Shown here piece by piece: positions 1 through 64,000 of a stretch of 64,000 nucleotides of DNA. The DNA is taken from the NCBI GenBank assembly GCA_903922735.1, contig CAIXUZ010000077.1:1-64000 (forward strand), read 5' to 3'. The DNA is from an uncultured Verrucomicrobia subdivision 3 bacterium. GTDB lineage: Bacteria > Verrucomicrobiota > Verrucomicrobiia > Limisphaerales > UBA11358. The position numbers were made by a program, and so were the translations under genes. The notes under the pieces are model-generated. The model searched no databases and had not been told where the DNA came from. It saw only the letters and a list, made by a program, of their open reading frames with translations. The stretch's first letter is position 1. Each line of letters begins with the position of its first letter.

Positions 1-790
<790 letters not shown>

Positions 791-801
791 TCGATTCCGG
801 G

Positions 802-851
802 GTAGCGTCGAGGCTGTGCCTCGACCCATTGAGCCACAGGCTCAACGCTAC
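802..851. repeat. Cloverleaf palindromic element 1
   Basis: Outer arms of 7 bp (GTAGCGT at 802-808, ACGCTAC at 845-851) enclose two perfect 6-bp hairpins: CGAGGC-TGT-GCCTCG (809-823) and TGAGCC-ACA-GGCTCA (830-844). The whole folds as a three-way junction on either strand. The loop triplets TGT and ACA are complementary to each other. It lies just after icd and could act in transcript-end protection or termination. It is more likely a small mobile repeat, because elements of the same architecture occur at 899-989 and inside mutY. Confidence 0.85.
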
Positions 852-898
852 ATAATTCGAAGCGGCGGTGGTCGTGATGACCACCGCCGTTTTGCTTT

Positions 899-989
899 GC
901 GGAGTGCGCCCGTCCTCGGGCGCAGCAACCTACATTATTCAAGTCGCCTGACTTTTCACCTTGCTGCGGCCGGGGACGGCCGCGCTCCG
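899..989. repeat. Cloverleaf palindromic element 2
   Basis: Outer arms CGGAG (900-904) and CTCCG (985-989) enclose two perfect 7-bp hairpins. One is GCGCCCG-TCCT-CGGGCGC at 906-923, the other GCGGCCG-GGGA-CGGCCGC at 966-983, separated by an AT-richer spacer. The plan resembles the element at 802-851 but with different stems. It ends directly against the stop codon of the convergent aminotransferase gene, so it may also end transcription from both sides. Confidence 0.7.
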
Positions 990-2417
990 TCAGCGGGCAC
1001 GCTGGGTCAAAGCCATCTTGCCGATGCCCATTAACACGTCCCACGCCGGGCCGGGGAACTTGTGCATCTGCACCATCACGTCCTCGAACGCGGTCAGGAA
1101 GTATTTTACGTCGCCTTCATTGATGACGAGCGGCGGCAGCAACTTCACCACGTCCACCGCGTGACCGGCGACCTGCGTGATGATGTGATGCTTGTCCAGC
1201 AGCGGAATCACCGCCGCCTGCGGGAACAAACTCTTGTCCAGCGTATGGCAGGTGGTCCACGCGATCTTCAGCGAGATGGATTTCGGCGAGCCGAATTCGA
1301 TGCCGGTCATCAGACCGCGCCAGCGAACTTCCTTCATGAATTCATATTTCGGAATCATCGCCGTCAATCCTTGACCGATGAGGTCGCCCATCTTCGCGGC
1401 GTTGGCGATGAGGTTTTCGCGATCCAGCACGTCGAGCGCGGCGAGGCCGGCGGCCATCGCAAAGCTGCCCTGGCTGAAGGTGGAACTGTGCACCACGGAA
1501 CGCGACATGGAGGAAAAAACTTTTTCGTGAATCCACTTCTTGCACAGCACCGCGCCCACCGGCACGAAACCGCCGGAAAGGGTTTTGGCCAGAATCACGA
1601 TGTCCGGATCCACCGCGCCTTCATGTTCGATGGCGAGGAATTTTCCGGTGCGGCCCATGCCGGTCTGCACCTCGTCGTCAATGAAGAGGGTGCCGTGCTT
1701 GCGGCAGAGCTGCTGCGCGGCGAGCAGATAGCCGGGCGATGGAATGTTCACGCCCTTGCCCTGGATCGGCTCAACGATGAAACCGGCGACGTCGCCTTTT
1801 TTTAATTCCATTTCCAGCGCCTCCAAATCATTGAATGGGATCGCGCGGCAATCCGGCAGAAACGGCGCAAAACCGGAGCGAAAACTGTCGTCGCCGTTCA
1901 GCGAGAGCGCGCCGGAACTGAGACCGTGAAAAGATTTTTTGCAGTGAATCAGCGCGGGCTTGCCGGTAGCGCACTTGGCGTATTTGATAGCCGTCTCCAC
2001 GCCTTCCGCGCCGGAGTTGGTGAAAAACACCATGTCCAATTGATTCGGCATGCGCTTCTTCAACTCGGCGGCAAGCAGACCGGAGAGCAACGGCGCCTCC
2101 ATCTTCACGAGGCTGGGATAATCGGCGTCGAGAAACTCCTTGAGGATGCGGCGGATTTCGGGATGGTTGCGTCCCAGGCCGAACACGCCGTAGCCGGAGA
2201 GCAGGTCGAGATACTTCTCGCCCTTCACATCCCATAGATATGGCCCCTCGGCACGCGTATAACAGCGGTCAAAGCCGATGGTCTTGAGCGTTTTGACGTT
2301 GGCGGGATTGATGTGCTCCGCCTGCAGCTCGTAATTTTTCCCCTCGTTTTCCTTTACGAGCGCGGCAAGGTTTAGCGGCGGCCGCGCGGCAGATGGCAAA
2401 TTATTTTCAGACGACAT
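990..2417 (-). CDS. Class III (PLP-dependent) aminotransferase
   Basis: A 475-residue fold-type I class III aminotransferase, which transfers an amino group between an amine or amino acid and a keto acid or aldehyde using pyridoxal phosphate. Visible family marks are TNSGAEG near residue 134 (phosphate binding), FIDDEVQTGMGRTG with the cofactor Asp near 248, and the Schiff-base lysine K278 in LAKTLSGG. The ATG at 2417 is chosen because the longer frame upstream has a composition unlike this protein. It follows queD by 92 bp on the same strand. Substrate is not evident; relatives include ornithine, putrescine and HpnO-type enzymes. Placement behind a LuxE-LuxC pair, which makes aldehydes, suggests an aldehyde as acceptor, but that is inference. 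Confidence 0.88.
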   Translation of the reverse strand: MSSENNLPSAARPPLNLAALVKENEGKNYELQAEHINPANVKTLKTIGFDRCYTRAEGPYLWDVKGEKYLDLLSGYGVFGLGRNHPEIRRILKEFLDADYPSLVKMEAPLLSGLLAAELKKRMPNQLDMVFFTNSGAEGVETAIKYAKCATGKPALIHCKKSFHGLSSGALSLNGDDSFRSGFAPFLPDCRAIPFNDLEALEMELKKGDVAGFIVEPIQGKGVNIPSPGYLLAAQQLCRKHGTLFIDDEVQTGMGRTGKFLAIEHEGAVDPDIVILAKTLSGGFVPVGAVLCKKWIHEKVFSSMSRSVVHSSTFSQGSFAMAAGLAALDVLDRENLIANAAKMGDLIGQGLTAMIPKYEFMKEVRWRGLMTGIEFGSPKSISLKIAWTTCHTLDKSLFPQAAVIPLLDKHHIITQVAGHAVDVVKLLPPLVINEGDVKYFLTAFEDVMVQMHKFPGPAWDVLMGIGKMALTQRAR

Positions 2418-2509
2418 GATGCAGCATTTTACCGCAACGACGGCAGAATCAAGCAACTTTCTTTCGGCTAAAACCTCAACAGCGCCGCACCGCCGCCGCG
2501 CCCTGACCA

Positions 2510-2872
2510 TCATTCCCCGCGATAAACCGCCCGCGCCGTGCAGGTCTCGGCCACAACAACTTCCGTAAGCAACGGTAATTTCGGCTTGAGCTTCTTCCAA
2601 ATCCACATCGCAACAACTTCGCTGGTGGGGTTTTCGAGGCCGGGGATTTCATTCAGGTAATAGTGATCGAGCTTTTCCCAGATCGGCTTGAACGCCGCCG
2701 TGATGTCCGCGTAATCCATCAGCCAGCCCAGTTTCGGGTCACACTCACCCGCCACGGTGATTTCCACGCTGAAGCTATGGCCGTGCAGCCGACGACACTT
2801 ATGAGCTTTCGGCAACAACGGCAACAGATGCGCCGCCTCAAACTGAAATGTTTTTCGTAGTTCCATTTTCAT
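2510..2872 (-). CDS. queD: 6-carboxy-5,6,7,8-tetrahydropterin synthase (QueD/PTPS family)
   Basis: A 120-residue protein of the 6-pyruvoyl-tetrahydropterin synthase family. QueD converts dihydroneopterin triphosphate to carboxytetrahydropterin, an early step to queuosine. The zinc ligands are visible as H15 (EAAH) and H30/H32 in LHGHSF, with the catalytic cysteine C26 just before them, the spacing expected of QueD. ATG at 2872 overlaps the stop of the upstream luxC by the ATGA arrangement, so the two are probably translationally coupled. FolE2 (45.3 kb) could supply the substrate and QueA (63.9 kb) acts late in the same pathway. A role other than queuosine, tied to the lux-like neighbours, cannot be excluded. 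Confidence 0.88.
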
Positions 2873-4185
2873 AATTCAAAATCGGTCCAAGTGATTAAAT
2901 CTCCGAGCGCCGGACGCCCGTCATGCCGCCACATCAGCGGCGGGTTTTGCATCTGGCCGAGCGGACAAACCCGCGTGACGCCCCAGCGCGCCAATTGCAA
3001 CGCCAGCGCCCCGGCCTTCTCCGGCGGCGCGGCAATGCCGACGGTCGAAACTTTTCCAATAATCTCATCCATACCGGGCAACACGGCAGCCACGTCCGAC
3101 ACCGGCTTGACGAAAACAAACCGGTTCAGCGGCGAAAAACGGAAATGCACATCATGTTCAAATACAACCGTCCACGCCGTAGAATTCTGACTCGACCAAA
3201 GCTTGACGTCGCCGCGATGCGTGGCGAGGGTTTCATACATCGAGCGGCGCGTGGCGATGTCCGCAGATTCCTGGACGGAAACTTTCCCGCGCGGTTCGAC
3301 GGACTCGCGCCGCATCAACTCAGCGGCGAGCAGCGCGGCAAACCGGTCTGATTCGACCTCGCCGTGTTCCTCCGCGTAAATGACGTGCGGCGAGAGGCAG
3401 CCGTTCTGATCCCAAGCGATCACGTCATCCGCCGCCCGGGCAACAACTTTGGAGATTTCTTCTTCGCGCAACACCTCGCGCGCCACGAAACCAAAACTGA
3501 CGCGCTGGCCGTAGCCAAGGAACCGGGTTTGCGCCGACAATCGCGAACGGATGTTCAACAGCGTCTCATCGCTGCCGGTGGCCGTGACGCAATCCGCCGC
3601 CGCAAACAACGCCGTTTCCAAAGTCTCATTGCCGCCGCGCCATTCAGCCAGTTCCAGACACGCGCCGAGTTTGTGGTCCAGATCGTAAATCGAATGCGCA
3701 TACATCCGGGGCAGGAATGCCGCGCCGCTCGCGCACTTCACGAATTGCGCCGAGCGCGTTAGCAGGCCGAGCGTCAGACTCATCCAAGCCGGATTCGGAA
3801 GATTACCCGCCGCGATGTGAACCAACAACTCCGGCCCGCGCCAAAAATGACGGCCAACATCCACGCCAAGGTCCTGGGCCAGCAAGGCTTCGAAGTTCTC
3901 CGGCGTAAACCGGCGAAAAAAATCATCCAGCCCACGAGACAGGGTGGCGGGAGAAAACCCAGTCTCCTCCGGTCCAAGCTCGAGCGCGAACCGGCGGAAC
4001 TTGTTTTCCGGCCGCAGCCATTCCGCCGCGACTTCGCAAAGAATTTTTACGAGGTCGTCCGTGGTGCGCGTCAGGAGATACTGCTCGCGGTTGCGCTTAA
4101 GCGTATCGCACGCCGCCGCAATCATCGTGGGCGACAACGTCGCTTCCGGCGGCAGGTCGGCGAGAAAGTAGTTGGGCAGGTTCAC
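2869..4185 (-). CDS. luxC: LuxC-like acyl-CoA / acyl-protein reductase
   Basis: A 438-residue member of the LuxC family, which is related to aldehyde dehydrogenases. LuxC reduces a fatty acyl group held on its active-site cysteine to an aldehyde with NADPH. The probable nucleophile is C263 in [11 protein letters not shown], a close match to the family signature. The [15 protein letters not shown] block near 120-135 is the LuxC substrate/cofactor region. Translation starts with GTG at 4185. It sits between luxE (34 bp upstream, with a heptamer repeat in the gap) and queD (ATGA overlap). No luxAB luciferase genes are nearby, so this is a reductase for some other acyl product. Confidence 0.85.
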
Positions 4186-4187
4186 AA

Positions 4188-4222
4188 AATTTACGATTTA
4201 CAATTTCGGATATACAGTTTCA
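4188..4222. repeat. Heptamer array a (intergenic luxE-luxC)
   Basis: Degenerate AT-rich units with a 7-bp period (ACGATTT, ACAATTT, CGGATAT, ACAGTTT) fill the gap between luxE and luxC and run into the last codons of luxE. Confidence 0.65.
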
Positions 4223-5353
4223 TGCTGCCATCAGCGAACAACCGCGAGGTTCAGCCAACTGCGCGCGACCAATGAGTTCAAAGCCGTCGCCCCGGCGGAC
4301 TCCCAAATCCTCCGTTTGAATGGCGGCCACCGAAAACACATTCGCCAAGTCGAAAATACGGATGAGTCCGGCTTCCCCCTCGGCCACTTCGCGGCCGCTC
4401 TCCGGTGAAATGATCTGCACGCGCGACCACGGCGGGAAGCGGAAGACCCGAGGATGAAGGATGGACGATGGAGGATAAATCTCAGCGTCGTAAGCCTGTG
4501 AGCTCAATTCGCTCATGCCGTATTCGCAGATGATGTTTTCGCGCGGCACGCCGAGGCGTTCAGTGATGAGCGCGTGCAGCTCGGCTTTAGGCAATGAGCG
4601 GGAACGGTTTTTGTAGCCACCGGTCTCCATCACCCGCGAACCGGCGGGCAGTTCAAACCGCAAATTACGCTCCGCCAAATAATCCAGCAGGTGCACGAAA
4701 GAAAAGGCGGTGCCGAGCATAAGCGATGGTCCAGCTTCTGGCGTCTGGCTTCCGGGGAAAAGCGAGCCCTTTACTGCACCATAATCCAGCGTCCACGCAC
4801 CATCGGCCGCCAGTTTGCCGAGAAATTCAGAACGGCTCGCGGGGACGCTCGCCCCACCGAATTTTTGCCGCACCGCTTCAAACATGTAGACGAGCGAGGA
4901 ATGCGGCGCCTGTTCCGGCGATGGCGCGAGGCAAATAAATTGTAAATTTTTAGTTTTGAGTTTTAAGTTGGAAATCAAGTTAGATTCGAACCAGGTCCAC
5001 AACGACGTCTCATAAACCGACAGCGACTCCGGACAATGGAAATGGCGGCTAGGCTTCTGCTCCGTCGTGCCGCTGGAATGGAAGACGGCGGCGCGTTCGG
5101 CTGTGGGAATACTCGATATTTCCAGTTCCTTGAATGCACTAGTCGGCATGGCGGGAATTTGCGCCCAATATTCAACCGCTTGCGGCGTGAGCTGGCGCAC
5201 CTCGCAGCTTTTCCGATAGGCGGCGTTGTGTTTGAACTGGAGAGAAAACAGTTCCAACGCGAGTTCGGAGAATTGGCGATTGCCGATTGTCGATTGTCGA
5301 TTGGCAATCAGGCCGCGCATGTGCGCGGCGAAGGAATAAAGTTCTGGATTCAT
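4220..5353 (-). CDS. luxE: LuxE-like acyl-protein synthetase (acyl-AMP forming)
   Basis: A 377-residue LuxE-family adenylating enzyme. LuxE activates a fatty acid as acyl-AMP, holds it on a cysteine and passes it to LuxC. Seen here are the HSSGTTEQKPSRH loop (phosphate-binding, near residue 95), a METGGYKNRSR block and an ICEYGMSELSSQAYD block, all typical of the ANL-type LuxE/PaaK fold. The ATG at 5353 is chosen; the longer frame upstream overlaps the promoter region of metG. Three separate heptamer arrays lie within the frame, as does one GC-rich 25-bp repeat, so the protein has several low-complexity inserts. The core motifs are intact and the frame is unbroken. Confidence 0.82.
   Translation of the reverse strand: MNPELYSFAAHMRGLIANRQSTIGNRQFSELALELFSLQFKHNAAYRKSCEVRQLTPQAVEYWAQIPAMPTSAFKELEISSIPTAERAAVFHSSGTTEQKPSRHFHCPESLSVYETSLWTWFESNLISNLKLKTKNLQFICLAPSPEQAPHSSLVYMFEAVRQKFGGASVPASRSEFLGKLAADGAWTLDYGAVKGSLFPGSQTPEAGPSLMLGTAFSFVHLLDYLAERNLRFELPAGSRVMETGGYKNRSRSLPKAELHALITERLGVPRENIICEYGMSELSSQAYDAEIYPPSSILHPRVFRFPPWSRVQIISPESGREVAEGEAGLIRIFDLANVFSVAAIQTEDLGVRRGDGFELIGRAQLAEPRGCSLMAA
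4452..4479. repeat. Heptamer array b (inside luxE)
   Basis: Four 7-bp units on the plus strand: GGATGAA, GGATGGA, CGATGGA, GGATAAA. They encode a PSSILHP-like loop of luxE without breaking the frame. Confidence 0.8.
4834..4858. repeat. GC-rich 25-bp dispersed repeat, copy 1 (inside luxE)
   Basis: The segment starting GGCTCGCGGGGAC and ending CTCGCCCCACC recurs, with changes, at 17794-17817 (inverted), 17842-17862 (partial) and 21598-21625. In luxE it encodes a GGASVPASR-like loop. Confidence 0.6.
4938..4985. repeat. Heptamer array c (inside luxE)
   Basis: Units AAATTTT, TAGTTTT, GAGTTTT, AAGTTGG, AAATCAA repeat with a 7-bp period and encode an NLKLKTKNLQ-like stretch within luxE. Confidence 0.75.
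5278..5305. repeat. Heptamer array d (inside luxE)
   Basis: Four units GATTGCC, GATTGTC, GATTGTC, GATTGGC in strict 7-bp register near the start of luxE, encoding an NRQSTIGNRQ-like stretch. Unit sequence differs from arrays b and c, but the period is the same. Confidence 0.85.
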
Positions 5354-5471
5354 GCGGTGTTTGTTCGTGGCTGGTTTTCCGCGACAGCCGAAAAACATGA
5401 TAACACGAAGCCCCGGCGCTGCAAGTGAGATTGCCTTTGCCCCATTTGTCAGCCAGACTATCTGTTCAATA

Positions 5472-6977
5472 ATGAGCAAACGGTTTTACATCACCACGGC
5501 GATTGATTACGTAAACGGCCAGCCGCATCTGGGCCACGCCTACGAGAAAATCATCGCCGACGTCATCGCCCGCGCCCGGCGCAGTCTCGGCCAGGAAGTG
5601 TTTTTTCTCACCGGCCTCGACGAACACGGCCAGAAGGTGCAGCAGGCGGCCCAGGCGGAGAAAAAAAATCCGCAGGCATATTGTGACACACTCGCAGCGG
5701 ACTGGCAGGCGTTCGCCAAGAAGCTGGAGCTGACCAATGATGATTTTGTCCGCACCACACAGCCGCGCCATAAGGAATATGTGCAGGCGCAGCTCGCCAA
5801 GCTCCACGCTGCCGGACATTTCTACAAGGCCAGCTACACCGGCTTTTATTCCACAAAGGAAGAGACGTTTCTCACGGAGAAAGACCGTTTACCGGATGGC
5901 AAATTCGACGCGAGCTACGGCGAAGTATTGGAGCTGAAGGAGAACAATTATTACTTCAAGCTCGGGGTGCATCAGCAATGGCTGATCGACACCATCGAGG
6001 CGAATCCGGATTTCATCTCACCATCGTATCGGCGCAACGAAGTCCTCGGCTTCCTCAAGAACAACACGCTGGAAGATTTGTGCATCTCACGGCCGCTGAC
6101 GCGGCTGAACTGGGGCATTCCCCTGCCCTTCGATCCCGAGTTCGTCACGTACGTCTGGTTCGACGCGCTGGTGAATTACGCCAGCATCGCCCATGCGCAT
6201 CCCGAACTCGGATTGTGGCCGGCGGATATCCACGTCATCGGCAAGGACATCGTGAAGTTCCATGCGGTCTATTGGCCGATCATGCTCAAGGCGATGGGTC
6301 TGCCGCTGCCGAAACAGATTCTCGTTCACGGCTGGTGGCAGAAGGACGGCGCGAAGATCAGCAAGAGCACCGGCAACGTCGTTGACCCGATGGCGGTCAT
6401 CAATGAATGGGGGCTGGACGCCTTTCGCTTTTACGTTTTGCGCGAATTGGACATCGGCCCGGACGGCAACTGGACGGACGCCAGTTTCCGCTCCCGCTAT
6501 CAGGCCGAACTGGGCAATGGCCTAGGCAACCTGGTGAATCGCTCGCTCTCGATGCTCAAGCGCTATCGCAACGGCATCGTGCCCGCGCGCTCGAACGAAC
6601 TCGCCGCGGATGCGGCCAAGGCGGCAGATGAGACGCGCGCACTGTTCAAGCAAAGCCAGCTCCAAGCCGCACTGCAAAGCATCTGGGGCCTGGTGAACCG
6701 CGCGAACAAATATGTGGATGAAACCGCGCCATTCAAGCTGGCGAAGGACCCCGCGCAGGCGCAGCGGCTCGACGAAGTGCTCTACAATCTGGCGGAATCC
6801 TGCCGCGTGCTGGCGGTGTTGCTGAATCCATTTCTGCCGGGAACCTCGGCCAAGATCTACGTGCAACTTGGCTTGCCCGGCTCGCCGGACAAACTAGCCG
6901 ACGCGACGTGGGGCGGGCTGCTAGCCGGCCACGCAATTGGCGAGCCCGCGCCGCTGTTCCCACGCAAGGATGTCTGA
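5472..6977 (+). CDS. metG: Methionyl-tRNA synthetase
   Basis: A 501-residue class I aminoacyl-tRNA synthetase that charges tRNA-Met. The HIGH-type motif is PHLGH (H19-H22) and the KMSKS-type motif is KISKS at about residues 295-299. The connective region lacks a cysteine zinc knuckle. The protein ends after the anticodon-binding helical domain, so it is the short form without the C-terminal tRNA-binding (dimerisation) domain. ATG at 5472 is chosen because it aligns with the family N-terminus; the frame extends upstream only into non-homologous sequence. It is divergent from luxE, with 118 bp between the starts, and is followed by a strong terminator. Confidence 0.96.
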   Translation: MSKRFYITTAIDYVNGQPHLGHAYEKIIADVIARARRSLGQEVFFLTGLDEHGQKVQQAAQAEKKNPQAYCDTLAADWQAFAKKLELTNDDFVRTTQPRHKEYVQAQLAKLHAAGHFYKASYTGFYSTKEETFLTEKDRLPDGKFDASYGEVLELKENNYYFKLGVHQQWLIDTIEANPDFISPSYRRNEVLGFLKNNTLEDLCISRPLTRLNWGIPLPFDPEFVTYVWFDALVNYASIAHAHPELGLWPADIHVIGKDIVKFHAVYWPIMLKAMGLPLPKQILVHGWWQKDGAKISKSTGNVVDPMAVINEWGLDAFRFYVLRELDIGPDGNWTDASFRSRYQAELGNGLGNLVNRSLSMLKRYRNGIVPARSNELAADAAKAADETRALFKQSQLQAALQSIWGLVNRANKYVDETAPFKLAKDPAQAQRLDEVLYNLAESCRVLAVLLNPFLPGTSAKIYVQLGLPGSPDKLADATWGGLLAGHAIGEPAPLFPRKDV

Positions 6978-7016
6978 CAGGTAGCGGCGGCCTATGTCCG
7001 CACTCTCTCTTCGCTC

Positions 7017-7057
7017 AAAAAATGAAACGGCGCCCAATAAGCGCCGTTTCATTTTTT
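7017..7057. terminator. Bidirectional intrinsic terminator between metG and the E2 gene
   Basis: A perfect 17-bp stem (7017-7033 with 7041-7057) with a 7-nt loop, a GC-rich top (ACGGCGC/GCGCCGT) and A/T runs at both bases. It is placed between two convergent genes, so it can stop transcripts from both directions. Confidence 0.93.
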
Positions 7058-7065
7058 GGTATTGA

Positions 7066-8256
7066 TTACAACTTCTCCGGCTGTTTCATCAGCTCGGCGA
7101 TGCGTTGCAACAAGCGTCCCGCCGCGCCGCCGTCGAGCACGCGATGATCAAAACTCAAGGTGAGGTACGCTTCCATGACCGGCACGAACTGGCCTTTCAC
7201 CTCGTCCCAATGCGGCATTTTGCGACCGGCACCAAGACCGAGCACCAATGTCTGTTCCGGCAGCGGAATCGGCGTGGCCCAGATCAGGCCGAACGTACCG
7301 AAGTTCGTCACGGTGGCCACCGAACCACCGGTGGCGTCCGCCGGTAATTTTCTTTGCCGGGCAAGTTCCACCAGTTCGTTGTAGCGCACGGTCAGTTCTT
7401 TCAGCGGCTTTTTATCCGTGCCGCGCAGAACCGGGACGAGCACGCCATCATCGGCCTCCACGGCGAAACCCACATCAATCGAAGACGGATGCACGATGTT
7501 CATGCCAACGAGCCGACCGGCCACCGCGCTGTTTTCCGCCAGCGCCACGGCCAGCGCCCGCAAGGCGTAGAGCGCCGGGCCGGGTTTGGGATCGCAGGTT
7601 TTACGGTGGGCGAGCAAGGCATCAATCACCACCGGCAGACCCACGGTGGCGATGGGACGCGTCCAACTCCGGCGCATGGCATCCGCCACCGCCACGCGCA
7701 TGGACGACGCCTTGGTCAGCTTTTGCTGCTCCAGATTCAGCATGAACTTTTCGAAATCCTCAACGGTCACGCGGCCCGCCGCCCCACTACCGGCGATGCC
7801 CGCAAGGTCGGCGGCGCTCAAGCCTAGCTCGTGCATCCGCGCCTTGAGTCGCGGCGAAATGTAACTCGCACCGGTGGCGTTGGCGGGCACCGGCAAACCG
7901 CGAACCGTCGGCTGCACCGCCGAGCCGCCGGACACACTGGCGCGGGAAAGCTGCTCGGTGTCGGAATTTTTCGGCGGCGGCGCCACGTCCACGCCGAAGC
8001 GTTCAGCTTCTTCCTTGGACGTTTCAATCTCCCCCAACACCGAGCCGACGACATAACTTTCGTTGAGCTGGGCGGAAAAGTTTTTGATGCTGCCGCCGCA
8101 GGGCGCGGTGACCGTCATGCTGGCCTTGTTGGTTTCCACCTCGATCAAATCCTGCCCGGCCTCAACGCGGTCGCCCGGCTGCACAAGAAAGTTGATGATG
8201 GCGGCCTCGGCGATGGATTCGCCAAGCTGCGGCATGATAATGGGAATGGCAGGCAT
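7066..8256 (-). CDS. 2-oxoacid dehydrogenase complex, E2 acyltransferase subunit
   Basis: A 396-residue dihydrolipoamide acyltransferase. Domains in order: an N-terminal lipoyl domain with the lipoylated lysine K44 in ETNKASM; an alanine/proline-rich linker; an E1/E3-binding domain near residues 135-170 (begins SPRLKARMHELGL); and a C-terminal catalytic domain with the family motif DHRVLDG near the end. It accepts an acyl group from E1 and transfers it to coenzyme A. It is the last gene of an E1 alpha-E1 beta-E2 operon. No E3 (lipoamide dehydrogenase) gene is adjacent. Pyruvate and branched-chain 2-oxoacids are both possible substrates. ATG at 8256 precedes the conserved PIIMPQLGES start. Confidence 0.92.
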   Translation of the reverse strand: MPAIPIIMPQLGESIAEAAIINFLVQPGDRVEAGQDLIEVETNKASMTVTAPCGGSIKNFSAQLNESYVVGSVLGEIETSKEEAERFGVDVAPPPKNSDTEQLSRASVSGGSAVQPTVRGLPVPANATGASYISPRLKARMHELGLSAADLAGIAGSGAAGRVTVEDFEKFMLNLEQQKLTKASSMRVAVADAMRRSWTRPIATVGLPVVIDALLAHRKTCDPKPGPALYALRALAVALAENSAVAGRLVGMNIVHPSSIDVGFAVEADDGVLVPVLRGTDKKPLKELTVRYNELVELARQRKLPADATGGSVATVTNFGTFGLIWATPIPLPEQTLVLGLGAGRKMPHWDEVKGQFVPVMEAYLTLSFDHRVLDGGAAGRLLQRIAELMKQPEKL

Positions 8257-8257
8257 A

Positions 8258-8298
8258 GAAATTTTTTGATTTAAGATTTCTGATTTGCGATTTTTCCG
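8258..8298. repeat. Heptamer array e (between E1 beta and E2 genes)
   Basis: AT-rich units built on GATTNNN with a 7-bp period (about five units) fill the 43-bp gap between the two genes. The ribosome binding site of the E2 gene must lie in or beside this repeat. Confidence 0.75.
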
Positions 8299-8299
8299 T

Positions 8300-9265
8300 T
8301 CATGTGCGCAACAGGTTCCGGGCGGCGGCGGCGACACTGCGGGACGTGGGACGATGGGCGGCCCACAAATTGGGATGATACGGCACGGGCGTGTCTTTGG
8401 CGTTGAGCCGCTGCGGAGGAGCGTCGAGCAGGCCGTAGCCTTCGGCGGTCACACGGGCGATGACTTCCGCCGTCACACCGCCCCACGGCCACGCTTCGCC
8501 AACACACAGCAAACGGCCGGTGCGCGCGACGCTGGCAATGATCGTGTCGGTATCGAGTGGTTTCACGGAACGCAAATCAACGACTTCAATCTCCCAGCCT
8601 TCGGTGGCCAGCTCGGCGGCGGCGGCCAGCGCCTCGTGAACCATGGCGCTGTAGGTCACGATGGTCAGGTCGCGGCCTTCGCGGGCGATGCGCGCCTTGC
8701 CGATGGGCAGCGCCTCGCTTGGTAATTTTTCGGCCTTGAGATGGTAATAGAGAAATTTGTGTTCGCAGAAAATCACCGGATCATTCGTAGCCACGGCAGC
8801 GAGCAGCATGGAGTAGGCGTCTTCCACCGTCGCCGGGGTCACCACGATGACGCCGGGGTAATGCGCGTAAATCGCCTCGATGCACTGGCTGTGAAACGGC
8901 CCGCTGCCGGAGGTGCCGCCGAACGGCAGCCGCACCGTGATGGGACAAGCCACCTGCGTGCGCCAGAACAGGGTGGCGGCTTGATTGACGATTTGATTGA
9001 AACCGACCGTGGAAAAATCGGCAAACTGCATTTCAATAATCGGACGCAGGCCTTCAATCGCCGCGCCAACGGCGAGGCCGACGATGGCATCTTCGCTGAT
9101 GGGGGCGTCAAGTACGCGGCCGGGAAATTCCCTGGCCAGATTTTTGGTGGCCTTGAACGCGCCACCGAACGCACCGACGTCCTGACCATAAACGAAGACC
9201 CGCGGGTCGTCGCGCAAGGCGTGAGCCTGCGCTTCGCGGATGGCTTCGAGATAGGTGATGCTCAT
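8300..9265 (-). CDS. 2-oxoacid dehydrogenase E1 component, beta subunit
   Basis: A 321-residue transketolase-like E1 beta subunit, which forms the heterotetrameric thiamine diphosphate enzyme with E1 alpha. Visible family segments are DDPRVFVYGQDVG near residue 20, the DAPISEDAIVGLAVGAA block, the EMQFADFS block, and the C-terminal transketolase domain with VVDLRSVKPLDTDTI. ATG at 9265 lies 12 bp after the stop of the alpha-subunit gene, so the two are co-transcribed and probably co-translated. Length and order match two-gene E1 enzymes of pyruvate, acetoin and branched-chain type; the exact substrate is not decided by what is visible. Confidence 0.93.
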   Translation of the reverse strand: MSITYLEAIREAQAHALRDDPRVFVYGQDVGAFGGAFKATKNLAREFPGRVLDAPISEDAIVGLAVGAAIEGLRPIIEMQFADFSTVGFNQIVNQAATLFWRTQVACPITVRLPFGGTSGSGPFHSQCIEAIYAHYPGVIVVTPATVEDAYSMLLAAVATNDPVIFCEHKFLYYHLKAEKLPSEALPIGKARIAREGRDLTIVTYSAMVHEALAAAAELATEGWEIEVVDLRSVKPLDTDTIIASVARTGRLLCVGEAWPWGGVTAEVIARVTAEGYGLLDAPPQRLNAKDTPVPYHPNLWAAHRPTSRSVAAAARNLLRT

Positions 9266-9277
9266 GTCGGAAGTATA

Positions 9278-10288
9278 TTATTCGCGCCCCTCAGCCAGAT
9301 TTTCTGTTGAAAGCGCGGTCCAATTTTCCGCAAACGGATCCGGCAACGGCTCGCGCTGGACTTGCGCAACGGCATCCTCGATTTCACGGATGGCTTCGCT
9401 ACGCCAGACGGCAAGTTGGGCGCGATCGGTGATTTTTTCCTGAATTAAGAATTCTTCCGCCAGTTTCAAGCAATCGCGGCCCAGCGGAGAATTTTTCAGT
9501 TCGGGCACAATGTAGCCGGCGTCATCGTGTTCCCCGTGGCCGCAGAGGCGGAGCAGATTGGCCACGATGAGCTGCGGGCCGTGGCCGGCACGGGCGCGGG
9601 TGACCGCGTGGCCGACGACATCGAGACACGCGGACAAATCATTGCCAACCACGGAATGCGCCTCGACGCCGTAGCCCACGGCTTTATCCGCGAGGTCGGC
9701 ACAGACAAATTGGCGGTCATTCGGCGTGGAATAAGCGTATTGGTTGTTGGCAACGACCAGAACGAGCGGAAGTTTTTCCACGGCCGCTTGATTAAGCGCT
9801 TCGTGAAACGAGCCAGTGGAGGTCGCACCTTCGCCAATACACGCCACGCCGACGAGTCCAGTGACACCTTTCATGCGCCGCGCAAACAAAACCCCGTTGA
9901 CGACGGAAATCATCGCACCAAGGTGGCTGATCATCGGTAAATAGCCATCCTGAGGCCGACCGCGATGGACGTTGCCGTCACGCCCGCGCATAGGACCGAG
10001 CGCGGAGCCGAGGTAAGTGCGGACAGCATCGAGAATGGTTTCACCAAACGCGAGGCGGCCAGCGGCATCGCGGATAAGCGGGGCGAAAACATCGGTTTTT
10101 TGCAGAGAAACGCCAATGGCGGCGCTCAAGGCTTCCTGCCCGCGCCCAAGAAAGACGCCGCCATGGATTTTTCCGGCGCGATAAAGCGCGGCAAATTTGT
10201 CGTCCAACAGCCGCGCCCGCAACATGAAGCGGTAGGCGGCCAATTGCGCCGCGCCGATGGTACGAGGTTCGGAGACGATTTGCAGCAT
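9278..10288 (-). CDS. 2-oxoacid dehydrogenase E1 component, alpha subunit
   Basis: A 336-residue E1 alpha subunit that binds thiamine diphosphate and decarboxylates the 2-oxoacid. The cofactor motif is visible as CIGEGATSTGSFHEALN followed by VVANNQYAYST, i.e. the GDG-to-NN thiamine motif with GEG in place of GDG. It is the first gene of the operon; the start ATG at 10288 leaves a 132-bp divergent promoter region shared with the hybrid kinase gene. The phospho-loop region seen in regulated mitochondrial enzymes cannot be judged. Substrate remains open. Confidence 0.93.
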   Translation of the reverse strand: MLQIVSEPRTIGAAQLAAYRFMLRARLLDDKFAALYRAGKIHGGVFLGRGQEALSAAIGVSLQKTDVFAPLIRDAAGRLAFGETILDAVRTYLGSALGPMRGRDGNVHRGRPQDGYLPMISHLGAMISVVNGVLFARRMKGVTGLVGVACIGEGATSTGSFHEALNQAAVEKLPLVLVVANNQYAYSTPNDRQFVCADLADKAVGYGVEAHSVVGNDLSACLDVVGHAVTRARAGHGPQLIVANLLRLCGHGEHDDAGYIVPELKNSPLGRDCLKLAEEFLIQEKITDRAQLAVWRSEAIREIEDAVAQVQREPLPDPFAENWTALSTENLAEGRE

Positions 10289-10420
10289 GGAGAAAGTTTA
10301 TCGCCGAGGAAGCGGAGCGGCAACGATTCTTTCGGAAATCGCAGAAAAAAACGTCTGGCGGCGCACAGAATAAAACGCTATTTACTTCCTACACGGAAGG
10401 TTAATTTTTTAGAAAACGCC

Positions 10421-12862
10421 ATGAGCCAACTGAAGTTTCAAGTCCTGCTGCTGAGTGTTGATGCCAAGCTAGCGGAGACTTTGTCATTACTTATCCGGCT
10501 GGATGGCGGTACCGCCAGTTTGGTCACCACCTGCGCTGAAGCGCTACAGTTCGCCCGGAACCATCCGCCGGACTTAATCCTTCTGGACGTGAAAACGGCT
10601 GAGGCGGAAAGTCTCAATCTGCTCCGCCATCTCAAAAGCAGTCCGCCGCCGCTTCCGGTTTACACCATCATGATGGCTCCGGCCGGTGATAATTCGGGGG
10701 TGCTGCGGGCGTTCGACATGGGTTTGAACGAATTCATCCAGACGCCGTTTGAAAGCTCTTTTTTCCGGGCGCGCCTCCGCGGGGCGGTGCAACTCAAACA
10801 CCGGCTGGAAGAGTTGGTTCGCCGGCAGCAGGAACTGATTGAGGCCTGCCGCGCTGCCGAGGCAAATTCACGCGCCAAATCGGATTTCCTCGCGACGATG
10901 AGCCACGAAATCCGCACGCCGATGAACGGAGTCGTCGCCATGACGGGACTGATGATGGAGACATCAGTAACGCCGGAGCAGCGCGGTTATCTGGAAACCA
11001 TCTATAACAGCAGCGAGTCGCTGTTAAAAATCATCAACGACATACTCGACTTTTCCAAAATCGAAGCGGGCAAAATGGAGCTGGAAAAGCGCGAATTCAA
11101 CCTAGGCACCAACATTGAGGAAGCGCTCGATCTCATGGCCGCACGGGCAGTTGAAAAAAAACTGGACATAGGTTACGACCTGGACCCGGCCATTCCAGCC
11201 ATGATGGAAGGCGACGCCCAGCGACTCCGGCAAGTGCTGGTCAATCTCCTCAGCAATGCGCTGAAATTCACCGAACAGGGCGATGTTTTCATCAAAGTCG
11301 AAAAGCTGGACCGGCCAGCCGGCGAACCAGAAAACCCCGCCAGCCTGTGGTTGCATTTCATCGTGCGGGATACCGGCATCGGCATCGAAGCCGACCGACT
11401 GGTAAGATTGTTCCGGGCGTTTATGCAAGCGGACGCCTCCACGTCGCGCCAATATGGCGGCACCGGCCTTGGTCTGGCGATCAGCCGCCGATTGGTGGAG
11501 TTAATGGGCGGACGAATGTGGGCGGAAAGCCTGCCGGGCACCGGCTCAACGTTTCATTTCACCGTGAACATGACGGCGTCACCACTCGCCCCGCCACCGC
11601 CACACGCGAAACGCATACCCCGACTGGCGGATTTAAAGATCTTGATTTTGGACGACAACGCGACCTGCCGGAACACGCTATTCGAACAATGCCATCGCTG
11701 GGGCATGCAACCCAAGGCGGTGGAGAATTCGGCGCAAGCGCTGGAACTGCTCCGCAAAGGTGCGACCTTTGATCTGGCGCTGGTGGATTCGGATTTGCCC
11801 GGCAAAGATGGTTTCACGGTGGCCCTGGAGATACAAAAAATCCCCGCCGGGGCGATGCTGCCCATCATATTGCTGATGCCACTTGGCAAAAATCACAATG
11901 GCAACGCAGCCCCAGTGATGTTCGCCCATACGGTCAACAAGCCGGTTAAACCCGCGCAACTGTGCACCGTGCTAGAACGCGCCCTGCTAAGTCCGCGCAT
12001 CCCCACCCAATTGCCGGAGGCACCCAAAACCGATTCGACGCTGGCGACGCAACTACCCTTGCGGATCCTGGTGGCGGATGACAACGCCATCAACCTGAAA
12101 GTGGCCGTCCGCATATTGCAACAGATCGGCTACGAACCCGACACAACCACCAACGGACGGGAGGCCCTAGAGGCGCTTGATCGCAAACCCTACGACCTGA
12201 TTTTCATGGATGTGATGATGCCGGAAATGGACGGCCTGGAGGCAACCCGGCTTTTGCGCAAACGCCAGATGACCGGAGGACAACAACATTATTCGTCCCG
12301 CATCATCGTCGTGGCCATGACGGCCCACGCCATGCAGGGCGACCGCGAGAAATGCATCGCCGCCGGAATGGATGATTACCTGGCCAAGCCGGTCCGCCCC
12401 AAAGAAGTCCGGGACATTATTGAACGTTGGGGCGGAAAAATTATGCAGAATGTCAAACCATTAACTTCAGCCACACCCGACCCGAACGCCGAAGAACCGC
12501 CCGTGGACATGGACCGGATGAATGATTTGACCGACGGAAATAAAGATAGTTTGCGCGAGCTGGTGGAAATGTTCTTGAAACAGACCCACAAACAATTCGG
12601 CCAAATCGAAACCGCCATCCGCGAAGGCAATGCCGATACAGTGCGGCGGGTAGCCCACAGCTGCGCCGGTGCCAGCGCCACGCTGGGCATGACCCGGCTG
12701 GTGCCCAAGCTCCGAGAGCTGGAGAAACTCGGCGCAGCCGGCACCTTGACGGACACCGGACGGATTTGTGAGGATGCCGTGGGAGAATTCGGCCGCATCC
12801 GGGAATTTCTGAAAGCGCAACCAGAATTAACCGCCTGCGTAACCAGCCTCGCTCTAGCATGA
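10421..12862 (+). CDS. Hybrid sensor histidine kinase (REC-HisKA-HATPase-REC-REC-HPt)
   Basis: An 813-residue soluble phosphorelay kinase with no membrane segment. Order: an N-terminal receiver-like domain (D56 in LILLDVK, somewhat degenerate), a short coiled linker, HisKA with phospho-accepting H162 in SHEIRTPMNG, HATPase with GLGLAIS, a second receiver with a VDSDLPGKDG site, a third canonical receiver (VADDN, then FMDVMMPEMDG), and an HPt domain with H746 in VAHSCAGASATLG. The ATG at 10421 is chosen because codons further upstream are antisense to the E1 alpha gene. The stop overlaps the ATG of the next response regulator (ATGA), so both are one unit. The input is probably another phosphorelay protein acting on the N-terminal receiver. 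Confidence 0.92.
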   Translation: MSQLKFQVLLLSVDAKLAETLSLLIRLDGGTASLVTTCAEALQFARNHPPDLILLDVKTAEAESLNLLRHLKSSPPPLPVYTIMMAPAGDNSGVLRAFDMGLNEFIQTPFESSFFRARLRGAVQLKHRLEELVRRQQELIEACRAAEANSRAKSDFLATMSHEIRTPMNGVVAMTGLMMETSVTPEQRGYLETIYNSSESLLKIINDILDFSKIEAGKMELEKREFNLGTNIEEALDLMAARAVEKKLDIGYDLDPAIPAMMEGDAQRLRQVLVNLLSNALKFTEQGDVFIKVEKLDRPAGEPENPASLWLHFIVRDTGIGIEADRLVRLFRAFMQADASTSRQYGGTGLGLAISRRLVELMGGRMWAESLPGTGSTFHFTVNMTASPLAPPPPHAKRIPRLADLKILILDDNATCRNTLFEQCHRWGMQPKAVENSAQALELLRKGATFDLALVDSDLPGKDGFTVALEIQKIPAGAMLPIILLMPLGKNHNGNAAPVMFAHTVNKPVKPAQLCTVLERALLSPRIPTQLPEAPKTDSTLATQLPLRILVADDNAINLKVAVRILQQIGYEPDTTTNGREALEALDRKPYDLIFMDVMMPEMDGLEATRLLRKRQMTGGQQHYSSRIIVVAMTAHAMQGDREKCIAAGMDDYLAKPVRPKEVRDIIERWGGKIMQNVKPLTSATPDPNAEEPPVDMDRMNDLTDGNKDSLRELVEMFLKQTHKQFGQIETAIREGNADTVRRVAHSCAGASATLGMTRLVPKLRELEKLGAAGTLTDTGRICEDAVGEFGRIREFLKAQPELTACVTSLALA

Positions 12863-14049
12863 AAAAAATCCTGATCATCGAGGACGACCAGATTGTAGCC
12901 AATGTTTACCGCAACAAATTTGCGGTCGAAGGCTATCAGGCCGAAGTATCGCCCGATGGCGAGACCGGCCTGAAACTCATGCGCACATTCCATCCGGATA
13001 TCATCATCCTCGACCTCATGCTGCCCGGAATTTCCGGCGTGGACGTCATCCGAGAAATCCGCAGCGAGGCGGATTTTTCAAAAATTCCCATCATCGTTTT
13101 TTCCAACACCTATCTGACAAACCTGATCCAAGAAGCGTGGCGGGCGGGCGCAAACAAATGCCTGTCTAAATCCAATTGCACGCCCAAGGACGTCATTGAA
13201 GTAGTGCGGCACAGCGTCGGCGATAGCGGCGCCATGCAAACACCGCCAGCCGCCAGCAAGAAGTCAGAATCAGCCGCCGTCGAGCTATCCACCACCAATG
13301 ACGAGGAATTTCAGGCCGATTTACGGAAGACTTTCATTGAAAATCTGCCGGTCACCCTCTACACGCTACGGGCCAGCCTGCAAACGCTCATCAAGGCCGA
13401 AAACGAAATGACCCGCCTCAAGCAGGTTCATGAGATTTACCGCCAGATTCATGCGCTCAACGGAAACGCCGGCATCGCCGGCATGATTCAGATCGCCCAC
13501 ATGGCCTCGGCCTTTGAAGCGCTGCTAAAAGAAATCTACGAAAAGCCAAAGAACATCAATGCCTCCACCCTTCGCACCATCGCGGCGGCGGTGGATTTTC
13601 TGGGCATCCTGTTTGATAAAGGCATTCTGCTGGATCAGCAGGAAGCTCCGACCTCAAAGATTCTCGTCGTGGATGACGAGGCCATTTCCCGCCGCGCCAT
13701 TGTTTACGCCCTCGAAAAAGCCCGCCTCAAATCAGTAAATGTCGAAGACCCGGAACAAGCCTTACAGCTGCTGTCGGAAAACGATTTCGACCTTATCTTC
13801 CTTGATGTGGACATGCCCAAAATGACCGGTTATGAACTCTGCGCCAAACTTCGCGCCATGGCCCATCACAAAAAAACCCCCGTCGTATTTGTCACCAGCC
13901 TCAACGATTTTGAAGCCCGCACCAATTCCACCATGGCCGGTGGCAACGACTTCATTGGCAAACCCTTTCTCTTCATCGAGCTGACCGTCAAAGCACTCAT
14001 TCACGTCCTCCGCACCAAACTCCAACGTTCCCAACGGCATGGCAATTGA
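12859..14049 (+). CDS. Response regulator with REC-HPt-REC layout
   Basis: A 396-residue protein with no DNA-binding or enzyme output domain. It begins with a receiver (IIEDD acid pair, phospho-site D52 in IIILDLMLPG), continues with an HPt-like helical domain (candidate phospho-histidine H198 in YRQIHALNGNAG), and ends with a second receiver (VVDDE, D316 in IFLDVDMPKMTG). It overlaps the upstream hybrid kinase by ATGA. Together they supply several receivers and two HPt sites, a chain able to pass phosphate in steps. The final target is not encoded here. PatA-type and gliding-motility regulators have comparable layouts, but no such link is visible. Confidence 0.88.
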   Translation: MKKILIIEDDQIVANVYRNKFAVEGYQAEVSPDGETGLKLMRTFHPDIIILDLMLPGISGVDVIREIRSEADFSKIPIIVFSNTYLTNLIQEAWRAGANKCLSKSNCTPKDVIEVVRHSVGDSGAMQTPPAASKKSESAAVELSTTNDEEFQADLRKTFIENLPVTLYTLRASLQTLIKAENEMTRLKQVHEIYRQIHALNGNAGIAGMIQIAHMASAFEALLKEIYEKPKNINASTLRTIAAAVDFLGILFDKGILLDQQEAPTSKILVVDDEAISRRAIVYALEKARLKSVNVEDPEQALQLLSENDFDLIFLDVDMPKMTGYELCAKLRAMAHHKKTPVVFVTSLNDFEARTNSTMAGGNDFIGKPFLFIELTVKALIHVLRTKLQRSQRHGN

Positions 14050-14055
14050 TCCCTT

Positions 14056-14520
14056 GTGAAAAAGTGGAAGTTAATTTTTCTGGCTGCGCTCATAATTTTC
14101 GCCGCCCTTCAGTTGTTCAACCCGGCGCGCACGAATCCGCCGGTAAAAAATGATATTATTACGGCCACAAAACCACCGAAGTCCATCAGCGCCAGCCTCC
14201 GCGCCGCCTGCTACGACTGTCACTCGCATGAAACCTTCTGGCCGTTTTACGCCCGCATCGCCCCCGTTTCCTGGCTCATCGCCAGCGACGTAAATGAAGG
14301 CCGCGAGCACTTGAATTTTTCAGATTGGCCGACGGAAGCCGACCGGGCGGCAATAAAAATGGATCGCATCAATGAAGTCCTCGATTACCGCGAAATGCCG
14401 CCAATAAAATACACGCTCATCCATGCCGATGCCCGCCTCACCGAGGCGCAACGCAAGGAAATCATGGATTGGACGGCCGTCATCGCCCAAAAATTTCGCT
14501 CCGGCACGCCCAGTCAATAA
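14056..14520 (+). CDS. Haem-binding domain protein, membrane-anchored
   Basis: A 154-residue protein with an N-terminal hydrophobic segment (residues about 5-20, LIFLAALIIFAALQLF) that acts as signal anchor, and a c-type haem site CYDCHSHET (CxxCH) near residue 52. This is the layout of the haem-binding (Haem_bd) domain family, often found next to cytochrome c peroxidases. The start codon is GTG, 6 bp after the preceding response-regulator gene. The distal haem ligand is probably in the MPP-containing region near residue 115, where the family has a conserved methionine. Electron-transfer partner is unknown. Confidence 0.8.
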   Translation: MKKWKLIFLAALIIFAALQLFNPARTNPPVKNDIITATKPPKSISASLRAACYDCHSHETFWPFYARIAPVSWLIASDVNEGREHLNFSDWPTEADRAAIKMDRINEVLDYREMPPIKYTLIHADARLTEAQRKEIMDWTAVIAQKFRSGTPSQ

Positions 14521-14523
14521 CCC

Positions 14524-15156
14524 ATGCTCAACAGCGAATTCATCCCTGCCGCGGACAAAAACTCGCGCCGCCTGTTCGTCGTCCTGCACGGCCTGGGCGA
14601 CACGATTGAAGGCTGGCGCTGGCTGCCCGGCGCGCTGGATTTGCCGTGCCTAAACTATCTCCTCGTCAACGCGCCCGACGAATACTACGGCGGCTATTCT
14701 TGGTTTGACTATCCCGGGGACATCACCCCCGGCATCCACCGCAGCCGCAAGCTGTTGTTTGATCTGCTCGATGATTTGCGGACAAAAAACTTTCCAGCCG
14801 ACCAGATCACGCTCGGCGGTTTCTCGCAGGGCTGCCTGATGTCGCTGGAAACCGGCCTGCGCTATCCGCATCGGCTCGCTGGCATCGTCGGCATTAGCGG
14901 CTGGGTGTTTGAAATCGAGAAACTGGTGCGCGACTTCACGCCCGTCGCCAAATCGCAACGGCTCCTTATTACCCACGGCCAATACGATCCGCTGCTTCCT
15001 TTCGACGAAGCTCGCAGTCAGGCGCACCAACTCAAAGCCGCCGGCCTAAATGTCACCTGGCGCGAGTATCCCAAGGAACACACCATCCACGGCACCGAAG
15101 AAATCACCGACATACGCGACTTCGTGAAAGCCGGTTATCCGGTTGCGGGCGGATAA
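14524..15156 (+). CDS. Carboxylesterase/phospholipase-family alpha/beta hydrolase
   Basis: A 210-residue cytosolic serine hydrolase of the YpfH/carboxylesterase type. The oxyanion-side HGLGD motif is near residue 23, the nucleophile serine sits in GGFSQG near residue 100, the acid is in HGQYDPLLP near 160, and the histidine is in KEHTIHG near 190. The start ATG lies 3 bp after the upstream stop, so it may be co-expressed with the haem-binding protein. Natural substrate unknown. No signal peptide. Confidence 0.82.
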   Translation: MLNSEFIPAADKNSRRLFVVLHGLGDTIEGWRWLPGALDLPCLNYLLVNAPDEYYGGYSWFDYPGDITPGIHRSRKLLFDLLDDLRTKNFPADQITLGGFSQGCLMSLETGLRYPHRLAGIVGISGWVFEIEKLVRDFTPVAKSQRLLITHGQYDPLLPFDEARSQAHQLKAAGLNVTWREYPKEHTIHGTEEITDIRDFVKAGYPVAGG

Positions 15157-15197
15157 CCAGCCTGAACAGGCCGTGCCACCGCGCGGGCTTGGGAAGT

Positions 15198-15401
15198 TCA
15201 AACGCTCATTTCGCGATGCGCACCGGGCATCCAGCCTTGTTCCGCGCGCGCCGAGGCCGGTTCAACCCACGCGTTTTCCACGGCCTCACGCATCCGGGCG
15301 AACCACCATTGAGCCCGCGCCACGCGCTGTTCGCGCCGCCGCCCGTAAATGCGCGTCTGCATTCCGTTGAAACCGAGTTCGAGTTGTTCATTGGTCGTCA
15401 T
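15198..15401 (-). CDS. Small conserved hypothetical protein (QWWF-motif)
   Basis: A 67-residue basic protein with an LELGFNG start region, an arginine-rich middle and the block ARAQWWFARMREAV followed by an acidic/proline tail. I recall similar small proteins with an (Q/N)WWF...MR motif from other Verrucomicrobiota genomes, but I cannot name a function. ATG at 15401 is chosen over the upstream in-frame codons because the conserved part begins there and an AAAGGC lies close upstream. It stands alone, convergent with the esterase gene. It could bind nucleic acid given its charge; that is a guess. Confidence 0.6.
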   Translation of the reverse strand: MTTNEQLELGFNGMQTRIYGRRREQRVARAQWWFARMREAVENAWVEPASARAEQGWMPGAHREMSV

Positions 15402-15536
15402 AATTTGCCTTTCTTTCGACGACATCCTCGCATGGGGGGTAGGACAATGGCTGTCCAAGCCAGACTATTTTAGAAAAATTTTTGGGAGGGAAAATCAAGG
15501 GAGAAAACCGGCCTGAACCGCCAACCCGGAATCAAG

Positions 15537-15905
15537 TCAGTGGATTTCCACCACATCGCCAGCTTCCAGCGGAATCACGGCTCCGTTGAGTAAAACCGCC
15601 GGGTTCAGCTTCGCGCTTTCGCCCTGACGCGTGAGGATGATTTCCTGCGGATCATTTAGATCCAGATATTTCGCGGTGGCAATCGCCTGCGTCAGCGTCA
15701 GCCCGGCCACCCACGGCACGGAAGCCTTCTCCACCGGTCCGATGACTGAAACTGCGGGGAAAACTGATGCCGACTGCGCTTGTTGTCGCAAGGCGGCATT
15801 TTGTCCAGCAAGGAAGGCATTTTGCTCCCTGAGTCGCGCCGCAGAATTGGTCGTGCAGCCGGAAACAGCAAGTATCATCACCAATATGACCAAAGCTGTT
15901 CTCAT
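15537..15905 (-). CDS. Lipoprotein with SLBB-like region
   Basis: A 122-residue protein with a signal sequence ending in the lipobox AVSG-C (residues about 13-17), hence a predicted lipoprotein. A short coiled coil (REQNAFLAGQNAALRQQ) follows, then a beta-rich part with GLTLTQAIATAKYLDLNDP and a GDVVEI end. That pattern resembles the SLBB domain of polysaccharide-export proteins. ATG at 15905 overlaps the panB stop (ATGA), so it is translated after panB although no functional link is evident. Confidence 0.6.
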   Translation of the reverse strand: MRTALVILVMILAVSGCTTNSAARLREQNAFLAGQNAALRQQAQSASVFPAVSVIGPVEKASVPWVAGLTLTQAIATAKYLDLNDPQEIILTRQGESAKLNPAVLLNGAVIPLEAGDVVEIH

Positions 15906-16672
15906 CGCACACTCATATCTTTTTTCCAGATCAGCACGGCCGATCTGATTTCCGCCGCGCAATTCACCTTGGGTTTCACAAAGCGCGGCGTGAACCACGG
16001 AAATGCACCGATCAAATCATGCGTGACCAAAATCTGCCCGTCACAATCCAGCCCGCTGCCAATGCCGATGGTCGGAATCGAAAGGCACTGTGAAATCTCT
16101 TTCGCCACCGGCGGCGTCACAAGTTCCAGCACGATGGCGAACGCGCCCGCATCCGCCAACGCCTTGGCATCCGCCAGCAACCGCTGATGTTCCTCGTCTT
16201 TCTTACCTTTGATATGATAGCCGCCCTCTTCCAAAACATTCTGCGGCAGCATCCCAAGATGCCCCATAAACGGAATTCCGACACCGACAATGGCTTTGAC
16301 CTGCTGCAAGATTTCCCGTCCACCTTCGGCTTTCACAAATTCCGCACCGGCAGCAATCAGGCGTCTGGCATTGGCGACCGCATCAGAAACCGTCTCATAA
16401 CTTTTGAACGGCAAATCCGCTCCCAGCAGCGCATTCGGCCTGGCGCGGGCGGCGGCGCGAGTGTGATGTTCCATTTCCGCCATCGTGACGTGCGTGGTGT
16501 CAGGATACCCCAGAACCACCATGCCCACAGAATCGCCGACCAGCAGCAATGGCACACCGGCTTCATCGAGCAGTTTCGCCATCGGAAAATCATACGCCGT
16601 GAGTGCGGCAATCTTTTCGCCGCGGGCTTTCATCGCGCGTATGGTTTCCACCTTGATTTTTTGCGAATTCAT
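15902..16672 (-). CDS. panB: 3-methyl-2-oxobutanoate hydroxymethyltransferase
   Basis: A 256-residue ketopantoate hydroxymethyltransferase, the first committed step to pantothenate: it adds a hydroxymethyl group from methylene-tetrahydrofolate to 2-oxoisovalerate. Visible are AALTAYDFPMAKLLDEAG, the metal-binding LLVGDSVGMV, the HTRAAARA block, FVKAEGG, GIPFMGHLGMLPQ and the GIGSGLDCDGQILV segment near the end. Length and motifs are normal. The stop overlaps the start of the lipoprotein gene. Upstream lies a short palindromic stretch. Confidence 0.95.
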   Translation of the reverse strand: MNSQKIKVETIRAMKARGEKIAALTAYDFPMAKLLDEAGVPLLLVGDSVGMVVLGYPDTTHVTMAEMEHHTRAAARARPNALLGADLPFKSYETVSDAVANARRLIAAGAEFVKAEGGREILQQVKAIVGVGIPFMGHLGMLPQNVLEEGGYHIKGKKDEEHQRLLADAKALADAGAFAIVLELVTPPVAKEISQCLSIPTIGIGSGLDCDGQILVTHDLIGAFPWFTPRFVKPKVNCAAEIRSAVLIWKKDMSVR

Positions 16673-16729
16673 ATGCCTGGATTGGTAGGACGGTGCGCTG
16701 CGACGTCCAGACAGCGCGGCGCTTTGTCA

Positions 16730-17743
16730 CTATCTGTTAAAACTGTTGAGCAATTCATCCGGCGTAGTCACCGCCGTGCCGACTTTACCGACGACAATGC
16801 CGGCGGCATGGTTCGACATGATTGCCGCTTCAATCGGCGAGGCACCGGCCGCAATGGCCAGCGTAAATGTGGCAATTACCGTGTCGCCGGCGCCGGAAAC
16901 ATCGAAGACTTCCTGGGCTACCGTGGGAATGTGAAATGGCTTCTGTCCGCGCTGGCAAAGCAGCATACCCAGCTCACCCAGCGTGATGAGCAGCAGGGCC
17001 GGGTTCAATTCTTGCAGCAGCCGCTCGGCAACCAGCATCAAGTTTTTATCCGCAAAGGGATTCACATTTTTCGAATCGTCCGGCAAATCCGCCAACTCAA
17101 ACGCCTCCTTGCGGTTCGGCGTGATGAGGGAGAGATTGCCCAAATTCAGGTGATGCACCGGCTTCGGATCGAGGCTCAACCACACGCCGCGCTCATGACA
17201 GAGCGTTTTGATTTCATTCAGCAATAACTGCGTCACCACGCCCTTGCCATAATCGCCAACGATAACCGCATCCGCTTTCGCCAATTTTGATTTAAATCCC
17301 GCCAGTAACGTTGCTGTCGTTTCAGTTTCCAGAGCGCCGCGGGTTTCGCGGTCGATGCGCACAACCTGTTGCTGGTGGGCCACGATGCGCGTCTTGATGC
17401 TCGTATGCCGCGCGGAACTTTTGACCAGCCCGGAGCAGCCGATGTGCTGCTCCCCCAAAATTTTCAGCAATTTGCGAGCAGCGTCATCGTTGCCAATGGC
17501 GCCAAAAAGCTCCGTCGGCGTGGCCAGTGAAACGAGATTCCGCGCGACGTTTGCCGCACCGCCGGGCATGAAACTCTCGCGCGAAAAATCCACCACCGGC
17601 ACCGGCGCTTCCGGCGAAATGCGCGAAACGCCGCCCCAGATGAACTGATCGAGCATCACGTCGCCGACGACGAGGACGCGAGACTTTTGCGCAGCGGATA
17701 AAATCTGACGCGCACGTGAAGCGGATATTTTTTTTGCACTCAT
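16730..17743 (-). CDS. rfaE1: D-glycero-beta-D-manno-heptose-7-phosphate kinase (RfaE1/HldE kinase domain)
   Basis: A 337-residue PfkB-family sugar kinase. It phosphorylates heptose 7-phosphate at C1 on the way to ADP-heptose for lipopolysaccharide core. Visible are the VVGDVMLDQFIWG start, SPEAPVPVV, the MPGGAANVARNL block and the catalytic DVSGAGDTV near the C-terminus. There is no fused nucleotidyltransferase domain, so the adenylyl transfer needs a separate RfaE2. ATG at 17743 is preferred; an in-frame GTG at 17755 is possible and lies inside a decamer repeat. Confidence 0.88.
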   Translation of the reverse strand: MSAKKISASRARQILSAAQKSRVLVVGDVMLDQFIWGGVSRISPEAPVPVVDFSRESFMPGGAANVARNLVSLATPTELFGAIGNDDAARKLLKILGEQHIGCSGLVKSSARHTSIKTRIVAHQQQVVRIDRETRGALETETTATLLAGFKSKLAKADAVIVGDYGKGVVTQLLLNEIKTLCHERGVWLSLDPKPVHHLNLGNLSLITPNRKEAFELADLPDDSKNVNPFADKNLMLVAERLLQELNPALLLITLGELGMLLCQRGQKPFHIPTVAQEVFDVSGAGDTVIATFTLAIAAGASPIEAAIMSNHAAGIVVGKVGTAVTTPDELLNSFNR

Positions 17744-17750
17744 ATTTTTA

Positions 17751-17776
17751 ACCACGGATTGACACGAATGGACACC
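17751..17776. repeat. Ten-bp-period repeat, copy 1
   Basis: ACCACGGATT, GACACGAATG and GACACCGATA follow each other with a 10-bp period. A degenerate inverted copy lies at about 17890-17922. Similar decamers occur at 21529 and 29245. Confidence 0.7.
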
Positions 17777-17793
17777 GATACCGGATGCCGGCA

Positions 17794-17862
17794 GGGCGAG
17801 GTTCCCGGCGAGCCGCCCTTAGCAAACAGCCGAAACAGCTTGCGAGGACGTTCGCCCCACCA
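17794..17862. repeat. GC-rich 25-bp dispersed repeat, copies 2 (inverted) and 3 (partial)
   Basis: GGGCGAGGTTCCCGGCGAGCC at 17795-17815 is the inverted form of the repeat seen at 21598. GCGAGGACGTTCGCCCCACC at 17842-17861 is a partial direct copy. They make up most of the 180-bp gap between the heptose kinase and thiG genes. Confidence 0.6.
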
Positions 17863-17889
17863 GCCAAAGTTTTCATCCCCATTCCGTAT

Positions 17890-17922
17890 CCGTGTTTTGC
17901 CGTGTCCATCCGTGGTTCAAAT
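17890..17922. repeat. Ten-bp-period repeat, copy 2 (inverted)
   Basis: The segment CCGTATCCGTG...GTGTCCATCCGTGG is the reverse-complement type of the decamer array at 17751-17776, so the intergenic region is flanked by inverted decamer arrays. Confidence 0.6.
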
Positions 17923-18711
17923 TCAGTTTAGAAACGCCGTCAGCGGACTCGTGGCGCTGGCCGTTTCGCTTGGCGCACCCAGGCCGATTTCAAACGCGGC
18001 ACGCCCGGCTTCCACGGCCTGCTTGAACGCGATGCCCATGCGGTTCGGGTCATTCGCCACGGCAACGGCAGTGTTCACCAGCACGGCATCCGCGCCGAGT
18101 TCCATTGCCTCAGCGGCATGACTAGGGGCACCGATGCCTGCATCTACGACCACCGGAACTGTAGCTTGTTCAATAATGATGCGGATTTGATCACGCGTCT
18201 GGATACCGCGATTCGAGCCGATGGGCGAACCCAGCGGCATCACGGTTGCACAGCCGACTTCCTGCAAACGTTTCGCCAGCACCGGATCAGCGTTGATATA
18301 GGGCAGCACAGTGAACCCTTCCTTTACGAGAATCTCCGCCGCCTTGAACGTCTCAATCGGATCAGGCAGCAGATAACGCGGGTCGGGGTGGATTTCGAGC
18401 TTTACCCATTTCGGCAGACCGGCGGCGACGGCGAGACGCGCGAGGCGGACGGCTTCCTCGGCGTTCATCGCTCCGCTGGTATTGGGAAGCAGCAGGTATT
18501 TTTTCGGGTCAATGAATTCCAGGATGTTCGCGAACGGGTCTTTTTTGCCGCTCAAATCCGCGCGCCGTAGGGCGACGGTGACCATTTCCGTGCCGCTGGC
18601 AGCAAGCGCATCGCGCATGGCTTCGGGCGACGGAAATTTTCCCGTGCCGAGAATCAGGCGGGAGCCAAACTCGCGCCCGGCAATGACCAGCTTTTTAAAC
18701 GACAAAGACAT
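17923..18711 (-). CDS. thiG: Thiazole synthase
   Basis: A 262-residue ThiG, the TIM-barrel enzyme that builds the thiazole phosphate of thiamine from deoxyxylulose phosphate, dehydroglycine and ThiS thiocarboxylate. Visible are [30 protein letters not shown], the Schiff-base lysine in [10 protein letters not shown], the phosphate-binding [13 protein letters not shown] and [30 protein letters not shown] at 18711 is preferred to a TTG three codons upstream. No thiS, thiF or thiH is adjacent, and I saw no TPP riboswitch in the 94-bp divergent gap with hisA. Confidence 0.95.
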
Positions 18712-18763
18712 TTCAACCAATTTAGAAAATTGCGGCGGATTGTCGAGCCGCGTTCGATTTGCG

Positions 18764-18791
18764 TTTCCGCTTTCCGCCTTCCGCTTTCCGC
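18764..18791. repeat. Heptamer array f (upstream of hisA)
   Basis: Four units TTTCCGC, TTTCCGC, CTTCCGC, TTTCCGC in 7-bp register, directly upstream of the hisA start. This is the reverse complement of the GCGGAAA unit seen inside mutY and amgK. Confidence 0.88.
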
Positions 18792-18805
18792 TTTAGTCTT
18801 GGCCG

Positions 18806-19585
18806 ATGTTTCGACCGTGCATCGACCTGCATGAAGGCAAAGTGAAGCAAATCGTCGGCGGCACGCTCAGCGATGCCGGCGCGCGCACCAATTTTGTCTC
18901 CGCCCAATCCGCCGCGTGGTTCGCCGAACTCTATCGGCGCGACGGCCTGACCGGCGGACACATCATCCAGCTTGGCTCCGGCAACGAAGCCCAAGCCCGC
19001 ACCGCACTGGCGGCGTATCCCGGCGGATTACACCTGGGCGGGGGCGTGAACGCCTCAAATGCGCACGACTGGCTGGATGCCGGCGCATCGCACGTCATCG
19101 TCACGAGCTGGGTTTTTCGCGAAGGCCGCGTGGACTGGTCCCGGCTGGACGAACTCGTCAAAACCATCGGCAAAGGAAAGCTCGTGCTGGATTTAAGCTG
19201 CCGAAAAAAAATCCAAAGTCCAAAGCCCAAAGTCCAAAGTTATTTTGTGGTCACTGATCGCTGGCAGAAGTTTACCGAACTGGAAGTGAATGAGGAAACG
19301 CTTCAGAAGCTTTCCGGCTACTGCGCGGAGTTTTTGATCCACGCCGTGGATGTGGAAGGTTTATGCCGGGGCATTGACTGCGAACTGGTGACGAAGCTGG
19401 GCCAATGGACGCCGATTCCAACAACCTATGCCGGCGGCGCGAGCGCGCTGGCCGATCTTGAAACGGTCACACAGCTTGGCGGCGGAAAAATCGACCTGAC
19501 CATCGGTTCGGCCCTGGACATCTTCGGCGGCAGCGGCGTGAAATACGCGGATTGCGTGAAGTTCAACCGAGCGCAGACAAAATAA
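18806..19585 (+). CDS. hisA: ProFAR isomerase, eukaryotic-type HisA/HIS6
   Basis: A 259-residue phosphoribosylformimino-AICAR ribotide isomerase of histidine synthesis. It follows the eukaryotic (yeast HIS6) subtype rather than ordinary bacterial HisA: FRPCIDLHEGKVKQIVGGTL at the start, TNFVS, HLGGGVNASNAHDWL, VIVTSWVF, LVLDLSCRK, FLIHAVDVEGLCRGID, TYAGGAS and LTIGSALDIFGG all line up with the yeast sequence as I remember it. A heptamer array is inserted in the loop after DLSCRK, lengthening it by a few residues. Other his genes are not nearby. Confidence 0.88.
   Translation: MFRPCIDLHEGKVKQIVGGTLSDAGARTNFVSAQSAAWFAELYRRDGLTGGHIIQLGSGNEAQARTALAAYPGGLHLGGGVNASNAHDWLDAGASHVIVTSWVFREGRVDWSRLDELVKTIGKGKLVLDLSCRKKIQSPKPKVQSYFVVTDRWQKFTELEVNEETLQKLSGYCAEFLIHAVDVEGLCRGIDCELVTKLGQWTPIPTTYAGGASALADLETVTQLGGGKIDLTIGSALDIFGGSGVKYADCVKFNRAQTK
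19215..19242. repeat. Heptamer array g (inside hisA)
   Basis: Four units AAAGTCC, AAAGCCC, AAAGTCC, AAAGTTA in strict 7-bp register. They encode the KIQSPKPKVQS insert of HisA in a surface loop. Confidence 0.88.
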
Positions 19586-19637
19586 AACCGCCGCCGGAAA
19601 GATTCCAGCGACGGGTGCGTATCAAATAAACAAGCGG

Positions 19638-19970
19638 TTACTTCACTTCTTCAATTTTGGAGGCGGCGAGCATCTGCTTGCCCTCTTTTTCATTCACCGT
19701 GCCGGTCACCGTGATCTTTTGAGCCGAACCGCCGCAAATTTTCCCATGAAATGCCTTGGCTTCCTTGCCGGTCAGGTAATAGCTGACTTCCTTGCCGTCC
19801 ACAGTCGCTTTCACGACCGTCTGGCATTTGTCGGCTTGATGCAGGGCGCACTTGGCGCAACTGGCGTCACCGGTGATGGTGACTTCCTTATCGGCGGCGA
19901 AGGCCGCGGGGGTGAGGCTGGTGACGGCAATTCCGGCCAGCAAGGCAATGGTTAGTTTCAATTTATTCAT
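19638..19970 (-). CDS. Secreted small cysteine-containing protein, function unknown
   Basis: A 110-residue protein with a clear signal peptide (KLKLTIALLAGIAV, cleavage probably after AAFA near residue 25). The mature part has CAKCALHQADKC near residue 38 (CxxC with a third cysteine 7 residues on), then a small beta-rich domain with YYLTGKEAKAFHGKICGG and a TVTGTVNEK end. The fold region is reminiscent of OB-like periplasmic domains. The cysteines could bind metal or form disulfides. I do not recognise a function. Confidence 0.7.
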   Translation of the reverse strand: MNKLKLTIALLAGIAVTSLTPAAFAADKEVTITGDASCAKCALHQADKCQTVVKATVDGKEVSYYLTGKEAKAFHGKICGGSAQKITVTGTVNEKEGKQMLAASKIEEVK

Positions 19971-20039
19971 GTTTTTTTTGGTTTGGTTTTCAGGCTGCGG
20001 GGATTTGACAACGGCATTTTGCCGGCGTTCAACGAAAAA

Positions 20040-20510
20040 TCAAACCAGAAAAAGCTCGCTCACGCTCACGCGGAATTGCGGCACCAGTTTTTCCTGCAAA
20101 ATCTCGCTGCCCGCCAGAATACCCTTCAACTGCAGGCCGAATTCGAAGCTGTGATAGATCTCCACGTTGTCATAACGCGGATCCACCATCCACAACCTCG
20201 GCACGCGATGCTGCTCGTAAACCTCCTTTTTGGTGACCGTATCAGCACGATGGTCATCCCGACTGATAATTTCAGCTGCCAGAAAAAGTTTTCCGGTCGC
20301 CGCCATGACCAGGGCGAGGTCGGGGCAAAAGGTCGTGGCATGGGAAAGCGCCACCTGCGTGCGCGGCGCGAGCAATTGCACCGCCGCCAGACCCGCGACG
20401 CTGGCGGCCATTTCCCGATGCAGGCGCGAACAGATGGCCTCGTGGCGGAGGCTAGGGGCGGAACGCGGCAGCGTCCCGCCATTCAGAATCTCCTCGTAAG
20501 GCTGGCTCAT
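20040..20510 (-). CDS. Uma2-family (DUF820) restriction-endonuclease-like protein
   Basis: A 156-residue protein of the Uma2/DUF820 group with a PD-(D/E)xK-type fold. Visible are the PDLALV motif (Asp near residue 89), the AAEIISRDD block with the acidic residue near 102, a following K/Y pair in KKEVYEQHRVPRLWMVDP, and the weak C-terminal strand. Uma2 proteins are numerous in cyanobacteria, Planctomycetes and Verrucomicrobiota; their biological role is unsettled. It stands alone upstream of the secreted cysteine protein gene. Confidence 0.82.
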   Translation of the reverse strand: MSQPYEEILNGGTLPRSAPSLRHEAICSRLHREMAASVAGLAAVQLLAPRTQVALSHATTFCPDLALVMAATGKLFLAAEIISRDDHRADTVTKKEVYEQHRVPRLWMVDPRYDNVEIYHSFEFGLQLKGILAGSEILQEKLVPQFRVSVSELFLV

Positions 20511-20553
20511 GCGGAAAGTGTCGAAAGGTCAGCGGCCGGTGGCAAGTTTGGAA

Positions 20554-21516
20554 TTACCGCTTCCGCCACTCCGTCTTCGGCGGCTCCGGCAAGCCTTGCG
20601 CCCGCAGCGCCGTGCGGAAATGGAGCTTGGAAACTTTTTGCAACTCGCCAACGCCGCGCTGCTCCACAAAGAGCTTCGCCGCCGCGTCCACCGCCGCGCT
20701 CGCGCCCTTCGGAAATTTCATCTGAAACTGATGCTCCAGCTTCGCGATGCCTTTCACAAATTCATCGCGCGCCAGAATAGACGCAGCGGCCACGGCGATG
20801 TCTTCTTCCGCCTTGTGCCGCTGCACGAGCTGGATTTCCTTGCCCTGCTTCATCAGCGCCTTTTCAATCACCGCTTTGCTGGCGGCGAACTGGTCGCTGA
20901 TGGCCTTCACCGGCGGCGGATTCATCTGGTAACGCTTGCCCATCAGGTTCTCGATCACGCGAGCGTGGCCCCATGCGAGCAGCGTGTTGACGCTTTTCAT
21001 CTTCTCGTAAAGCCGGTTGTAAGCCTCGTTGCCGACGACAACGGAATCCACCACGCAGCCGGGCGTCTGGCGGATGAGTTCGGCAAGGTCGGAAATTTTC
21101 TTATCGCTGGAGATGTTCTTGGAATCGCGGATGCCGGCGTCCTTCCAAGAGTTGATGACCGCCTCGTTCACGTAAACACCGGCTATACACAGCGGCCCGA
21201 AGAAATCGCCCTTGCCGCTTTCGTCCACGCCGAAGCGCGGCAAGAGCAGGTCGGGATTCAAAATAGTTTCGTAGCCGACTTTGGCTTGTTTCAAGATTTC
21301 GGGCTCCAAAACAAATTCCACAAACTCGCCCGTCCCCTTCCCCTGCACCACGAGTTTGCCGCTCTCGTAAAAGACGATGTTCGTCTTGTCGGACTCGAAT
21401 GCGAACCGCGCATACGGAACCACGCGCGGCTTCCAGTTCCGCGCTTCCAAAGCGGCGAGCAAGGCCGAGGCTTGGTCGTCGGTGAGCTTGCAAGTATGAA
21501 TGACGGGCGGTTTCAC
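20554..21516 (-). CDS. rnhC: Ribonuclease HIII
   Basis: A 320-residue RNase HIII that cleaves RNA in RNA-DNA hybrids. It has the N-terminal TBP-like substrate-binding domain (residues about 1-85) that separates HIII from HII, then the catalytic domain with GVDESGKGDFFGPL (DExGK-type site, near residue 95) and further acids in GIRDSKNIS and KAEEDIAVAAASILARDEF. Start is GTG at 21516. It stands on its own, divergent from mutY across a repeat-filled gap. Confidence 0.92.
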   Translation of the reverse strand: MKPPVIHTCKLTDDQASALLAALEARNWKPRVVPYARFAFESDKTNIVFYESGKLVVQGKGTGEFVEFVLEPEILKQAKVGYETILNPDLLLPRFGVDESGKGDFFGPLCIAGVYVNEAVINSWKDAGIRDSKNISSDKKISDLAELIRQTPGCVVDSVVVGNEAYNRLYEKMKSVNTLLAWGHARVIENLMGKRYQMNPPPVKAISDQFAASKAVIEKALMKQGKEIQLVQRHKAEEDIAVAAASILARDEFVKGIAKLEHQFQMKFPKGASAAVDAAAKLFVEQRGVGELQKVSKLHFRTALRAQGLPEPPKTEWRKR

Positions 21517-21528
21517 GGAAAAATCTTA

Positions 21529-21553
21529 ACCACAAAGACACCGAGGCACAAAG
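21529..21553. repeat. Ten-bp-period repeat, copy 3
   Basis: AACCACAAAG, ACACCGAGGC, ACAAAGG in a 10-bp period, directly upstream of the rnhC start codon on the minus strand. Confidence 0.65.
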
Positions 21554-21597
21554 GTTTTGGCAAAATGCTGAGCCGGTAGATTACCTTTGCCCCAAAG

Positions 21598-21625
21598 GCG
21601 GCTCGTCGGTAGCCTCGCCCCACCA
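21598..21625. repeat. GC-rich 25-bp dispersed repeat, copy 4
   Basis: GGCGGCTCGTCGGTAGCC followed by TCGCCCCACC, just before the GTG start of mutY. It matches the copies at 4834 and 17795 (inverted). Confidence 0.65.
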
Positions 21626-21632
21626 AATTGCT

Positions 21633-22817
21633 GTGCCAGACAAATCAAAACTAAAAACTAAAAACACCAAACTGGTTGCAACTCTGCTGGATTGGTTCGC
21701 CGCTAACGCCCGCGACCTTCCGTGGCGCCGCACGCGAAATCCCTACGCAATTTGGATTTCGGAGATCATGCTGCAACAGACGCAGGTGAAAACGGTGATC
21801 CCGTTTTGGGACCGCTGGATGGAGGAATTGCCAACCATCGAAGCCGCCGCCCAAGCGCCTTCAGCCAAAATCCACAAGCTCTGGGAGGGCCTCGGCTACT
21901 ACACCCGTGTCCGAAATTTGCAGAAGTCCGCGCAAGTCATCGTGGAATGGCACAGCGGCAAGTTTCCGAAAAGGTTTGAAGATATTCTCGCGCTGCCGGG
22001 TATCGGGCGGTACACCGCCGGGGCGATTAGTAGTATCGCTTTCAATCAGCCGACACCGATTCTCGACGGCAACGTCATCCGTGTGCTGACGCGCCTCTTC
22101 GGCATCGCGAAAAACCCAAAGGAGAAGGAAACAAACGCTCTGCTGTGGCAACTGGCGGAAGAATTGGTGGTTCGCGCGAAGAACGCGAAGGAAACTCAAA
22201 CTTCAAAAGCGGAAAGCGGAAAGCGGAAAGTGGAAATGAGTCAGAGCCTACTCACGTCGGCTGGCTCGTGCTCCGCACTCAACCAATCGCTGATGGAACT
22301 GGGTGCGCTGATTTGCACGCCGCGCAACGCGCAATGTTTAATTTGTCCGGTGAAAAAACTCTGTGCGGCGTTCAAGGAGAACCGGGTGGTGGAGTTGCCG
22401 AATCTCGGCAAACGCGAAACCGCCACGGCGCGGCATTTCATCGCCTTTGCGGTGGAGCATGGCGGAAAGTTTCTCGTCCGGCAAAGGCCGGCGGGCGTAG
22501 TGAACGCACAGCTGTGGGAGTTTCCCAACGTGGAAGTGGGAGGGCGGCTCTGTGAGCCGCGGGAACTATTTACTGAATGCAATGCGCTGCGGGTCACAGA
22601 CCCGCGCTCCGTGAAGATTAAGCCGCTTTGCACGGTGAAACATTCCATCACGCGCTACCGCATCACGCTGGAAGCCTTCCTGATTCACGCTAAAACGATT
22701 TCATCACCCACCGACGACGTCTGGAAAACTCCCGCGCAAATGCAAACGCTGGCTTTTACCGCTGCCCATAAAAAACTCGCCAGCGCCGCCGCCAAAAGTA
22801 TCCTGTCAGGCCGATGA
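21633..22817 (+). CDS. mutY: Adenine DNA glycosylase (A/G-specific) with repeat inserts
   Basis: A 394-residue MutY that removes adenine paired with 8-oxoguanine. Visible are LPWRRTRNPYAIWISEIMLQ with the catalytic Glu (EIMLQQTQV), the helix-hairpin-helix LPGIGRYTAGAI, the Asp in ILDGNVIRV, the iron-sulfur cysteines in CTPRNAQCLICPVKKLC, and a NUDIX-like C-terminal domain with LWEFPNVEV and KHSITRYRITLEAF. Three repeats lie in the frame: a heptamer array at the GTG start, a second before the SCSALNQSLMELG block, and a cloverleaf palindrome in the C-terminal domain. The frame is intact and the active site is complete. Its stop overlaps the next gene by ATGA. Confidence 0.92.
   Translation: MPDKSKLKTKNTKLVATLLDWFAANARDLPWRRTRNPYAIWISEIMLQQTQVKTVIPFWDRWMEELPTIEAAAQAPSAKIHKLWEGLGYYTRVRNLQKSAQVIVEWHSGKFPKRFEDILALPGIGRYTAGAISSIAFNQPTPILDGNVIRVLTRLFGIAKNPKEKETNALLWQLAEELVVRAKNAKETQTSKAESGKRKVEMSQSLLTSAGSCSALNQSLMELGALICTPRNAQCLICPVKKLCAAFKENRVVELPNLGKRETATARHFIAFAVEHGGKFLVRQRPAGVVNAQLWEFPNVEVGGRLCEPRELFTECNALRVTDPRSVKIKPLCTVKHSITRYRITLEAFLIHAKTISSPTDDVWKTPAQMQTLAFTAAHKKLASAAAKSILSGR
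21645..21672. repeat. Heptamer array h (start of mutY)
   Basis: Units TCAAAAC, TAAAAAC, TAAAAAC, ACCAAAC with a 7-bp period, encoding the KLKTKNTKL N-terminus of MutY. Confidence 0.82.
22206..22233. repeat. Heptamer array i (inside mutY)
   Basis: Four units AAAGCGG, AAAGCGG, AAAGCGG, AAAGTGG. They encode KAESGKRKVE just before the helix leading to the iron-sulfur cluster. Confidence 0.92.
22538..22611. repeat. Cloverleaf palindromic element 3 (inside mutY)
   Basis: Two perfect 7-bp hairpins, GCGGCTC-TGT-GAGCCGC at 22544-22560 and GCGGGTC-ACA-GACCCGC at 22589-22605, sit inside near-complementary outer arms (GGAGGGC and GCGCTCC). The loop triplets TGT and ACA are the same as in the element at 802-851. 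It lies within the coding frame of the MutY C-terminal domain. Confidence 0.8.
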
Positions 22818-23953
22818 TTTACTTCGATTACAACGCCACCGCGCCCGTCATGCGCGAGGCGCGCGAAGCGTGGCTGCACGTCACCGAGAAACTTGGCGGC
22901 AACCCGTCATCCATGCACCAAGCCGGGGCGAAGGCCTCCAACGCGCTCGCCGACGCGCGCGAAAAGCTCGCGGAACACCTCGGCTGCCATCCGCTCGACC
23001 TAGTCTGGACCAGCGGCGCGACCGAGGCGAACAACATGGTGATGCACCATTTTGCGAAGAAGCTTGGCACGCCGGGCGAGGTGTGGATTTCGGCAATTGA
23101 ACATCCCTGCGTGGTTGACTCGGCGCAGTATTACTTTGGCAAGCGGGCCAGGCTCATTCCGGTCACGCACGAAGGCGTGATCGACATGGACTGGCTAACG
23201 ACGGAGCTGGCGGATACCCGTCCCGCACTCGTCGCGGTGATGGCGGCCAACAACGAAACCGGCATCATCCAGCCGTGGCGCGAAGCGCACGCGATCTGCC
23301 ACCAATACAAGGTCCCCTTTTTCACCGACGCCGTGCAGTTCATCGGCAAGATGCCCCTAGCCGGGCTGGGCGAATGCGACTACGTCAGCGGCGCAGCGCA
23401 CAAGTTTGGCGGACCGCGCGGCGTGGGCTTTCTAAAAATCCCGCATCGGAGCGCCATCACGCCATTGCTGCACGGCGGCAAGCAGGAAGGCGGACGGCGC
23501 GCCGGCACGGAAAACGTCGCCATCATCGCTGCGATGATGGCCGCGCTCGAAGTGCGCGCGAGACAGATCCTCCGCAGCGAACACCTGCTACGCAAAATCT
23601 GGCGCGATAATTTCGAGGCACAGTTTCTGCGGGCGCTACCCGGCGCGAGCATCATCGGCCAGAACCAGCCGCGCCTGTGGAACACGGTTTCCGCCCTGAT
23701 GCCCGACGGCGACCGCAAATTGCAATGGGTCATCCGGCTGGACAAGGCGGGCTTCGCGGTCAGCACCGGCTCAGCCTGTACGACGGGCAAGGAAGAGCCG
23801 TCGCACGTTTTGTCCGCGATGGGCTACAAGTCAGCACAAGCCCATCGCGCGGTGCGGATGAGCGCCGGCTGGGAAACGACCGAGGCGGATTGGGACGCGC
23901 TGCTGAAGGCCGTGGTGAAAGTCCACAGCGAGATGCAGCATGGAAAAAGTTAG
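22814..23953 (+). CDS. Cysteine desulfurase (NifS/IscS-like)
   Basis: A 379-residue fold-type I PLP enzyme that takes sulfur from cysteine for iron-sulfur clusters or thio-modification. Visible are FDYNATAP at the start, TSGATEANNMV, AIEHPCVVD, MAANNETGIIQP, the PLP lysine K197 in GAAHKFGGPRGVGF, and the active-site cysteine C322 in STGSACTTGKEEPSHVL. The longer loop around the cysteine is of the IscS/NifS class. It overlaps mutY by ATGA; MutY carries an iron-sulfur cluster, which may make the pairing meaningful. No scaffold gene follows. Confidence 0.92.
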   Translation: MIYFDYNATAPVMREAREAWLHVTEKLGGNPSSMHQAGAKASNALADAREKLAEHLGCHPLDLVWTSGATEANNMVMHHFAKKLGTPGEVWISAIEHPCVVDSAQYYFGKRARLIPVTHEGVIDMDWLTTELADTRPALVAVMAANNETGIIQPWREAHAICHQYKVPFFTDAVQFIGKMPLAGLGECDYVSGAAHKFGGPRGVGFLKIPHRSAITPLLHGGKQEGGRRAGTENVAIIAAMMAALEVRARQILRSEHLLRKIWRDNFEAQFLRALPGASIIGQNQPRLWNTVSALMPDGDRKLQWVIRLDKAGFAVSTGSACTTGKEEPSHVLSAMGYKSAQAHRAVRMSAGWETTEADWDALLKAVVKVHSEMQHGKS

Positions 23954-24026
23954 TTGAACCCTTGCATAGTGATGGGGGTCAGAGTTAGAGTTGCAACAAC
24001 CAAGGCAAAACCAGATTCCTAAAGTT

Positions 24027-24749
24027 ATGATAAACCGACGTCAAGCCATTAAAACCACCGTTCTGGCCAGCGCAGCACTGGCCACCCTGCCCAACATGAT
24101 GGCGCAGACCAATCCAGCGGCATCGAGCGAGCCGTTCACCCTGCCGCCATTGCCCTATGGCTACGATGCGCTGGAACCCTTCATTGATGCGCAGACGATG
24201 CAGATTCACCATGACAAGCATCACGCGGCTTACGTCGCTAATCTGAACAAGGCCTGGAAGCAGATGGCGTGGAAAGGCCTGCCGCCGAATTTTGCCTATC
24301 TGGAAAACGTCTGGTTGAAAGATTCAAAGTTCCTTCTGGAAAAGGAAAATGCCGCCGTCCGCAACAACGGCGGCGGACATTACAATCACACCCTATTCTG
24401 GCAAATGATGAAGAAAGACGGCGGCGGCGAACCGCAGGGCGAGCTGGGCAAGGCGATCAATGCCACCTTCGGCAGCTTCAGCGCGTTCAAGGAACAATTC
24501 GCAAAGGCGGCGCTCGGACAATTCGGCAGCGGCTGGGCCTGGCTGGTCTGGGACGGCGGCAACCTGAAGATTGAAGGCACGCCGAATCAAGACAACCCGT
24601 TGAGCGGGGGCAAATTGCCGCTGCTCGGCCTGGATGTCTGGGAACATGCCTATTATCTCAAATACCAGAACAAACGCGCCGATTACATCACGGCGTGGTG
24701 GAACGTCGTGAACTGGGATTTCGTGGCTGGGCGTTACACCAAAGTCTGA
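24027..24749 (+). CDS. Superoxide dismutase (Fe/Mn family) with Tat-type signal
   Basis: A 240-residue iron/manganese superoxide dismutase. The metal ligands are visible: H61 in MQIHHDKHH, the histidine of HYNHTLFW, and Asp and His in [11 protein letters not shown]. Before the catalytic part are about 28 residues with [20 protein letters not shown], a twin-arginine signal, so the folded enzyme is probably exported. ATG at 24027 is chosen as it starts the signal. Iron and manganese use cannot be told apart here. The gene stands alone, convergent with secA. Confidence 0.92.
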
Positions 24750-24775
24750 CCCGTTCTCGCGACAATCTTTCAATC

Positions 24776-24798
24776 CCCACCAATTGGCGGGAATTTTT
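24776..24798 (+). terminator. Possible weak terminator after the superoxide dismutase gene
   Basis: A short inverted repeat (CCCACC-AATT-GGCGGG with one mismatch) followed by AATTTTT, placed 27 bp after the stop. The stem is short, so activity is uncertain. Confidence 0.4.
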
Positions 24799-27700
24799 AC
24801 TTACCGCAGCACTGCTTGTATTTTTTGCCGCTGCCGCAGGGACACGGGTCGTTGCGTCCGACTTTCGGACCGGTGCGAACGGGCTTGGCTTTCGCCGCAG
24901 CTTCCGCCGCGTTGGCGGCTTCGCTGACCACGTCGCTGGCCTTGCCCGGCCCGGTGCCGGTGCTTGTGCCGCCGAAGGCGCTGGTGTTCTGATGCAGGGT
25001 TTGCTGAGGCGCGTTGCGGAGAAAATTTTCGAACGCGAGCAGGCTGGAGGCGCTGCGGAAGACGTTGTGACAGATCTCCGTTTTGACGTTGACCATCAAC
25101 TCGTCAAAAATCTTGAACGCCTCAGCCTTGTATTCAAGCAGCGGATCGCGCTGGCCGTGGGCACGGAGGCCGATGCTATGGCGCAGGCTGTCCATCTCGT
25201 AAAGATGTTCCTGCCACAATTTATCGATCGCCTGCAAAATCGTGTAGCGCTCCACGGTCGTCAGCTTGTCGGGTTCCTCGAAGCTGACCTTGAGTTCGTA
25301 AGCCTTGCGGATGGCATCGCTGATAAACGTGCAAATCGCGAACTGGGCCTCGTTTAAACTGCCGAATACGGAATCCGCCACCGGCTTTTCCGTGCCGGAT
25401 TGGGCGGCCTTAAGAATTTCGCCTTCGGGCAGGCCGAGCGGGAAATTCAGGTTCACCCAGTCGGCGAGCGAGCGCACGCGCCATTCGTTCATGTCCGTCT
25501 CGGCGGAGGTAAATTCCTCGACCTTGAGGATCACGACTTCCTCGATGATGTCCATTAATCGGTCGCGGACGTCGTCGCTGTTGATGATCTCGTTGCGGAA
25601 GCCGTAAATGACTTCGCGCTGCTTGTTCATCACGTCGTCGTATTCGAGCGTGCGTTTGCGCTGCTGGAAATTGTGGCCCTCGACACGCTTCTGCGCCTGC
25701 TGAATGGAACGGTTGAGCAGTCCATGCTTGAGCTCCTCGCCTTCTTCGAGGCCCATGCGCTCCATCAATTTCACGATGCGGTCGGAACCAAAGAGACGCA
25801 TCAAATCGTCCTCCAGCGAAATGAAAAAGTGCGACGAACCGGGGTCGCCCTGGCGCGAGCAACGACCGCGCAACTGGCGGTCAATGCGGCGCGACTCGTG
25901 ACGCTCGGTGCCGAGCACGTGCAGGCCGCCGGCGGCGGGCACGCCATCGCCAAGCTTGATGTCCGTGCCGCGCCCCGCCATGTTCGTGGCAATGGTGATG
26001 GCGCCCCGCTGGCCGGCGCGCGAAACAATTTCCGCCTCCTGCTGGTGATATTTGGCGTTAAGGACGGAGTGAATCAGCCCCTCCTTCTTGAGCATCCGCG
26101 AAAGCATTTCGCTGGTCTCGACAGAAATGGTGCCGACGAGCACCGGACGACCCTGCAAGTGCAATTCCTTGATTTCCTTAACGACGGCGTTGAATTTTTC
26201 GCGGCGCGTTTTATAGACAGAATCGTCGGCGTCCTTACGGATATTCGGCTTATTCGTCGGAATGGTCATCACCCCGAGCTTGTAAATGTCGAAAAATTCC
26301 GCTGCCTCGGTTTCCGCCGTGCCCGTCATGCCGGCGAGCTTGGTGTAGAGGCGGAAATAATTTTGGATCGTGATGGTCGCGAGCGTCTGCGTTTCGCGCT
26401 CGATGGCCACGCCTTCTTTTGCTTCGACCGCCTGATGCAAACCATCGCTCCAGCGGCGGCCGGGCATGAGGCGGCCCGTGTGCTGGTCCACGATGACGAC
26501 TTTGTTGTCCTGCACGACATATTCCACGTCGAGCTGGTAAAGGCTGTAAGCCTTCAGCAATTGCGAGATGGCGTGAATCTTCTGCGCTTTGGCCTCGAAA
26601 TCCGCCTGCAACTTCGCCTTGGCCTCCAGCCGTTTGCGCGCATCGGGTTCCGGGCCGGCATCCACATCGTGCAACAGCGTGGTCAAATCCGGCAGCACAA
26701 ACGCGTCGGGGTCCTGCGGGCTGACCAAAGTGCGGCCTTTTTCCGTAAGATCGGCCTCGTGACTTTTTTCGTCCATTGCGAAGATCAATTCTTCCTTCTC
26801 GCGATAGAGATCCACTTTCTTCTGGTCCTTGTGGAGTTCCAGTTCCGCGCGGTTCATCAGGCCGGCGTTCTCGGGGTTCTCCAGAATTTTCATCAAGCCT
26901 TCGGAACGCGGCTGGCCGGTCTTCACGCGGAAGAGCAACAGGCCGATTTGTTTTTCCAAAGCCTCGGCATCCTTGACGTTCGAACCGTCGGCCGGATGCA
27001 ATTTCCTGATGAGTTCCTCGGCTTCCTTGAGAAAACGATTGCAAAGCTGCTGCTGGGCGCGGACCAAACCTTCGACGGTTGGTTTCCATTGCGCATATTG
27101 CTCGTCAAACGTGTGCACCGCCGGCCCGCTAATGATGAGCGGCGTGCGGGCTTCATCAATAAGAATCGAGTCCACCTCGTCCACAATGGCGAAGTAATGT
27201 CCGCGCTGCACCTGCTCCTCCTTGCGAAGCGCCATGCCGTTGTCGCGCAGGTAATCGAAGCCGAATTCCGAATTCGTGCCGTAGGTGATATCGCAGTAAT
27301 ACTGCTCGCGGCGAACCGGCGGCGCCTGATCGTGTAAAATCACGCCGACAGTCAGGCCGAGAAATTTATAGACCGCGCCCATCCACTCCGCATCGCGCGC
27401 CGCCAGATAATCGTTCACGGTTACGACGTGGACGCCGCGGCCGGTGAGCGCATTCAGATACACCGGCATGGTGCTGACGAGCGTCTTGCCTTCGCCGGTG
27501 GCCATTTCCGCAATGTGCCCGTGATGCAGCGAATAGCCGCCGATGAGTTGCACGTCGAACGGGACCATTTCCCAAGGAATCGGGTGCTCGCGAACAATCA
27601 CGTTGGTCCCGCATAGACGACGGCAGGCATTTTTCACGACGGCAAAGGCTTCGGGCAGGATTTCCTCGAGCTTGGCCGCGAGTTCGGCATGGTCCTCGAT

Positions 27701-27862
27701 CGGGGTGAGCTCCTGCTTCCAAGCCGCGGTTTTGGCGCGCAGTTCGTCGTCGGAAAGCTTTTGCAGGCCGGCCTCAAGCTCATTGATGCGGGCGACCATC
27801 GGCCGGATTTTTTTGACGTCGCGGTCGTTCTTGGAACCGAAAATCGCTTTGAATAAATTCAC
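24797..27862 (-). CDS. secA: Preprotein translocase ATPase SecA
   Basis: A 1021-residue SecA, the ATPase motor of the Sec translocon. Visible are MATGEGKTLVSTMP (Walker A region), the VDEVDSILIDEART Walker B region, the preprotein cross-linking insert, FFRLYTKLAGMTGTAETEAAEF, the GRGTDI helicase motif and GRCSRQGDPG (motif VI). The C-terminus ends in the zinc/SecB-binding tail CPCGSGKKYKQCC. It is longer than E. coli SecA (901), mainly through an insert after the first nucleotide-binding domain around residues 260-370. Start is GTG at 27862. Confidence 0.97.
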   Translation of the reverse strand: MNLFKAIFGSKNDRDVKKIRPMVARINELEAGLQKLSDDELRAKTAAWKQELTPIEDHAELAAKLEEILPEAFAVVKNACRRLCGTNVIVREHPIPWEMVPFDVQLIGGYSLHHGHIAEMATGEGKTLVSTMPVYLNALTGRGVHVVTVNDYLAARDAEWMGAVYKFLGLTVGVILHDQAPPVRREQYYCDITYGTNSEFGFDYLRDNGMALRKEEQVQRGHYFAIVDEVDSILIDEARTPLIISGPAVHTFDEQYAQWKPTVEGLVRAQQQLCNRFLKEAEELIRKLHPADGSNVKDAEALEKQIGLLLFRVKTGQPRSEGLMKILENPENAGLMNRAELELHKDQKKVDLYREKEELIFAMDEKSHEADLTEKGRTLVSPQDPDAFVLPDLTTLLHDVDAGPEPDARKRLEAKAKLQADFEAKAQKIHAISQLLKAYSLYQLDVEYVVQDNKVVIVDQHTGRLMPGRRWSDGLHQAVEAKEGVAIERETQTLATITIQNYFRLYTKLAGMTGTAETEAAEFFDIYKLGVMTIPTNKPNIRKDADDSVYKTRREKFNAVVKEIKELHLQGRPVLVGTISVETSEMLSRMLKKEGLIHSVLNAKYHQQEAEIVSRAGQRGAITIATNMAGRGTDIKLGDGVPAAGGLHVLGTERHESRRIDRQLRGRCSRQGDPGSSHFFISLEDDLMRLFGSDRIVKLMERMGLEEGEELKHGLLNRSIQQAQKRVEGHNFQQRKRTLEYDDVMNKQREVIYGFRNEIINSDDVRDRLMDIIEEVVILKVEEFTSAETDMNEWRVRSLADWVNLNFPLGLPEGEILKAAQSGTEKPVADSVFGSLNEAQFAICTFISDAIRKAYELKVSFEEPDKLTTVERYTILQAIDKLWQEHLYEMDSLRHSIGLRAHGQRDPLLEYKAEAFKIFDELMVNVKTEICHNVFRSASSLLAFENFLRNAPQQTLHQNTSAFGGTSTGTGPGKASDVVSEAANAAEAAAKAKPVRTGPKVGRNDPCPCGSGKKYKQCCGK

Positions 27863-27954
27863 AATTATCTTTCAGTATTCAGGTTAAAATGAACGAATAC
27901 GCTACGCGACGAATCGCATAGCGTCAAAGCGAAACGGGAGCAGTTATTAGCCGC

Positions 27955-28260
27955 CTAAGCGATCAAAACATCGGTAACAGTGCGTCGGGGAGTGGCCTGG
28001 CGGACAACGGAAATGGCGCGACTGGTGTTTTCAACGATCATTTGTAGTTCTGCACGCAAGGCAGGATTTTCTCCATGCTTATGCAGCATCCGGTCGGCAT
28101 AGCCACGAATGATGGTCAGGATGTTGTTCAAATCATGGGCGACCTCGCGACCGATTTGTTTCTGCGAACCGGCATCGGGCTGATGGGGGCGCACATGGGC
28201 GAGGTTCGCCGGCTCGAAAGCCGGGGCCAATTTCATATAGATGGGTTCCAGGGATGCCAT
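27955..28260 (-). CDS. Stand-alone HisKA (dimerisation/phospho-acceptor) domain protein
   Basis: A 101-residue protein consisting of little more than a histidine kinase dimerisation helix pair: REVAHDLNNILTIIRGYADRML with the candidate phospho-histidine H42, then a second helix with ENTSRAISVVRQ. No ATP-binding domain follows; the frame stops 15 residues later. ATG at 28260 is preferred over a TTG ten codons upstream. It could be a decayed kinase or a small protein that receives phosphate from, or dimerises with, a full kinase. It lies between secA and the divergent lpxI. Confidence 0.65.
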   Translation of the reverse strand: MASLEPIYMKLAPAFEPANLAHVRPHQPDAGSQKQIGREVAHDLNNILTIIRGYADRMLHKHGENPALRAELQMIVENTSRAISVVRQATPRRTVTDVLIA

Positions 28261-28422
28261 TTGAGCAACTTCAAGCAAATGGCTTGCCAACCTTATTTTC
28301 TCAATAATATCTACGAAATCACTTTCCCCAAGCCATCAAATAGACATGCTGGCTTGGATTTGGACAACAATTCCCCGCTGGATTCTCATGACTAAATTGT
28401 TAGACTGCGTCTTCAGAATCGA

Positions 28423-29244
28423 ATGAATCTTGCGCCCGAATCCATCGGCCTCATTGCCGGCAGCCGCACGCTGCCGCTGGAATTTACACGCCTCGCCCGG
28501 GCCGCCGGCGTCAAGCGCATCGTCTGCACTGCGGTGGAAGGCGAAACCGACCCTGCCCTCGCGGCGCTGGTGGATGATATCGTCTGGCTCAACGTCGGAC
28601 AGCTCAATAAAATGATTTCAACGTTCACCAGCCGGGGCGTAAAGCAATGCGTCATGGCCGGTCAGGTGGCGCCAAAAAACCTTTTCGACCTCCGACCCGA
28701 CCTCCGCGCGATGGGCATGCTGCTGCGACTGAAGGAAAAAAACGCCCACACGATTTTCGGCGCGATCGCCGATGAACTCAAAAAAGACGGCGTGGAACTC
28801 ATTGACGCCTCGCCGTGGCTCGCGCCACTGATGCCGCAGACGGGTTTTCACCTCGGCCCGAAACTTTCCGCCGAACAACAGGCGGACGTGGAATTTGGCT
28901 TCAAAACAGCCAAGGAAGTTTCGCGGCTGGAAATCGGCCAACTCGTCGTCGTGAAAAACGGCACCGTGCTGGCCGTCGAAGGATTTGAAGGCACGGACAA
29001 ATGCCTCGCGCGCGGCGGCGAACTCGCCGGGAAGAACGGCGGCGCCGTCGCCGTGAAAGTCGCGAAGTTCAATCACGACATGCGTTTCGACATTCCCTGC
29101 ATCGGCGCGAGAACGTTTGAGATGTGCGCGGCGGCAAAGATTTCCGTCCTCGCGCTGGAGTCCGGCAAGTCGCTCCTGCTCGAGCGCGACGCCTGCGCAG
29201 AACTTGCGCAGAAAAATAAGGTTTCGGTAACAACTGTTTCTTGA
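28423..29244 (+). CDS. lpxI: UDP-2,3-diacylglucosamine pyrophosphatase LpxI
   Basis: A 273-residue LpxI (DUF1009) protein. It hydrolyses UDP-2,3-diacylglucosamine to lipid X in lipid A synthesis, replacing LpxH. Visible are the N-terminal IGLIAGSRTLPLEF, the GQLNKMISTFTSRGVKQCVMAGQV block, FGAIADELKKDGVELIDAS, and the C-terminal catalytic domain with EIGQLVVVKNGTVLAVEGFEGTD and GGAVAVKVAKFNHDMRFDIPCIG. Length is normal. No other lpx genes are adjacent. It supports an outer membrane with lipid A. Confidence 0.93.
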   Translation: MNLAPESIGLIAGSRTLPLEFTRLARAAGVKRIVCTAVEGETDPALAALVDDIVWLNVGQLNKMISTFTSRGVKQCVMAGQVAPKNLFDLRPDLRAMGMLLRLKEKNAHTIFGAIADELKKDGVELIDASPWLAPLMPQTGFHLGPKLSAEQQADVEFGFKTAKEVSRLEIGQLVVVKNGTVLAVEGFEGTDKCLARGGELAGKNGGAVAVKVAKFNHDMRFDIPCIGARTFEMCAAAKISVLALESGKSLLLERDACAELAQKNKVSVTTVS

Positions 29245-29335
29245 GCCACAGATGCACACAGATGAAACACAGATTTTGAAAAGGCTAAATCAAGCGGGGG
29301 TTTTATCTGTGTAAATCTGTGTCCAACTGCGGCTA
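29245..29335. repeat. Ten-bp-period repeats, inverted pair (copies 4 and 5)
   Basis: CCACAGATG, CACACAGATG, AAACACAGAT at 29246-29275 has a 10-bp period. The inverse type ATCTGTGT, AAATCTGTGTCC lies at 29308-29330. They face each other over a 30-bp spacer and fill the gap between lpxI and the next gene. Confidence 0.75.
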
Positions 29336-29342
29336 AAATTTT

Positions 29343-29849
29343 ATGCTAAAATCACACGAACTCCTCGGTTTCATGTCGCCGGCGCTGGCGAACGACATCC
29401 TCTCCTTCATCTTCGAATCCGACAAGCCGGCCTACCGCGCCACGCTCGCCGCCGTGGCGGAAGCCAAGCACGTCCGCCCGATTTTTCTCGAACGCCAGCC
29501 GCGCGCCGAGCGCCACACCGCCATGCTGTCTGCGCTCACCAAGCCCAATCTCGACCCCGCCGCCGCCGCATTCATCCGCGCGTGGCTGGTAAAAAAGCAC
29601 GCCGCGATGCTCATCGATTTCCTCAATGCCCTGGAAATCAAAAACGACAACGGCGTCGTGGAAGATCTGCCGGGCGCAGTGGACGACGCCAAGCTGAAAG
29701 CCGCCGTGGAGCGGCTGCTGGGCAAATATCCGCACGAAACCGTCGCCGTCTATCTGAACGCATTCAACGACATGAACACCGCCGGCTGGACAAATTTGAA
29801 GGCCTTGCTGGAATCCGATCCACGCCTGCAGCTCGGCAACCACGCCTGA
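29343..29849 (+). CDS. Conserved hypothetical protein upstream of amgK
   Basis: A 168-residue, mainly helical, soluble protein with no signal sequence. Recognisable stretches are MSPALANDILSFIFESDKP near the start, an LERQPRAERH segment, and VAVYLNAFNDMN with LLESDPRLQL near the end. I do not recognise a family with known function. Its stop is 2 bp before the GTG start of the amgK gene, so it is probably co-translated with the MurNAc recycling genes and may regulate or assist them. Confidence 0.75.
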   Translation: MLKSHELLGFMSPALANDILSFIFESDKPAYRATLAAVAEAKHVRPIFLERQPRAERHTAMLSALTKPNLDPAAAAFIRAWLVKKHAAMLIDFLNALEIKNDNGVVEDLPGAVDDAKLKAAVERLLGKYPHETVAVYLNAFNDMNTAGWTNLKALLESDPRLQLGNHA

Positions 29850-29851
29850 CC

Positions 29852-30892
29852 GTGGCCGAACCCCGCGCATTCCCCGGCTTCGCCCCATGGAAAACCGCCG
29901 CGTGCGAACCGCTCACCGGCGACGCCTCGGCGCGAAAATATTTCCGCCTGCGCGGGGAGCAGCAGACGGCCATTTTGATGGACGCCGCGCAGGTGCCTGA
30001 CTCGGTGGCGCCATTCATCCGCATCGCCAGCCAGCTTCGGAAAATCGGCTTCAGCGCCCCGAAACTTTATTTGCAAGACCAGGCCAACAGCCTGCTCCTA
30101 TTGGAAGATTTCGGCGATGACACTTTCGCCAAACTGCTGGATCAATCCGGCAGGAACCGAGGTGACGAGGCTCAGGTTAAAAGCGGAAAGCGGAAAGCGG
30201 AAAGCGGAAATTATTCAGAGACTCCTCACCTCATCGCCTACGATTCGGAGACACTTTTCACGCTGGCGACCGATGTTTTGATTGCGCTGCACCGGCAGCC
30301 GCAGGCGGCTCCCGAAAAACTGCGCGAGTATCATCCGGAGAAGATGCTGGAAGACATCGAGCTATTTGTGCAGTGGCGCACGCCCCAGGTCACCGCGCTG
30401 GAAAAAGAAGATTTCCGCGCAGTCTGGCGAGCGGTGCTACCGCTGGCACACCGCGTTCCCTCATCGCTGCTGCTGCGGGACTACCATGTCGCCAACCTCA
30501 TGCTGCTGCCGGACCGAGACGGCATCCGGCAAGTCGGGCTATTAGATTTTCAGGACGCCTATCGCGGCCCGGTGACCTATGACCTGGTTTCCCTGCTCGA
30601 AGACGCGCGACGCGACGTGCCGGAAGCCTTGCAGCAAAAATTGCGGGCACGCTACCTTGCGGCTTTTCCCGCGCTCAATCATGAGATTTTTGAGACGTCG
30701 CTGGCCATTCTCGCGGCGCAACGGCACACCCGCGTGCTGGGCATCTTCGAACGGCTGGCGCGGCATGAGGGCAAGCTGGATTACCGCCGGCTGCATTCGC
30801 CGCGCGTGGAGCGATTGTTGCAAAAGGCACTGCGCCACCCCATGCTGGCCGACGTGAAAAACTGGATAGACCGCCATGCCATCACGGACTGA
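29852..30892 (+). CDS. amgK: Phosphotransferase of AmgK type (anomeric MurNAc/GlcNAc kinase)
   Basis: A 346-residue aminoglycoside-phosphotransferase-fold kinase. Visible are GDASARKYFRL (nucleotide loop, near residue 25), LLLEDFGDDTFAKLL, the catalytic loop LLRDYHVANLML with the base Asp, and the metal-binding LLDFQDAYRGPVTYDLVSLL. These are the marks of AmgK, which phosphorylates free MurNAc at C1. The following nucleotidyltransferase is MurU-like, and the two form the recycling route that bypasses de novo UDP-MurNAc synthesis in Pseudomonas. Start is GTG at 29852. A heptamer array is inserted near residue 110, between the lobes. Confidence 0.8.
   Translation: MAEPRAFPGFAPWKTAACEPLTGDASARKYFRLRGEQQTAILMDAAQVPDSVAPFIRIASQLRKIGFSAPKLYLQDQANSLLLLEDFGDDTFAKLLDQSGRNRGDEAQVKSGKRKAESGNYSETPHLIAYDSETLFTLATDVLIALHRQPQAAPEKLREYHPEKMLEDIELFVQWRTPQVTALEKEDFRAVWRAVLPLAHRVPSSLLLRDYHVANLMLLPDRDGIRQVGLLDFQDAYRGPVTYDLVSLLEDARRDVPEALQQKLRARYLAAFPALNHEIFETSLAILAAQRHTRVLGIFERLARHEGKLDYRRLHSPRVERLLQKALRHPMLADVKNWIDRHAITD
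30180..30207. repeat. Heptamer array j (inside amgK)
   Basis: Four perfect AAAGCGG units encode [10 protein letters not shown]. The unit is the same as in mutY (22206-22233), but it is read in a different codon phase. Confidence 0.95.
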
Positions 30893-30910
30893 AATGGAAT
30901 CACGCTTTCT

Positions 30911-30946
30911 CCCTCATCCCTGCCCTCTCCCGCTGGGAGAGGGAGA
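30911..30946 (+). repeat. REP-like palindromic repeat, left copy
   Basis: A leader CCCTCATCCCTG and then the perfect hairpin CCCTCTCCC-GCT-GGGAGAGGG at 30923-30943. It pairs with an inverted copy at 31029-31060 to form a doublet. Confidence 0.85.
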
Positions 30947-31028
30947 AGTTGTTTCCGCTTCATGGCGAAACCACGACGGCCTTCCGCTCGGTGCCTTCAA
31001 GACTTTACGCAATCATCCAACGACTGTT

Positions 31029-31060
31029 CCCTCTCCTTGGGGAGAGGGTCAGGGTGAGGG
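31029..31060 (-). repeat. REP-like palindromic repeat, right copy (inverted)
   Basis: Hairpin CCCTCTCC-TTGG-GGAGAGGG at 31029-31048 followed by TCAGGGTGAGGG, the reverse-complement orientation of the left copy. Its purine-rich end GAGGGAGAG lies just before the murU ATG (31073) and is the best candidate ribosome binding site there. Confidence 0.85.
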
Positions 31061-31072
31061 AGAGCTTTGACC

Positions 31073-31786
31073 ATGCAGCCAAAAAAAATTAAAACCGCCA
31101 TGCTGCTTGCCGCCGGCTACGGCACGCGGCTCAAGCCGCTGACCGACCATACGCCCAAGCCGCTGGTGCCGGTCGCAGGCCGGCCGATGATTGAATACGC
31201 CCTCGACAAACTGCGCAACTACGGCATCGAAGAGATCGTCATCAACGTCTCGCATCTCAAAGATCAACTGACCGCACATCTGGCCGCGCACAACAATCTC
31301 CGAGTCACGATTTCCGAGGAAGCTGAACCGCTGGAAACCGGCGGCGGACTCAAAAAAGCCGCTCCCTTTCTCGGCGACGAACCGGTCTTCGTTATCAACA
31401 GCGACATTCTCTGGACCGACGAAGGCGAAACGGCGCTGAACCGGCTCACGCAAGCTTGGGACAACGCCAAAATAGATTTTCTGCTGCTTGCCCAACCGAA
31501 GTCGCACGCCATCGGCTACGACAAGGGCGAAGATCATTTGTTCATCAAACCGGAGAATACGTTCGGTTGGAGCGCGGCGGACGCGCCCTACATCATTTCC
31601 GGCATCGGGATTTTTCATCCGCGCGTGCTGCGCGAAGCGCCGGACGGGAAGTTTTCCGTAAAAGTCCTCTGGCTCCGCGCCCTCGCCCAAAACCGCCTCT
31701 TCTGCCTGCCGCATCACGGCCGCTGGTTCCAGACCGGCACGCTGGCCGACATCCGCAAAACAGAGGAAGAAATCGGTCGGTTTTAA
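31073..31786 (+). CDS. murU: MurU-like nucleotidyltransferase (MurNAc-1-phosphate uridylyltransferase)
   Basis: A 237-residue sugar-phosphate nucleotidyltransferase. Visible are MLLAAGYGTRLKPLTDHTPKP (the GxGTRxxPxTxxxPKP nucleotide motif), VPVAGRPMIEYALDKL, IVINVSHL, the MurU-like EPLETGGGLKKAAPFLG, and VINSDILWTD with the metal Asp. This combination closely resembles Pseudomonas MurU, which makes UDP-MurNAc from the AmgK product. ATG at 31073 is chosen over a TTG two codons earlier. It lies 180 bp after amgK, separated by the REP doublet. Confidence 0.82.
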   Translation: MQPKKIKTAMLLAAGYGTRLKPLTDHTPKPLVPVAGRPMIEYALDKLRNYGIEEIVINVSHLKDQLTAHLAAHNNLRVTISEEAEPLETGGGLKKAAPFLGDEPVFVINSDILWTDEGETALNRLTQAWDNAKIDFLLLAQPKSHAIGYDKGEDHLFIKPENTFGWSAADAPYIISGIGIFHPRVLREAPDGKFSVKVLWLRALAQNRLFCLPHHGRWFQTGTLADIRKTEEEIGRF

Positions 31787-31811
31787 TCAGCCTTTTCGCC
31801 ACCCATCGGCA

Positions 31812-32645
31812 TCACGGATTCCGGTTATTCTGCCAGAAGGAGAAAACCCCCTGCCACCACGCCGCCGGCTGGCCGGCGATATCGTTATGATGTGCGCCGG
31901 GGAAAATCTGCAACTCTTTCGGTCCGGCGTATTCCGCGAACAGTTTTTTGCCCGTCTCCGCGCCGAGAATCTCATCCGCACCCGCCACGATGAATTTCAC
32001 CGGGCCGCGATAGGCCTTGAGGCAATCCGCCGGGTGAAAACGGTCGCGCAACAAAAAATAAGCGGGTAAAAACCACATCTGCCGCTGCGCCACCGAGGCG
32101 AGTTCATGATACGGCACGAACAGCGCGAGGCCCGCGACCGCCTGCGGATGCGCTTTCGCCAACGCACACGCCACCCCCGCGCCGATGGATTCGCTAACGA
32201 CATAGCGAGGAAGATTCTCCGGCAATAATTGGAACGCGGCTTCAGCCGACGCAACCATGCTTTCCTTCCCCGGAGAACCACCGCGAGCGCCGTAGCCGGG
32301 ATATTCCAAAACGAAAACATTCACGTCCGCCGCGTCGTGGATCGGCTGGGCCAGATAATCCCGGCTCAAGGCGCAGCCCGCGTTGCCGTGAACAATCAGC
32401 ACGCTGGCGGTGGCATTGGTTTTTGCCGGCATTTTCCAGCCTATGAGTTCGCCCGCCGAATTTTTCCACGGTGCGAAGCCGTGTCCGACGGCAACCGATT
32501 CGATGACGTCGGCTGGAATCTTCGTGGGCAAATAAATCAGGCGGCGCTGAAAAATCAGCACCGCCAGAACAACCAGCAGATAAGGAATGGCGAGCAGTTG
32601 CAACACGCGGATGAAAGACCGTCTTGTTTTCCTCCAGCCCGTCAT
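31812..32645 (-). CDS. Membrane-anchored alpha/beta hydrolase
   Basis: A 277-residue protein with an N-terminal transmembrane anchor (about residues 12-32, LQLLAIPYLLVVLAVLIF) and an alpha/beta hydrolase domain. Visible are VLIVHGNAG (oxyanion region), FVLEYPGYGARGGSPG, the nucleophile region VVSESIGAGVACALA (ESIGAG, serine near residue 155), the acid in VAGADEILG, and the histidine in PGAHHND. It resembles BEM46/YfhR-type hydrolases of unknown substrate. ATG at 32645 is preferred to a TTG two codons upstream. It lies 13 bp after aspS on the same strand. Confidence 0.8.
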   Translation of the reverse strand: MTGWRKTRRSFIRVLQLLAIPYLLVVLAVLIFQRRLIYLPTKIPADVIESVAVGHGFAPWKNSAGELIGWKMPAKTNATASVLIVHGNAGCALSRDYLAQPIHDAADVNVFVLEYPGYGARGGSPGKESMVASAEAAFQLLPENLPRYVVSESIGAGVACALAKAHPQAVAGLALFVPYHELASVAQRQMWFLPAYFLLRDRFHPADCLKAYRGPVKFIVAGADEILGAETGKKLFAEYAGPKELQIFPGAHHNDIAGQPAAWWQGVFSFWQNNRNP

Positions 32646-32658
32646 GGTCAACCCAGCG

Positions 32659-34485
32659 TTATTGGGGCTTGGCCGGGGCCGCTGAGGCTTCCGGCTTTTT
32701 ACCCTTCACCTCAATGTAAAGGTCGCGCAGTTGCTTGGGCGAAACTTGTGACGGCGAATCCGTCATCAAGCAAGTGCCTTTCGCGGTCTTCGGGAAGGCG
32801 ATGACGTCGCGGATGCTGGACGTGCCGCAGAGAATCGCGATCAAGCGGTCAAAGCCCAGCGCGATACCGCCATGCGGCGGCGCGCCGTATTTGAAAGCGT
32901 CAAGCATGTAGCCGAAGCGCAGCTTCGTTTCCTCCGGCGGAATGGCGAGCAGTTCCTCGAAAATGGTTTTCTGGACGTCCGGTTGGTGGATACGAATGGA
33001 ACCGCCGCCGAGTTCGACGCCGTTCACGACAACATCGTAATGCTGGCCACGGACTTTCTTGGGGTCGGTCTTAAGCAACGGGATGTCTTCCGTGACCGGC
33101 GCGGTGAAGGGATGATGGCTGGAATACCAGCGGTTCTGTTCGCGGTCGAATCCGAGCAACGGAAATTCAATGACCCAGAGGAAATTGAACTGGTCGGCTG
33201 GAATGGTGAGTTTGCCCTGAGACTTCAGCACGTCGGCGCAGTAAAGACGAATCTTGCCGAGAATTTCGCAAGCATTCAGCCATTGATCGGCGGCGAAGAG
33301 AATCAAGTCGCCCTCCTGAATCGAAAGCTTCGTGGTAAGCGCCGCCTTCTCGGCTTCGCTGAAGAATTTCACGATGGGCGATTTCCACTCGCCGTTCTCA
33401 ACCTTGATGAAGGCGAGTCCTTTCGCGCCAAAGCTCTTGGCGTATTCGGTCATCGTCTCAATCTGGCCTTGGGTCGCGCCCGCCATGCCTTTGGCATTGA
33501 GTGCCTTCACCACGCCGCCATTGGCGATGGTGCCGCTAAACACCTTGAACGTGCTGGCGCGAAAATCCTCCGTCATGTCCACCAGCTCCATGGCGAAGCG
33601 CGTGTCCGGTTTGTCAATGCCGTAGCGGTTCAGCGCTTCCTCGAAGCTGATGCGCTTGAACGGCGTGGGAATTTCAATGTTCAGCGCGGTTTTCCAGACG
33701 CGCTTGAGCAAACCTTCGATGAGCGCGTAAATATCTTCGCGGTCAATAAAACTCATCTCGATATCCACCTGGGTGAATTCCGGCTGGCGGTCGGCGCGCA
33801 AATCCTCATCGCGATAGCAACGGGCGAGCTGGAAATATTTTTCCACGCCGGCGACCATCAAAATTTGTTTGAACTGCTGGGGCGATTGCGGGAGCGCGTA
33901 GAACGTGCCGGCCTCGCGGCGGTTCGGCACGAGAAATTCGCGCGCGCCTTCGGGCGTGGACTTGAAGAGCGTGGGCGTTTCCACTTCGAGGAATCCCTGT
34001 TCGTCCATGTAGCTGCGTGTGGCGATGGCAACCTTGCTACGAACCTTCAGGTTGCGCGCCATTTCGGGACGGCGCAGGTCAAGATAGCGATATTGCAGGC
34101 GCAGTTCCTCATTCACCTTGTTGGCGACTTCGGGGTCGTCCACCGGGAACGGCAGGACTTCTGCCATGTTCAAGACTTCAAGCGCGGTCATGCCGACTTC
34201 GACTTCGCCGGTGGGAATCTTGGCGTTGTTCGTGCCGGCGGGACGATGGCGGACTTTGCCCGTGAGGCTCACGACACATTCGCTGCGGAGCGACGCGGCC
34301 TGCGCGAATAGTTCCGGCGTCAGATCCGACGGGTCGAACACCGTTTGCGTGCGGCCTTCGCGGTCGCGGATGTCGATGAAGATGAGGCCGCCGAGGTCGC
34401 GGCGGGAATGAACCCAGCCGGAAAGCGTGACGGTCTGCCCGATGTGTGACGGGCGCAGTTCGTTGCAATGATGCGTGCGTTTCAT
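32659..34485 (-). CDS. aspS: Aspartyl-tRNA synthetase
   Basis: A 608-residue class II synthetase of the bacterial AspRS type with the extra GAD insertion domain. Visible are the OB-fold anticodon domain with VTLSGWVHSRRDLGG, motif 2 in FQLARCYRDEDLRADRQPEF-type sequence, the motif 3 GIALGFDRL near the end, and a lysine/alanine-rich tail. ATG at 34485 fits the family start; a TTG five codons upstream is less likely. Whether it also charges tRNA-Asn depends on the presence of asnS or gatCAB elsewhere. Confidence 0.96.
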   Translation of the reverse strand: MKRTHHCNELRPSHIGQTVTLSGWVHSRRDLGGLIFIDIRDREGRTQTVFDPSDLTPELFAQAASLRSECVVSLTGKVRHRPAGTNNAKIPTGEVEVGMTALEVLNMAEVLPFPVDDPEVANKVNEELRLQYRYLDLRRPEMARNLKVRSKVAIATRSYMDEQGFLEVETPTLFKSTPEGAREFLVPNRREAGTFYALPQSPQQFKQILMVAGVEKYFQLARCYRDEDLRADRQPEFTQVDIEMSFIDREDIYALIEGLLKRVWKTALNIEIPTPFKRISFEEALNRYGIDKPDTRFAMELVDMTEDFRASTFKVFSGTIANGGVVKALNAKGMAGATQGQIETMTEYAKSFGAKGLAFIKVENGEWKSPIVKFFSEAEKAALTTKLSIQEGDLILFAADQWLNACEILGKIRLYCADVLKSQGKLTIPADQFNFLWVIEFPLLGFDREQNRWYSSHHPFTAPVTEDIPLLKTDPKKVRGQHYDVVVNGVELGGGSIRIHQPDVQKTIFEELLAIPPEETKLRFGYMLDAFKYGAPPHGGIALGFDRLIAILCGTSSIRDVIAFPKTAKGTCLMTDSPSQVSPKQLRDLYIEVKGKKPEASAAPAKPQ

Positions 34486-34562
34486 GAAATTATTCGCCAA
34501 AGCGAATGTAGATTGTGGCTGCGAAACCGGCGGATTTCAAAGAGAAATTTCGCCGACTACGG

Positions 34563-36536
34563 TCAATGCGCTTTGGCGACCACGCCGCGTTTCTTTTCCT
34601 TTTCCGGATCGAACCGGTCGATCTGCACCGGGATGACAAACGGATTGGACAACGTCTTGATGCGGGCGAAGCCGACGTCCTGGGCGCGGATCAGTGAATG
34701 GGTGAAGTCGCCGAAGTCGTAGTATCTGGCGAGTTCGCCGATCTCGTGGTGGTTGTTGAGGTGCGAGACGATGATGTTTTCCGTATTCGCCAGAATGTTG
34801 GGATGAATGGAGGAAACTTCCTGCGTGGCGTAAACAATGGCGAGCCGCGCCTTAGCACCTTCCTTGGCGATGGTCGGCCAGATCTCCGTGAGCGCCTCGT
34901 GACGGCCAATGATGTTATGCGCCTCCTCGACATAGATGACGATGTGCGGCGCATGCTGGCCGGCGTTGAACGTGGCCATCGAGCAGCGCAAAATGTGGCG
35001 GGCGATGCGCTTGCCCAAACGCTCGCGCTGCACCGGGTCGCCAACGGATAAATCGAGGATGACGATCTTGCCATTCGCCAGGTGCTGGTAAATCTCGTCA
35101 CAGACATCGGTGCTGCGGTTGGGCGCATGGTAATCCTTGAACGGCTGGAGCAGCCGGTAGCCGGGGATGTAGCCGCCTTGATCGTTTTTCTGGAGCAGCA
35201 GGTTGATCAGGACGTTGGTATCCGGCTCGACCCAGGAACCACCGGTGCTGGTGATGAGCTCGTCCTGAATCTGCCGCACGAGCTGAAACCACTCGAACAT
35301 CTGCGGCGCGGTCAGGCCATTGGCGGGATCCACCGAGGGATTGACCTTGTTGCGGATGCCGGGGTTGACCTCAAAGACAAATTTGAAACCGGCCGGCAAT
35401 TCATAGCCCGCCCGGGCCAGCACCGCCCGATAGGCGGCGAGCTTGAGGTCGTGCAGCGCCGAGCGGCGCTGAAATTCGTAGTCGCTGCTGCAATCCTCCC
35501 GGTTCGGCCCGTCAAAATCCATGCTCAAGAACGCCTCAAGATCGGCCGTGCGGGGAATTTTGCTGGCCTCAATCAATCCCCGCAGCGTGCTATGGCCTTC
35601 GGAAACCTGGTGGAAAAAATTATTCAGAATCAACTCAAACCCCGGAGTCGGAATCATCCGGTAGCGGATGGTGGCGCCGGGAAAAACCTCGGCCAGCGAA
35701 CCTTTGTCCTGCTGGTTGGCGTTGGCGTATTCGCCATTCAAGTCATAGATAATCTGACCGATCTTAAGCTTGAAATCGCTGCTCGTGTGCTTCACGACGG
35801 AAACCAGCTGCTTGACCGTGTTAGATTTGCCCGTGCGCGTCATGCCGAACACCGCCGTGCGGCGGGCAAGAAAATCCACGGCGTTCAGATGAAACACCGC
35901 CCGGCTCGCCGCCTCGCCGCGATGCAACCGGTCGGTGGAAGAAAAGCGGACCGTGCCGATGGGAAACCGCGGCAAATCACCCTCCAGACCGAGCCGCCGG
36001 GCTTCTTCGCGCGACGACGCGAGCCGTTCGGGGCTGATGTAGTTGACAATCAGTTCCAACGCCGCACCTTCGGGGCGATACACCGCCAGCCCCGCCGCGC
36101 AGGAATAGGATTCGACATCGCAGCCCAGCCGCAACTGGCCGTGGGCCAAATAAAACTGCCCCAGCACGCGGCATTGCAGACCGCCCAATTGAAATTGCTC
36201 CGCAGCCAGATCGCTGAACGCGTCGCCCGCGGCGGACTCCGCCGGGCGCTGTTTAAGTTTTTCCACCTTCAGACCCGCCACGACATCGTTCGCCGGCAGC
36301 GGCGCCGCGCCGGTGACGCGGAGCAGGAGGATTTCGCCCGTCACTTTATGAGAATCCACCGGAGCCGCGATCAGAAAACAGTTTTGCGGCACTCCGCGCG
36401 CGCTGGCCTTCCAATCGTCCCGCGTCAGCACCAGCGCCTGCTCGTAATCGACGTTGCAGAGCCAGCCGACGAATTGTTTTTTCTGGATCAGTTGCGCCAG
36501 CGGATCCGGCGATGGAGCTTCAGCGGGTTTGGACAT
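34563..36536 (-). CDS. HerA-like / DUF87 P-loop ATPase
   Basis: A 657-residue protein of the HerA-FtsK group. The N-terminal 200 residues form a beta-rich part that may be a HAS-barrel. Then come Walker A GMTRTGKSNTVK (near residue 231), a YDLNGEYAN motif, Walker B VIYVEEAHN (near 530), and the VYATQEVSSIHPNILANTENI sensor region. HerA proteins are hexameric DNA translocases that work with a nuclease such as NurA in end resection or with effectors in phage defence. The divergent neighbour is a DHH phosphoesterase. A chromosomal repair role and a defence role are both open. Confidence 0.85.
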   Translation of the reverse strand: MSKPAEAPSPDPLAQLIQKKQFVGWLCNVDYEQALVLTRDDWKASARGVPQNCFLIAAPVDSHKVTGEILLLRVTGAAPLPANDVVAGLKVEKLKQRPAESAAGDAFSDLAAEQFQLGGLQCRVLGQFYLAHGQLRLGCDVESYSCAAGLAVYRPEGAALELIVNYISPERLASSREEARRLGLEGDLPRFPIGTVRFSSTDRLHRGEAASRAVFHLNAVDFLARRTAVFGMTRTGKSNTVKQLVSVVKHTSSDFKLKIGQIIYDLNGEYANANQQDKGSLAEVFPGATIRYRMIPTPGFELILNNFFHQVSEGHSTLRGLIEASKIPRTADLEAFLSMDFDGPNREDCSSDYEFQRRSALHDLKLAAYRAVLARAGYELPAGFKFVFEVNPGIRNKVNPSVDPANGLTAPQMFEWFQLVRQIQDELITSTGGSWVEPDTNVLINLLLQKNDQGGYIPGYRLLQPFKDYHAPNRSTDVCDEIYQHLANGKIVILDLSVGDPVQRERLGKRIARHILRCSMATFNAGQHAPHIVIYVEEAHNIIGRHEALTEIWPTIAKEGAKARLAIVYATQEVSSIHPNILANTENIIVSHLNNHHEIGELARYYDFGDFTHSLIRAQDVGFARIKTLSNPFVIPVQIDRFDPEKEKKRGVVAKAH

Positions 36537-36653
36537 GAAATTAGCCTGGTTGATTTGTGCGTCAGCTTGGCGGCAACCGCAGTGGTAATCAAAGTTTTTT
36601 TGCGAGTAATTCCCCGCTCGCCATGCGCGACAGGCTGAACTAACTTGGCGGCC

Positions 36654-37589
36654 ATGTTAACTTTGCCCAAGCCGGAAGTGATCCTCACGCACGAAAGCGA
36701 CCTCGACGGTTTTGTCGCCGGCTTGCTGCTGCAACGGCTGGCAAAACATCTCCACGGCGAAACCATTCCGCTGCAGGCCTACCACTACAATTACTGGAAG
36801 CTGCGCGATCTGCGCGAGCGCGCCGCGTGGGTGACGGACTTCACATTTGAACCGCGCCTCGACAAGCCCGGCTGGCTGGTGGTGGATCATCACGTCACCG
36901 AAACGCCCGCCAAAAACGCCCGGCTCCAACACGACGTGAACAAATCCGCCGGGCTGCTCTGCTACGAACTCTGCCAGCAGCACGGCCTCGGCTCGCCCGC
37001 GCTGGACCGCATCGTCCACCTGAACAACGTGGCGGACCTGTTTCTGGAAAACGACGCGGATTTCGAAGTGGCGGGAGATTACGCCGGGCTGGTGAAGGTT
37101 TACCAATTCTGGAATCTCTACACGCTGCTTGAAGGGGAGCTGGAAAAACTGACCGACCATCCGTTGCTGGAAGTGATGGCGGCGAAGCGCCGGGTGGAAG
37201 ACCCCATCGGCCTGGAATGGAGCAAAAAACACATCACGGAAATCTCGCCCGCGCTCGGCTATGTGGACACCATCATCGGCAACACCAACCAGATTGTTCA
37301 CCAGATGCTCGAACGCGGCGTGACGAAATATCCGGCGCTCGTGACCCTGTTCCGCCGGTCGAACGCGATTTTTGCCAGCTTCCGCAGCCGCAATGGCGAC
37401 GCGCTCAAGCTCGCCGCGAAATTTCAGGGCGGCGGCCATGCGAACGCAGCGGGGGCCATTCTGCCGAAGTCCGTGCGGACGGTGGAGGACGGCGTGGAAT
37501 TTCTCCGGCAGATGCTCAACCCGAAACCCCAGTCGAGCCTGAACAATCTTGAAAGTTTGTTTGCCGGGCTGGATGTCGGGAAGAAGTAA
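36654..37589 (+). CDS. DHH/DHHA1-family phosphoesterase (RecJ/NrnA-like)
   Basis: A 311-residue protein with DHH motifs: THESDLDGFVAG (motif I acids) near residue 14, WLVVDHH (the DHH motif) near residue 80, and a C-terminal DHHA1 domain with the FQGGGHANAAGA signature near residue 262. Such enzymes degrade single-stranded DNA, nanoRNA or cyclic dinucleotides with manganese. ATG at 36654 is preferred over the TTG at 36645. It is divergent from the HerA-like gene with 117 bp between the starts, so both may share regulatory sequence. Confidence 0.82.
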   Translation: MLTLPKPEVILTHESDLDGFVAGLLLQRLAKHLHGETIPLQAYHYNYWKLRDLRERAAWVTDFTFEPRLDKPGWLVVDHHVTETPAKNARLQHDVNKSAGLLCYELCQQHGLGSPALDRIVHLNNVADLFLENDADFEVAGDYAGLVKVYQFWNLYTLLEGELEKLTDHPLLEVMAAKRRVEDPIGLEWSKKHITEISPALGYVDTIIGNTNQIVHQMLERGVTKYPALVTLFRRSNAIFASFRSRNGDALKLAAKFQGGGHANAAGAILPKSVRTVEDGVEFLRQMLNPKPQSSLNNLESLFAGLDVGKK

Positions 37590-37708
37590 TGAAGCAAAAT
37601 CAATTGGAGCCTTCCCGACGCGTATTCATTGCTCATTTCTCGACAGATTTATGATGGACAGAATTTTGCGACCAGAATAGAGTCGCATCATGAAACCAGA
37701 TAGACCAC

Positions 37709-37722
37709 AAACCTGCAGGTTT
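37709..37722. promoter_or_regulatory. Perfect 14-bp palindrome
   Basis: AAACCTGCAGGTTT, about 20 bp before the start codon of the small membrane protein gene, in an AT-richer intergenic stretch (37590-37742) with no gene. It may be an operator; no regulator is recognisable nearby. Confidence 0.4.
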
Positions 37723-37742
37723 ACCTAGATGTTAGACATCGT

Positions 37743-38057
37743 ATGAGCATCAAACTACGCTACTCGCTCCTGTTCGTAGGCTGTATTGCTCATGCTGGTT
37801 TTTTGGCACTGACTTTGGCTCACGACTTTTGGAGCGAAGCGTTGTCACGTATTCTTTGGCCCGGTGTGTTCTATCCGGTTTGGTGGGCTTTGATACTTAT
37901 TTGGCCGGCTTGGTGTGGTGTGCTTTGGAAGTTTGGCGCAAAAGAAAACCGAGCTTTGGGCGTTTTTGTTCCCATTGTCTTTGGCTTGATTATTATGTTG
38001 CGCGTGCTTGGCTACCTTTGGTTTTGGTTGGCCGTAAACACCGGAGGATTTCATTGA
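37743..38057 (+). CDS. Small three-helix membrane protein, unknown function
   Basis: A 104-residue, strongly hydrophobic protein with about three transmembrane segments (residues about 7-25, 38-60 and 74-97), rich in tryptophan. Codon use and base composition are more AT-rich than the neighbours. The start is preceded by GTTAGAC (37731-37737), which fits the integron core-site pattern GTTRRRY. I do not recognise a family. It may be an acquired gene. Confidence 0.55.
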   Translation: MSIKLRYSLLFVGCIAHAGFLALTLAHDFWSEALSRILWPGVFYPVWWALILIWPAWCGVLWKFGAKENRALGVFVPIVFGLIIMLRVLGYLWFWLAVNTGGFH

Positions 38058-38113
38058 CCAGCCGCTAATATGGAGATAAGCCCCAAACGCTATTTTCATT
38101 TTCCCTCGTTGCC

Positions 38114-39064
38114 ATGAAAACCCTCCTGCTGCTCCCTTTGATTCTGCTCCCGCTGGTGGCAAACGCCGCCGAACCAGCCAACCACGCCGAGCTGCTTAAA
38201 AAGATTCCGGATGAATTTATCACCCGCGTCGGCGGCGCATTGCCCGATAAGAACGGGTTCGTCGGGCACAACCATTCCGGTTTCAAGGGCAGCGCCTTTC
38301 AGCGCGGCGCAACGCTGACGCTGGCCATCGCGGTGGCGCGCGGGGACCGGAAGCGCGCCGAGGATTGCTGGCGGGCCGTCGAGGCGACTTTCGCCCGGCA
38401 GAAGGAAGCGGGACACTTTGGCGATCCGCCCACCAGCGTGGCCTTCTGGCTTTGCGAACTATGCCGGTCGCTTTTGGTCGTGCAGCAAAGTCCGCTGGCC
38501 AAGGATTACCAGGACCGGATTGCCAACCTCCTGCCCAAGCTTCGCAAGGCTGCCGACTGGCTGGCAACCCAACAGGCAACGCTGATCAAGGCCGATGGCG
38601 ACACGCCCAACCGCCTGCTCTTCTCGGCCGAGGCCTTTGGCTTTGCGGGAATCCTCCTGCAAGACGAAAAACTGGTCGCCGTCGGCAAGGATTTCCTGAA
38701 CCGCAGCCTGAAACTTTATCGGGATGAGGACGGCGTGTTTCTGGAACACGGCGGGGGCGACTCCAGCTATCAGGCGGTGAATCTTCTCCGACTGCAGGAA
38801 ATCGTGATTCATTTTCCTGATCCCAAGCTGGAAGCTGTGATCCACAAAGGCATGAAGTGGGAACTCACCCGCATCGCGGCGGATGGAACGGTCAGCACCG
38901 AAGGCAACACCCGCGTCCGTCCCGGCGGCGAGAAGTTCATGGGGACCGAGAAACAGGTCAACATTGGCGAAATCACGCTGGCGCTCCTCTATTTCCACCT
39001 CCGCACCGGCGATGCCGAGGCCCTGGCGGCGGCTCAACGGGTTCGGAGCCATTACACCAAATAG
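38114..39064 (+). CDS. Secreted protein with helical (alpha/alpha-barrel-like) domain
   Basis: A 316-residue protein with a clear signal peptide (TLLLLPLILLPLVANA, cleavage near residue 19). The mature part is helical, with segments GFKGSAFQRGATLTLAIAVA, FWLCELCRSLLVV and a VFLEHGGGDSSYQAVNL block containing acidic and histidine residues. The pattern resembles the alpha/alpha-toroid of polysaccharide lyases and some glycoside hydrolases, but no exact family can be named. The export signal fits a periplasmic or extracellular carbohydrate role; this is inference. Confidence 0.72.
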   Translation: MKTLLLLPLILLPLVANAAEPANHAELLKKIPDEFITRVGGALPDKNGFVGHNHSGFKGSAFQRGATLTLAIAVARGDRKRAEDCWRAVEATFARQKEAGHFGDPPTSVAFWLCELCRSLLVVQQSPLAKDYQDRIANLLPKLRKAADWLATQQATLIKADGDTPNRLLFSAEAFGFAGILLQDEKLVAVGKDFLNRSLKLYRDEDGVFLEHGGGDSSYQAVNLLRLQEIVIHFPDPKLEAVIHKGMKWELTRIAADGTVSTEGNTRVRPGGEKFMGTEKQVNIGEITLALLYFHLRTGDAEALAAAQRVRSHYTK

Positions 39065-39374
39065 CCGGGGCAGCCTTAATCGGACAACGTCCGGTCAAAT
39101 GGAAACTTCGTCGACAAGTAATCGGACCCCTTCTGATGAAAGGTTTTCGGCCAAAACCGCCAAATTTGGATTATTTTCGGGTTTGGACAGTCTTTCTCCC
39201 AGCATTGGGCGCAAACTGGCTGGGTGTGAGTCGGCTCCACCCTAACCCCCCTACACCTTTGGCAGAGATTTCTTTCAGGATTATGCCAACTGTCACTTTT
39301 TGACCACTTCCAGGGTTGAAAAGGGCAAAAACGGCATTTTTTAGCAGTTTTTTGCGTTTTTAAGCACTTATAAC
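39065..39374. other. Intergenic stretch without recognised gene
   Basis: This stretch between the secreted-protein gene and the 21-bp array has frequent stops in all frames. It has T-rich runs near 39340-39365, and I see no gene, strong promoter or terminator in it. Confidence 0.6.
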
Positions 39375-39620
39375 GTCATTTTAGACACTTCGATTGTCGT
39401 AATCGAAGTGTCTGGCGTCGCAAACGAGGTGTCTGATGTGAAGGCAGACAACTCGATTTTCACGTCAGACGACTCTATTTCGAGGTTAGACACGTCTAAC
39501 GTGAGGTTAGACGACTCTTTTATCACGTCAGACAACTCGATTTTAGGGATAGACACCTCGATTTTGAGGTTAGACAACTCGAAGATGGCGGCAGAGGTGT
39601 CTGTCCCAAGGTCAGAGTGC
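39375..39620. repeat. 21-bp tandem repeat array (about 11.7 units)
   Basis: Eleven full 21-bp units and a partial twelfth follow each other without gaps, beginning at 39375, 39396, 39417 and so on to 39606. The core of a typical unit is GGTTAGACAACTCGATT. Some units carry the core in inverse orientation (GAAGTGTCT or GAGGTGTCT at 39405, 39426 and about 39597). Units 1 and 2 thereby form a perfect 13-bp inverted repeat. The period is seven codons and both strands stay open, giving 7-residue repeats such as TSDDSIS/RLDTSNV on the plus strand. No convincing start signal is seen, so coding is doubtful. Confidence 0.9.
39383..39413. repeat. Perfect hairpin within the 21-bp array
   Basis: AGACACTTCGATT (39383-39395) and AATCGAAGTGTCT (39401-39413) are exact reverse complements around the 5-nt loop GTCGT. 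The hairpin arises from one unit and its inverted neighbour. Confidence 0.9.
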
Positions 39621-39766
39621 GGTGCCCTGGGTGAATAATCTTGAATGAAATCCGCCCGTCCGCTTTCATCAGCCCATGATCCAAGCCGCAGATAAAAAAT
39701 CCAGCCGTGCACCGGGTCGGGCAGGCTCTGCGGGCTAACAACCGTATTAGGCCGCTTCCAACGCCA

Positions 39767-40141
39767 ATGAGTGATTCCGTGCTCCAGAAGTTTTTGGCAG
39801 AGATGCCGGACTTGCCAGATTTCATCGGCATTCCGACGGTTGGAGTGCATACTCGCGGTGGCTGGCAGTCCACGCCGCTGCATGTTGCCGCAGTGCGCGG
39901 AGACGTTGCTGCTATCGCTGCGTTGCTTGATGCAGGAGCAGACATTCAGAGTCGAGGTGAACACGGCTATAGCCCATTGCATGAGGCTGTCGAGCAGGGG
40001 CACATTGAGGCAGTCAGACTTTTGCTTGAGCGTGGCGCGTCAGTCATCGCCACCAATGACGACGGATACACGCCGGTTCAGACGGCACAAATCCTGAAGG
40101 AGGATGAAATTGAGAGAGTATTACAAAGTCACGCGGCCTAA
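39767..40141 (+). CDS. Ankyrin-repeat protein
   Basis: A 124-residue protein with about two and a half ankyrin repeats: STPLHVAAVRGDVAAIAALLDAGADI (from about residue 35), then YSPLHEAVEQGHIEAVRLLLERGA, then a third partial repeat with YTPVQTAQ. These are protein-binding modules; a partner is not evident. ATG at 39767 is chosen since the frame upstream is not ankyrin-like. The stop lies within GCCTAAC, which fits the integron attC half-site RYYYAAC, and ATTAGGC lies 20 bp before the start. This hints at a former gene cassette. Confidence 0.75.
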   Translation: MSDSVLQKFLAEMPDLPDFIGIPTVGVHTRGGWQSTPLHVAAVRGDVAAIAALLDAGADIQSRGEHGYSPLHEAVEQGHIEAVRLLLERGASVIATNDDGYTPVQTAQILKEDEIERVLQSHAA

Positions 40142-40206
40142 CAACCTGACCGACTGCAAACGCTAGTTCCCTTTCCCGCCATTGACCGGTGGCGCTTATC
40201 TGGTGT

Positions 40207-40238
40207 CATTCCCGATTTGCGATTTTTAAATTTTTCCC
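40207..40238. repeat. Heptamer array k (upstream of rph)
   Basis: Degenerate units CCCGATT, TGCGATT, TTTAAAT with a 7-bp period, just before the rph start. This is the weakest of the heptamer sites. Confidence 0.45.
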
Positions 40239-40250
40239 TAACATCCCGCC

Positions 40251-40988
<738 letters not shown>

Positions 40989-41001
40989 AATCATATTGAC
41001 C

Positions 41002-41658
41002 ATGGCAAAAAAAGTTCGTCGCAAAACTCACCCCGTGCCGCCCGCGACCCGGCTGCTGCTCATCCGCCACGGCGAAGTGGAGGCGCGTTACCAGGGCATT
41101 TTCGGCGGGCGCATTGACATGAACCTTTCCCCGCGCGGCAAACGGCAGGCGAAAATCCTCGCGGACTATCTGCGCGCGAAAACCATTGATGCGATTTATG
41201 CCAGCCCGATGAAGCGCGTCCAGCAGACGCTGGCGCCAACCTTAAAACGGAGCCGACACCAGCAGAAGATTTTCGACGGCCTGCGCGAGGTGGATTTCGG
41301 CGACTGGACCGGCCACGGCTGGGCGGCGGTGCGGGAGAAATTCGGCTTTCCCGAACACGAATGGCTGGAGCAGATTGAAAATCCCGGCGCCCCAAACGGC
41401 GAAAACAGCCGGACGTTCCGCGCCCGCGTGGAGCCATGCCTGCGCGAAATCCTCCGCAAGCATGCCGGCGAAAACGTGGCCATCTTCTGTCATGGAGGCG
41501 TCGTCCGCGTCGCGCTTTCCATCCTGCTGAACCTGCCGCTTCCGCAGATGAGATCGTTCGATGTTGAATACGCCAGCATCACCCAGGTCGCCCTGCATCC
41601 GCACATGGCGGAAGTAGAGCTGCTGAATTTCACGCCGTGGCGCGACCTCGTGGCCTGA
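41002..41658 (+). CDS. Histidine phosphatase (phosphoglycerate mutase-like)
   Basis: A 218-residue member of the histidine phosphatase branch. The phospho-histidine lies in LLIRHGEVEARYQG (RHG motif, near residue 20), followed by LSPRGKRQAKILADYL, the YASPMKRVQQT block, the DFGDWTGHGW acid region, and the second catalytic histidine in IFCHGGVVRVAL. It resembles CobC/GpmB-type phosphatases; substrate unknown. ATG at 41002 is chosen because the frame upstream overlaps rph. Its stop is 1 bp before the prmA ATG. Confidence 0.85.
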   Translation: MAKKVRRKTHPVPPATRLLLIRHGEVEARYQGIFGGRIDMNLSPRGKRQAKILADYLRAKTIDAIYASPMKRVQQTLAPTLKRSRHQQKIFDGLREVDFGDWTGHGWAAVREKFGFPEHEWLEQIENPGAPNGENSRTFRARVEPCLREILRKHAGENVAIFCHGGVVRVALSILLNLPLPQMRSFDVEYASITQVALHPHMAEVELLNFTPWRDLVA

Positions 41659-41659
41659 A

Positions 41660-42559
41660 ATGAAAACCAGCAAACCTCTCTGGCGGCTCTCCGTGACCAC
41701 CGCGCTGGAAGCCGAGGACGCGGTGGCGGAGTTGCTCGGCTCGCTTTTCGGAGTGGCGGCGGCAGCCTATTTTAATCTGGAAACCGGCATCAGCACCGTC
41801 AGCATCTTTCGCGACCGGAAGTTTGATGCCCCCCAAGCCCGCAGTGAGGTGACGGCGGGAATAAAACGCATTGGGGATTGCGGTTTGCATATCGGGAGCG
41901 GCCGGATTGAAATCACCAAGGTAAAGCGCGAGGACTGGAAAGAATCCTGGAAACGGCATTTTCATCCGCTGGAAATCGGGAAAACGCTGCTCATCAAACC
42001 GAGTTGGAGCAAGAAACGGCCGCGCAAAGGACAGGCAGTGGTCATTCTCGATCCGGGCTTGAGCTTTGGCACCGGACAGCATCCGACCACTTCATTTTGC
42101 CTGGGCGAAATCGCCCGCGGCCGGAATTCCGCCGCCCAACAGTCGTTTTTGGATATCGGCACCGGTTCCGGCATTCTGGCGATCGCGGCGGTGAAGCTGG
42201 GCTACGCGCCGGCCCATGCCTTTGATTTCGATCCCGAGTCCGTCCGGGTCGCCCGCGAAAACGCCCGCAAAAACCGGGTTGACACCAAACTTAAGCTGAC
42301 GCGCGGCGACGTGACGAAGTTGCCGCTGAAACCGGCGCGGCAATATGATCTGGTCTGCGCAAATATAATTTCTAATTTGCTAATTGCCGAGAGGCGAAGA
42401 ATAGTGAACCGGTTGCGCCCGGGCGGGGTTTTGGTTCTGGCGGGGATTCTGGCGGTGGAATTTGGCGAGGTGGAACGGGCCTTTGCCGGATTGAAACTGA
42501 AATTAGTGGCGAAACGGGTGGAAAAGGAATGGTGTTCTGGCGCTTTTTGTTTCGCCTGA
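41660..42559 (+). CDS. prmA: Ribosomal protein L11 methyltransferase
   Basis: A 299-residue PrmA, a SAM-dependent enzyme that trimethylates ribosomal protein L11. Visible are the N-terminal substrate domain with EDWKESWKRHFHPLEIG, the LDPGLSFGTGQHPTT segment, SAM motif FLDIGTGSGILAIAAVKLG, FDFDPESVRVARENA, and the motif IV region CANIISNLL. Length fits. It is the last gene of the rph group; a small unidentified gene follows. Confidence 0.93.
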   Translation: MKTSKPLWRLSVTTALEAEDAVAELLGSLFGVAAAAYFNLETGISTVSIFRDRKFDAPQARSEVTAGIKRIGDCGLHIGSGRIEITKVKREDWKESWKRHFHPLEIGKTLLIKPSWSKKRPRKGQAVVILDPGLSFGTGQHPTTSFCLGEIARGRNSAAQQSFLDIGTGSGILAIAAVKLGYAPAHAFDFDPESVRVARENARKNRVDTKLKLTRGDVTKLPLKPARQYDLVCANIISNLLIAERRRIVNRLRPGGVLVLAGILAVEFGEVERAFAGLKLKLVAKRVEKEWCSGAFCFA

Positions 42560-42681
42560 ATATTTTTGAACACTTTCATGGCGGCTGACGTCAGAGAAAG
42601 TGAAGATTATCAGCAGTTTTTGGAATGATGGCGGTTGGCATTGTTTACGCTGTCATTCCAGCGAAAGGAAAAGCAAATGCT

Positions 42682-42846
42682 ATGATGAAAACACTAGAAG
42701 AGATGGGCGAAGTGATTCGCAGCCAAAAACATCCGTTCCGTAAAGCCGAACATCATACCAAAAAGTCGAACAAAAACCGCCACGAACGGCGTAAAATCAG
42801 GGAGTATCTCCAGCTCGGCGACTGGTTGTCCGAGGAAACCGCTTGA
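42682..42846 (+). CDS. Small basic hypothetical protein
   Basis: A 54-residue lysine/arginine/histidine-rich protein (KAEHHTKKSNKNRHERRKIRE) ending in a YLQLGDWLSEE helix. An AAAGGA lies about 14 bp before the double ATG. The frame could be extended to an ATG at 42625. It has no recognisable family and may be a nucleic-acid-binding small protein or not expressed at all. Confidence 0.4.
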   Translation: MMKTLEEMGEVIRSQKHPFRKAEHHTKKSNKNRHERRKIREYLQLGDWLSEETA

Positions 42847-42874
42847 AGTGACGGCGGCAGGCCATGGCCGCTGT

Positions 42875-43333
42875 TCATTGCTGGCAATCGGGACACACGC
42901 CAAAAAATTCAAGCCGGTGGGTCACGGCTTGGAAGCGGTTTTTACTCGCAATCCGGCGCTCAATTTCCGCCGGGAAACATTCTTCAATTTTCACAACCCC
43001 CGCACAGCGGGTGCAAACCAGATGGTGGTGGTGTCCGTCAGACCCTTCGGCTACCAATTCAAAGCGTGCCGCCCCGTCACCGAAATCAAAACGTTTCACC
43101 ATGCCCAGCTTTTCCAGCAGCTGGGTGGCGCGATAAATCGTGGCCAGATCGCATTCGCCCATGGGCAACTCGGCAAATACCTCTTTTATGGTCAGCGGAT
43201 GCGGATGATGGCGAAGAATATCCAGAATTGCCGCCCGCGGTCCGGTGATCTTGCGGGATTCACGGCGGAGCCGGCCGGTCAGGGCGGATAACTCCGGTTG
43301 CTGGTGCGCGGGGTGCTGACAAGGTTTTTTCAC
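42875..43333 (-). CDS. zur: Fur-family metal regulator, probably Zur
   Basis: A 152-residue Fur-family repressor. Visible are the winged helix with KITGPRAAILDILRHHPHPLTIKEVF and DLATIYRATQLLEKLGMVKR, the histidine-rich regulatory motif GHHHHLVCTRCAG, and two structural CxxC pairs (CTRC and CPDC at the C-terminus). It starts with GTG, overlapping the stop of the ZIP transporter gene, so the two are co-expressed. Neighbouring zinc-sparing genes make zinc the likely signal. Fur (iron), Mur and PerR roles cannot be excluded from sequence alone. Confidence 0.85.
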   Translation of the reverse strand: MKKPCQHPAHQQPELSALTGRLRRESRKITGPRAAILDILRHHPHPLTIKEVFAELPMGECDLATIYRATQLLEKLGMVKRFDFGDGAARFELVAEGSDGHHHHLVCTRCAGVVKIEECFPAEIERRIASKNRFQAVTHRLEFFGVCPDCQQ

Positions 43334-44058
43334 GCTTCAAAAATCACGCTGACAATGCCCAGCAGCAAACCGACGATAACCGCGAACATTTTCCCGACGG
43401 GAAAACGATGGTGATCTTCGCTCTCGAATAAAATCGTTGTCGAAATATGCATGAAAATGCCAATGACAACGGCCATCAAGTAACGCGAATAAACCGCTAG
43501 ACCGGTGCAACTGCTGACGAACATCCCGACCGGGGCCATGATCGCGAAGAGTCCGATACACAGGAGCGCGGAGGATTTCTTCATGCCGCTTTGCAACAAC
43601 ATTCCGAGCAGGGCAATGGAGATGGGATAATTATGCACCACCACGCTAACGAGCAGAAAATGATGCGCTGAGAGATCATGCGCGGTCTGGTGCGCCGGCG
43701 ATTTGCCAAGCGCAAGCGCTTCAACAAAAGCATGAAGGCAAAGCCCGGCCAGGATGCCGAAAGCCATGCGCCCTTGAATTTCATGGGCATGCCCGTGCTC
43801 AATGCCCATGGAGATGGAATCCATGGCGATTTGGAGAAAAAAACCGAACAGGATGAAGCCGCCAATCAGCAGCGGCTTGAGCGCAACGCCGGCCTCCGGC
43901 TCATATAAATCCGGCAACAAGTGCAGCATCACGAGCGCGATGAGATAGGCTCCAGTGAAAGCATTCAGCACTTTGACCCGCCGGGCATCAGTCAAGCGCA
44001 GCCCGAAAACCGTCGCCACCCCCAAGGCGATGCTGGAAAGCAGAATGAAATAATCCAT
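43330..44058 (-). CDS. ZIP-family metal transporter
   Basis: A 242-residue integral membrane protein with about eight helices of the ZIP family, which brings zinc or other divalent metals into the cytoplasm. The metal-site helices are visible as LCLHAFVEALALG (helix IV) and SVVVHNYPISIALL (helix V), with a histidine-rich loop GIEHGHAHE before them. The ATG at 44058 lies about 27 bp from a perfect 17-bp palindrome (44085-44101). It precedes and overlaps the Fur-family gene. Confidence 0.88.
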   Translation of the reverse strand: MDYFILLSSIALGVATVFGLRLTDARRVKVLNAFTGAYLIALVMLHLLPDLYEPEAGVALKPLLIGGFILFGFFLQIAMDSISMGIEHGHAHEIQGRMAFGILAGLCLHAFVEALALGKSPAHQTAHDLSAHHFLLVSVVVHNYPISIALLGMLLQSGMKKSSALLCIGLFAIMAPVGMFVSSCTGLAVYSRYLMAVVIGIFMHISTTILFESEDHHRFPVGKMFAVIVGLLLGIVSVIFEA

Positions 44059-44084
44059 AAAATGCGCCGAATTAAAACCGACAA

Positions 44085-44101
44085 TTGCAAATCGTTTGCA
44101 A
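44085..44101. promoter_or_regulatory. Palindromic operator candidate for the Fur-family regulator
   Basis: TTGCAAA-TCG-TTTGCAA is a perfect 7-3-7 inverted repeat placed 27-43 bp upstream of the ZIP transporter start codon. Its size, AT-rich nature and 7-1-7-like inner form (TGCAAAT-C-GTTTGCA) fit operators of Fur-family repressors. The autoregulated transporter-regulator operon is the obvious target. Confidence 0.65.
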
Positions 44102-44112
44102 CTAAACCATAT

Positions 44113-44152
44113 AAAAAAGCCGCCTTGCCGAGCTTGCGTCCGGTAAGGCGGC
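44113..44152 (-). terminator. Intrinsic terminator after rpsR
   Basis: On the minus strand GCCGCCTT (complement of 44145-44152) pairs with AAGGCGGC (complement of 44119-44126), followed by a run of six T. It ends the dksA-like/rpmG/rpsR transcript and insulates it from the ZIP promoter. Confidence 0.88.
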
Positions 44153-44159
44153 AGAAAAC

Positions 44160-44414
44160 TTACTTCATCAGCAACATCTGACGCGCGCGCTTGATGGCGG
44201 CGGTCATCCGACGCTGGTAAGGCGCAGGCAAGCCGGTGTATTTACGCGGCAGGATGCGGCCCTGATCGGTCACGAACGTGCGGAGCAGGTTCGTGTTTTT
44301 GTAGTCGAGCGCGTCAATGGTGAAGTCAATCTTCGGCTTCGGACGCGGGGTGCGGTTTTCGCGGGTGCCTTTGCCCCGCTTGTCAGATTTCTCGGTGTTG
44401 GTCTTGCGCGGCAT
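44160..44414 (-). CDS. rpsR: Ribosomal protein bS18, cysteine-free form
   Basis: An 84-residue S18 with the core IDALDYKNTNLLRTFV, GRILPRKYTGL and PYQRRMTAAIKRARQM. The N-terminal tail is basic and contains no cysteine at all, so it is the zinc-independent (C-) type. It lies 3 bp after rpmG and is followed by a strong terminator. In bacteria with Zur-controlled ribosomal paralogs the C- form replaces a zinc form under starvation, but many lineages have only a C- form. Which holds here is unknown. Confidence 0.95.
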   Translation of the reverse strand: MPRKTNTEKSDKRGKGTRENRTPRPKPKIDFTIDALDYKNTNLLRTFVTDQGRILPRKYTGLPAPYQRRMTAAIKRARQMLLMK

Positions 44415-44417
44415 AAA

Positions 44418-44585
44418 TTATTTAATTTCTTTGTGCACCGTGTGACGGCGGAGGGCCGGATTGTATTTTTTAACTTCCAGCTTCTCCAACTGCAGTTTTT
44501 TGTTGCGGCTGGTGGTATAACGCGAAGGAGATTTGCCCTCCTTGCGGGCTTCGGTGCATTCAATGGTGATGGTTTCTCGGGCCAT
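44418..44585 (-). CDS. rpmG: Ribosomal protein bL33, zinc-independent form
   Basis: A 55-residue L33 read directly from the minus strand. It begins [10 protein letters not shown], has [12 protein letters not shown] in the middle, and ends [10 protein letters not shown]. It has a single cysteine and lacks the two CxxC pairs of zinc-binding L33, so it is the C- type. The stop TAA is 3 bp before the rpsR ATG and the start is 3 bp after the dksA-like gene. Confidence 0.95.
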
Positions 44586-44588
44586 AAA

Positions 44589-45185
44589 TTATTCTTTCTC
44601 TTTATTTACTTTCGGTGATTCATCGGAATGTTCTTCGTCTTCGCCGTCCACGTCCGTGGTCGCGCCAACCGAATCAATCGTTCCCAGCGCGCCCAAACGA
44701 CGGGATTTCAAAGCGCCGTCGCGCTCCAACTGCGCTTGCGCATCCACCGTGAAGCGGGTCCAGGGAATCGCCTCCAGACGCGCCTTCGGTATTGACTTGC
44801 CGGTCAACTCGCAAACGCCATAAGTTTTCCGCTCGATGCGCTTGAGGGCTTCCTCGATTTCGTAAACCGCATCCTGGTCGGACGACAACAGGCTCAACGC
44901 AAAATCACGGTCAAAATTATCCGTGCCGGAATCCGCCATATGCAGGCTGTAACCGGCCATTTCCTGGGCTGACTCCTGAGCCAGGCCGCTCATCTGCTTT
45001 ACGAGCTGATCACGCAATTCGAGCAGATTGAGACAAAACTTCTGCCATTCCGGCTTGACCTTTTTCAGGTCCGGACCGGCGGTCTTTTTGGCCACAGGCC
45101 GGCCCAAAATCGCCGCCGAGGTGGCAATGGTTTTGGACTTGCCGCGCGGAGCGGCTTTCTTAATTACTTTTTTCTTGGCAGTCAC
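44589..45185 (-). CDS. DksA/TraR-like protein lacking the C4 zinc finger
   Basis: A 198-residue protein with a lysine-rich N-terminal tail, a long coiled coil (about residues 50-110), and a DksA-type C-terminal domain with YEIEEALKRIERKTYGVCELTGKSIPKARLEAIP. In canonical DksA this region has CxxC...CxxC; here only the first cysteine remains (CELT in place of CxxC, and the second pair absent). It could not hold zinc in the usual way. Such DksA2-like proteins act on RNA polymerase with ppGpp. An acidic tail follows. The GTG at 45185 is taken as start; a TTG at 45191 is possible. Confidence 0.8.
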   Translation of the reverse strand: MTAKKKVIKKAAPRGKSKTIATSAAILGRPVAKKTAGPDLKKVKPEWQKFCLNLLELRDQLVKQMSGLAQESAQEMAGYSLHMADSGTDNFDRDFALSLLSSDQDAVYEIEEALKRIERKTYGVCELTGKSIPKARLEAIPWTRFTVDAQAQLERDGALKSRRLGALGTIDSVGATTDVDGEDEEHSDESPKVNKEKE

Positions 45186-45319
45186 AAACAAAATATTGGT
45201 TCAGGCCAAACTCATTGGCCGATGCTTCAAAGGGGCGGGAATGTAGCAAAGTGCGCCAAATAATCCACTATTATTTTTAGAGATTTTGCGAGGGGGCAAA
45301 AATCAGCGGTGAAATCCAT

Positions 45320-46162
45320 TCATTTGGCCAGATGGATCCGGATTTCCGGGCGTTTTTCGATGCATGCATAGGCGTTGTGATTATGAATGCTTTCGAAATT
45401 TTCCGCCTCGACTTTATACCAGGTCACCAACGGATGCGCGTTGAGCCGCAACGCCACGTTGCGCACCAGGTCCTCGACGAACACCGGATTTTCATAGGCG
45501 CGCTCGGTCACCGCCTTTTCATCCTGCCGCTTGAGCAAGGCATAAAGCTCGGAACTCGCCGACGCCTCGATCATCTCAATGACTTCCTCGATCCAGATGA
45601 TCTGCTTGAACCGCAACGCCACCGTCACCTCCCCACGCTGGTTGTGCGCGCCATGTCTGGAAATCGCCTTGGAGCACGGGCACAGCGTCGTCACGTTCAC
45701 TTTTACCGTCAGGACAAAATCGGTTTCCTGACCACACGCCGCCGCGTCAAATCGTGCGATATAATCCATCAAGCTTTCCTTGCGCGACACCGGTGATTTC
45801 TTGGACATGAAATATGGAAACTCCACTTCAATGTGCGACGTGGCGGAATGCAGCTTCTGCTGAAGCGACTGAAGGATACCCACGATGTTCTCCACATGAA
45901 TCACATCGCCATGCGCATTGAGCACCTCGACAAAACGGCTCATGTGTGTGCCCTTGAATTCCTTGGGCAAATCCACAAACATTCCGAGCGTCGCCACCGT
46001 GTTTTGCACCCGGCGAGTCCGGTCACGAACTTGAATCGGAAAACGCAACCCGCGCACGCCGACCTTGTCAATCCGCAGTTCCCGATGGTCGCGCTCGCTT
46101 TGTTTATCATCCAAATTCACCGCTGCCGTCGCTGTCGTCTTAGTTTTGCCGGTTCGAGCCAT
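45320..46162 (-). CDS. folE2: GTP cyclohydrolase IB (FolE2)
   Basis: A 280-residue GTP cyclohydrolase of the FolE2 family, which makes dihydroneopterin triphosphate for folate and queuosine without needing zinc. Visible are VGVRGLRFPI, the catalytic CPCSKAISRHGAHNQRGEV (cysteine ligand and histidine), VEEPF-equivalent near AYENPVFVEDLVR, and the C-terminal ENFESIHNHNAYA segment. ATG at 46162 is chosen as the conserved part begins soon after. In several bacteria folE2 is under Zur control. QueD (2.5 kb) may use its product. Confidence 0.94.
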   Translation of the reverse strand: MARTGKTKTTATAAVNLDDKQSERDHRELRIDKVGVRGLRFPIQVRDRTRRVQNTVATLGMFVDLPKEFKGTHMSRFVEVLNAHGDVIHVENIVGILQSLQQKLHSATSHIEVEFPYFMSKKSPVSRKESLMDYIARFDAAACGQETDFVLTVKVNVTTLCPCSKAISRHGAHNQRGEVTVALRFKQIIWIEEVIEMIEASASSELYALLKRQDEKAVTERAYENPVFVEDLVRNVALRLNAHPLVTWYKVEAENFESIHNHNAYACIEKRPEIRIHLAK

Positions 46163-46245
46163 GGGAAGAAAATAACAGCTTTGCCGCATTTGGCAAAAAT
46201 GTTCGCTTGAAAATAAACCCGTTTTTGTCAGCCTGCGTCATCATC

Positions 46246-47160
46246 ATGAATTCCAAATTCATCGCCCAGCTGGGAATTCTCATCCTGCTCCAGATAAATA
46301 TTTTCGCCGGCACCATCCGGATTGCCACTTACAATGTCGAAACTTACCTCGACCAGCCGACTGAATCCCGCCACTTCGCCAAATCCGAAGCGGCCAAGGC
46401 AAAAATCTGCGAGTTGATTCACAACCTCAATCCTGACGTTATCGCCTTCGAAGAAATGGGCACCACCAACGCCCTGCTCGAATTACAGGGCCGGCTCAAA
46501 AGCAAAGGCCTTGATTTTCCTTTTTGGGAGCACGTTCAGGGCTATGACACCAATATCCACATCGCCATTTTGAGCCAGCTACCCATCATCGCCCGCCAGC
46601 CGCACACCAATGAAAATTTTCTCCTGGATGGACGGCGCTTCCGCGTCAGCCGCGGATTTGCCGAGGTGGAAATTCGCGCCGCCACCAATTTCACCTTCAC
46701 CCTCATTGCCGCGCATTTAAAATCCCGCCGACCGATTGCCCAAGCCGACGAAAGCGAACTTCGTTTACAGGAAGCCAAAATTTTGCGCGGCATCGTGGAC
46801 GAGAAATTTGCACGCAATCCAGACGCAAAGCTGGTCGTCCTGGGTGATTTCAACGATGTGAAAAATTCCGCATCCACCAAGGCAGTCATCGGACGCGGAA
46901 AATTCAAACTCACCGACACGCGGCCCTCCGAGCGCAATGGAGACAATAGTCCCAGTGAAAATCCTCAACACGAACCGCGAGCCGTAACGTGGACGCATTA
47001 TTACGGACTAGAAGACACTTACTCGCGAATCGATTACATTTTTTTGAGCCCCGCGCTGACCCGCCACTGGGTAAAAGATGAAACTTATATCCCCACAATT
47101 TCCAACTGGGGCTCCGGCTCCGACCATCGCCTGATCACGGCCGCATTTTCAACCGATTAA
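46246..47160 (+). CDS. Secreted endonuclease/exonuclease/phosphatase-family protein
   Basis: A 304-residue EEP-fold metal phosphodiesterase. It has a hydrophobic N-terminus (FIAQLGILILLQINIFAG) that looks like a signal peptide, then ATYNVETYL, VIAFEEMGT (metal Glu), LIAAHLKSRR, VVLGDFNDVKNS (Asp/Asn pair), and the final GSDHRLI. These are the catalytic marks of DNase I/exonuclease III-like enzymes. ATG at 46246 is chosen; the TTG upstream is less likely. An extracellular nuclease or a phosphatase scavenging role is plausible. Confidence 0.82.
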   Translation: MNSKFIAQLGILILLQINIFAGTIRIATYNVETYLDQPTESRHFAKSEAAKAKICELIHNLNPDVIAFEEMGTTNALLELQGRLKSKGLDFPFWEHVQGYDTNIHIAILSQLPIIARQPHTNENFLLDGRRFRVSRGFAEVEIRAATNFTFTLIAAHLKSRRPIAQADESELRLQEAKILRGIVDEKFARNPDAKLVVLGDFNDVKNSASTKAVIGRGKFKLTDTRPSERNGDNSPSENPQHEPRAVTWTHYYGLEDTYSRIDYIFLSPALTRHWVKDETYIPTISNWGSGSDHRLITAAFSTD

Positions 47161-47170
47161 CACTGAAACT

Positions 47171-48385
47171 TTAATTCAACGGCACACCGCGCCGCAGAAA
47201 AGTCGGAATGTCCAAATCCTCGCCGTTGTGCTTGGTCGGCTCACTTTTGTCGAAACGCCCCTTGGAAATGATGTTCAAGGGCAATTGCGTCTGAATCAGC
47301 TTGTTGCCCGCCCGCCGCGTCCGTGAAACCAGGCGTGGCTGAGTAACTTCACGATGCGCGGCGACGGACGGATGCGCCGGGCGTGTTTCGGTTCGAGAGA
47401 TGGCACCAGACGCCGCAGCATTTTGTTTCGCAGCGATGACAGTGACGCAAAGTTTTTCCTTCAACACCGCGTCCACCCCGGCACCCATGATAATCTGCGC
47501 GTGACTGCACTGGCGTCTCACCTGTTCCATCACCCGGTTGACCTCAGCCATGCTCAAATCTTTTCCCGCCGTCAGGCTCACCAACACGGCGTCGGATTCC
47601 GACAGGGCGCGGCCTTCGTCCAACAACGGATGGGCAAGGATTTTTTCCACCACTTCGCGGGCGCGACCCGGGCCGGCTCCCTCGACAAACGCAAAAACAT
47701 TCTCCGCATGGCGGTCGCGAATGAGCGCACAGAGGTCAGAAAAATGAACTTGAATGAGCCCAGGTCGGGTGAGCAAATGCCACACACCGCGCACGCCTTC
47801 AACCAGAAACCCACCCGTAAACTTGAAGGTTTCGACGAGACTGGTATTCTCATCAATCAGCTTGAATATTTTCTGGCTCGGCAGGCAAATCACACCATCG
47901 GCGGTGGATTTAAGCTGTTCCAGAGCGACCTGCGCCTGCGTTTCACGACGGTTGCCTTCACATTCAAACGGCAGCGTTACAAACGCCAATACCAATGCGC
48001 CCGCCTCGTGCGCCGCCTTAGCGAGCACCGGGCTGATGCCACTGCCCGCGCCGCCGCCAAGCCCAGCCAGGATAAAAACAACGTTTGCGCCTTCGCACGC
48101 GGTTTTGAGCGTGGAAAATTGCTCCTCGGCCAGCGCGCGGCCGCGGTCGGGGTCACCGCCAGAGCCAAGACCACGCATCAGGTGGTTTTCGAGATTGATT
48201 TTAACAGTGGCGGGCGAGGCGGCGAGGGCGGCGGCATCGGTATTGACGGCAGCGAATTGCGCGCCGGTGAATTCTGTCGCTGACAACGCGACGAGCAAGG
48301 CGTTACCCGCATTGCCCACGGCAAAGATTTTCACGGCCGGGGCGGACGATGTTTCCAAAAAAGAATTTTGTTCAATAGTTTCCAT
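47171..48385 (-). CDS. ftsZ: Cell division GTPase FtsZ, divergent
   Basis: A 404-residue FtsZ, the tubulin-like ring protein. Recognisable are AVNTDAAALAAS, the tubulin signature as GGGAGSG (residues 110-116, Ala for the usual Thr), and the C-terminal peptide LDIPTFLRR that binds FtsA. Two features are unusual: the first glycine loop reads VGNAGNAL (normally GGGGGN), and the T7 synergy loop reads GLIQVHFSDL (212-217) where typical FtsZ has NVDFAD. Asn and the first catalytic Asp are thus replaced by Gln and His. ATG at 48385 lies 10 bp after ftsA. It is the last gene of the dcw cluster. Confidence 0.9.
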   Translation of the reverse strand: METIEQNSFLETSSAPAVKIFAVGNAGNALLVALSATEFTGAQFAAVNTDAAALAASPATVKINLENHLMRGLGSGGDPDRGRALAEEQFSTLKTACEGANVVFILAGLGGGAGSGISPVLAKAAHEAGALVLAFVTLPFECEGNRRETQAQVALEQLKSTADGVICLPSQKIFKLIDENTSLVETFKFTGGFLVEGVRGVWHLLTRPGLIQVHFSDLCALIRDRHAENVFAFVEGAGPGRAREVVEKILAHPLLDEGRALSESDAVLVSLTAGKDLSMAEVNRVMEQVRRQCSHAQIIMGAGVDAVLKEKLCVTVIAAKQNAAASGAISRTETRPAHPSVAAHREVTQPRLVSRTRRAGNKLIQTQLPLNIISKGRFDKSEPTKHNGEDLDIPTFLRRGVPLN

Positions 48386-48395
48386 AGCCAATCTT

Positions 48396-49607
48396 TCAGG
48401 TTCGTTGAAGGAAGCGGCCAATAAAGCCCTTGAAGAAAGGTCGCTCGCCGCGTTTTCGATTTTTAAGCGAGCCAAATTTCACCAGGCCGATGGCGGTGGC
48501 AAATTCCGGCTGGTCCAGCGCGGTGGTGAGGCCGCTGATGGCGCTGGCGTGGCCGGGGGCGACGTTCATCTGGAAAATATTTTCCGCCAGCGGCACGATG
48601 CCCGGCACACGCGAACAGCCGCCACAAAGAACAACGCCGGCGCGCAAGTAATTGGTGAGGCCAACCGTCTCGAGTTCCTGCGCGATGAGCCGGAAAATCT
48701 CTTCAAGACGCAACGACATGATGCGTTGCAGATGCTCGACATTGATGCGCTTGAGTTCGAGCCCCAGCTCGTTCGTAATGCTGATGGTCTGGCCTTTGGC
48801 CGCATCAGTGACCTGCGCGGAACCGTATTCAAGCTTCAGTTTTTCCGCGCGGCTCAACGGAACTTTCAAACCATAGGCAAGGTCATTGGAAACATGATCA
48901 CCGCCGACCGCCAGCACGCCGGAATGCCGGATGACCCCATCGAAATAAACCACGTATTCCGTTGTGCCACCCCCGATGTCTATGACCAGCGCGCCCATTT
49001 CCTTCTGCTCGTTGCCCAGCAGAGCGAGCGAGGTGGCAATGCCGTTGAAAACTATTTCGTCCACTTCCAGCGACGTGCCACGGACCAGCCGGATAATATT
49101 TTGCAGGCGGTTGGCGTGCCCGTGAATCACATGCATGTCCACTTCCAGCCGCGCGCCGAGCATCCCGACGGGATTCGTCACCCCTTCCTGGCCATCCACA
49201 AAAAAATGCTGGCGCACCGCGTGGATGACCGTGTTTTCGGCGGGCAGATTGATGGCCTTGGCGTTCTTAAGCACGTCGTCCACGTCGTCCGTGGAAATCT
49301 CACGATCAGCGGAAACCACCGGATGCACGCCACGATTATTAAAGCCGCGGATGTGGCCACCACTCACGCCGAGATAAACGCTGCGAATCTCCACATCCGC
49401 CATCTGCTCAGCCTCGAACACCGCCGCGCGTAAATCCTCCTCGACCTGTTCAGGGTTGATAATCTCGCCCTTGCGCACGCCGCGCGAGCGCGACTGACCC
49501 AAGCCGATAATGTTCAGTCCGCCTTCGGCAAGCTGCTCGCCAACGACCACGCAGATTTTCGAGGTGCCGATTTCGAGACCGGCAATGATGTTGGAATCGT
49601 CAAACAT
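48396..49607 (-). CDS. ftsA: Cell division protein FtsA
   Basis: A 403-residue actin-fold protein that anchors FtsZ to the membrane. Visible are AGLEIGTSKICVVVGE (phosphate 1), the 1C domain with VYLGVSGGHIRGFN, VIDIGGGTTEYVVY (phosphate 2), GGDHVSNDLAYGL, VVLCGGCSRVPGI (adenosine motif) and the C-terminal amphipathic helix FFKGFIGRFLQRT. It overlaps the end of ftsQ by 8 bp and is followed by ftsZ. Full length. Confidence 0.95.
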   Translation of the reverse strand: MFDDSNIIAGLEIGTSKICVVVGEQLAEGGLNIIGLGQSRSRGVRKGEIINPEQVEEDLRAAVFEAEQMADVEIRSVYLGVSGGHIRGFNNRGVHPVVSADREISTDDVDDVLKNAKAINLPAENTVIHAVRQHFFVDGQEGVTNPVGMLGARLEVDMHVIHGHANRLQNIIRLVRGTSLEVDEIVFNGIATSLALLGNEQKEMGALVIDIGGGTTEYVVYFDGVIRHSGVLAVGGDHVSNDLAYGLKVPLSRAEKLKLEYGSAQVTDAAKGQTISITNELGLELKRINVEHLQRIMSLRLEEIFRLIAQELETVGLTNYLRAGVVLCGGCSRVPGIVPLAENIFQMNVAPGHASAISGLTTALDQPEFATAIGLVKFGSLKNRKRGERPFFKGFIGRFLQRT

Positions 49608-50568
49608 TTTTTCTCCGGGGTTTCAAGGGTTTCACCGCTTTAGGCATAACACTTACCGGCGCGGCGCTGGCCATCATCCAGCGCACCGGCACATTGTTCA
49701 CCACGGCCAGATCCGCCGAGGCGATGTCGCCTTTGTTCGTTTGTTTTCCGTAATCATAAATCTCACGCCAGCGGCGCAACTGCTGCTCCATTTTGTCGAG
49801 GCCAAAGGTGATCTGGCTGCCCGACCCCGTCGTCGCCACCACCACACCGGGCGCGGAAACATCCAAACGCCGCAAATCCACCAACCCCGCCATCGGTGAT
49901 TTGCTGAAGGCGACGATCAACTTGAGCGCCGCCTGCACCGGCGGCAATTCCACCCGCCGCCCCGGCTGCAATTGAAACGCATTCAACCCCGCGATCACAG
50001 GCAATTGTGAATTCACCTGCGCCAACGGCACCGTGCAAAGCCGCGAATCCAACGGCTGCATCACCATGCCATCGGCGTCGAGCTGAAAAATAGAAACGGC
50101 AATCCCAGCCGCGCCATCGGCGCGCGGCACGTTGACTTGCGCAATCGCCTCACGCTCGGTCACGCGGATCTTCAAGGTGCGCGGCAGGACGCGCTCCACG
50201 GAAACAGAATCAATCACCGAGACCAATTCCAGATTGCGCTTTACCGCCGCGAGGTCGAGCCCGATAAGATTCGCGCCCGGTTTCACCCCCGTCCAGCGAC
50301 GCAACTGGTCCGGTGCAATCACGCCATCCGTCTTCACATCAATTTGCTGGATGGCAAAATCGGCGTTCTGATAAACAAACGCATTGAGCACAACTTCGCC
50401 AGCGCGCCAGAGCAGATACAAGCCAAAGAAAGGCCCAGCCACCACGAGAAATAAAAACAACCCTAACCTCAACCGCGAAGCACGCACCTGATCGGAACGC
50501 AGCTTAACGTCCAGCACGTTGTGACGGTGCAGACGGCGGTTCTTGTTTTGTTCGCGCTTAAACCACAT
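49600..50568 (-). CDS. ftsQ: Cell division protein FtsQ
   Basis: A 322-residue divisome protein with a basic cytoplasmic N-terminus, one transmembrane segment (about residues 38-60, LGLFLFLVVAGPFFGLYLLW), then a POTRA domain (IQQIDVKTDGVIAPDQLRRWTGV) and the beta domain with RVLPRTLKIRVTEREAIA. This order is that of FtsQ/DivIB. ATG at 50568 is chosen since the frame upstream is antisense-like sequence in ddl. It is 5 bp after the ddl stop. Confidence 0.88.
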   Translation of the reverse strand: MWFKREQNKNRRLHRHNVLDVKLRSDQVRASRLRLGLFLFLVVAGPFFGLYLLWRAGEVVLNAFVYQNADFAIQQIDVKTDGVIAPDQLRRWTGVKPGANLIGLDLAAVKRNLELVSVIDSVSVERVLPRTLKIRVTEREAIAQVNVPRADGAAGIAVSIFQLDADGMVMQPLDSRLCTVPLAQVNSQLPVIAGLNAFQLQPGRRVELPPVQAALKLIVAFSKSPMAGLVDLRRLDVSAPGVVVATTGSGSQITFGLDKMEQQLRRWREIYDYGKQTNKGDIASADLAVVNNVPVRWMMASAAPVSVMPKAVKPLKPRRKNV

Positions 50569-50573
50569 TGATT

Positions 50574-51491
50574 TCAAGCGGCGATTGCCGCGTTCCGTTT
50601 CAACGCCAACTCCACCATTCGCTGGCAGAGTTCGGCAAAATTTATTCCCGCCGCCGCGGCGGCTTTCGGGAACAGGCTTGTTTCCGTCATGCCCGGCAGC
50701 GTGTTCACCTCCAGCACCATCGGCAAGCCATCCATGCGCACCATCACGTCCACCCGCGCATAATCGCGTCCACCCACCGCCTGAAACGCGGCGAGCGCAG
50801 CCTCCTGAATCCGCTTCGTCGTCCCGGCATCGAACTCGGCCGGACAAAAATATTTCGTCGCGCCCGGGGTATACTTGCTATGCGCGTCATAGACACCGTT
50901 GTCCGGGCGAACTTCGACCACCGGCATCGGTTTACCGTCAAGAATCCCCACCGTCGTCTCGCGCCCAAAGATCTTTTCCTCAACCAGAACTTCCGAGTCA
51001 TATTTCAGGGACACCGCCAGCGCCGCCGACCAGTCCTCGAAGCGCTCAACAAATTGCAGTCCAACACTTGAACCCTGCCGCGACGGCTTCACGACCAACG
51101 GCACGCAAAAATTCTCCGGAAACGGCTCCGCCGCCGAATGCACCGTCAAAAATTTCGGCGTCGGCACGCCGGCTTGAATGCAACTTTGCTTTGTCAGCAC
51201 CTTGTCGAACGCGACCCGGCTCGCCTCCGCGTCACAGCCGGTGTAAGGCACGCCCAGTTCGTCCAAACGCCTCTGAATCGTGCCGTCTTCGCCGTAAGTT
51301 CCATGCAGCGAGAGAAACACCACGTCGGTTGCCGCCGGCAAAATCCAGTCCGGTGGGCGCGGATCAAGCTCATGCACCGCATGGCCGAGCGAACGCAGCG
51401 CCTTTGCCACCGCCGCGCCGGAGCGCAACGAGATTTCGCGCTCCGCACTCGGACCGCCCAGCATCACGGTAAGGTTCAACTTCCGGCTCAT
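50574..51491 (-). CDS. ddl: D-alanine--D-alanine ligase
   Basis: A 305-residue ATP-grasp ligase that joins two D-alanines for peptidoglycan. Visible are VMLGGPSAEREISLRSG, FLSLHGTYGEDGTIQ, VPYTGCDAEASRVAFDK, VVKPSRQGSSVG, the RVDVMVRMDG metal region and LEVNTLPGMTETSLFP. The active-site set is complete. It overlaps murB by ATGA. Confidence 0.96.
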   Translation of the reverse strand: MSRKLNLTVMLGGPSAEREISLRSGAAVAKALRSLGHAVHELDPRPPDWILPAATDVVFLSLHGTYGEDGTIQRRLDELGVPYTGCDAEASRVAFDKVLTKQSCIQAGVPTPKFLTVHSAAEPFPENFCVPLVVKPSRQGSSVGLQFVERFEDWSAALAVSLKYDSEVLVEEKIFGRETTVGILDGKPMPVVEVRPDNGVYDAHSKYTPGATKYFCPAEFDAGTTKRIQEAALAAFQAVGGRDYARVDVMVRMDGLPMVLEVNTLPGMTETSLFPKAAAAAGINFAELCQRMVELALKRNAAIAA

Positions 51492-52405
51492 TCTTCGCCT
51501 ATGATTTCAACTTCTGTGCGTAAATCAATCCCGCGTTCAGCTTTAGCCTTGGCGACCAAGAAACCAATCAATTCCAACACATTTTGAGCGGTGGCGTCGC
51601 CATCATTCACCAGAAAATTGCCGTGCTCCAGCGAAACCCGTGCACCACCAATTTTCGTGCCTTTCAGTCCGAGTTCGTCAATCAGTTTGCCCGCTGGAAT
51701 CGCCACCGGATTCTTGAACATACAACCGGCGCTGGGTGCAGCCGGCTGCGAACTCCAGCGAACCTCGCTGTAGGTTTTCATCCGCGCCTCGATGATCGCG
51801 CGCGCCTGCGGCGTGCAAATAAATACCGCACCCAGAGCGATGCGATTTTTCAAAGCATCGCAGCAACGGTAACCGGTGGACATTTCGGACGCCTTCAGTT
51901 CATGGACATCACCGGAAAAATCCATCACGCGGACGGATTCCACAGCGTTAAAAGTCTCGCCGCCCATGGCCCCGGCGTTCATCCGCAGCGCCCCGCCGAT
52001 GCTGCCGGGAATGCCTTCCAAAAACTCCACCCCGCTCAAGCCGGCGCGCTTCGCCTCAACCGCGACGTTTTTCTGCTTGGCACCCGCGCCGGCACGGATG
52101 CGCGGACCATCAATCTCAATTCGTGAGAATTCCGGCGACGACAAACAAATCACCACCCCGTGAAAGCCGCCATCGCGCACGATCAGATTCGAGCCGCGAC
52201 CGAGAACAAAAAACTTCACGGCCCGTTCGCTGCAAAACTTCAGAACCGCCCCCACATCCGCTTCATTTGCCGGCTCGACAAAAGCATCCGCCGGCCCGCC
52301 AACGCGCAGGGTCGTATGCTTCGACATCGGCTCCTCGCGCTTGATGACCGTTCCGGGCGAAACGCGCGGGGCCAATTCTTCAGCAATGGACGGAGTGACA
52401 AGCAT
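51488..52405 (-). CDS. murB: UDP-N-acetylenolpyruvoylglucosamine reductase
   Basis: A 305-residue type II MurB flavoprotein that reduces enolpyruvyl-UDP-GlcNAc to UDP-MurNAc. Visible are HTTLRVGGPADAF, the FAD-binding FVLGRGSNLIVRDGG, FLEGIPGSIGGALRMNAGA, and the proton-donor segment SAGCMFKNP. In that segment the residue usually Ser is Cys. The terminal Glu lies in the EVEII end. It sits between murG (2-bp gap) and ddl (overlap); murC, usually here, is absent. Confidence 0.95.
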   Translation of the reverse strand: MLVTPSIAEELAPRVSPGTVIKREEPMSKHTTLRVGGPADAFVEPANEADVGAVLKFCSERAVKFFVLGRGSNLIVRDGGFHGVVICLSSPEFSRIEIDGPRIRAGAGAKQKNVAVEAKRAGLSGVEFLEGIPGSIGGALRMNAGAMGGETFNAVESVRVMDFSGDVHELKASEMSTGYRCCDALKNRIALGAVFICTPQARAIIEARMKTYSEVRWSSQPAAPSAGCMFKNPVAIPAGKLIDELGLKGTKIGGARVSLEHGNFLVNDGDATAQNVLELIGFLVAKAKAERGIDLRTEVEIIGEE

Positions 52406-52407
52406 CG

Positions 52408-53583
52408 TCAGGTCACAATCTTCAATTTCATTTCATCGCCAACCGGCGGTTTGGCTTCAAGGCGATGGCTCTGTGTGATTGCGGCCAAAATATGTCCGGC
52501 GATTTCCGCCGCCGCGTTTGGCGCGTGCCATTGCCCCAGAGCGTTTTGAATTCTGGTGCGCGACGCCTCGCTTGTCATCAGCTCGGTCAAAACCGCGGCA
52601 ACCTTTTCCGGCGGTGAATTTTTCTGGTCGAGCAATACCGCCGCGCCGGTCCGCGCGAAAGCGGCCGCGTTGAAAGACTGGTGGTTGTCCGCCGCCGTGG
52701 GCAGCGGCACGAGCGCGGAGGGCAGACGCAGCGCAGCGATTTCGGCAAGCGATGACGCACCGGCGCGGCTAACGCAGATAGTAGCCGCGCCCAGCGCCAA
52801 ATCCATTTCCGCAAGGAACGGCTTCACAACTGAGTTGAGGCCGAGCCTGGCGTAGGCGGAATGGACTAATTCAAAATCCTTCGCCCCGGTGAGATGCAGC
52901 CACTGCCAGTTCTTGCCCACAAATAACGGCAATGCTGATAAAATCAAAAGGTTCAATCCGTGCGCACCCTGACTGCCACCGACGACCAGAACCGTCGGTA
53001 GATTGGGATCAAGGCCAAGCGTTTTCCGGCAACTGGATTCTGGATTTTGAATTCTGAATCCTGACAAAAATTGCGCCCGGACAGGCGTTCCGGTCACGAC
53101 TGTTTTTTTTGCTCGCAGCGTGGCGGCGGCCTCAGGAAAACCGATGAACGCCGTGTCCACAAAGCGCGAGAGAAACCGGTTTGACCGGCCGGGAATGGTG
53201 TTGGACTCGTGCAGAAAGGTTTTTACCGCCGAATCTTTCGCGGCAAAAACCGGCGGGGCGCTGGTAAATCCACCCATTGCCAGCACAGCATCTGGCCGGC
53301 GCCGATGAAATAATTTCCACGCGATGAACAGCGATCGACCAAAGCTGGCAATGAACGGAAGATAATTCCGGTTTTGCAAGCCGACGGCTGGCAACGTGTA
53401 AATCTTTACGCCGATCACGGTTTTCACGGCTTGCTGATCCACGTCTTTCGGCGAAATGAGCACGGCGACAGCGCAGCCGCGCCGCTTCAATTCGCCCGCG
53501 ACGGCGAGACCGGGAAAGAGGTGGCCGCCCGTGCCGCCACACGCAATGGCAACATAGGGCGTTTTTAGGGCGGGGGAATTCAT
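52408..53583 (-). CDS. murG: UDP-GlcNAc:lipid I transferase MurG
   Basis: A 391-residue GT28 glycosyltransferase that adds GlcNAc to lipid I to give lipid II on the inner face of the membrane. Visible are CGGTGGHLFPGLAVA, AMGGFTSAPPVFAA, LHESNTIPGRSNRFLSR, VVGGSQGAHGLN, VSRAGASSLAEIAA and LPTAADNHQSFNAA. Between the two Rossmann domains a heptamer array gives the loop FRIQNPESSCRK. The ATG overlaps the ftsW stop. Confidence 0.95.
   Translation of the reverse strand: MNSPALKTPYVAIACGGTGGHLFPGLAVAGELKRRGCAVAVLISPKDVDQQAVKTVIGVKIYTLPAVGLQNRNYLPFIASFGRSLFIAWKLFHRRRPDAVLAMGGFTSAPPVFAAKDSAVKTFLHESNTIPGRSNRFLSRFVDTAFIGFPEAAATLRAKKTVVTGTPVRAQFLSGFRIQNPESSCRKTLGLDPNLPTVLVVGGSQGAHGLNLLILSALPLFVGKNWQWLHLTGAKDFELVHSAYARLGLNSVVKPFLAEMDLALGAATICVSRAGASSLAEIAALRLPSALVPLPTAADNHQSFNAAAFARTGAAVLLDQKNSPPEKVAAVLTELMTSEASRTRIQNALGQWHAPNAAAEIAGHILAAITQSHRLEAKPPVGDEMKLKIVT
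53033..53060. repeat. Heptamer array l (inside murG)
   Basis: Units CTGGATT, CTGGATT, TTGAATT, CTGAATC with a strict 7-bp period, in the interdomain linker of MurG. Confidence 0.85.
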
Positions 53584-54716
53584 ATTGCCTTGGCGGCAAA
53601 AGGATTGTCGTTGGACTTGGAAATGAAGTCCGACACGGGAATTTTAGACAGATTTGCCTGACGCGCGACGCTAAATAAAATGCCGACGCACGTCAGCATG
53701 GCGAGCAGGTTGGATCCACCATAGCTGATAAACGGCAGCGGCAAACCCTTATTCGGAAGCGCGCTGGTAACGACGCCGATGTTGATGGCGGCCTGCAAAC
53801 TGATGAGCAACGTGATACCGGCAGCGAGCAACATGCCGAAGGTGTCCCTGGCGCGCAACGCGATGTAAAGTCCGCACAGCACGATAACCAAAAACGCCAA
53901 AATCACCGCCAAGGTGGCGATGAGGCCGAGTTCCTCGCCGATTATGGAAAAAATAAAATCCGTGTGATGCTCGGGCACGAAGCCCAGTTTTTGCCGGCCA
54001 TTGCCAAGGCCGAGGCCGTCCCAGCCGCCGGACCCCAGCGCAATCATCGCTTGATAAGCCTGATAGCCGACGCCGTCCTTGCTTTGCTCCAAATTCCACC
54101 AGCTGAAAATCCGTTTCATGCGCATCGGGTCGCGCCAAATGGAGTATCCGAGAGCCGCCAAAGCCAGCGGCACGGGCAACAACATTTTTTTCCAATCCGT
54201 GCCGGCCAGCAGCAACATGCCCAGACTGACGGCCGCAAGTAGAATCGTTGTGCCACGGTCGGGTTCAATGAAAATCAGGCCGAGAATCGCTCCAATGATC
54301 GCCACGGGAAAAATAATTCCCCATTTGAAGGTGGGCATCCAGCGCTGGAAGCGGTCGCCATACCAGGCAAGCACGACGATAAGAGCGATTTTTCCGAGTT
54401 CGGAGGGCTGGAAACGCACGCCGTGAAGGTCGAACCAGCGACGGGCGCCGTTGATTTTGCGCCCAACATGCGGCACAAGCACCAGCGCAAGCAGCAAAAA
54501 GGCGACGATAAAAATCGGCCACGCGATTTTTTTCAGAAGCTGATAGTCCAACGAAGCGGCGGCGACACAGAAACCAAAACCAAACACGCACCAGATGAGC
54601 TGCATCATCAAATAATGCGTCCCAACCTGCGTCATGCTTGAGCTATAAAGCATCACCAGCCCCAACGCGAGGAGGCTGGTGACGCAAAATGCCAGAGTGG
54701 TGACGGCGACTTTCAT
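53580..54716 (-). CDS. ftsW: Lipid II polymerase FtsW
   Basis: A 378-residue SEDS-family membrane protein with about ten helices, the septal peptidoglycan glycosyltransferase that works with FtsI. Visible are the VGRKINGARRWFDLHGVRFQPSE-type segment (GARRW then QPSE, with the catalytic Asp), the GIIF-PV helix, FIEPDRGTT, and the final PFISYGGSNL motif. Full length. It overlaps murG by ATGA and lies 37 bp after the LysM gene. Confidence 0.94.
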   Translation of the reverse strand: MKVAVTTLAFCVTSLLALGLVMLYSSSMTQVGTHYLMMQLIWCVFGFGFCVAAASLDYQLLKKIAWPIFIVAFLLLALVLVPHVGRKINGARRWFDLHGVRFQPSELGKIALIVVLAWYGDRFQRWMPTFKWGIIFPVAIIGAILGLIFIEPDRGTTILLAAVSLGMLLLAGTDWKKMLLPVPLALAALGYSIWRDPMRMKRIFSWWNLEQSKDGVGYQAYQAMIALGSGGWDGLGLGNGRQKLGFVPEHHTDFIFSIIGEELGLIATLAVILAFLVIVLCGLYIALRARDTFGMLLAAGITLLISLQAAINIGVVTSALPNKGLPLPFISYGGSNLLAMLTCVGILFSVARQANLSKIPVSDFISKSNDNPFAAKAI

Positions 54717-54753
54717 CTCAACTTTTCAAAAATCCAGCCGCGCCACGGACAGC

Positions 54754-55533
54754 TTACTTGCCCGGCACGCGAACCGGAGCCGGAGCCGTTACCGGCGGCA
54801 AGGCCGGGACCGGCGCAGCTTCAACCACCGGGGCCGGAGCAGCCGCAGGAGCCGCTTCAGCTTTTGACGGAATTTTCAATTTCTGACCAACCTTGATTTT
54901 GGTCGTGCTTAAACCATTTGCCGTTTGGATAGCTTTGACGCTGGCACCGGTGGCCTTGGCAATCTTGGTGAGCGTATCACCGGATTTCACGGTGTAGCTT
55001 TGGCCTCCGTCCGCAACCGCGCCAACGGAATTATTAGGCGCAGCGTCCGTGCCTGAAACCGCCGATTTGCCACCGGCTGGAATCACAAGTTTCTGCCCGA
55101 CTTTCAATTTCGTCGGAACCACACCAGGGTTGGCCGCTTGCAGCGCCTTGAGCGTCAACCCCTTTTGCTTGGCAATCTTGGCGAGCGAATCACCTTTCGC
55201 AACGACGTATTCAGAACCGCCAACTGGCGCAGCGTCAACCACCGGCGGCAACACCACCGGCGGATTCGTCGGCGGCGGAATCACCACGGGCGGGTTGGAA
55301 ACGGAATTCAGCGGCGGATTGGTAGCGTCCATCGGCACATCATTGGTGGCGAGCGACGGCGGATTCAAATCAGTGTCCGGCTTCTCGCGCTTGCAGCCCT
55401 GAATGAGCATCGCAGTCAGGCCGGTGACGCTCACAGCGAGCACACAGAAGACCGCAAGTTTGAGGCGGGAACGGCGCTGGCTTTGTTGTTCGAGCAGCGA
55501 GCCTTTGGGGACGAACGGATTCGGATTGTTCAT
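54754..55533 (-). CDS. Double-LysM protein with membrane anchor
   Basis: A 259-residue protein with a transmembrane or lipoprotein-like segment near residues 25-47 (LKLAVFCVLAVSVTGLTAMLI, then QGC), a long proline/asparagine-rich spacer, and two LysM domains (EYVVAKGDSLAKIAKQKGL from about residue 108 and SYTVKSGDTLTKIAKATGA from about 178), with an alanine/proline-rich tail. LysM binds glycan chains of peptidoglycan. It occupies the position where murD is usually found, between mraY and ftsW. It may recruit the division machinery to cell wall or organise it; this is inferred from place. Confidence 0.88.
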   Translation of the reverse strand: MNNPNPFVPKGSLLEQQSQRRSRLKLAVFCVLAVSVTGLTAMLIQGCKREKPDTDLNPPSLATNDVPMDATNPPLNSVSNPPVVIPPPTNPPVVLPPVVDAAPVGGSEYVVAKGDSLAKIAKQKGLTLKALQAANPGVVPTKLKVGQKLVIPAGGKSAVSGTDAAPNNSVGAVADGGQSYTVKSGDTLTKIAKATGASVKAIQTANGLSTTKIKVGQKLKIPSKAEAAPAAAPAPVVEAAPVPALPPVTAPAPVRVPGK

Positions 55534-55823
55534 AATTTTGCGCAGGTGCGGGTTTGGTTCGAGGTATGTTTTATTTTTGAGTTTGGCGCGGCGGAACTTT
55601 CCCTCGAAAAATTTCGCAACGCTTTAAATTTATTTTATTTTGGGAGCCGGGCGCGAGTCTTCCGAGGAAAAAATTACCGGCAGAAAGATGAACTGATGAA
55701 ACGCTCTTGCTGACCGGCACACGCCCTGCCGCTCTGCCACAAATTGTTAGCAACCGCGCCCCGCTCACGCAAGCAGCAAAGCGCGGATTTTCAATGTTTT
55801 TTTGTCGCTTCACGGTTTTCATT
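55534..55823. other. Largest gap inside the dcw cluster
   Basis: This 290-bp gap between mraY and the LysM gene has an AT-rich run near 55618-55645 (minus-strand AAAATAAAATAAATTT) that could be a promoter. I see no gene and no terminator hairpin. It may split the cluster into two transcripts. Confidence 0.45.
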
Positions 55824-57002
55824 TCACCGTAATTTCAAGGTCGCCAGCGCCACCACCGCGCACAACACACATAAGATGTAAAACCGGATCACCACTTGCG
55901 ATTCGTGCCAGCCCTTTTTTTGAAAATGATGGTGCAGCGGCGCCATTAAAAAGATTCTTTGCCCCGTGCCGGTGCGGATGCGGGTGTATTTGAACCAGCC
56001 TTTCTGCAACATCACTGACACCGCCTCCGCCACGAAGACTCCCCCCGCAATCACCAGCACAAACGGCTGATGAATCAGCACGGCAATCAGACCAAACGCC
56101 CCTCCCAGCGCCAGCGAGCCGGTATCCCCCATGAACACTTGCGCCGGATGGCAGTTGAACCATAAAAACCCCAGCCCCGCACCGATGAGCGCCGCACAAA
56201 AAACCGTCAATTCACCCGCGCCCAGCACATAGGGTATCTGCAGATACGCCGCCGCCTTAATGTTGCCCGCGAGATAGGTGAAAAATAAAAAAACAAAACC
56301 CACAATCAGCGTGCAGCCAATCGCCAGGCCGTCGAGGCCGTCCGTCAGGTTCACCGCGTTCGAACTGCCGACAATCGCCAGCGCCACAATGATCACACCC
56401 GCCACCGCGCCGATGTGCATCGGGTATTTGTAAAACGGCAGCATCAGCGTCGAGATAAGGCTGCTGTGCCAGACGTGTTTGATACCGAGCAAATGCAGTT
56501 CGCTTTTGGCCGGCAGGTTCCATAAATATATTCCCACAAAAGCCGCCAGTGCAAATTGCACGATTAATTTTACCCGCGGCGGAGTGCCGCCGCCGCTTTG
56601 CTTCACAATTTTAGCATAGTCATCGTAAAACCCCAGCCCAGCCAGCACCAGAACCGCAAGCATCATCAATTCCACCTGCGCGTTCCATTGCGCCCAGAGC
56701 ATCGTGGAAAAAACCAGCGCCACCACAATCAGCAAACCGCCCATGGTCGGCGTGCCTTTTTTATCCACCACATGCCGGACGCCGGATTCCTCGGCCTTGT
56801 CCACATATTCCTGTCCAAATTTCTGCGCCTTCAGCCAGTGGATGATTTTCGGGCCAAACCACCAGCTCAGCGCCAGCGCCGTCACAGCTGCGCCGGCACA
56901 GCGCACGGTAATGTAGCGGAACAGACGCAGAAACGACAACCGCGATTCCCAGTCGCTGCCGTGCGCCCAATCCAAAATTTGCTGGCTCAAAAGATAAAGC
57001 AT
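55824..57002 (-). CDS. mraY: Phospho-N-acetylmuramoyl-pentapeptide transferase MraY
   Basis: A 392-residue integral membrane enzyme with ten predicted helices that transfers phospho-MurNAc-pentapeptide to undecaprenyl phosphate (lipid I). Visible are KKGTPTMGGLLIV, GFYDDYAKI (Asp-rich motif), NAVNLTDGLDGLAIG, WFNCHPAQVFMGDTGSLALG and the HHHFQKKGWHE motif. Full length. It is preceded by a small protein gene that separates it from murF. Confidence 0.96.
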   Translation of the reverse strand: MLYLLSQQILDWAHGSDWESRLSFLRLFRYITVRCAGAAVTALALSWWFGPKIIHWLKAQKFGQEYVDKAEESGVRHVVDKKGTPTMGGLLIVVALVFSTMLWAQWNAQVELMMLAVLVLAGLGFYDDYAKIVKQSGGGTPPRVKLIVQFALAAFVGIYLWNLPAKSELHLLGIKHVWHSSLISTLMLPFYKYPMHIGAVAGVIIVALAIVGSSNAVNLTDGLDGLAIGCTLIVGFVFLFFTYLAGNIKAAAYLQIPYVLGAGELTVFCAALIGAGLGFLWFNCHPAQVFMGDTGSLALGGAFGLIAVLIHQPFVLVIAGGVFVAEAVSVMLQKGWFKYTRIRTGTGQRIFLMAPLHHHFQKKGWHESQVVIRFYILCVLCAVVALATLKLR

Positions 57003-57014
57003 CTGATTTTCAAA

Positions 57015-57326
57015 TCACCGAAATCCATCGTCCTCTTGTGTCTTGCCTGAAAAATCAACAGTCATCCACCTCCTCGGCATTGTTTTATTGGTCGAACAAA
57101 ATGTAAACGACCACCGCGGATCACCAAAATCTGTGGTGATACTGGCACCAATACAATGAAATTGATTCGTCGCGGAACCCATTGCCGCAATCGCGAATTG
57201 ATACGCGTCTGGCAATGAAAGTTTCGGCGGCAGTGAATTGTTGTAAGGCGGCATGAGGAGGCTTGCAAAAACCGTCACCGCCAGTGCGATTAGGCCAATT
57301 GAAATGTATTTAGACCTGATGTTCAT
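57015..57326 (-). CDS. Small membrane-anchored/secreted hypothetical protein in dcw cluster
   Basis: A 103-residue protein with one N-terminal hydrophobic helix (about residues 8-25, ISIGLIALAVTVFASLLM) and a small exported domain with FHCIGASITT, WSFTFCSTNK and WMTVDFSG segments. No known family is recognised. Its start is 2 bp after the murF stop and 12 bp lie before mraY, so it is expressed with them. Base composition is slightly more AT-rich than its neighbours. Confidence 0.65.
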   Translation of the reverse strand: MNIRSKYISIGLIALAVTVFASLLMPPYNNSLPPKLSLPDAYQFAIAAMGSATNQFHCIGASITTDFGDPRWSFTFCSTNKTMPRRWMTVDFSGKTQEDDGFR

Positions 57327-57328
57327 TT

Positions 57329-58705
57329 TTACGCCTTCAATATTTCCGCAATCCGTTCGAGCCGCGACGCGCGAGATGCCTTCAACAGCACCACATCGCC
57401 CGGTTTCAAAAAGTTTTTTATCGCCCCCATCGCGCCTTCGACTTCCGCAAATTCAAACACCCGCATCAGACCGGCATCGCGAGCCGCCTGACCAACCACC
57501 GCCGCCATTTTGCCAACCGCAAACAACTGACCGACTTCCAATTCCGCCGCCCGCCGGCCGATTTCAGCGTGCGCCGCCTCGCTGTGCGCGCCCAGCTCCG
57601 CCATGTCGCCCAGCACCGCCACGCGCCGACCCTGCAACGGCAAACCACACAACGTCTCCAGCGCCGCGATGGTGGAATCCGCATTCGCGTTGTAACTATC
57701 GTCCAGCACGCGCACGCCGTTTACTTCCCAGAAATTCAACCGCATTTTCGCCGCCTGACATTCGGCCAGGCCGCGCTGGATTTCAGCGCGATTCAAGCCC
57801 AACTCTTCACCAACCGCGATCGTAAAAAGAGTATTCACCACCTGATGGCGACCCAGCAAGTTCACGCGATACTCGCCGTCAAAATCTTTCTTCGCCGATT
57901 CGACCTGAAACGTCACGCCGTTTTTATCCAGCCGGATTTTCTTTGCCCGCCAGTCGTTGTTTTTACCAATGCCGACGCGAACAATCTGCGCCCTCGTCCG
58001 CGCGAGAATTATTTCCATCCACTCACTGTCGCCATCCAAAAACAATTTTCCGTCCACCGGCAAAAGCTCCGCGAGCGCGCCTTCCTCCTTCGCCACCCCT
58101 GCGACATCGCCAAAAAATTCCAGATGCTCGCGACCGATATTCGTGATGACACCAAACTTCGGCTGCACCATTTTGACCAGCGGCGCCAGTTCGCCCGGAT
58201 GGTTGGTGCCCACTTCCAACACGGCCGCCTGATGCATTTTCTCCAACCGCAGCAAGGTCATCGGCACGCCGATGTCGTTGTTGAAACTCGCTTCGCTCCA
58301 CAGCGTCAAAAATTTCTGCTGCATGACCGAGGCGAGCAGTTCCTTCACCGTCGTCTTGCCGTTCGAGCCGGCGACTGCGATGACCGGCAAATCAAATTGT
58401 CGGCGATAAGCCGTCGCCAGTTGTCCCAGCGCCACGCGGACATCTTTCACAAGCAACAACGGACAATTCAGATTTAACGCTGGAACTTTATTCTTCTCAA
58501 CGACGATGGCCGCGACATTTTTCGACGCCACTTCGCCAACAAAATCGTGGCCATCGAATTTTTCACCGCGAATAGCAAAGAACAAGTCGCCCACCTTCGC
58601 TTGCCGCGAGTCAATGCAGACATTTTCAACCAGCGTCGCCGTTGAACCGGATTTGAGTTCGGCCCCGCAGGCTTTGGCGACAAGTTTTAATGAGCGGGCT
58701 TCCAC
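57329..58705 (-). CDS. murF: UDP-MurNAc-tripeptide:D-Ala-D-Ala ligase MurF
   Basis: A 458-residue Mur ligase that adds D-Ala-D-Ala to the stem peptide. Visible are the N-terminal substrate domain with VCIDSRQAKVGDLFFAI, the P-loop VAGSNGKTTVKELLA, FNNDIGVPMTLLRL, EVGTNHPGELAPL, GREHLEFFGD and DDSYNANADSTIAALE. All catalytic elements are present. Start is GTG at 58705. It is the only Mur ligase in this cluster; murE, usually upstream, is replaced by a SIMPL-domain gene. Confidence 0.95.
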   Translation of the reverse strand: MEARSLKLVAKACGAELKSGSTATLVENVCIDSRQAKVGDLFFAIRGEKFDGHDFVGEVASKNVAAIVVEKNKVPALNLNCPLLLVKDVRVALGQLATAYRRQFDLPVIAVAGSNGKTTVKELLASVMQQKFLTLWSEASFNNDIGVPMTLLRLEKMHQAAVLEVGTNHPGELAPLVKMVQPKFGVITNIGREHLEFFGDVAGVAKEEGALAELLPVDGKLFLDGDSEWMEIILARTRAQIVRVGIGKNNDWRAKKIRLDKNGVTFQVESAKKDFDGEYRVNLLGRHQVVNTLFTIAVGEELGLNRAEIQRGLAECQAAKMRLNFWEVNGVRVLDDSYNANADSTIAALETLCGLPLQGRRVAVLGDMAELGAHSEAAHAEIGRRAAELEVGQLFAVGKMAAVVGQAARDAGLMRVFEFAEVEGAMGAIKNFLKPGDVVLLKASRASRLERIAEILKA

Positions 58706-58709
58706 AAAA

Positions 58710-59441
58710 TTATTTCAGCAAAAACGTTGCGGTGACCACCGCCGTGATGGTTTTCTTCCGGGAGGCGGTGTCATTCTCGCCACCCCAGCTAGCGCGAACC
58801 TCGTGTTTGGGCGTGATTTGGAAAATTCCCTGATCGGCGCTTTGCAACTGGGAAATGACGCGGCCGCCTTGACTGGCAATCTGCTCGGCACGGGCGCGGG
58901 CGTCTTTCGTGGCCTCGGCCAGCATTTCGATCTTGGTCTCCCCCGCCTTGGTGTAAATGAATTGCGGCGGAGCGACGGTGAAAATCACCCCCTGCTCCAC
59001 CAACGCCGTGGTGTCAAGTTTGTCGAGCCGGTCCACATCCGCCGATTCCACCGACAGGCTCTGGCTTAAACGATAGCCGGTGGTGCGCTGCGAAACAAAA
59101 CCGTCGGCAGACTTTTGCGTCGCTTTCAACTCTTCAATGCTGATCGGCGCAAAAGTAAATTTTGCCACACCAGCATCGCTTAGGAATTTTGCTACCAGCG
59201 CATGGTTGTCCTTAATTTTATGCTGGGCCTCGAGCAGAGTCACCGCCTCGACCTGAAAACTGCCGGACCAGATGGCGAGATCCGATTCGATGTTTTTTTG
59301 CACGGACCCTTTGACGGTGATGAATTGCGAGTTTTTTATTTTTACCCAAGCGGATGTGCCGAGCATGGCTGAACAGACCAGCCCGGCGGCCAAAAACAGA
59401 CCGGCGAGCATGCCAAAAAGTTGCGGACGTGATTCGTTCAT
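58710..59441 (-). CDS. SIMPL-domain (DUF541) protein
   Basis: A 243-residue protein with one N-terminal transmembrane segment (about residues 9-30, MLAGLFLAAGLVCSAMLG) and a SIMPL domain: QFITVKGSVQKNIESDLAIW, FVSQRTTGYRLSQSLSVES, FIYTKAGETKIEMLAEATKDARARAEQIA. Family members are periplasmic or outer-membrane proteins often linked to envelope stress. It lies between ftsI (4 bp) and murF (4 bp), in the usual murE position. A role in septal wall synthesis is possible but only inferred. Confidence 0.85.
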   Translation of the reverse strand: MNESRPQLFGMLAGLFLAAGLVCSAMLGTSAWVKIKNSQFITVKGSVQKNIESDLAIWSGSFQVEAVTLLEAQHKIKDNHALVAKFLSDAGVAKFTFAPISIEELKATQKSADGFVSQRTTGYRLSQSLSVESADVDRLDKLDTTALVEQGVIFTVAPPQFIYTKAGETKIEMLAEATKDARARAEQIASQGGRVISQLQSADQGIFQITPKHEVRASWGGENDTASRKKTITAVVTATFLLK

Positions 59442-59445
59442 AAAT

Positions 59446-61332
59446 TTATATTTTGCGCGGGAGGTTTTCGCCGCCCATGTTTGGGGTATTGGTCATCAAT
59501 TTTGGATCCATCGGAATATTCAGGTAACTCGCACTGCGCTCGGCAATGTCGCGAAATACCGGGCCACAAACCTTGCCGCCGTAATAACCTTCCTTCGGCT
59601 CATCCATCACTACAGAAATGCAAAGTTCGGGATTATCCGCCGGAAAAAAACCGATGAACGATGAAATGTATTTGCCGTGGGCGTAAGTGCCATTTTCCAC
59701 CTTTTGCGCCGTGCCAGTCTTGCCGGCAACGACATAATTTTTCATCGCCGCATCCGGCGCGGTGCCGCCTTTGGCGGGAACAGTTTTCAGCGCTTGAAGA
59801 ATATCGAGATAAGCCTTCTCGCCAATGACCTGCCGGACGCGTTCCGGCGCATAACGCTGCACCACGCTACCGTCGCGAGCCTGCAAACGACTCACCAGCA
59901 TCGGCCGCATCAGCCAGCCGTGATTCGCAATCGCCGCCATCGCGTAAAGCATTTGCAACCGCGTCACCGCCACCCCATGGCCCATTGGAATCTGCGCGAT
60001 GGAAACTTTGCTCCACTGCTTTACCGGATACATGATTCCGCGTGCTTCGCCGGGTAATGGGATGCCGGTTTTTCGTCCGAAACCATAGCTCCATGAGTAA
60101 TCATACAAACTTTGCTCGCCAAGTTTGATGCCGATTTTTGCCGCACCAATATTGGACGATTTCGTGATGATGTTTTCCGTCGACAACATCCCGTAAGCCT
60201 CGTGATCGTGCAGCACACGGCCCGCAAACGCGAAATGACCGTGCTCGCAATCAAACTGGTCAGTCAACTTCACCTTGCCGCTGTCCAATGCACCGGAAAC
60301 GACGACAATTTTGAAAGTGGAACCCGGCTCAACCACGTCCGCGATGACCCGGTTGTGCGTCCCCGGCTTGATGGTGTTCGGGTCATTCGGATCGTAGTTT
60401 GGCAACGAAACCATCGCTAAAATCTCCCCCGTTCGCGGACGCATGACGATGCCAGTGATACTTTTCGGCGTGTGTTTTTGCAGCGCATCCGCCAGCGCCG
60501 TCTCAACGATATGCTGCACCGCCGAATCGATTGTCAGCACGATGCTCAACCCGTCGCGCGCATGAACATCCTCATCGCGCAGAGCCACCAACTCACGCTG
60601 CGCCCGATCCGTTTCAGTCGTTCGCCAACCGAACACACCATCCAACTGTTTATCCATGGAAAGTTCGATGCCGTCGCGCCCGGTGATTTGCGAAAGCAAG
60701 TGACCACTGACGTTTGTTTCCTCCACCGCGGTAAAACCAATCACCTGTGACGCCAGCGCGTCATTGGGATAAACGCGTTTCTGATCCGGCTCCGCAAAAA
60801 TCGCCCGCTGCCGCAAATTGCGGAAAAAGGTGCGATTGGTTCGCGTCAGGAGTTTTTCGTCCACGCCAAAAGTAAGATTGGTCATCGTCGCTACCACGCG
60901 TTGCCAGATTTCCTCGGGAACCCGGGCGGCGAGCCGGACGTATTTCAATTCGTTCGTGACGGACTGCCCATTGCGATTCCTTTTAATGGTCACCCGCGGC
61001 GTCAGTTTCTGGGCCAAGTCAGCCTCGTTCAACTTCAATACCGGGGCAATGGCGCGGGCCACCAACGATGATTGATTTCCCACGAGCGACGGATCGGCGC
61101 AAATCCGCTTCACCGCCACACTCGTGGCCAAAACATTGCCATTCGCATCAAGAATATCGCCGCGCCGCGGTGCCTGCCAGAACTCGCGCTGCGTGTTATT
61201 TCCGGCTAGTTTGGCCAACTCGACATGACGCAAGACCTGCAAATCCACGAGCCGGTAAACCAATCCGGCGAAGGCCGCGCCGAGAAGTCCCAGCAATAGC
61301 AGCCCGCGGCGGAGTTGTTGTTTATTGGTCAT
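59446..61332 (-). CDS. ftsI: Penicillin-binding protein FtsI (PBP3)
   Basis: A 628-residue class B transpeptidase for septal peptidoglycan. One N-terminal transmembrane helix (LLLLGLLGAAFAGLVYRLVDL) is followed by the dimerisation domain and the transpeptidase domain. The active site is visible as EPGSTFKIVV (SxxK), TKSSNIGAAK (SxN) and AGKTGTAQ (KTG). Full length. It pairs with FtsW and is 76 bp after ftsL. Confidence 0.95.
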   Translation of the reverse strand: MTNKQQLRRGLLLLGLLGAAFAGLVYRLVDLQVLRHVELAKLAGNNTQREFWQAPRRGDILDANGNVLATSVAVKRICADPSLVGNQSSLVARAIAPVLKLNEADLAQKLTPRVTIKRNRNGQSVTNELKYVRLAARVPEEIWQRVVATMTNLTFGVDEKLLTRTNRTFFRNLRQRAIFAEPDQKRVYPNDALASQVIGFTAVEETNVSGHLLSQITGRDGIELSMDKQLDGVFGWRTTETDRAQRELVALRDEDVHARDGLSIVLTIDSAVQHIVETALADALQKHTPKSITGIVMRPRTGEILAMVSLPNYDPNDPNTIKPGTHNRVIADVVEPGSTFKIVVVSGALDSGKVKLTDQFDCEHGHFAFAGRVLHDHEAYGMLSTENIITKSSNIGAAKIGIKLGEQSLYDYSWSYGFGRKTGIPLPGEARGIMYPVKQWSKVSIAQIPMGHGVAVTRLQMLYAMAAIANHGWLMRPMLVSRLQARDGSVVQRYAPERVRQVIGEKAYLDILQALKTVPAKGGTAPDAAMKNYVVAGKTGTAQKVENGTYAHGKYISSFIGFFPADNPELCISVVMDEPKEGYYGGKVCGPVFRDIAERSASYLNIPMDPKLMTNTPNMGGENLPRKI

Positions 61333-61408
61333 CCAAAAAGCGGCCAGCCGCCCGTGGCGATCGGTTCCTCAACCAACGGCGTCACGAGCGGCGGCCAAAA
61401 AGATTATA

Positions 61409-61786
61409 TTACGGCGTTTGTTGGGTCGCCAGCCGTTGGGCAAATTGCCGCGAACTGTATTTTCCCTGCGCCACCTCCACCTCCACAATTCGCACCACCT
61501 GCAGCGGCTGCGCCGGCGCGAGGCCGAGACTCAATTCTTTCGCCCGGCGATCAAGCATCACCGGTGAATGCAAAATGGCAATCTGGTCACCCAGTCGCTT
61601 ATTATCACTCTGTGTTTGCATCAGACGTTTTTCGCGCTCTAAAATCTGCTGCCCCAGCCGGTTGATCTCATTCTTCTGCCAGACATAGCCGACCGCCGAA
61701 CCGCCGATGAGCAGGCACAAAAGCGAAGCCTTCAGCGCCGGACCAAACCGGATCGCCGCCGCCTGATTTTTTCGATTCTTCGACAT
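61409..61786 (-). CDS. ftsL: FtsL-like divisome protein
   Basis: A 125-residue bitopic protein: a basic cytoplasmic tail (SKNRKNQAAAIRFG), one transmembrane helix (about residues 18-38, LKASLLCLLIGGSAVGYVW), then a coiled coil (QKNEINRLGQQILEREKRLMQ) and an extracytoplasmic end. Size, topology and position between rsmH and ftsI are those of FtsL, though sequence identity in this family is always low. ATG at 61786 overlaps nothing; the rsmH stop is at 61788. Confidence 0.8.
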   Translation of the reverse strand: MSKNRKNQAAAIRFGPALKASLLCLLIGGSAVGYVWQKNEINRLGQQILEREKRLMQTQSDNKRLGDQIAILHSPVMLDRRAKELSLGLAPAQPLQVVRIVEVEVAQGKYSSRQFAQRLATQQTP

Positions 61787-61787
61787 C

Positions 61788-62720
61788 TTAAATTTTCTCC
61801 AATACCCGCAACTGCGCGCTCCGGGCGCGCGGATTTTTCCCCAATTCATCCTCGCCCGGCAAAATCGCCTTGCGCGAAACCCATTTCAGTTCCGGACCGC
61901 ACGGCGTCCGCAACTCCGGCACATCCACGTCACCGGTGAATGTGTAATCGCGTGCCTTTTCACGGCCAAACTCTTTCACCACGCGGTCTTCGAGCGAATG
62001 AAACGTGATCACCGCCAGCCGACCGCCGGGTTTCAATAGCTTCACCGCCGCGTCCAAACCACGCTTCAGTGAGCCAATTTCGTCATTCACCGCGATGCGC
62101 AGCGACTGAAACACTTTTGTAGCCGGATGCGCCTTTTTGCCGTGGCGCGGCGCAAGGCGCTCAATCAAATCGGCCAACTGCTTCGTCGTCTCAAATTTTC
62201 GCAACGCGCGGTCGTGGACAATCGCTTTCGCAAACCGTCGGGAATCGCGCTCGTCGCCGAATTCCCAAAAAATATTCGCCAGCGTCTCAGCATCCTCGCC
62301 ATTCACCAGCTCTGCCGCCGTCACCGGCTGCCGGTCGTCCATCCGCATGTCCAGCGGGCCGTCCTGCATGAAACTGAAGCCGCGTTCCGCGACATCCAGT
62401 TGCGGCGAGCTAACGCCCAAATCCAACAGCACGCCGTCACAACTTTTTTCCGGCAACCAATCCGCCAGTTCCGCAAAATTTCCGCGCCGGATTTCAAACC
62501 GTCCGGCAAATTTTTCTGCCAGCCGCCCCTTGGCCGTTTCAACCGCGCCGCCATCGCGATCGCACCCAGACAGCCATCCAGTCGGCGAACTCGCGGCCAG
62601 AATTCGCGTCGCGTGACCAGCTCCACCGAGTGTCCCGTCGGCGTAACGACCGTTCGGATGCGGCTTCAGCGCGGCCAGCACCTCCGCCACCATCACTGGT
62701 TGGTGAATGAATTCTGACAC
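61788..62720 (-). CDS. rsmH: 16S rRNA m4C1402 methyltransferase
   Basis: A 310-residue SAM-dependent methyltransferase (MraW) that N4-methylates C1402 of 16S rRNA. Visible are HQPVMVAEVLAALKP, YADGTLGGAGHATRIL, GVLLDLGVSSPQLDVAERGFSF-type sequence, the DMRMDDRQP motif, and the C-terminal VITFHSLEDRVVKEFGR. Full length; GTG start at 62720, 9 bp after the preceding gene. Confidence 0.96.
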   Translation of the reverse strand: MSEFIHQPVMVAEVLAALKPHPNGRYADGTLGGAGHATRILAASSPTGWLSGCDRDGGAVETAKGRLAEKFAGRFEIRRGNFAELADWLPEKSCDGVLLDLGVSSPQLDVAERGFSFMQDGPLDMRMDDRQPVTAAELVNGEDAETLANIFWEFGDERDSRRFAKAIVHDRALRKFETTKQLADLIERLAPRHGKKAHPATKVFQSLRIAVNDEIGSLKRGLDAAVKLLKPGGRLAVITFHSLEDRVVKEFGREKARDYTFTGDVDVPELRTPCGPELKWVSRKAILPGEDELGKNPRARSAQLRVLEKI

Positions 62721-62729
62721 TTTGCATTG

Positions 62730-63230
62730 CTAATCAGACTGGAGCAGGCGTTCTCCCATAAACTCCCAAGCGTGCCGCGCGGGCGGCAAAATCGGCGCTT
62801 CCGGCTTGGCAACCGTCCGCGACTTGATGGGGACAATTTCGATATCAGCGTCAGCCAGATCGTTATGAACGACTTTCACAGCCTCCAGCGAAAGCTCAAC
62901 CTGCACCGCGCTGACCATTGACGGCGCAACCGGCTCTGGCGCACGAAACGGATTCAATTTGGTGGCCCAGCCAGCGGCGGCCTGGGTGGATCGGGCCACA
63001 GGCAGCGTCGAAATTTTTTGCGTCCTGGCAGCCACTTGCGCGGCAACCGGAGTTGAAGCTTTTTTTACTTCCGGCCCGGCAACCGGTGCCGGTGCCGCCG
63101 GCTTTAGAGTGAACGGATTTTTGCCGGCGTTGAATTTCGGCAAATGAAAATTTTTGTCCTCGTGGTAGGCAACCTTGCCGCCGCCGCCAAAAAAGCTTTT
63201 TCCCGCGCCGAGTAATTTTCCTAGATTCAT
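62730..63230 (-). CDS. Proline/alanine-rich hypothetical protein in dcw cluster
   Basis: A 166-residue protein, probably cytoplasmic, with a glycine-rich start (GKLLGAGKSFFGGGG), an alanine/proline/valine-rich central part and an acidic motif region EAVKVVHNDLADADIEIVPIKS near residue 125, ending HAWEFMGERLLQ. No family recognised. It sits between mraZ (2-bp gap) and rsmH (9-bp gap), a place with no counterpart in E. coli or B. subtilis. ATG at 63230 is chosen; longer frames overlap mraZ. Confidence 0.7.
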   Translation of the reverse strand: MNLGKLLGAGKSFFGGGGKVAYHEDKNFHLPKFNAGKNPFTLKPAAPAPVAGPEVKKASTPVAAQVAARTQKISTLPVARSTQAAAGWATKLNPFRAPEPVAPSMVSAVQVELSLEAVKVVHNDLADADIEIVPIKSRTVAKPEAPILPPARHAWEFMGERLLQSD

Positions 63231-63232
63231 AA

Positions 63233-63697
63233 TCAATCCATTAGTTTGAAGGCTTCGTGTGCGAACGCCGCATCCGCCGCCTTTACATTTTCGTAACGAT
63301 CCGGATTCCAAATCTCAAAATAGTCAATCAAGCCGACGGCAATCGCCTCGTCCTTGATGTCCGCCGCCCGAGCCATGTCTTCCGGCAGACAAACTCGGCC
63401 GGCCTTGTCCAGCGTAACCTGCACAGAGCCGCTGCCGATTAGCCTTTTTAGAACGCCCTTGCTCGCGTCTCCGCGCGGCATCGCGTCAATCGTGGTCTTT
63501 AATTTCGCCATCTCTTCCGGCGGCAAAACACGCAGGCAGGTTCCCGCCTGATGCTTCGGCCACAAAATTATTGTCAGCTCGACGCCATCCGCTTCCGGCC
63601 GCCACTTGGCTGGAATCTGCACACGCCGTTTCTCATCTACTCCGTGCCGATAGCACGAATTGTAGTAAGTCGGCGGAACTGTTTTGGCGTCGCTCAT
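63233..63697 (-). CDS. mraZ: Transcriptional regulator MraZ
   Basis: A 154-residue MraZ with two SpoVT-AbrB-like halves. The first half contains SCYRHGVDEKRRVQIPAKWR and the second has VTLDKAGRVCLPEDMAR; these DxxGRxxLP-type motifs bind DNA. MraZ represses or tunes the dcw promoter. ATG at 63697 is chosen because the longer frame upstream would run through its own operator (63732-63766). It is the first gene of the dcw cluster. Confidence 0.93.
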   Translation of the reverse strand: MSDAKTVPPTYYNSCYRHGVDEKRRVQIPAKWRPEADGVELTIILWPKHQAGTCLRVLPPEEMAKLKTTIDAMPRGDASKGVLKRLIGSGSVQVTLDKAGRVCLPEDMARAADIKDEAIAVGLIDYFEIWNPDRYENVKAADAAFAHEAFKLMD

Positions 63698-63731
63698 CTT
63701 ATTCACAGTGATTCCCAAAATGGGAAAATTC

Positions 63732-63766
63732 ACCCACAACACCCCATTATTACCCACAATACCCCA
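63732..63766 (-). promoter_or_regulatory. MraZ operator with four TGGGN repeats
   Basis: On the minus strand TGGGG, TGGGT, TGGGG, TGGGT occur in direct repeat with exactly 5 nt between each (plus-strand CCCA blocks end at 63736, 63746, 63756 and 63766). This is the known MraZ-binding arrangement of TGGGN units with 5-nt spacers. It lies 35-69 bp upstream of the mraZ start, so the cluster is probably autoregulated. Confidence 0.93.
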
Positions 63767-63877
63767 CTTCTGTCAATGGTTTTTAGGCTCCGAAACCCTT
63801 ATTTATTCAAAAGTTATTAACAATTTGCCACAACTGTGAATTGTCAGCCCCCAACTTGTTCGACTACGCTTCCGTCA

Positions 63878-64000
63878 GTGCGAACCGCTGACTTTCATTT
63901 TGACCTGCCGACGGAGCTGATTGCCCAGCAGCCCGCCGCCCGGCGCGACGGCTCACGACTGTTGGTTTTACATCGGAAATCAGGAATAACGGAACATCGC
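63878..64000 (+). CDS. queA: tRNA preQ1(34) S-adenosylmethionine ribosyltransferase-isomerase, N-terminal fragment
   Basis: The first 41 codons of a gene that continues beyond the window. After a GTG start the sequence has [20 protein letters not shown] and then [11 protein letters not shown], which is the conserved N-terminus of QueA. QueA transfers the ribosyl of SAM to preQ1 in tRNA to give epoxyqueuosine. A second in-frame GTG lies at 63836. It is divergent from mraZ; the 180-bp gap holds the MraZ operator. Confidence 0.88.

Follow-up and report, generated by a model that had tools for sequence, protein, structure and literature searches.

A HIS6-type hisA that appears resident in Limisphaerales-like bacteria, with the plant and fungal enzymes as probable offshoots of its family

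INTRODUCTION

How does a gene for histidine biosynthesis that carries a eukaryotic family name come to lie on a bacterial chromosome? The question is raised by an open reading frame at positions 18806..19585 (+ strand) of a 64,000-nt stretch of verrucomicrobial DNA, which was analyzed as a whole and is called the window below. A first-pass annotation of this frame described its product, here termed P0001, as a eukaryotic-type HisA (HIS6) and proposed either an old transfer or an origin of the eukaryotic gene in this bacterial group. Plants and fungi use the histidine pathway and mammals lack it (PMC5585171). Because the plant and fungal enzymes are of the HIS6 type, the origin of this family is relevant to how eukaryotes put together their amino-acid biosynthesis from genes of bacteria.

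Computation places P0001 in the HIS6 family by sequence and by fold, detects no other HisA in its genome, and finds that the HIS6 type and the canonical type exclude each other in samples of three phyla. The reading we favor, with a probability of roughly 0.87, is that the gene is a resident, Limisphaerales-like bacterial hisA whose product is a ProFAR isomerase of the HIS6 subfamily that replaces the usual HisA, and that the enzymes of plants and fungi branched off from this subfamily, apparently on separate occasions. On this reading, P0001 would be a (beta-alpha)8-barrel enzyme converting ProFAR to PRFAR, and its subfamily would be widespread in bacteria, where it would serve in place of the usual HisA. 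The enzymes of plants and fungi would have left the bacterial family by apparently separate routes, and the hisA gene would be a resident of its lineage rather than a recent gift from a eukaryote.

FAMILY ASSIGNMENT OF THE GENE

The frame is open exactly over 18806..19585, begins with ATG, and encodes 259 aa without interruption, and the reverse strand carries stops over the same span. P0001 scores 377 bits against the NCBIfam model TIGR02129 (“hisA_euk”; cut-off 229.3) and covers profile positions 3-255 of 255, versus 63.2 bits for the ordinary HisA model TIGR00007, which is below the cut-off of 228.95. The first-pass claim of a match to the HIS6 subtype along the full length is therefore borne out. 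The hisA-trpF model TIGR01919, which represents PriA, gives 22.2 bits (cut-off 306.45), so that P0001 falls outside both the canonical HisA and the PriA families.

A phmmer search of the PDB with P0001 returned Medicago HISN3 at 265.3 bits and yeast HIS6 at 234.7 bits, and the next match scored 25.8 bits. On the joint alignment, P0001 is 53.6% identical to the Medicago protein and 50.2% identical to the yeast protein. By family, the frame is confirmed as a real gene of the HIS6 type, with a product predicted from its sequence to be a ProFAR isomerase (EC 5.3.1.16).

FOLD AND ACTIVE SITE

The AlphaFold model of P0001 (mean pLDDT 91.1, pTM 0.90) has the fold of yeast His6 and plant HISN3. It superimposes on Medicago HISN3 bound to PrFAR with Z 40.3 and rmsd 1.2 over 251 aligned residues, on the same enzyme bound to ProFAR with Z 39.5 and rmsd 1.2, and on yeast His6 with Z 34.5 and rmsd 1.1 over 227 aligned residues. 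The match to canonical Salmonella HisA has Z 26.8, with about 19% of the structurally matched residues identical, and PriA (Z 26.5) and HisF (Z 26.4) follow close behind; Foldseek's own ranking places HisF chains ahead of canonical HisA. Thus, P0001 resembles yeast His6 (PDB 2agk), Medicago HISN3 (PDB 9fcf, 9fcg), and the TIGR02129 family over its whole length in both sequence and fold, whereas PriA, a dual HisA/TrpF isomerase (PDB 3zs4, 2y88), shares the fold but little sequence signal.

Several active-site positions of canonical HisA can be located in the gene. Asp7 (codon 18824..18826, + strand) aligns with Asp7 of Escherichia coli HisA and with an Asp in yeast. Its counterpart in Medicago HISN3 is residue 57, which appears as Asn in the alignment because the crystallized protein was engineered (D57N). 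Gly78-Gly80 (codons 19037..19045, + strand) correspond to Gly79-81 of canonical HisA, a phosphate loop whose role is described in PMC7591586. Trp153 (codon 19262..19264, + strand) aligns with the substrate-stacking Trp145, and Glu184 (codon 19355..19357, + strand) aligns with the catalytic Asp176. Both D176 and W145 are named as key catalytic residues in Salmonella HisA (PMC9088769).

Canonical bacterial and archaeal HisA (TIGR00007) therefore has in common with P0001 the barrel, Asp7, the Gly-Gly-Gly phosphate loop, Trp145 and, judged by exclusion (see below), the same slot in the pathway. The two types differ at several other active-site positions; the alignment with E. coli HisA pairs Asp176 with Glu184, Asp129 with Ser131, Arg83 with Asn82, and Thr171 with His179 of P0001. 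Yeast His6 and Medicago HISN3 carry the same altered states at all four, and they also share with the bacterial protein two more altered active-site residues, Gln15 and Gly18 (P0001 numbering). Across 174 HIS6-type rows, the conservation of Glu184 is at least 98%. By alignment, this residue is likely to stand in for Asp176, and the catalytic residues of P0001 would be Asp7 and, probably, Glu184.

DISTRIBUTION AMONG BACTERIA

Carriers of the HIS6 type were counted as genomes with a TIGR02129 match over its cut-off, in the phyla reachable from the matches. The type was found in 123 of the 288 genomes sampled from the window's phylum, Verrucomicrobiota (the window's own genome counted), as well as in 91 of 100 Fibrobacterota, 7 of 188 Myxococcota, and 3 of 199 Bacillota, the tallies including the centre genomes (L112, L115, L116), which were chosen as gene carriers and whose labels supply the last three phylum names, and also L114's genome among Fibrobacterota. 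None of 14 named control genomes had a match over the cut-off; Methanocaldococcus jannaschii gave a weak one.

At least 520 relatives of P0001 were confirmed in GTDB genomes. Among the best 80 of these, 72 are labelled Verrucomicrobia(ota), Limisphaerales, Pedosphaera, or Akkermansia, three are labelled “bacterium” or Proteobacteria (L045, L068, L061), and the rest are labelled Fibrobacter(ales) (two), Paenibacillus (two), and Myxococcales (one). The closest relatives among the matches listed bear labels such as Verrucomicrobia subdivision 3 and Limisphaerales, in agreement with the first-pass placement of a HIS6 type in a PVC bacterium. With 123 carriers among 288 genomes in the phylum and 91 among 100 Fibrobacterota, the type is not exotic for this bacterium. 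“Eukaryotic type” is thus a label, which is better replaced by a description of the HIS6 type as a bacterial alternative HisA with its own set of active-site residues. In titles and the openings of abstracts of openly licensed literature, no report of HIS6-type HisA in Verrucomicrobiota or Fibrobacterota was found.

These data bear on whether the gene was recently passed from a eukaryote to this bacterium, as the plant and yeast proteins being its best matches among solved structures might suggest. The nearest relatives are bacterial, with up to 88% identity versus 54% for Medicago, and the type is common in the phylum. Some close relatives also have the same neighbours: thiG, hldE, and panB (as read) lie near the HIS6-type gene in the stretch fetched for L037, L039, and L040, and among 80 loci a homologue of the 110-aa downstream neighbour occurs in 17 and a thiG homologue in 7. 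The frame is uninterrupted, and its GC content (0.587), GC3 (0.696), and codon distance (0.453, the third highest of 19) fall inside the ranges of 18 neighbouring genes. We consider a recent eukaryotic source scarcely credible.

Some individual records deserve mention. L061, L072, L074, and L088 are MAG contigs labelled “Proteobacteria bacterium” or “Akkermansia muciniphila” and carry HIS6-type genes 69-71% identical to P0001. In a 127-row tree described below, L061 and L074 lie among rows labelled Limisphaerales or Pedosphaera, and the labels of all four may be wrong. Two genomes, G157 and G758, each hold two full-length HIS6-type copies; those of G157 (L197) are close together on C42 (48040-48789 and 49977-50726) and have equal scores.

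HIS6-type hisA is also present in Paenibacillus, both in P. hemerocallicola (L116, G291) and on a plasmid of P. cellulosilyticus (L178, 8995-9753), where the public record already names it hisA. The other three PF00977 matches of G291 score as HisF-like, so the HIS6 type may have taken over from the usual HisA in this genome as well. A further copy is on a stool “phage” record (L179, MT839235.1). When viral contigs were scanned with the Medicago or yeast protein, no relative was found; an alignment query returned two IMG/VR UViG contigs (L225, L226). Both copies look Fibrobacter-like by eye, and a chaperonin-like gene adjoins the one in L226, which makes host DNA more likely than viral genes.

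REPLACEMENT OF CANONICAL HISA

The window's draft genome (95.4% completeness, 5.6% contamination) was searched for the HisA/HisF family and for hisD. Pfam PF00977 detects one strong HisF (C64) and the HIS6-type gene, with four further matches below the cut-off, and no second HisA was found by this search. A hisD gene is present on another contig, and the HIS6-type gene of the window stands apart from other his genes.

Counts of canonical HisA cover three samples, those from the window's phylum, Fibrobacterota, and Myxococcota. The 288 genomes of the window's phylum comprise the 123 HIS6-type carriers, 146 with the canonical type (139 above the cut-off and 7 scoring 221-225 bits), none with both, and 19 with neither, including two in which fragments are seen (G246, G107). 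From the two frequencies, about 62 genomes with both types would be expected. The Fisher p for this mutual exclusion is 1.7e-61, a value that ignores shared ancestry. The Fibrobacterota sample is divided into 91 carriers, one genome with the canonical type and without the HIS6 type, none with both, and eight with neither (one of them, G756, with a fragment).

In Myxococcota, the phylum of G290, 7 genomes have the HIS6 type, 70 have the canonical type (E up to 1e-50), none has both, and 111 have neither. Because the thresholds used leave 111 of 188 genomes without either type, exclusion is weak in this phylum; these genomes could have a divergent HisA or another enzyme, or could be incomplete. 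In the three phyla together, none of 221 HIS6-type carriers also has canonical HisA, and thus the HIS6 type seems to replace the usual enzyme.

In a competing view, P0001 would be a paralogue resembling HisA/HisF but with a different function, such as one linked to amidation like that of WbuZ/HisF2, and histidine would be made via an undetected HisA. The protein does match the WbuZ model (49.3 bits) and the AglZ/HisF2 model (47 bits) weakly, but the cut-offs of these models are 299.7 and 310 bits. The lack of another detected HisA and the mutual exclusion in three phyla also speak against a paralogue, as does the position of the gene in some relatives: in L056 and L058, hisD, hisB, and hisH lie just upstream on the same strand. 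L191 has a weak hisC match in the fetched stretch, and the stretches fetched for the other 183 of 186 loci contain no hisD, hisB, hisH, or hisC match near the HIS6-type gene. On balance, a paralogue with another job is very improbable, and a HisA replacement by the HIS6 type is preferred.

The exchange can be followed inside single genera of the window's class. In genus g3, 15 genomes carry the HIS6 type and three the canonical type (G051, G184, G286). Another four (G005, G069, G105, G113), which are possible histidine auxotrophs, match neither type under the thresholds applied. In genus g17, G140 has the HIS6 type, and G085 and G260 have canonical HisA. Such mixed genera argue for repeated exchange of HisA types. 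A clean one-for-one exchange, even inside single genera, constitutes a natural case of a pathway enzyme being replaced by a distant relative.

RELATIONSHIP TO THE PLANT AND FUNGAL ENZYMES

The 174 HIS6-type rows, which include one fungal sequence (yeast) and one plant sequence (Medicago), were reduced to 127 and then to 62, mainly by identity. Left out were 15 ORFs below 150 bits (HisF, canonical HisA), duplicates, rows redundant between sets and, from the 62-row set, L030 because of its long branch. The HIS6 type forms one group that is split from seven canonical HisA rows with 100/100 support, its bootstrap being not fully settled, and a position of P0001 inside typical bacterial HisA was not seen. 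When canonical HisA was tried as a root for quick and careful trees, the root moved between runs and the connecting branch was about 10 substitutions per site; because this branch is too long and the root is unstable, it was not used.

P0001 lies among rows with labels such as Verrucomicrobia subdivision 3, Limisphaerales, and Pedosphaera in both the 127-row and the 62-row trees and adjoins neither eukaryote. Unlike yeast His6 and Medicago HISN3, it is a bacterial, chromosomal protein placed among verrucomicrobial rows. An origin of the gene nested in or beside eukaryotes was considered and dropped on these grounds, with two eukaryotic rows in the trees. In the quick 127-row tree, P0001, yeast, and Medicago belong to three groups (52, 34, and 37 rows; SH-aLRT 83, 87, and 94, respectively). 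In the careful 62-row tree, a branch with 98/98 support has yeast and 22 bacterial rows on one side and, on the other, Medicago, P0001, and 37 further rows.

Nine columns picked on bacterial rows only separate the two sides of the 62-row tree. At these columns, yeast has one state in nine of nine and Medicago the other in nine of nine, and P0001 has six Medicago states and three yeast states. A whole-row log-odds score puts Medicago (-63.2) clearly on its own side; yeast, at 0.5, is inside the range of its own side (-9.8 to 49.9) and above that of the other (-101.8 to -9.8). Yeast sits on a long branch (about 1.0), and for neither eukaryote are its immediate neighbours supported.

If HIS6 were instead one old eukaryotic gene, inherited vertically in eukaryotes and passed early to bacteria, where it then spread, the plant and fungal proteins should belong together. 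The HIS6 root is not placed and the trees hold two eukaryotic rows, which leaves some room for this alternative. Yeast and Medicago are 45% identical, yet they reach 55% and 60%, respectively, with bacterial rows, which by label span at least four phyla. In a test chosen after the first trees had been seen, forcing the two eukaryotes together lowers the log-likelihood by 41.5 (p-AU 0.005). With LG+G4 and another alignment of 56 rows (without L201, L187, L155, L188, L179, and L178), the drop is 61.1 (p-AU 0.028). The grouping occurs in none of 200 bootstrap trees from the other runs. An old eukaryotic gene is thus unlikely, although less so than the other two alternatives above.

These data are best explained by a bacterial family with separate entries into fungi and plants; with one sequence from each, this is a lead rather than a result. 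Of the two origins offered by the first-pass annotation, a bacterial source of the eukaryotic gene fares better than a transfer into this bacterium. Neither yeast nor Medicago adjoins the gene's own group. The separation of the two eukaryotes in the trees suggests at least two bacterial sources. Because the root of the HIS6 family moved between runs, the direction of transfer rests on parsimony, and with two eukaryotic sequences and an unsettled root, donors and direction are not proven. No report of separate fungal and plant HIS6 origins was found in the titles and abstract openings of openly licensed literature.

HEPTAMER REPEATS IN THE GENE AND ITS GENOME

P0001 also differs from yeast His6 and Medicago HISN3 by an extra loop around residues 135-145, which is encoded by an in-frame tandem array of 7-bp units of the TCCAAAG type inside hisA (19208..19240, + strand). 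A second 7-bp array, of the TTTCCGC type, occupies 18764..18794 in the gap directly upstream of the gene. Further period-7 arrays of the window are at 5272-5308, at 22204-22237 inside an ORF read as mutY, and at 30178-30212 inside ORF 29582-30892. The window thus contains five such arrays, versus none in 10 Markov shuffles. Heptamer arrays of this kind are reminiscent of Rickettsia palindromic elements and cyanobacterial STRR repeats.

The hisA loop varies among relatives. In the window it is 21 bp longer than in L040, the nearest relative (88% identical), and other inserts relative to L040 occupy the same loop in L038 (+27 bp), L037 (+75 bp), and L043 (+72 bp). Those of L037 and L043 consist of a forward array followed by a reverse-complement-like array and look hairpin-forming; they fold at -45.5 and -49.4 kcal/mol, respectively, as computed with RNA parameters, flanks included, and without a shuffled control.

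Period 7 stands out throughout the genome. In 762 kb there are 37 period-7 arrays with many different units (for example, on contigs C60, C36, C49, and C77), versus 0-3 arrays for each period of 4-6 and 8-13 and 25 for period 14, a multiple of 7. By an ad hoc codon score, 25 of the 37 arrays are inside genes, 3 are flanked by coding signal on a single side, and the remaining 9 on neither side. In the 578 kb around relatives, period 7 accounts for 20 arrays and every other period for 1-6. Period-7 arrays number 3 in 149 kb of Fibrobacterota loci (0 for other periods) and 3 in 205 kb of other verrucomicrobial loci (0-3 for other periods), and 82 kb of Myxococcota and Bacillota loci contain none.

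A more ambitious account joins these repeats to the history of the family: fungi and plants would have taken HIS6 from different branches of a bacterial family, centred on Verrucomicrobiota and Fibrobacterota, whose members take the place of the usual HisA one for one. The gene in the window's lineage would in addition have been invaded in frame by 7-bp repeats that spread into coding genes and that in relatives are partly hairpin-like. We give this combined account about even odds. A precedent for the repeats may be found in Beggiatoaceae, where intergenic heptamers (PMC4679880) likewise form tandem 7-bp units across a bacterial genome; unlike those, the arrays reported here have many different units and mostly lie inside apparent genes.
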